Below are positions 1 through 11,710 of a DNA stretch of 11,710 nucleotides, in pieces; the first letter of the stretch is position 1, and the number at the start of each line of letters is the position of its first letter. The notes below the pieces were generated by a model. It was not told the origin of the DNA and did no database searches. It saw nothing but the letters and a program-made list of their open reading frames with translations. The stretch spans positions 1-11,710 of the forward strand of contig VSJD01000190.1 in assembly GCA_008636095.1 (NCBI GenBank), given 5' to 3'. The stretch is from Kiritimatiellota bacterium. GTDB lineage: Bacteria; Verrucomicrobiota; Kiritimatiellia; JAAZAB01. The translations under genes were made by a program, and so were the position numbers.

Positions 1-20
1 CCTGCCCTGCGACGTGTCCG

Positions 21-96
21 GCGAAGCCTTGGCGAAGACGGAAGCCTTGGCGAAGACGGGAGCCTTTGCGAAGACGGAAGCCCGGGCGAAGCAGGG
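21..96. repeat. 18-bp tandem repeat, about 4 degenerate copies
   Basis: The unit gcgaagacggaagccttg occurs at 32-49, with variant copies at 50-67 and 68-85. A truncated copy lies at 21-31 and the first six bases of another at 86-91. Because 18 is a multiple of three the array would stay in frame if translated, but no convincing gene covers it. It runs directly into the heptamer array that starts at 96. The 5' limit is uncertain because the window starts at 1. Confidence 0.7.
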
Positions 97-157
97 ACGA
101 CAGACGACGGACGACAGACGACCGCCCTGATTTAAAGGACGCCGGATGGAGGACGGA
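96..157. repeat. Degenerate heptamer array, left arm of inverted repeat around the S23-type gene
   Basis: Four consecutive 7-mers of the form GACGACN occupy 96-123 (gacgaca, gacgacg, gacgaca, gacgacc). Three more of the form GGAYGNN occupy 137-157. The array ends 4 bases before the stop codon of the small gene (162-164 on the minus strand). Bases 103-122 match the reverse complement of 664-683 at 19 of 20 positions, and 126-146 match the reverse complement of 633-653 at 16 of 21. The array is therefore the left arm of a long imperfect inverted repeat. Confidence 0.75.
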
Positions 158-161
158 TGCG

Positions 162-536
162 TTAGGTAAACGTTTCCGGCTTCTTGATCATGTTCCCCAA
201 CATTTTGCCGATCATTGCGCATTGCTTCTCCATGTCGTCGGTTTTAGGCTTGGTCGCATAACCATATTTAAGCGCCCGCCCCAGCCAATGTCGCGTCTCC
301 TGCAACTCTCCGTCGGCATCCGACAGTTTACTGATAAAATGAGCTGGGTATCGCCGCTTGGCCCAAGCTTCCGCAATGTTCGCCCCGATAGATCGCGACG
401 ACCGTCTGATTTGATCAATCAACGCATATTTTTCTTCTCTCGGCCATCTCTTTGTCTCTTCAAAAACAATCTCGTCTAAGCGGCAAGCCTCTTGATATAC
501 TCGCAATTCTGTAAAACTGTTTATCCTCTCCGCCAT
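162..536 (-). CDS. Four-helix bundle protein (S23/23S rRNA intervening-sequence type)
   Basis: A 124-residue protein of the S23/IVP four-helix bundle family (TIGR02436). The recognisable features are the opening SFTELRVYQEA, the central QIRRSSRSIGANIAEAWAKRR (about residues 42-62) with its RR-S-IGANIAE core, then FISKLSDADGELQETRHWLGRA leading to the last helices. Length is normal for the family and the ORF is intact. The start is set by a Shine-Dalgarno GGAAG five bases upstream of the ATG at 536. Some members lie in intervening sequences of 23S rRNA genes, but there is no rRNA here. The fold is related to Avd, the accessory protein of diversity-generating retroelements, yet no reverse transcriptase is in the window. 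The gene is solitary and bracketed by inverted heptamer arrays, and its G+C is lower than that of its neighbours, which hints at transfer. Molecular function is not established for the family. Family call is confident; role is unknown. Confidence 0.88.
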   Translation of the reverse strand: MAERINSFTELRVYQEACRLDEIVFEETKRWPREEKYALIDQIRRSSRSIGANIAEAWAKRRYPAHFISKLSDADGELQETRHWLGRALKYGYATKPKTDDMEKQCAMIGKMLGNMIKKPETFT

Positions 537-541
537 CTTGT

Positions 542-546
542 CTTCC
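542..546 (-). promoter_or_regulatory. Ribosome binding site of the S23-type gene
   Basis: On the minus strand GGAAG precedes the ATG at 534-536 by five bases, a good Shine-Dalgarno and spacing. This supports the start chosen. I found no convincing -35/-10 pair further upstream, where the sequence becomes repeat array. Confidence 0.5.
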
Positions 547-599
547 GATTCATGCTATGCTTAGTTGCGTCTTCCGTCCGCGCTCCGTTTTCTCTGGAC

Positions 600-687
600 T
601 GTCATCTGCCCTCTGTCGTCCGTCGTCTCCGTTCCGTTGTCCTTCTGATCAGGTCTGCCATCCGTCGTCTGTCATCCGTCGTCCGGC
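600..687. repeat. Degenerate heptamer arrays, right arm of inverted repeat
   Basis: Two arrays with period 7 are visible. At 600-641 there are six units of the type YGTCRTC (tgtcatc, tgccctc, tgtcgtc, cgtcgtc, tccgttc, cgttgtc). At 653-687 there are five of the type RTCYGYC (gtctgcc, atccgtc, gtctgtc, atccgtc, gtccggc). The second array ends at 687, immediately before the stop codon of the giant gene (688-690, TAG on the minus strand). Both carry reverse complements of the left arm; 613-627 is an exact 15-base inverted match to 103-117. Confidence 0.75.
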
Positions 688-3600
688 CTACGGCCACACC
701 GGCAAATAGCCCTCTCCGGGCCAGACCAAAAGTTCCGTCAACTGGTAGTCCGCACTGGAAAGCCACAGGCGCCATATGCCAAAAGCATCCCAGTACACGG
801 CCGGATCGGTCAGGCCATCCCCATCATAATCACCGGGCACGGCCACCGTTCCGGTATTGCCCCAACCTGGGGCGTTGGCCTCGGCGTAACCGCTGGCGGA
901 GAGCCATATTTTCCACGTGCCCGTGCTTGCCTGGAAAACGGCCGGATCCATAATCCCATCGAGATCATAGTCGGCCGGCACGGGACGATATCCGGATCCG
1001 CCCAGGCCTTCCGCGGTGATTGACGCATACTGCCAGTTGGACTGCCATACCCGCCAAGTGCCCGTGGACTCCTGATAAATCGCCGGGTCAGCCTTGCCGT
1101 CACCATCATAATCACCCGCCACCGGCCGCCAGCCTGTCCCACCGAGGCCCTGGGCCGATGCCATGGAATACCCGTTCACAGACAGCCAGACCCGCCAAGT
1201 GCCGCCCTGTCCTGAGCCTGCCTGCGGTGAGCTTGTCGAACCCGTCGAAGGAGTGGCCTGGTAAACCGCCGGATCAGCGAGGCCATCACCATCATAGTCG
1301 CTTGGCACAGGCTCGAATCCGGCGCCGCCGCAACCATAAATTTCCGCCAAGGCATAATCGCAGGAAGAGAGCCATATTTTCCAGGTCCCCGTGGCTTCCT
1401 GGTAGACCGCCAGGTCGGCCTTGCCGTCGCCATCGTAGTCGCTTGGCACGGCCTTGAATCCCACGCCGCCGTAGCCTGCCATTGTGAAACCCTGGGCCCC
1501 GAAGAACCAGACCTGCCAGGTGCCTGTGGACTCCTGGTACATGGCCAGGTCAGTATAGCCGTCGCCGTTATAATCGTTGACCAGCAGGAGCCCCGCCGGC
1601 TGGCTGGCGCCGATCCGGATAACGCCGCCATTGCGGTTGGTCGTGTTGTTGGCCAGGTTCGGATCCAGCCACTTCGTTGGCGCCGCATGCTGGATGTTCA
1701 CAAAGATGTAATACCAGCCCGGCAGGACCGTGGGCACCGCCAATGCGTCACGCCCAGCCTTCGGCAGGACCACGACCGCGCTGTTACCGACCGCCAGCGG
1801 GAGGCTCACATTGGTCCCACCCATCCATTTATCGTCTGTATCACCGAATACGGAATTGCTGGAAATGTAGAAGTTATAGGCCACCCAGGTATTCGGTTCG
1901 GCCATATTCTGCACGCCGTAGTTCGTGACCCGGAAAGACACCGCGGCCGGCGCGCCGTCGACGGCCATACAGGTCGGCAGGAACACTAGGTCGGAGACGC
2001 CGATATCCACCTCCCTCAGCGCCCGGTAGCCGCTGTCGTAAGGGCTGAAGTCGCTGACGAACTGCGTGGTCTTGGCCTTGACCCAGTAATAATACATCAC
2101 ACCCTGCACTGAATCGGTGTCGTCGTAGGCATTCGTGGCCACGTCATTGACCAACATCAGCGCGGCAGCGCGGTCGCTGTTCGTACCCCGCCATAACTCA
2201 TAGTTGGAGGCATTGTCCGAAACGCTCCAAGTCACGTACAGGTGCTCCACGGACACGCCATCGCTGGCCGATATCGCGGAGGGCGGCGTCAGCGGGCAGT
2301 AGCCGGTATCGAACCCGCTCAATTCACTGGGGCCAATGGGGCCGAACTGGTTGGTGGCTTGAATCCAGTAATAATAGCGCAGGCCTGGGCGGGCCTGGGT
2401 ATCCGAATAGGTCGTCCCATACTCGATCCCTAACGGCGTAGTCAGCGACCAGGGCGTATAGGAATCCTGGCGATACACTTCGTAACCCGTGGCGTTAGTG
2501 GCGGCGTTCCACGTCACGATCACCTGGTTTTCATCCGTGCCATCGGTGGCATTGACGTTCAACGGCACAGGCGGCACCGTGCCGCCGATATCAGGATCGC
2601 TGAAGTCGGCGCTTATACCATAGGCGTTCTTGGACCGCACCCAGTAATAATAGCCGATGCCGCGCTCGATAATCAGGTCGTAATAATTTGTCGAGGCTGT
2701 TTCGTATAGATTGGACGCCGTAGCCGAATCATTTGTCACGTTGCGATAGATGAGGTAACTCGTGGCCGCGGATTCATTCGACCACGACACAATGATTTTG
2801 GTGTGGTAATCGCCTTTCGATGCGGTAACCGCCTGCGGCGGCGGCAGAAGGCGATAACCATTAGTCGAAACACTGAATTCACTCATACCGTATTCATTGG
2901 TAGCGCGAATCCAGTAATAGTAAACCTGGAAGGGCGTGGAGTTCACGTCGTTATAGTTCGTCCCATTGGTAACCGCCAAATAATTGAAGCCGGCGGGAAT
3001 GCCATTGCTCGTGTTGCGATATACCGCGTAATTGGTGGCGTAATCCGAGGCGTTCCAGGCGACAGCCACTGCCGGGAAGTAGTTCGTGCTGGCCGTGATA
3101 TTAGTGGGGCACTGGGGCGGCGTGCCGCCATTGGTGCCGACGCTGAAGTCGCTGATGCCGGCCGCCCCATTGCCGGCCTTTACCCAGTAATAATAAGTCA
3201 AGCCGCGGGTAAATGTCGTGTTCGTAAAGCCCGTAATGTTCGTGGTCGTCAACAGGACTGCGGTATTGGTGGCATTGGTCTGACTGTGCCAGAGGTAATA
3301 CATGTTCGCATTCGATGAGGCGTTCCACGTGATGACGATTTCATTGGTAGGATTCCCCTGGCTGGCGATCACATTCGTCGGCGGCAAAGGCGGCACGCCG
3401 CTTGAAGACGAATCGCTGAAATCGCTCATGGCCACCGGCGTCGCCACCCGGACCCCGTAATAATAAATCATGCCCGGCGAAATGTTGGTATCCACGCAAT
3501 TGGTCGTCAGCAGGGTATTGATTAACGCATTCGTGCCCGGTTCGTTCGTACCGCGCCACAGTTCGTAATAATCGGCATTGGGATCCCCGCTCCAGCTCAC

Positions 3601-6600
3601 GTTCAGATAGTCGCCGGTGGGAGACGCCGTCAGGCCCGTGGGCTTGAGAATCCGGGCCGCATCGAACGCGGCGTTGCCGGTGCGCAGGACATCGTGCCGG
3701 GCGGTGGGCCAATTGGTCCGGGCCGTTGGCGCCGGTCCGAAAATCGCGTAAAGATATTTTTCGTCCGTCATGTATATCGTACCGTCGCGCTGAATCAGGG
3801 GTGAATTATAAAACACATACTCATTACATGGTAAGACCCAATTGGTTGTTCCATTGGGATTGAACGAACACAGGCCATTGGTGTATGACCCAACAACAAT
3901 AAAGCCGCCGCTATCAATCGCCGGTGATGATTTTATTGCGCCGTCCGTAACCCATACTTTACCCGTTGTGCCATCGGGATAGAACTCGTAGAGATTGCTC
4001 CCGCCACCGACATAAATCATGCCATTGGATCCAATCGTGGGCGCCACATAAACCGGCCCGGCGGTCGCCCAAGCTTGCGTGGAACCGGGATTGGTCGGAT
4101 CAAAGCAGAGCAGTTCATTGCCATTGCCGATATAGATGCGCCCGTCTGGGCCAATGGCTGGCGAAGCTGAATACGTGACATTGGGCATGGACCAGGATTG
4201 TATTTCGTTCCCATTTGTCTGGTTCAAGATGTAAAGCCAGGCCGCGTTCGCGCTGGCCGCTATGATCGTGCCGTTGGAGGCAATGGCCAAAGACGCATAC
4301 ACACTGGAGGCCAGCGTATTAGTCCATAAGCCAACTCCGTTGGTCCCGTCATCGCGTACAGCGTAAATTTTACTGCTCAAGGTGCCGAAATAAATGGTGC
4401 CATTACTACCGATCGCCGGTGAACTTTCAAAAGCCTTCCCACTGCCGCTGAAAGTCCAATTGACACCACCCGTGGGACTGATCGCCTGCAGGGCCCCCGA
4501 GTCCGTCGTTATATAAATGGTCCCATTGGTCGCGATGGCGGGCGTACAGCCCAAGCCGGTAACATCATCCAATGCACTATTCACCAGTAGGCCCGTGGCA
4601 CTGCATTTCCAGCGCTGGCGCCCTTGCGCATCAAAAGCATAGAGGTTGGAGCCGGCCCCGCAATAAACGGTCCCATCCCAACCCAAGCTCGGCGAGCCGG
4701 CCATATTAGTTAGAGCCACCTGCCATTTGAGTGAGCCGTAGGCCAGGCCGGAACCCAGCTTGGTCACAAATCCGTAATCGTTTGTCTGGCCGGTGCGGTC
4801 GTTATCGTAAGCGCGCAGTGTCGCGGGGAAGTTAGTGGAAGCCGTGGCACCGGCCACGAACAGGGAAAAGCTATCGGCCTGCAGTGCCATGGCGTAAGCG
4901 CTGTCGTTGGTTGCGCCACCCAGGTAGGTCGAGGCCTGCAACGTGTCGCCGGTGCCAAAATATGAAATAAACGCATCACGCCCGCCGTTGGCGGTGGTAT
5001 CGTAGGCATTAGCCGTGACGGGGAAATTTGAGGAAGTCGTCCAGCCGGCCACATAAATCCGGAGCGAATTGGTCGAGGCCGCGGCAAGCACTGCCGTGGC
5101 CTCGTCATCGTCCGTGCCGCCCAAATAGGTGGAGGCCAGGATATTAGTGAGCGCCAGATCCAGCCGGGTCAGAAACGCGTCCTTCCCGCCCATTAACCGG
5201 TTGGTGTAGCCGGTGGCCAGCACGTTGTTGGTCGGGTTCTGGGGATAGTTGGTGGAGGTCGTGTAGCCCACCACGCACACGATGTTGGTGAACGGCGCCA
5301 CGGCAATTCCATTGGCCACCTCGTTGCTCGTACCGCCCAGGAACGTGGAAGCATTCAGATTGGTCAGGGCAATAGACAATCTGGCCACAAAGACGTCGCG
5401 GACGCCGCCGCAGTACGTCCGGACAGCCCCGTTGGTCATAGGGAAATTGGTCGAGGTCGTATAGCCCGCCACATAGACAAAATTATTCGTGTCAAGGGCT
5501 ATGCCGTAGGCGCCGTCATCATTCGTGCCGCCCAGATAAGTGGACGCAAGGTTGGCGCTCAGATTCGTATTGAACCGAATCACAAACGCGTCGTTCGAGC
5601 GCACTGAGCCCGACAGGTTGGTCTGGAACGAAGTGGTCCCGAATGTGTTAGCGATCGGGAAATTGGTCGAGGAGGTCAGGCCGGCCACGAACACGTCCTG
5701 CGTCGGCCCCGCGCGCAGCGCCAGGGCATAGGCCATATCCACATTCGTCCCGCCCAGGTAGGTCGAGGCCGTCAGCGTCGTTAAATTGCTGTTGAGGACC
5801 GACACGAAAGCGTCATAGTCGCCGCCCCGGTAGGTATCATAGAGCGCATTCGTTATGGGAAAATTAGTCGAGGCCGTGTAGCCCGCCACGTAGACGTAGC
5901 CGTTATTGGAATTGATGGCCATGGCCATGATTTTATCTTCGTCCACACCGCCCAGGTAGGTGGCGGCCAGCAGGTTGGTGAGCTGGGGATCGAACTTGGC
6001 AATAAAGCCGTCGTAGCTTCCACCGTTATAAGAGTTTGTATCGTAGCTGTTGGTGGTGGGAAAATCCGTGGAGGCCGTGTAGCCCGCCACGAGTACATTG
6101 GTCTGACTATCCAGGGCCATGGCGCTGATGACATTGCTGCTCGATCCGCCGATAAACGTGGAGGCCAACAGAGGATCAATCACCAGCGGACGAGCGGCAT
6201 CGAACGCGCCCACGCAAAAACCGACCTGGTCGCCCTCCAGCGCGTAAGCCACGCTCACGCTTTGACGTTCCCCGGCCGCGCCCCTCTGGTAGGCCACCGG
6301 CGCCGTGAAACGCACGGGGCCCAAGGCGGTGCGCGCTTCCAGCTCGCCTGCGGGCGTAATGCGCACGTCCTCGGCGCCGGCCAGGCGCAGGGCAATCCGG
6401 GCGGGGTCCGCGCCGGGCGCGACGGTGAAAATCTTTTCGACGTTGTCGCCGGTGGCACGCACTTCCAGCGCAACGCCTTCATAAATATCGCCGAACTGCA
6501 CCCCGGTAAATGAGGGAATATTGGCCTTCCAACGGCAGGGATCGTTGCCAATGAACGAATTGATCACGGCCCCGGAGCGCTCCGCACCCGTCGGCAACGC

Positions 6601-7071
6601 CGTCAGGTCGGCATCCACCAGCGTCTCGCGAATGACCGCCGTCCGGCTGACCTCTGACCTCTGACCGCTGACCGCTTCTGCCTTCGGCAACGCATAGATT
6701 ATCTCGCCCTCAGCCGTCACATAGACCGTGCCGCCGAAGGTGCGGGCATAGAACAGTACCTGGGGATCGGCGATCTGCCCCTGGTTTTGTATGAAGGGCA
6801 CGCTCAAAGGAATTGCCGATTTTCGATTGCCGATTTCTGATTGAGATCCGATAGGAGGAATTGCGGACCCCGCCTTTGGCGGGGCAAGTTGCGGACCCCG
6901 CTCTGAGCGGGGTAAACTTGCCTGCCACGCGCTGCGCGTGGTCCCGCGTTGCGCGGGATTGTTGATTGCGGATTGCCTGCCCGGAGCCGCGCTCGCAATC
7001 AAGGCAAATCCGAGCGTGCCGGCCAGCACGACCAGCACGAATAGAAAACCATGCTTTATTATGGAAGCCAT
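688..7071 (-). CDS. Giant secreted multidomain protein (DUF7948-like, SBBP, PQQ-type propeller, FN3, CARDB-like, FG-GAP)
   Basis: About 2127 residues from the ATG at 7071. The ORF can be extended by six codons to a GTG at 7089, but the ATG has GAGAAG four bases upstream and begins a clean signal peptide (MASIIKHGF, then FLFVLVVLAGTLGFALIASAA, cleavage near residue 30). Approximate order: low-complexity linker 31-88; DUF7948-like domain 89-300 (FIQNQGQ, FYARTFGGTVYV, NSFIGNDP, FTVAPGADPARI, RPLVIDPLL); seven SBBP repeats 301-780 (ASTYLGG ... VYVAGYTxSTNFP); about eight PQQ-type propeller blades 780-1135 (GTIYxG ... LYAF); six FN3 domains 1140-1683 (WNAS ... YYYWVKA); CARDB-like domain 1684-1820; six FG-GAP/VCBS repeats of about 47 residues to the C terminus, with calcium-type DYDGDGxxD loops. 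There is no C-terminal sorting signal, no transmembrane segment beyond the signal peptide, and no enzymatic motif. It is probably exported to the surface or outside the cell, for binding or adhesion; that is inference. Three repeat-type insertions lie in frame (listed separately). Confidence 0.9.
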   Translation of the reverse strand: MASIIKHGFLFVLVVLAGTLGFALIASAAPGRQSAINNPAQRGTTRSAWQASLPRSERGPQLAPPKAGSAIPPIGSQSEIGNRKSAIPLSVPFIQNQGQIADPQVLFYARTFGGTVYVTAEGEIIYALPKAEAVSGQRSEVSRTAVIRETLVDADLTALPTGAERSGAVINSFIGNDPCRWKANIPSFTGVQFGDIYEGVALEVRATGDNVEKIFTVAPGADPARIALRLAGAEDVRITPAGELEARTALGPVRFTAPVAYQRGAAGERQSVSVAYALEGDQVGFCVGAFDAARPLVIDPLLASTFIGGSSSNVISAMALDSQTNVLVAGYTASTDFPTTNSYDTNSYNGGSYDGFIAKFDPQLTNLLAATYLGGVDEDKIMAMAINSNNGYVYVAGYTASTNFPITNALYDTYRGGDYDAFVSVLNSNLTTLTASTYLGGTNVDMAYALALRAGPTQDVFVAGLTSSTNFPIANTFGTTSFQTNLSGSVRSNDAFVIRFNTNLSANLASTYLGGTNDDGAYGIALDTNNFVYVAGYTTSTNFPMTNGAVRTYCGGVRDVFVARLSIALTNLNASTFLGGTSNEVANGIAVAPFTNIVCVVGYTTSTNYPQNPTNNVLATGYTNRLMGGKDAFLTRLDLALTNILASTYLGGTDDDEATAVLAAASTNSLRIYVAGWTTSSNFPVTANAYDTTANGGRDAFISYFGTGDTLQASTYLGGATNDSAYAMALQADSFSLFVAGATASTNFPATLRAYDNDRTGQTNDYGFVTKLGSGLAYGSLKWQVALTNMAGSPSLGWDGTVYCGAGSNLYAFDAQGRQRWKCSATGLLVNSALDDVTGLGCTPAIATNGTIYITTDSGALQAISPTGGVNWTFSGSGKAFESSPAIGSNGTIYFGTLSSKIYAVRDDGTNGVGLWTNTLASSVYASLAIASNGTIIAASANAAWLYILNQTNGNEIQSWSMPNVTYSASPAIGPDGRIYIGNGNELLCFDPTNPGSTQAWATAGPVYVAPTIGSNGMIYVGGGSNLYEFYPDGTTGKVWVTDGAIKSSPAIDSGGFIVVGSYTNGLCSFNPNGTTNWVLPCNEYVFYNSPLIQRDGTIYMTDEKYLYAIFGPAPTARTNWPTARHDVLRTGNAAFDAARILKPTGLTASPTGDYLNVSWSGDPNADYYELWRGTNEPGTNALINTLLTTNCVDTNISPGMIYYYGVRVATPVAMSDFSDSSSSGVPPLPPTNVIASQGNPTNEIVITWNASSNANMYYLWHSQTNATNTAVLLTTTNITGFTNTTFTRGLTYYYWVKAGNGAAGISDFSVGTNGGTPPQCPTNITASTNYFPAVAVAWNASDYATNYAVYRNTSNGIPAGFNYLAVTNGTNYNDVNSTPFQVYYYWIRATNEYGMSEFSVSTNGYRLLPPPQAVTASKGDYHTKIIVSWSNESAATSYLIYRNVTNDSATASNLYETASTNYYDLIIERGIGYYYWVRSKNAYGISADFSDPDIGGTVPPVPLNVNATDGTDENQVIVTWNAATNATGYEVYRQDSYTPWSLTTPLGIEYGTTYSDTQARPGLRYYYWIQATNQFGPIGPSELSGFDTGYCPLTPPSAISASDGVSVEHLYVTWSVSDNASNYELWRGTNSDRAAALMLVNDVATNAYDDTDSVQGVMYYYWVKAKTTQFVSDFSPYDSGYRALREVDIGVSDLVFLPTCMAVDGAPAAVSFRVTNYGVQNMAEPNTWVAYNFYISSNSVFGDTDDKWMGGTNVSLPLAVGNSAVVVLPKAGRDALAVPTVLPGWYYIFVNIQHAAPTKWLDPNLANNTTNRNGGVIRIGASQPAGLLLVNDYNGDGYTDLAMYQESTGTWQVWFFGAQGFTMAGYGGVGFKAVPSDYDGDGKADLAVYQEATGTWKIWLSSCDYALAEIYGCGGAGFEPVPSDYDGDGLADPAVYQATPSTGSTSSPQAGSGQGGTWRVWLSVNGYSMASAQGLGGTGWRPVAGDYDGDGKADPAIYQESTGTWRVWQSNWQYASITAEGLGGSGYRPVPADYDLDGIMDPAVFQASTGTWKIWLSASGYAEANAPGWGNTGTVAVPGDYDGDGLTDPAVYWDAFGIWRLWLSSADYQLTELLVWPGEGYLPVWP
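1204..1251 (-). repeat. 48-bp REP-like insertion in frame within an FG-GAP repeat
   Basis: The third FG-GAP repeat reads AVYQAT-PSTGSTSSPQAGSGQG-GTWRVW, whereas its neighbours read AVYQEATGTWKIW and AIYQESTGTWRVW. The extra 16 residues correspond to exactly 48 bases and keep the frame. On the minus strand the DNA begins ccttcgacgggttcgacaag and ends with ggctcaggacag. From memory this resembles a short repeat scattered in many environmental bacterial genomes, whose translated form (SPQAGSGQ) appears inside unrelated proteins. The boundaries follow from the repeat alignment and could shift by a few bases. Confidence 0.7.
6647..6674. repeat. Heptamer array ctgacct/ctgaccg inside the giant gene
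   Basis: Four consecutive 7-mers (ctgacct twice, then ctgaccg twice) are translated on the minus strand as part of EAVSGQRSEVSRTA. They lie in the DUF7948-like domain, between IIYALP and the TAVIRETL segment, probably in a surface loop. The words recur in a true spacer: gctgacctctg at 6646-6656 is identical to 10466-10476. This is an intergenic-type repeat sitting in coding sequence. Confidence 0.7.
6811..6845. repeat. Heptamer array of gattgcc type inside the giant gene
   Basis: Five 7-mers (aattgcc, gattttc, gattgcc, gatttct, gattgag) are translated on the minus strand as SQSEIGNRKSAIP in the linker between signal peptide and first domain. Period 7 read in triplets gives a peptide period of seven residues. 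The same word family returns at 6957-6977, so the four palindromes lie between two stretches of this array. Confidence 0.7.
6868..6958. repeat. Four 17-nt palindromes in the linker coding region
   Basis: Four perfect short inverted repeats, each 17 nt, lie at 6868-6884 (ccccgcc, loop ttt), 6896-6912 (ccccgctc, centre t), 6925-6941 (ccacgcgc, centre t) and 6942-6958 (tcccgcg, loop ttg). The second extends to 19 nt (6895-6913). The stems differ in sequence but all keep perfect pairing. The first two share the 13-base lead ttgcggaccccgc (6861-6873 and 6889-6901). They are translated as the Arg/Pro-rich linker NPAQRGTTRSAWQASLPRSERG and what follows, just after the signal peptide. In mRNA they could fold into four adjacent hairpins. 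Confidence 0.8.
6957..6977. repeat. Heptamer array gattgtt/gattgcg/gattgcc
   Basis: Three consecutive 7-mers of the same family as 6811-6845. They lie inside the giant gene just downstream (on the mRNA) of the signal-peptide codons and directly beside the last palindrome. Confidence 0.6.
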
Positions 7072-7075
7072 GTAA

Positions 7076-7081
7076 CTTCTC
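7076..7081 (-). promoter_or_regulatory. Ribosome binding site of the giant gene
   Basis: On the minus strand GAGAAG ends four bases before the ATG at 7069-7071. It decides for this ATG over the upstream in-frame GTG at 7089, which has only repeat sequence in front of it. The arm of the 7083-7212 inverted repeat ends two bases upstream of this site, so a leader hairpin could influence initiation. Confidence 0.5.
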
Positions 7082-7082
7082 A

Positions 7083-7212
7083 GATTCACGGTTCAAGGGT
7101 TCAAGGGTTCAAGGGTTCAAGGAAATATGGAATTAAGAATGCAGAGTTTTTTCAACCTGAGTCGGACATTCTGCCTTCTACATTTCTTCATCCAACCGTT
7201 GAACCGTGAACC
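7083..7212. repeat. Inverted repeat with GGTTCAAG octamer array in the leader of the giant gene
   Basis: Four perfect tandem copies of the 8-mer ggttcaag occupy 7090-7121. Bases 7083-7099 match the reverse complement of 7196-7212 at 15 of 17 positions, with an exact core tcacggttcaa (7086-7096 against 7199-7209). The right arm also has period-7 spacing (ccaaccg, ttgaacc, gtgaacc from 7192). The enclosed 96 bases contain no gene. Confidence 0.65.
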
Positions 7213-7247
7213 AGTACACCCACCAACTTGAGTAATCTATTAGTTGT

Positions 7248-7276
7248 AGAATACATAATGGCGCAATTCATGTCGA
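7248..7276 (-). promoter_or_regulatory. Possible sigma-70-like promoter of the giant gene
   Basis: On the minus strand TCGACA (7271-7276, five of six to TTGACA) is followed after 17 bases by TATTCT (7248-7253, four of six to TATAAT). It would give a leader of about 170 nt running through the octamer/inverted-repeat block. No strong terminator separates it from gcvPB, so read-through from the gcv operon is also possible. This is a weak match in an AT-rich stretch. Confidence 0.28.
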
Positions 7277-7330
7277 GCGCTGTTTGATATTTTTTTGGGC
7301 ATCCTTTTCGTGTATTTCGGTAAAAAAACC

Positions 7331-8788
7331 TTATTCGCTTTTCTTCTCTTTAAATGCCAAATCCATATTCCGGGCGGCGGCGACTTCATCTAACCGCCCC
7401 ACGGTTGTCGTTACGGGCGCGGCATGCAATGCCGCGGGATTGGCGCGGGCCGTTTGCGCCAGCTCACGCATGGCCTGGATGAACGCATCCAGCGTTTCGC
7501 GGGTTTCCGTTTCCGTAGGTTCGATCATCATGGCCTCCGGCACAATCAGCGGAAAATAGACCGTGGGCGGATGGAACCCGCGATCAATCAGCCCCTTGGC
7601 AATATCCATGGCCCGCACCCCGCCGGCGACTAACGACTTGGCGCTCAGCACGCACTCGTGCATGCAATGATCGCTGACGGCCGGGAAAATATCCTTCAAC
7701 TTGCTCAGGACATAATTGGCATTGAGCACCGCGTGGTCGCTGACTGCACGCAGACCCTCGCGGCCCAGGAGGAGCAGGTAGGCATAGGTGCGCACCAGCA
7801 CGCCAAAATTGCCGTAGAACGGCGCAACGTAACCGATGCTCTTGGGATAATCATAATCCAGGCTGAAGGTGCCGTCCCTGGTCTTGACCACCCGCGAAAT
7901 CGGCAGGAACGGACGCAGGCGTTCCACGACGCCCACCGGCCCGGCGCCGGGCCCGCCCCCGCCGTGCGGCGAGGCAAAGCTCTTGTGCGGATTCAGGTGG
8001 CAGACATCGAAGCCCATCTCCGCGGGCTTGCAGCGCCCCATGATGGCGTTAAAATTGGCGCCATCGTAATACATGAGCCCATCCACGGCGTGAATCAAGT
8101 CGGCGATCCGGCGCACATCGGGCTCAAAAAGCCCCAGGGTGTTGGGATTAGTCATCATCATGCCGGCCGTCTCGGCATTAATAAATCCCTTCAATTTTTC
8201 CACATCCACCGTGCCTTGCGCCGTAGATGGCGCCGCCACCACCTGGAATCCGGCCAGCGCGGCGCTGGCCGGATTGGTGCCATGCGCGGAATCTGGAATC
8301 AGAATATGTTTTTTGGTATTGCCACGGTCGCGGTGATAGGCCGCGATCAACATGGCGCCGGTCAATTCACCATGCGCGCCCGCCAGCGGCTGGAGCGTAA
8401 ATTCCGCCATCCCGGCAAGCTCGGCCAGCAGTCGTTCGGTTTCGTAAAGCAGGCGCAGGGCGCCCTGGGTCAACTGCCCGCCACCCCGCAGTTGCGGCCA
8501 GAGCGGATGAATCCCGACGAAACCGGGATGTTGGGCCACCACTTCGCAAGCCTTGGGATTATATTTCATGGTGCAGGAGCCGAGCGGGTAAAACTGGGTA
8601 TCCACCGAAAAGTTGAGCCGCGACAGATTGGTGAAATGCCGCACCACTTCGATTTCAGGCACCTCCGGCAATTCCGCCGGCCGCGCGCGCAGGAGCCGTT
8701 TCTGGATCAGCTCCCGTCCCGGCACGGTGCGGCGCGGTGCACGCACCGCCCGCCGCCCCGCCACGCTTTTTTCGTAAATAAGTTTCAT
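7331..8788 (-). CDS. gcvPB: Glycine dehydrogenase (aminomethyl-transferring) subunit 2
   Basis: C-terminal half of the two-part P-protein of the glycine cleavage system. With subunit 1 it forms the PLP enzyme that decarboxylates glycine and passes the aminomethyl group to the lipoyl arm of H-protein, in the cytoplasm. The 485 residues match the family length. Visible motifs are LIYEKSVAGRR at the start, LNFSVDTQFYPLGSCTMKYNPK (about 58-79), IPDSAHGTNPASA (164-176), MMTNPNTLGLFE (211-222), the PLP-binding segment HLNPHKSFASPHGGGGPG with Schiff-base Lys269, and ALHAAPVTTTVGRLDE near the end. The ATG at 8788 gives the expected N terminus but lacks a clear Shine-Dalgarno. It lies 216 bp after gcvPA, a spacer filled with repeats; last gene of the probable gcv operon. 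I see no clear intrinsic terminator behind it. Confidence 0.96.
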   Translation of the reverse strand: MKLIYEKSVAGRRAVRAPRRTVPGRELIQKRLLRARPAELPEVPEIEVVRHFTNLSRLNFSVDTQFYPLGSCTMKYNPKACEVVAQHPGFVGIHPLWPQLRGGGQLTQGALRLLYETERLLAELAGMAEFTLQPLAGAHGELTGAMLIAAYHRDRGNTKKHILIPDSAHGTNPASAALAGFQVVAAPSTAQGTVDVEKLKGFINAETAGMMMTNPNTLGLFEPDVRRIADLIHAVDGLMYYDGANFNAIMGRCKPAEMGFDVCHLNPHKSFASPHGGGGPGAGPVGVVERLRPFLPISRVVKTRDGTFSLDYDYPKSIGYVAPFYGNFGVLVRTYAYLLLLGREGLRAVSDHAVLNANYVLSKLKDIFPAVSDHCMHECVLSAKSLVAGGVRAMDIAKGLIDRGFHPPTVYFPLIVPEAMMIEPTETETRETLDAFIQAMRELAQTARANPAALHAAPVTTTVGRLDEVAAARNMDLAFKEKKSE

Positions 8789-8804
8789 AATTTGTAACTA
8801 TTCA

Positions 8805-8894
8805 CCACCGGATGGCACGGATAAAAACGAAGCCATATAAATGATTAATAAAATATGGTTTTCCTTCTATCAGTGTTATCCGTGATATCCGTGG
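8805..8894. repeat. Long imperfect hairpin in the gcvPA-gcvPB spacer
   Basis: The left arm ccaccggatggcacggataa (8805-8824) pairs with ttatccgtgatatccgtgg (8876-8894), 17 of 19 after one gap. Inside, gaagccatat (8829-8838) faces atatggttttc (8853-8863), extending the pairing as an interrupted stem. The right arm contains a 9-base direct repeat (atccgtgat, atccgtggt). It could be a processing or attenuation hairpin within the operon, or a REP-like element; the sequence does not decide. Confidence 0.55.
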
Positions 8895-8916
8895 TAAAAA
8901 TGTCTTTAGTTGTGTG

Positions 8917-9004
8917 TCGTCTGGCGCCCTCTTCAGTCTTCTCCGCTCTCTCATTCGACGTTGGGCGTTCGATGTTGGATGTTCGATGTTTGCTTATTCA
9001 GTAT
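8917..9004. repeat. Heptamer array and shared words behind gcvPA
   Basis: Five 7-mers of the form TTSGRYG occupy 8954-8988 (ttcgacg, ttgggcg, ttcgatg, ttggatg, ttcgatg). A shorter pair (attcagt, attcagc) starts at 8996 and runs into the gcvPA stop codon (9005-9007). Upstream, gtcgtctggcg (8917-8927) and cttcagtcttctccg (8931-8945) recur exactly in the other gcv spacer at 10504-10514 and 10478-10492, in opposite order. No gene is seen here. Confidence 0.7.
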
Positions 9005-10366
9005 TCAGCAGAGCGCCGCTTCCAGCGCGGCGGCCAGGCAGTCAATTTCCTCCTTGGTGCGCTTCTCAGTGAAGGCCACCAGCAGGACCGACTCCATCCC
9101 GCGGTAATAGCGTCCTGCCGGGAACCCGGCGGCAATGCCCTTGTCAATCAGCGTGCTGATCACATCCGCCGCGTTGGCGGGAAGGGAAAGCGCAAACTCG
9201 TTAAAAAAATTGGAGTGGAAGGCCGGCTTGACGCCGGGAATGGCCGTCAACTTCTGCCAGCCGTAGGAGGCGTTGGCCGCGCACAGTTCGGCGACCTCCA
9301 CCAGGCCGGTTTTGCCCATGAGGCTCAGGTAAATGAGCGCGCGCAAGGCGCACAAGGCCTCGGCCGTGCAGATATTGGAGGTAGCTTTCTCGCGGCGGAT
9401 ATGCTGTTCGCGCGCCTGGAGCGTCAGCACAAAGCCGCGCCGCCCCTGGGCATCATGTGTGGCGCCGACTAAGCGGCCGGGCATTTTATGCGCGTAAAGC
9501 TTGCGCGTGGTCATGAAACCCAGGTACGCTCCACCGAAGGAAAGCGGCAGGCCCAGGCTCTGGCCTTCGCCGGTGACGATATCCGCGCCCATGGCGCCGG
9601 GCGTCTTGACAATGCCCAGGGCCAGGGGATACACGGACACGATTCCCAACGCACCGGAGCGGTGGGCCGCCGCAATGAGGTCGCTCAAATCATCCAGGCA
9701 CCCGAAAAAATTTGGGTTTTGCACAATGACCGCCGCGACGTCGCGGGTTAATTGCGCCTGGAAGGCGGCGCGATCGGTCAGGCCATCGCGCAGAGGGATC
9801 TCCACAAACTCAAACGCCAGGTTGGCCGAATAGCATTTCAGCATCGTCCGGTAAATCGGGTTGACGCCCTCGTCAATCAGGACGCGGCGGCGGCGCGTGA
9901 TACGGAAGGCCATCATCGTGGCCTCGAAGAGCGCCGTGCCGCCGTCGTAAAGCGAGGCATTGGCAACCTCCATCTCCGTCAGCCGCGTCATGGCGGTCTG
10001 AAATTCATAGATGGCCTGCAGGGTGCCTTGCGCAACTTCCGGCTGATAGGGCGTGTAGGCCGTGTAGAACTCGGCGCGCCCGGCCAGGGCATCCACGGCG
10101 GCCGGGATAAAATGATCATAAAACCCGCCGCCACAGAAATTCACCAGGTTGCGCGCATTCGCGTCCGCCAATTCCGCGAGCCGCCGGGTCATTTCCATTT
10201 CCGAGAGGCCTGCCGGCAGGCGGAAGGCGTCCGTCTGCAGGTCCGGCGGAATCGCCGCGAACAATTCATCAACTCCCGCCAGCCCCAGCGTCGCCAGCAT
10301 CGCGGAATCATCGGCGGGGCTATTGGCCTGAAATGCTTGTGTTTGGGTCATAATCGTGGCAACCAT
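9005..10366 (-). CDS. gcvPA: Glycine dehydrogenase (aminomethyl-transferring) subunit 1
   Basis: N-terminal half of the two-part P-protein; pairs with GcvPB to decarboxylate glycine and load H-protein. The 453 residues are normal for subunit 1. Diagnostic segments are MLATLGLAGVDELFAAIP (23-40), NFCGGGFYDHFIPAAVD (76-92), EFYTAYTPYQPEVAQGTLQAIYEFQT (99-124), MEVANASLYDGGTALFEA (132-149) and GEGQSLGLPLSFGGAYLGFM in the second half. Two starts are possible, ATG 10366 and ATG 10351 (MTQTQAF); neither has a clear Shine-Dalgarno and homology begins later, so the longer one is kept. The heptamer array at 10374-10415 ends seven bases before the first ATG, so it would form the sequence entering the initiation region. 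Its stop codon abuts another repeat array. It is 162 bp behind gcvT and probably co-transcribed. Confidence 0.96.
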   Translation of the reverse strand: MVATIMTQTQAFQANSPADDSAMLATLGLAGVDELFAAIPPDLQTDAFRLPAGLSEMEMTRRLAELADANARNLVNFCGGGFYDHFIPAAVDALAGRAEFYTAYTPYQPEVAQGTLQAIYEFQTAMTRLTEMEVANASLYDGGTALFEATMMAFRITRRRRVLIDEGVNPIYRTMLKCYSANLAFEFVEIPLRDGLTDRAAFQAQLTRDVAAVIVQNPNFFGCLDDLSDLIAAAHRSGALGIVSVYPLALGIVKTPGAMGADIVTGEGQSLGLPLSFGGAYLGFMTTRKLYAHKMPGRLVGATHDAQGRRGFVLTLQAREQHIRREKATSNICTAEALCALRALIYLSLMGKTGLVEVAELCAANASYGWQKLTAIPGVKPAFHSNFFNEFALSLPANAADVISTLIDKGIAAGFPAGRYYRGMESVLLVAFTEKRTKEEIDCLAAALEAALC

Positions 10367-10373
10367 AACTCAG

Positions 10374-10415
10374 GTGTTCAGTGTTCAGTGTTCAGTGTTC
10401 GGAGTTCGGTATTCG
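10374..10415. repeat. Drifting heptamer array GTGTTCA upstream of gcvPA
   Basis: Six consecutive 7-mers run gtgttca, gtgttca, gtgttca, gtgttcg, gagttcg, gtattcg, and a weaker seventh (gtatcgg) follows at 10416-10422. The changes accumulate in one direction along the array, away from gcvPA. The array lies seven bases upstream of the gcvPA start codon (on the minus strand it reads tgaacac units). Confidence 0.8.
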
Positions 10416-10459
10416 GTATCGGACGGATTGGACGGATGTTTCCTGTCCGCCGACACCGA
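10413..10459. repeat. Imperfect inverted repeat in the gcvT-gcvPA spacer
   Basis: Bases 10413-10427 (tcggtatcggacgga) pair with 10446-10459 (reverse complement tcggtgtcggcgga) with one gap and one mismatch, leaving an 18-base loop. It may be a hairpin in the operon mRNA between gcvT and gcvPA. It is not followed by a U-run, so it is not a typical terminator. Confidence 0.4.
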
Positions 10460-10500
10460 CCGACCGCTGACCTCTGTCTTCAGTCTTCTCCGGCCCACCC

Positions 10501-10528
10501 TCCGTCGTCTGGCGTCTGTCCTCCGTCA
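10501..10528. repeat. Heptamer array immediately behind the gcvT stop codon
   Basis: Four 7-mers (tccgtcg, tctggcg, tctgtcc, tccgtca) follow the pattern TCYGKCN and end at 10528, directly adjoining the gcvT stop codon (10529-10531, TGA on the minus strand). The family is the same as at 600-687 beside the S23-type gene. Confidence 0.7.
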
Positions 10529-11608
10529 TCAGGAACGCGCTGTTCCTTTTTTATACAGCGGCAGGGCCTCCACCCGGGCGCTCAACGATTTCCCACGGAC
10601 CGTAATGGTCAGCACCTCGCCCGGGCGGCTCACGGCCTGGTCAACGTACGCCAGCGCCACGGCCACGTTCAGGCTGGGCGCAAACAGGCCACTCGTCACT
10701 TCCCCCACTCCAACCCCATCTTTCATCACCAAATCACCCGCGCGCCCCGCCATGCGGCCTTCCAACAAAAGGCCCACCAGTACCCGGTAGGCTCCGGTTT
10801 CCAGTTCGCGCCGCACCGCTTCCCGTCCGATAAACGGCTTGGCCATGTCCAGGAACCGCCCCCGGCTGACGCCCGTCGGCCGCCACTCACGGCGCAATTC
10901 GTGGCCATACAGGGGATAACCCATTTCCACGCGCAAGGTGTCACGTGCGCCCAGGCCGGCGGGCAGAATCTGACCGGACTTCAGCAGGAGGTTCCAGAAG
11001 CGGGGGACTTCGTTCGCGGGCACATAAAGCTCATAGCCAAATTCACCGGTATAGCCGGTGCGGCTCAAAAGGCACGGTGTATCCTGGATCGTCAGTTCCT
11101 GAAAGTGAAAATAGCCCAAAAGCGGCAGGACCTGACCTAACGCCGCTTCCACACTCAAGCGGGCGCAAGATCCCTGGATATCAAGCTTGGCCATGGCCGG
11201 TGAAAGATCCGTGAAAGTCGTACGCGGCGAAAGGTGCGCCCGAATCCAATTCCGGTCGCCGGCCAATGTGCCGGCGTTAACCACCAGCCAGAACCGGTCG
11301 GCACCCAAGCGAAAACAGATGACGTCATCCTGCACGCCGCCATCTTCCGCCAGCAGGTAGCCATAGGCGCAGGCACCGGGTTTCAGTGCGGCCACGGATA
11401 AGGTCACCAGCCGTTCCAAGTCCGCTTCGGCGGTCGCGCCCTTGATTTCGAATTCGCCCATGTGGCAGATATCGAAGACCGACGCATGCGCACGGGTCCA
11501 GAGGTGTTCGGGAATAATGCCGCGATAGACGAGCGGCATCTCCCATCCCGCGAACGGGACCATCCGGGCGCCCAAGGCTACGTGGTCGTTATGAAGCGGT
11601 GTTTGCAT
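10529..11608 (-). CDS. gcvT: Aminomethyltransferase, glycine cleavage T-protein
   Basis: Takes the aminomethyl group from H-protein and tetrahydrofolate to give 5,10-methylene-tetrahydrofolate and ammonia. 359 residues from the ATG at 11608, normal for the family. Motifs: QTPLHNDHVALGARMVPFAGWEMPLVY (2-28), SVFDICHMGEFEIKG (43-57), GGVQDDVICFR (90-100) with the conserved Asp pair of the folate/active site, GYTGEFGYELYVP, GLGARDTLRVEMGYPLYGHEL, and GEVTSGLFAPSLNVAVALAYV in the C-terminal part. The ORF continues upstream to 11686, but those 26 codons match nothing in T-proteins and overlap a good promoter, so the inner ATG is chosen; it lacks a clear Shine-Dalgarno. First gene of the probable gcvT-gcvPA-gcvPB unit. 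The usual gcvH is not between it and gcvPA. Confidence 0.96.
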   Translation of the reverse strand: MQTPLHNDHVALGARMVPFAGWEMPLVYRGIIPEHLWTRAHASVFDICHMGEFEIKGATAEADLERLVTLSVAALKPGACAYGYLLAEDGGVQDDVICFRLGADRFWLVVNAGTLAGDRNWIRAHLSPRTTFTDLSPAMAKLDIQGSCARLSVEAALGQVLPLLGYFHFQELTIQDTPCLLSRTGYTGEFGYELYVPANEVPRFWNLLLKSGQILPAGLGARDTLRVEMGYPLYGHELRREWRPTGVSRGRFLDMAKPFIGREAVRRELETGAYRVLVGLLLEGRMAGRAGDLVMKDGVGVGEVTSGLFAPSLNVAVALAYVDQAVSRPGEVLTITVRGKSLSARVEALPLYKKGTARS

Positions 11609-11653
11609 GGCATAGTCGAGTGTGACCCGCTCGCTGCTCGAACAAAATTGGAT

Positions 11654-11682
11654 ATTGTAGAACACTGATCGCCGCGTGGCAA
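11654..11682 (-). promoter_or_regulatory. Sigma-70-like promoter of the gcv operon
   Basis: On the minus strand TTGCCA (11677-11682, five of six to TTGACA) is followed by a 17-base spacer and TACAAT (11654-11659, five of six to TATAAT). Transcription would start near 11647, giving a leader of about 40 nt to the gcvT ATG at 11608. That leader is too short for a glycine riboswitch, and it makes the longer gcvT start at 11686 impossible on this transcript. Confidence 0.55.
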
Positions 11683-11710
11683 GCAAAATGAGGCCCTGGT
11701 TTTTCGAAAA

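Follow-up and report, generated by a model that had tools for sequence, protein, structure and literature searches.

Genes and period-7 arrays of the window

The window, meaning the whole 11,710-nucleotide stretch of DNA that was analyzed, contains a gene for an S23/IVP four-helix-bundle protein, a giant gene, gcvPB, gcvPA and gcvT. Arrays were located with a scan of 28-bp stretches, in which 15 or more of the 21 comparisons at lag 7 had to match. The features are as follows.

84..128: left arm of the predicted element, GACGACR heptamers (lag-7 scan; inverted match to both right arrays)
162..536, minus strand: S23/IVP four-helix-bundle gene of the element (PF05635, 1.3e-30, above cut-off; TIGR02436, 4.2e-29; PDB 2gsc, the protein XCC0516, 8.1e-9; PDB 2rld, 9.9e-9)
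598..628: inner array of the right arm, with the GACGACR word inverted (lag-7 scan and inverted match)
653..696: outer array of the right arm, abutting the giant-gene stop at 688 (lag-7 scan and inverted match)
6636..6688: period-7 array within the giant ORF, TGACCNC units (lag-7 scan; genome G002 has a different word at the same place)
6812..6844: period-7 array within the giant ORF, CGATTGC/CGATTTC units (lag-7 scan and strain comparison)
7085..7210: inverted pair without an ORF, 8-bp GGTTCAAG word (arms 7085-7101 and 7194-7210, 17 nt, 94% complementary; array at 7090-7122)
8809..8891: inverted pair without an ORF, CACGGAT word of about 9 bp (arms 8809-8824 and 8876-8891, 16 nt, 88% complementary)
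8954..8999: lone array, AACATCG, the arm word of the IVP element at L045 (lag-7 scan and word match)
8997..9009: two ATTCAGT units, the gcvPA stop codon lying inside the second (sequence; below scan threshold)
10367..10424: lone array, AACACTG/AACACCG, the arm word of the IVP element at L113 (lag-7 scan and word match)
10459..10490: lone array, ACCTCTG, the arm word of L104, L108 and L109 (lag-7 scan and word match)
10499..10533: lone array, AGGACGG (a word of the GACGACR group), extending to the gcvT stop at 10529 (lag-7 scan and word match)

The scan returned 12 period-7 matches in the window (9 once merged) and 0 to 3 at periods 4 to 6 and 8 to 12. Identity at lag 7 was 0.411 in the spacers versus 0.256 in the genes, and spacer identity at lags other than multiples of 7 was 0.22 to 0.35. 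The lag scan thus confirms the original prediction that real period-7 arrays are present. Six of the eight arrays that it named exceed the threshold (90-128, 598-628, 657-696, 8954-8999, 10367-10424 and 10499-10533). The other two are weak: GGAYGNN at 137-157 is discernible by eye but undetected by the scan, and the attcagt array consists of just two units. Adjacency to stop codons was borne out as claimed: arrays come to within 0 bp of the stops of the giant gene and gcvT and within 4 bp of that of the S23 gene, and one overlaps the gcvPA stop. The statement that only gcvPB lacks an array holds for period 7 but not in general, since the spacer between gcvPB and the giant gene contains the 8-bp array. 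The arrays at 10459-10490 and within the giant ORF were absent from the earlier list. The array at 10367..10424 terminates in ACACCTGAG, as L055 does, and the CACGGAT word of the 8809..8891 pair is like that around GxxExxY genes (compare L282). No Rfam family was found in the window.

In 491 kb of the window's genome, a sample partly chosen for array matches or for long contigs, there were 100 intergenic arrays of period 7 and 3, 6 and 0 of periods 6, 8 and 9, so the predicted genome-wide excess was found in this genome; shuffled spacers gave 0.3. Twenty systematically chosen contigs (200 kb) alone gave 36 versus 0, 2 and 0. These degenerate tandem heptamers lie in spacers, with several words in one genome, as in heptanucleotide STRR repeats. 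Period-7 arrays per 100 kb numbered 22.0 and 13.0 in two genomes of the window's genus; among genomes of other genera, four that are rich in IVP genes had 4.9, 3.3, 10.0 and 18.7, and four that are IVP-free had 4.0, 5.1, 8.0 and 1.9. In this four-to-four comparison the IVP-rich genomes had no clear surplus, and intergenic counts are meaningless for G029 and G067, where the simple gene caller found zero genes, and for G024, where it found few. The idea that a single word could mark the system was rejected: the GAC pattern occurred in 5/5 genomes of the genus, 0/5 of the family's other genera and 2/28 others, and the reversed pattern used as a control matched in G001 only (6 times).

Inverted arms around IVP genes

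The left arm in the window matches 653-688 in inverted orientation over 36 nt (78% complementary) and 599-621 over 23 nt (83% complementary). In an RNA fold of 88-696, the outer right array pairs with the left arm and the array stem encloses the ORF (-215.8 kcal/mol; z of -4.2 against 20 shuffles). The element is flanked by protein genes. Pfam and NCBIfam revealed no catalytic family in its gene, only the IVP family. Two Avd-type models scored below their cut-offs (bAvd, 6.5e-9; NF033474, 9.7e-11). No reverse transcriptase was found among the window's genes; G000 has one RVT_1 match, which is located on a different contig (C278).

The same arrangement recurs elsewhere. A flank-to-flank inverted match with a score of at least 16 was found at 82 of 102 IVP genes (25/31 in the genus and 57/71 in the class) versus 8 of 229 control genes, all controls coming from the window's genome. 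Named IVP loci from many phyla had such a match in 60 of 80 cases, as did 11 of the 12 IVP loci read on plasmids of cyanobacteria, the only cyanobacterial loci covered, whose arms are inverted heptamer arrays; these two sets have no controls. No match of score 16 was found at 20 of the 102 genus and class genes or at 20 of the 80 named ones; the three IVP genes of the genus that adjoin cas4 lack one. Some of the eight high-scoring controls are compromised: the one at L031 7239-7622 is itself a GxxExxY gene, and L049 875-1918 and L067 5217-6065 adjoin IVP elements. An arm word could be assigned at 75/102 IVP genes (period 7 in 64, period 8 in 8, period 6 in 2 and period 9 in 1) and at 12/229 control genes. 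The putative element consists of two inverted arrays that repeat a single word, of 7 bp or less often of 8 bp, on either side of an IVP gene, and the same design is seen in many bacterial phyla.

Inheritance of the word and copies of the element

With a shared word defined as one with at most one mismatch, the arm word was common to 18/18 pairs of elements at an IVP identity of at least 0.8, 36/50 at 0.6 to 0.8, 30/220 at 0.45 to 0.6 and 89/1686 below 0.45. The arm word is inherited along with the IVP protein lineage, and each array "family" corresponds to the arm word of its own lineage. The two arms of one element were more alike than arms of kin in 69 of 94 pairs, with the reverse in 19 and ties in 6. 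Period 7 versus 8 also tracks the IVP tree, on which it changes 13 times, whereas none of 200 shuffles gave fewer than 17 changes. The expectation of a constant period with varying words, several families per genome and unit-by-unit drift was borne out, and strain comparison likewise revealed replacement of arrays between strains.

Element copies at different sites are similar only inside the element (L118/L114, L113/L121 and L103/L107), and deletion copies occur (L055/L067). On Nostocales plasmids, four sets show the same site filled, empty or decayed to ORF-less remnants, with the element behind a stop codon. The empty spacers measure 3, 3, 13 and 52 bp, and no clear target duplication was found in these sets (set 1 has a repeated TAA, and sets 2 to 4 are ambiguous). 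Complete putative elements are mostly located just behind a stop codon, beginning a median of 6 bp past it. The predicted enrichment near stops accordingly applies to complete IVP elements but not to arrays overall: of 94, 49 were closer to a stop and 45 to a start. Arrays adjoin stop codons because elements wedge between the stop codon and the next gene, and with empty spacers so short, this adjacency is expected of most spacer insertions. Recognition of stop codons was rejected as the main principle on these same grounds. A function as stops in all frames (7 = 1 mod 3) was considered and set aside, since several words lack a stop triplet and two arrays are within the giant ORF.

Exact IVP-arm words were present in 50 of 88 lone intergenic arrays and absent from 38; a one-letter difference from an arm word was obtained equally with shuffled words. 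The gene-less arrays with exact element words are read, on word identity, as relics or nonautonomous copies.

Explanations and known systems

Taken together, these data make it very probable that the arrays are the terminal arms of small mobile elements of about 430 to 600 bp, whose single gene encodes an S23/IVP four-helix-bundle protein. The proposal that the arrays are simple repeats selected for spacing is unsupported, since they behave as mobile-element arms with words set by IVP lineage. A copying process that counts seven bases may still operate, but because the period follows the IVP tree, the counting would belong to the element and not to general slippage. That ordinary polymerase slippage makes heptanucleotide microsatellites, with IVP genes merely among them, is highly improbable. 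Heptamers are over-represented in bacterial spacers and slippage has been suggested as the cause (available part of PMC4692102), array units drift and vary in number, and some lone arrays match no IVP word; the evidence against slippage is the matched inverted arms around one protein family, the inheritance of the word with the protein, the transposed copies, and the filled and empty sites. That the arrays are host regulatory sites for translation or RNA processing, which selection maintains and IVP binds, is very unlikely: near-identical operons differ in words and in the presence of arrays, and relics and deletion copies exist. Consistent with such sites are the arrays that adjoin stops and starts, the translational role proposed for TAACTGA repeats (available part of PMC4679880) and the cleavage of the Coxiella IVS stem by RNase III (available part of PMC4990558).

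Under the mobile-element reading, the arms would fold into a long hairpin, either as RNA or as DNA that becomes single-stranded when it is replicated. This hairpin would be bound by the IVP protein, which would assist its movement, and since the element lacks a catalytic domain, mobility in trans is assumed, with the chemistry supplied by host enzymes. Hairpin-templated copying and whole-unit slippage would keep both arms alike, so that the word drifts while the register stays constant. Hairpin ends are typical substrates of Y1 (HUH) transposases, and REP-associated enzymes may mobilize REP sequences in trans. Y1_Tnp was present in 17 of 20 genomes examined but was not found in element-bearing G002 (70% complete), G017 (95%) and G032 (94%), and mobilization of the ends in trans by a Y1 transposase is unlikely. 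It is decidedly unlikely that the mover is a reverse transcriptase that works on the excised stem-loop RNA and has IVP for an Avd-like partner. IVP resembles Avd, though with scores below cut-off, a homology between them is stated in the available part of PMC10053308, and the stem and ORF are like those of the 23S rRNA IVS; yet of 116 class genomes, 52 had a detected RVT_1, and those without one include the IVP-rich G024 (18 IVP genes), G079 (20), G067 (16), G021 (15) and G057 (13), which are 91 to 98% complete. The elements of these genomes may be old, so the lack of RVT_1 does not decide the matter. Either enzyme as an obligatory mover was rejected on its absence from several element-bearing genomes, which is weak evidence as these are incomplete.

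The 23S rRNA IVS of Coxiella, Leptospira and others is about 430 nt long, with an S23p ORF and a terminal inverted repeat that forms a stem around it; in Coxiella, tandem GACAGAT heptamers of strain-variable number precede the S23p start (available part of PMC4990558, the only paper found on heptamers at S23 genes). The elements described here share with it the S23/IVP-family ORF and inverted ends able to form a stem, but they lie in spacers of protein genes instead of an rRNA gene, both arms are heptamer arrays, and words are lineage specific, with several lineages per genome. Heptanucleotide repeats comprise the STRR of heterocystous cyanobacteria, GGGAATC of Xanthomonas and TAACTGA of Beggiatoaceae (PMC4692102 and PMC4679880, available parts). 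The words reported for Nostoc are GGGGA(T/C)T (PMC4692102). Like ours, these repeats are degenerate spacer arrays with several words per genome and 7-nt steps between strains, whereas the available parts mention no IVP gene and no inverted element except a remark on paired repeats in Nostoc. The likeness to cyanobacterial STRR may be homology, because nearly all examined IVP genes on cyanobacterial plasmids have inverted heptamer arms. As with insertion sequences and MITEs, copies occupy different sites with defined ends, relatives have empty sites, and short deletion derivatives occur; however, insertion sequences encode a transposase, the parent element here does not, and its ends are arrays, not a fixed inverted repeat. 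Avd of DGRs is a homologous four-helix-bundle protein (available part of PMC10053308), but the window has no reverse transcriptase.

If correct, this reading would explain the abundant orphan genes for "S23 ribosomal protein" or "four helix bundle protein" outside 23S rRNA and would trace the heptanucleotide repeats of bacterial spacers, at least in part, to such elements. The element would move although no enzyme for this is obvious, and a heritable match of protein lineage and repeat word, checkable in any genome, is predicted. More tentatively, and with considerable doubt, there may be a domain-wide class of minimal mobile elements in which no nuclease, transposase or reverse transcriptase of a known kind is encoded. 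The ends of these elements would be arrays of a freely changing word, and the encoded protein would fix the length of that word, at 7 or 8 bp for IVP lineages and perhaps at about 9 bp around GxxExxY genes; the protein or a recruited machine would count bases as the ends are copied, and the class would be one of the chief origins of the heptanucleotide repeats found between bacterial genes. Such elements would also reshape gene ends, as array sequence is found at stop codons and, in set 3 of the plasmid sites, also in N-termini, and arrays lie inside an open frame as well, at 6636-6688 and 6812-6844.

Period-7 arrays in the window and its genome

The window carries five genes, all on the minus strand.

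162-536, minus strand, S23/IVP gene
listed 688-7089, minus strand, giant protein gene
7331-8788, minus strand, gcvPB
9005-10366, minus strand, gcvPA
from 10529, minus strand, gcvT

Comparison with the congener G002 makes an ATG near 7071 look likelier as the start of the giant gene than the listed 7089. A lag-7 scan of the window returned 12 period-7 matches (nine arrays once overlaps were merged), and scans of the same type returned 0 to 3 matches for each of periods 4 to 6 and 8 to 12. Six of the eight arrays in the original prediction were found by the scan and two are weak; three further arrays had been overlooked. Inverted GACGACR arrays lie on both sides of the S23 gene. An 18-bp repeat, GAAGCCTTGGCGAAGACG, adjoins this S23 element (23-91, 3.8 copies).

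The window is contig C296 of a 3.8-Mb genome (G000), from which 491 kb were sampled in 41 sequences: 20 systematic contigs, 20 partly picked by array matches or length, and the window. With genes called by a simple in-house script, the sample contained 100 intergenic period-7 arrays, of 48 distinct words, and 33 coding ones. The intergenic and coding counts were 3 and 44 for period 6, 6 and 0 for period 8, and 0 and 2 for period 9, confirming for the intergenic arrays of this sample the period-7 excess on which the original prediction depended. Shuffled spacers gave 0.3 period-7 arrays, and the 20 systematic contigs by themselves held 36 intergenic period-7 arrays versus 0, 2, and 0 for periods 6, 8, and 9. 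Since eight other genomes of the class show a weak or absent excess, with no clear tie to IVP number, heavy array accumulation appears to be a trait of the window's genus.

The DNA of the gcv locus is 86 to 94% identical in alignment to three congeners; the spacers have nevertheless been replaced. Within the giant gene's frame, a GGTCAGA array occupies 6636-6688, and G002 has an AAAATCG array at the same place (locus L076).

Arrays 3' of the gcvPA stop codon in the window and three congeners
Window: CTGAATA and AACATCG units
G002: GACGACAG
G004: ATGCAGA and ACGAAGA
G003: an IVP gene (L103) with CTGTAGA units before it and inverted CTGTAGA units after it

Inverted arms around IVP genes

Matches to the S23/IVP family (PF05635) number 12 in G000 and 6, 9, 8, and 5 in its congeners G001 to G004. 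Among the 30 genus loci listed, a period-7 array lies within 230 bp of the IVP gene upstream in 20, downstream in 18, and on both sides in 17. The two flanks of each gene were aligned in inverted orientation without gaps, and the best alignment was scored as matches minus mismatches, with a cutoff of at least 16. This score was reached by 25 of the 31 genus IVP genes scored (of 40 matches) and by 57 of 71 class genes from the best-scoring part of the class matches, versus 8 of 229 control genes, all from the window's genome. At 75 of these 102 IVP genes, an arm word was assigned that recurs inverted on the opposite flank, and the identical rule assigned one at 12 of the 229 controls; the period was 7 in 64 of the 75, 8 in 8, 6 in 2, and 9 in 1.

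Two further sets were scored. One set, without matched controls, consisted of 80 named loci, the best among at least 584 retrieved with a single motif; they came from Bacteroidetes, Verrucomicrobia, planctomycetes, Proteobacteria, Acidobacteria, Clostridia, Selenomonadales, Hydrogenedentes, and others, including an ANME-1 archaeon; 60 of these 80 scored at least 16, and the arm period was 7 in 46, 8 in 15, and none in 19. Among 12 plasmid loci, all cyanobacterial and from 33 plasmid records with IVP, 11 scored at least 16, again without matched controls, and in those 11 left-arm identity peaks at lag 7 among lags 5 to 9 (0.68 to 0.93). The IVP arms of L263 (Vreelandella sedimenti) are nearly 200 nt long, with an inverted match score of 122, and read as if one had been copied from the other. 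IVP genes with heptamer arms on cyanobacterial plasmids (L300, L302) and without them in the window's genus (L112, L116, L117) lie between cas6 and cas4 or, in the genus, upstream of an apparent cas4.

Short inverted arrays also bracket GxxExxY genes, for which TIGR04256 gave 16 matches spread over four of the five genus genomes. In a small sample without a control, 11 of 13 scored at least 16; the best lag of the arm was 9 in 6 of the 13 and 9 tied with 7 in one more. The inverted arrays at GxxExxY loci L275 to L289 have longer words, ACACGGATN and CGCAAAGAT, and a longer word of this kind forms an ORF-less inverted pair at 8809-8891 of the window. The 23S rRNA intervening sequence (IVS) resembles the IVP element in design, with a stem around an ORF; its stem is cut by RNase III, and in Coxiella heptamers lie ahead of the S23p start (PMC4990558). 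Beyond this Coxiella remark, no literature tying IVP/S23 genes to heptamer arrays was found in a search of published papers mostly from outside the subscription journals; an earlier description may exist elsewhere.

Mobility and lineage of the elements

Same-lineage copies at different sites are alike only within the element (L118/L114, 427 nt, 88.5%; L113/L121, 448 nt, 90.2%; L103/L107, 430 nt, 83.0%), and the remaining matches are short repeats. L055 and L067, which lack an ORF and sit at different sites, match each other at 77.6% across 205 columns and align with both ends of L113 and L121, about 305 bp being absent. On Nostocales plasmids with flanks 88 to 98% identical among relatives, the site is found filled and empty in four sets, with the element starting directly behind the upstream stop in all four. 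In set 1, the empty site, AAAAAGTAA followed by ttaacaaataaatATG, reads AAAAAGTAA, element, TAAttaacaaataaatATG when filled, and L305 has a single arm there without a gene. In set 2, L308 has both arms without a gene, at the filled copy's left junction; in set 3, the right arm now makes up the beginning of the annotated ORF that follows. At the level of sequence comparison, the architecture and mobility of the element are established.

Arm words were compared, on the IVP strand and only across genomes, for the 64 elements whose word has period 7, allowing one mismatch and any rotation. A common word was present in 18 of 18 pairs at IVP identity of at least 0.8, 36 of 50 at 0.6 to 0.8, 30 of 220 at 0.45 to 0.6, and 89 of 1,686 below 0.45; when the opposite strand was read, mean word distance stayed at 2.7 to 3.3. 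The observed link was reached in 0 of 2,000 permutations at identity 0.45 to 0.8, and there was no effect at 0.35 to 0.6 (1,111 of 2,000). Because some pairs represent one site in two species, the link is partly vertical inheritance. As judged from these comparisons, the arm word belongs to the IVP protein lineage. Periods 7 and 8 (110 and 22 rows) require 13 changes on a FastTree IVP tree, whereas 200 shuffles averaged 20.7 changes and never gave fewer than 17. Arms resembled their own opposite arm more than those of kin (IVP at least 60% identical) in 69 versus 19 of 94 pairs, with 6 ties. L122 (G000, C53) and L119 (G004, C17), with IVP proteins 65% identical, look like one site in two species; their arms match within each element, and both arms differ between species.

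Predicted mechanism, lone arrays, and stop codons

In the predicted fold of minus-strand RNA from 88-696, a long stem of arrays encloses the IVP ORF (-215.8 kcal/mol; z of -4.2, 20 shuffles); the predicted fold of L055 has a z of -6.0 (200 shuffles). We propose that IVP would bind the hairpin formed by the arms and help the element enter gaps or nicks, with host enzymes supplying the chemistry; that IVP does both stands at about an even chance. Hairpin-templated copying would keep the arms matched, and slippage of whole units would alter their length. Reverse transcriptase (RVT_1) is present in 52 of the 116 class genomes searched and was not found in the IVP-rich G024, G021, G079, G067, and G057; Y1 transposase (Y1_Tnp) is present in 17 of the 20 genomes examined and was not found in G002, G017, and G032.

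In the 491-kb sample, 119 of 133 arrays lie more than 300 bp from any IVP gene. The words of 88 intergenic lone arrays match genus IVP-arm words exactly in 50 cases, with one letter off in 34 and two in 4; letter-shuffled words gave 2.6, 35.5, and 48.9, so that only the exact class is informative. Six arrays in the window lie away from the S23 gene: four are intergenic and carry an exact genus IVP-arm word, and two, within the giant ORF, are one letter away. Arrays up to 1.5 kb apart pair as inverted copies of the same word in 23 of 100 cases versus 272 of 5,000 random pairs. A share of the lone arrays may come from independent slippage; many we read as relics of elements, consistent with L305 and L308.

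For position relative to stop codons, 132 elements scoring at least 16 were used out of 182 loci, the others being lower scoring or short flanked. An upstream neighbor is present for 129, and its stop faces the element in 109, at a median of 6 bp from the arm (10 bp or less in 70 of 109); the median from arm to next start is 15 bp (n = 83). Since the empty spacers of the four plasmid sets are themselves only 3, 3, 13, and 52 bp long, most stop adjacency needs no stop-specific mechanism.
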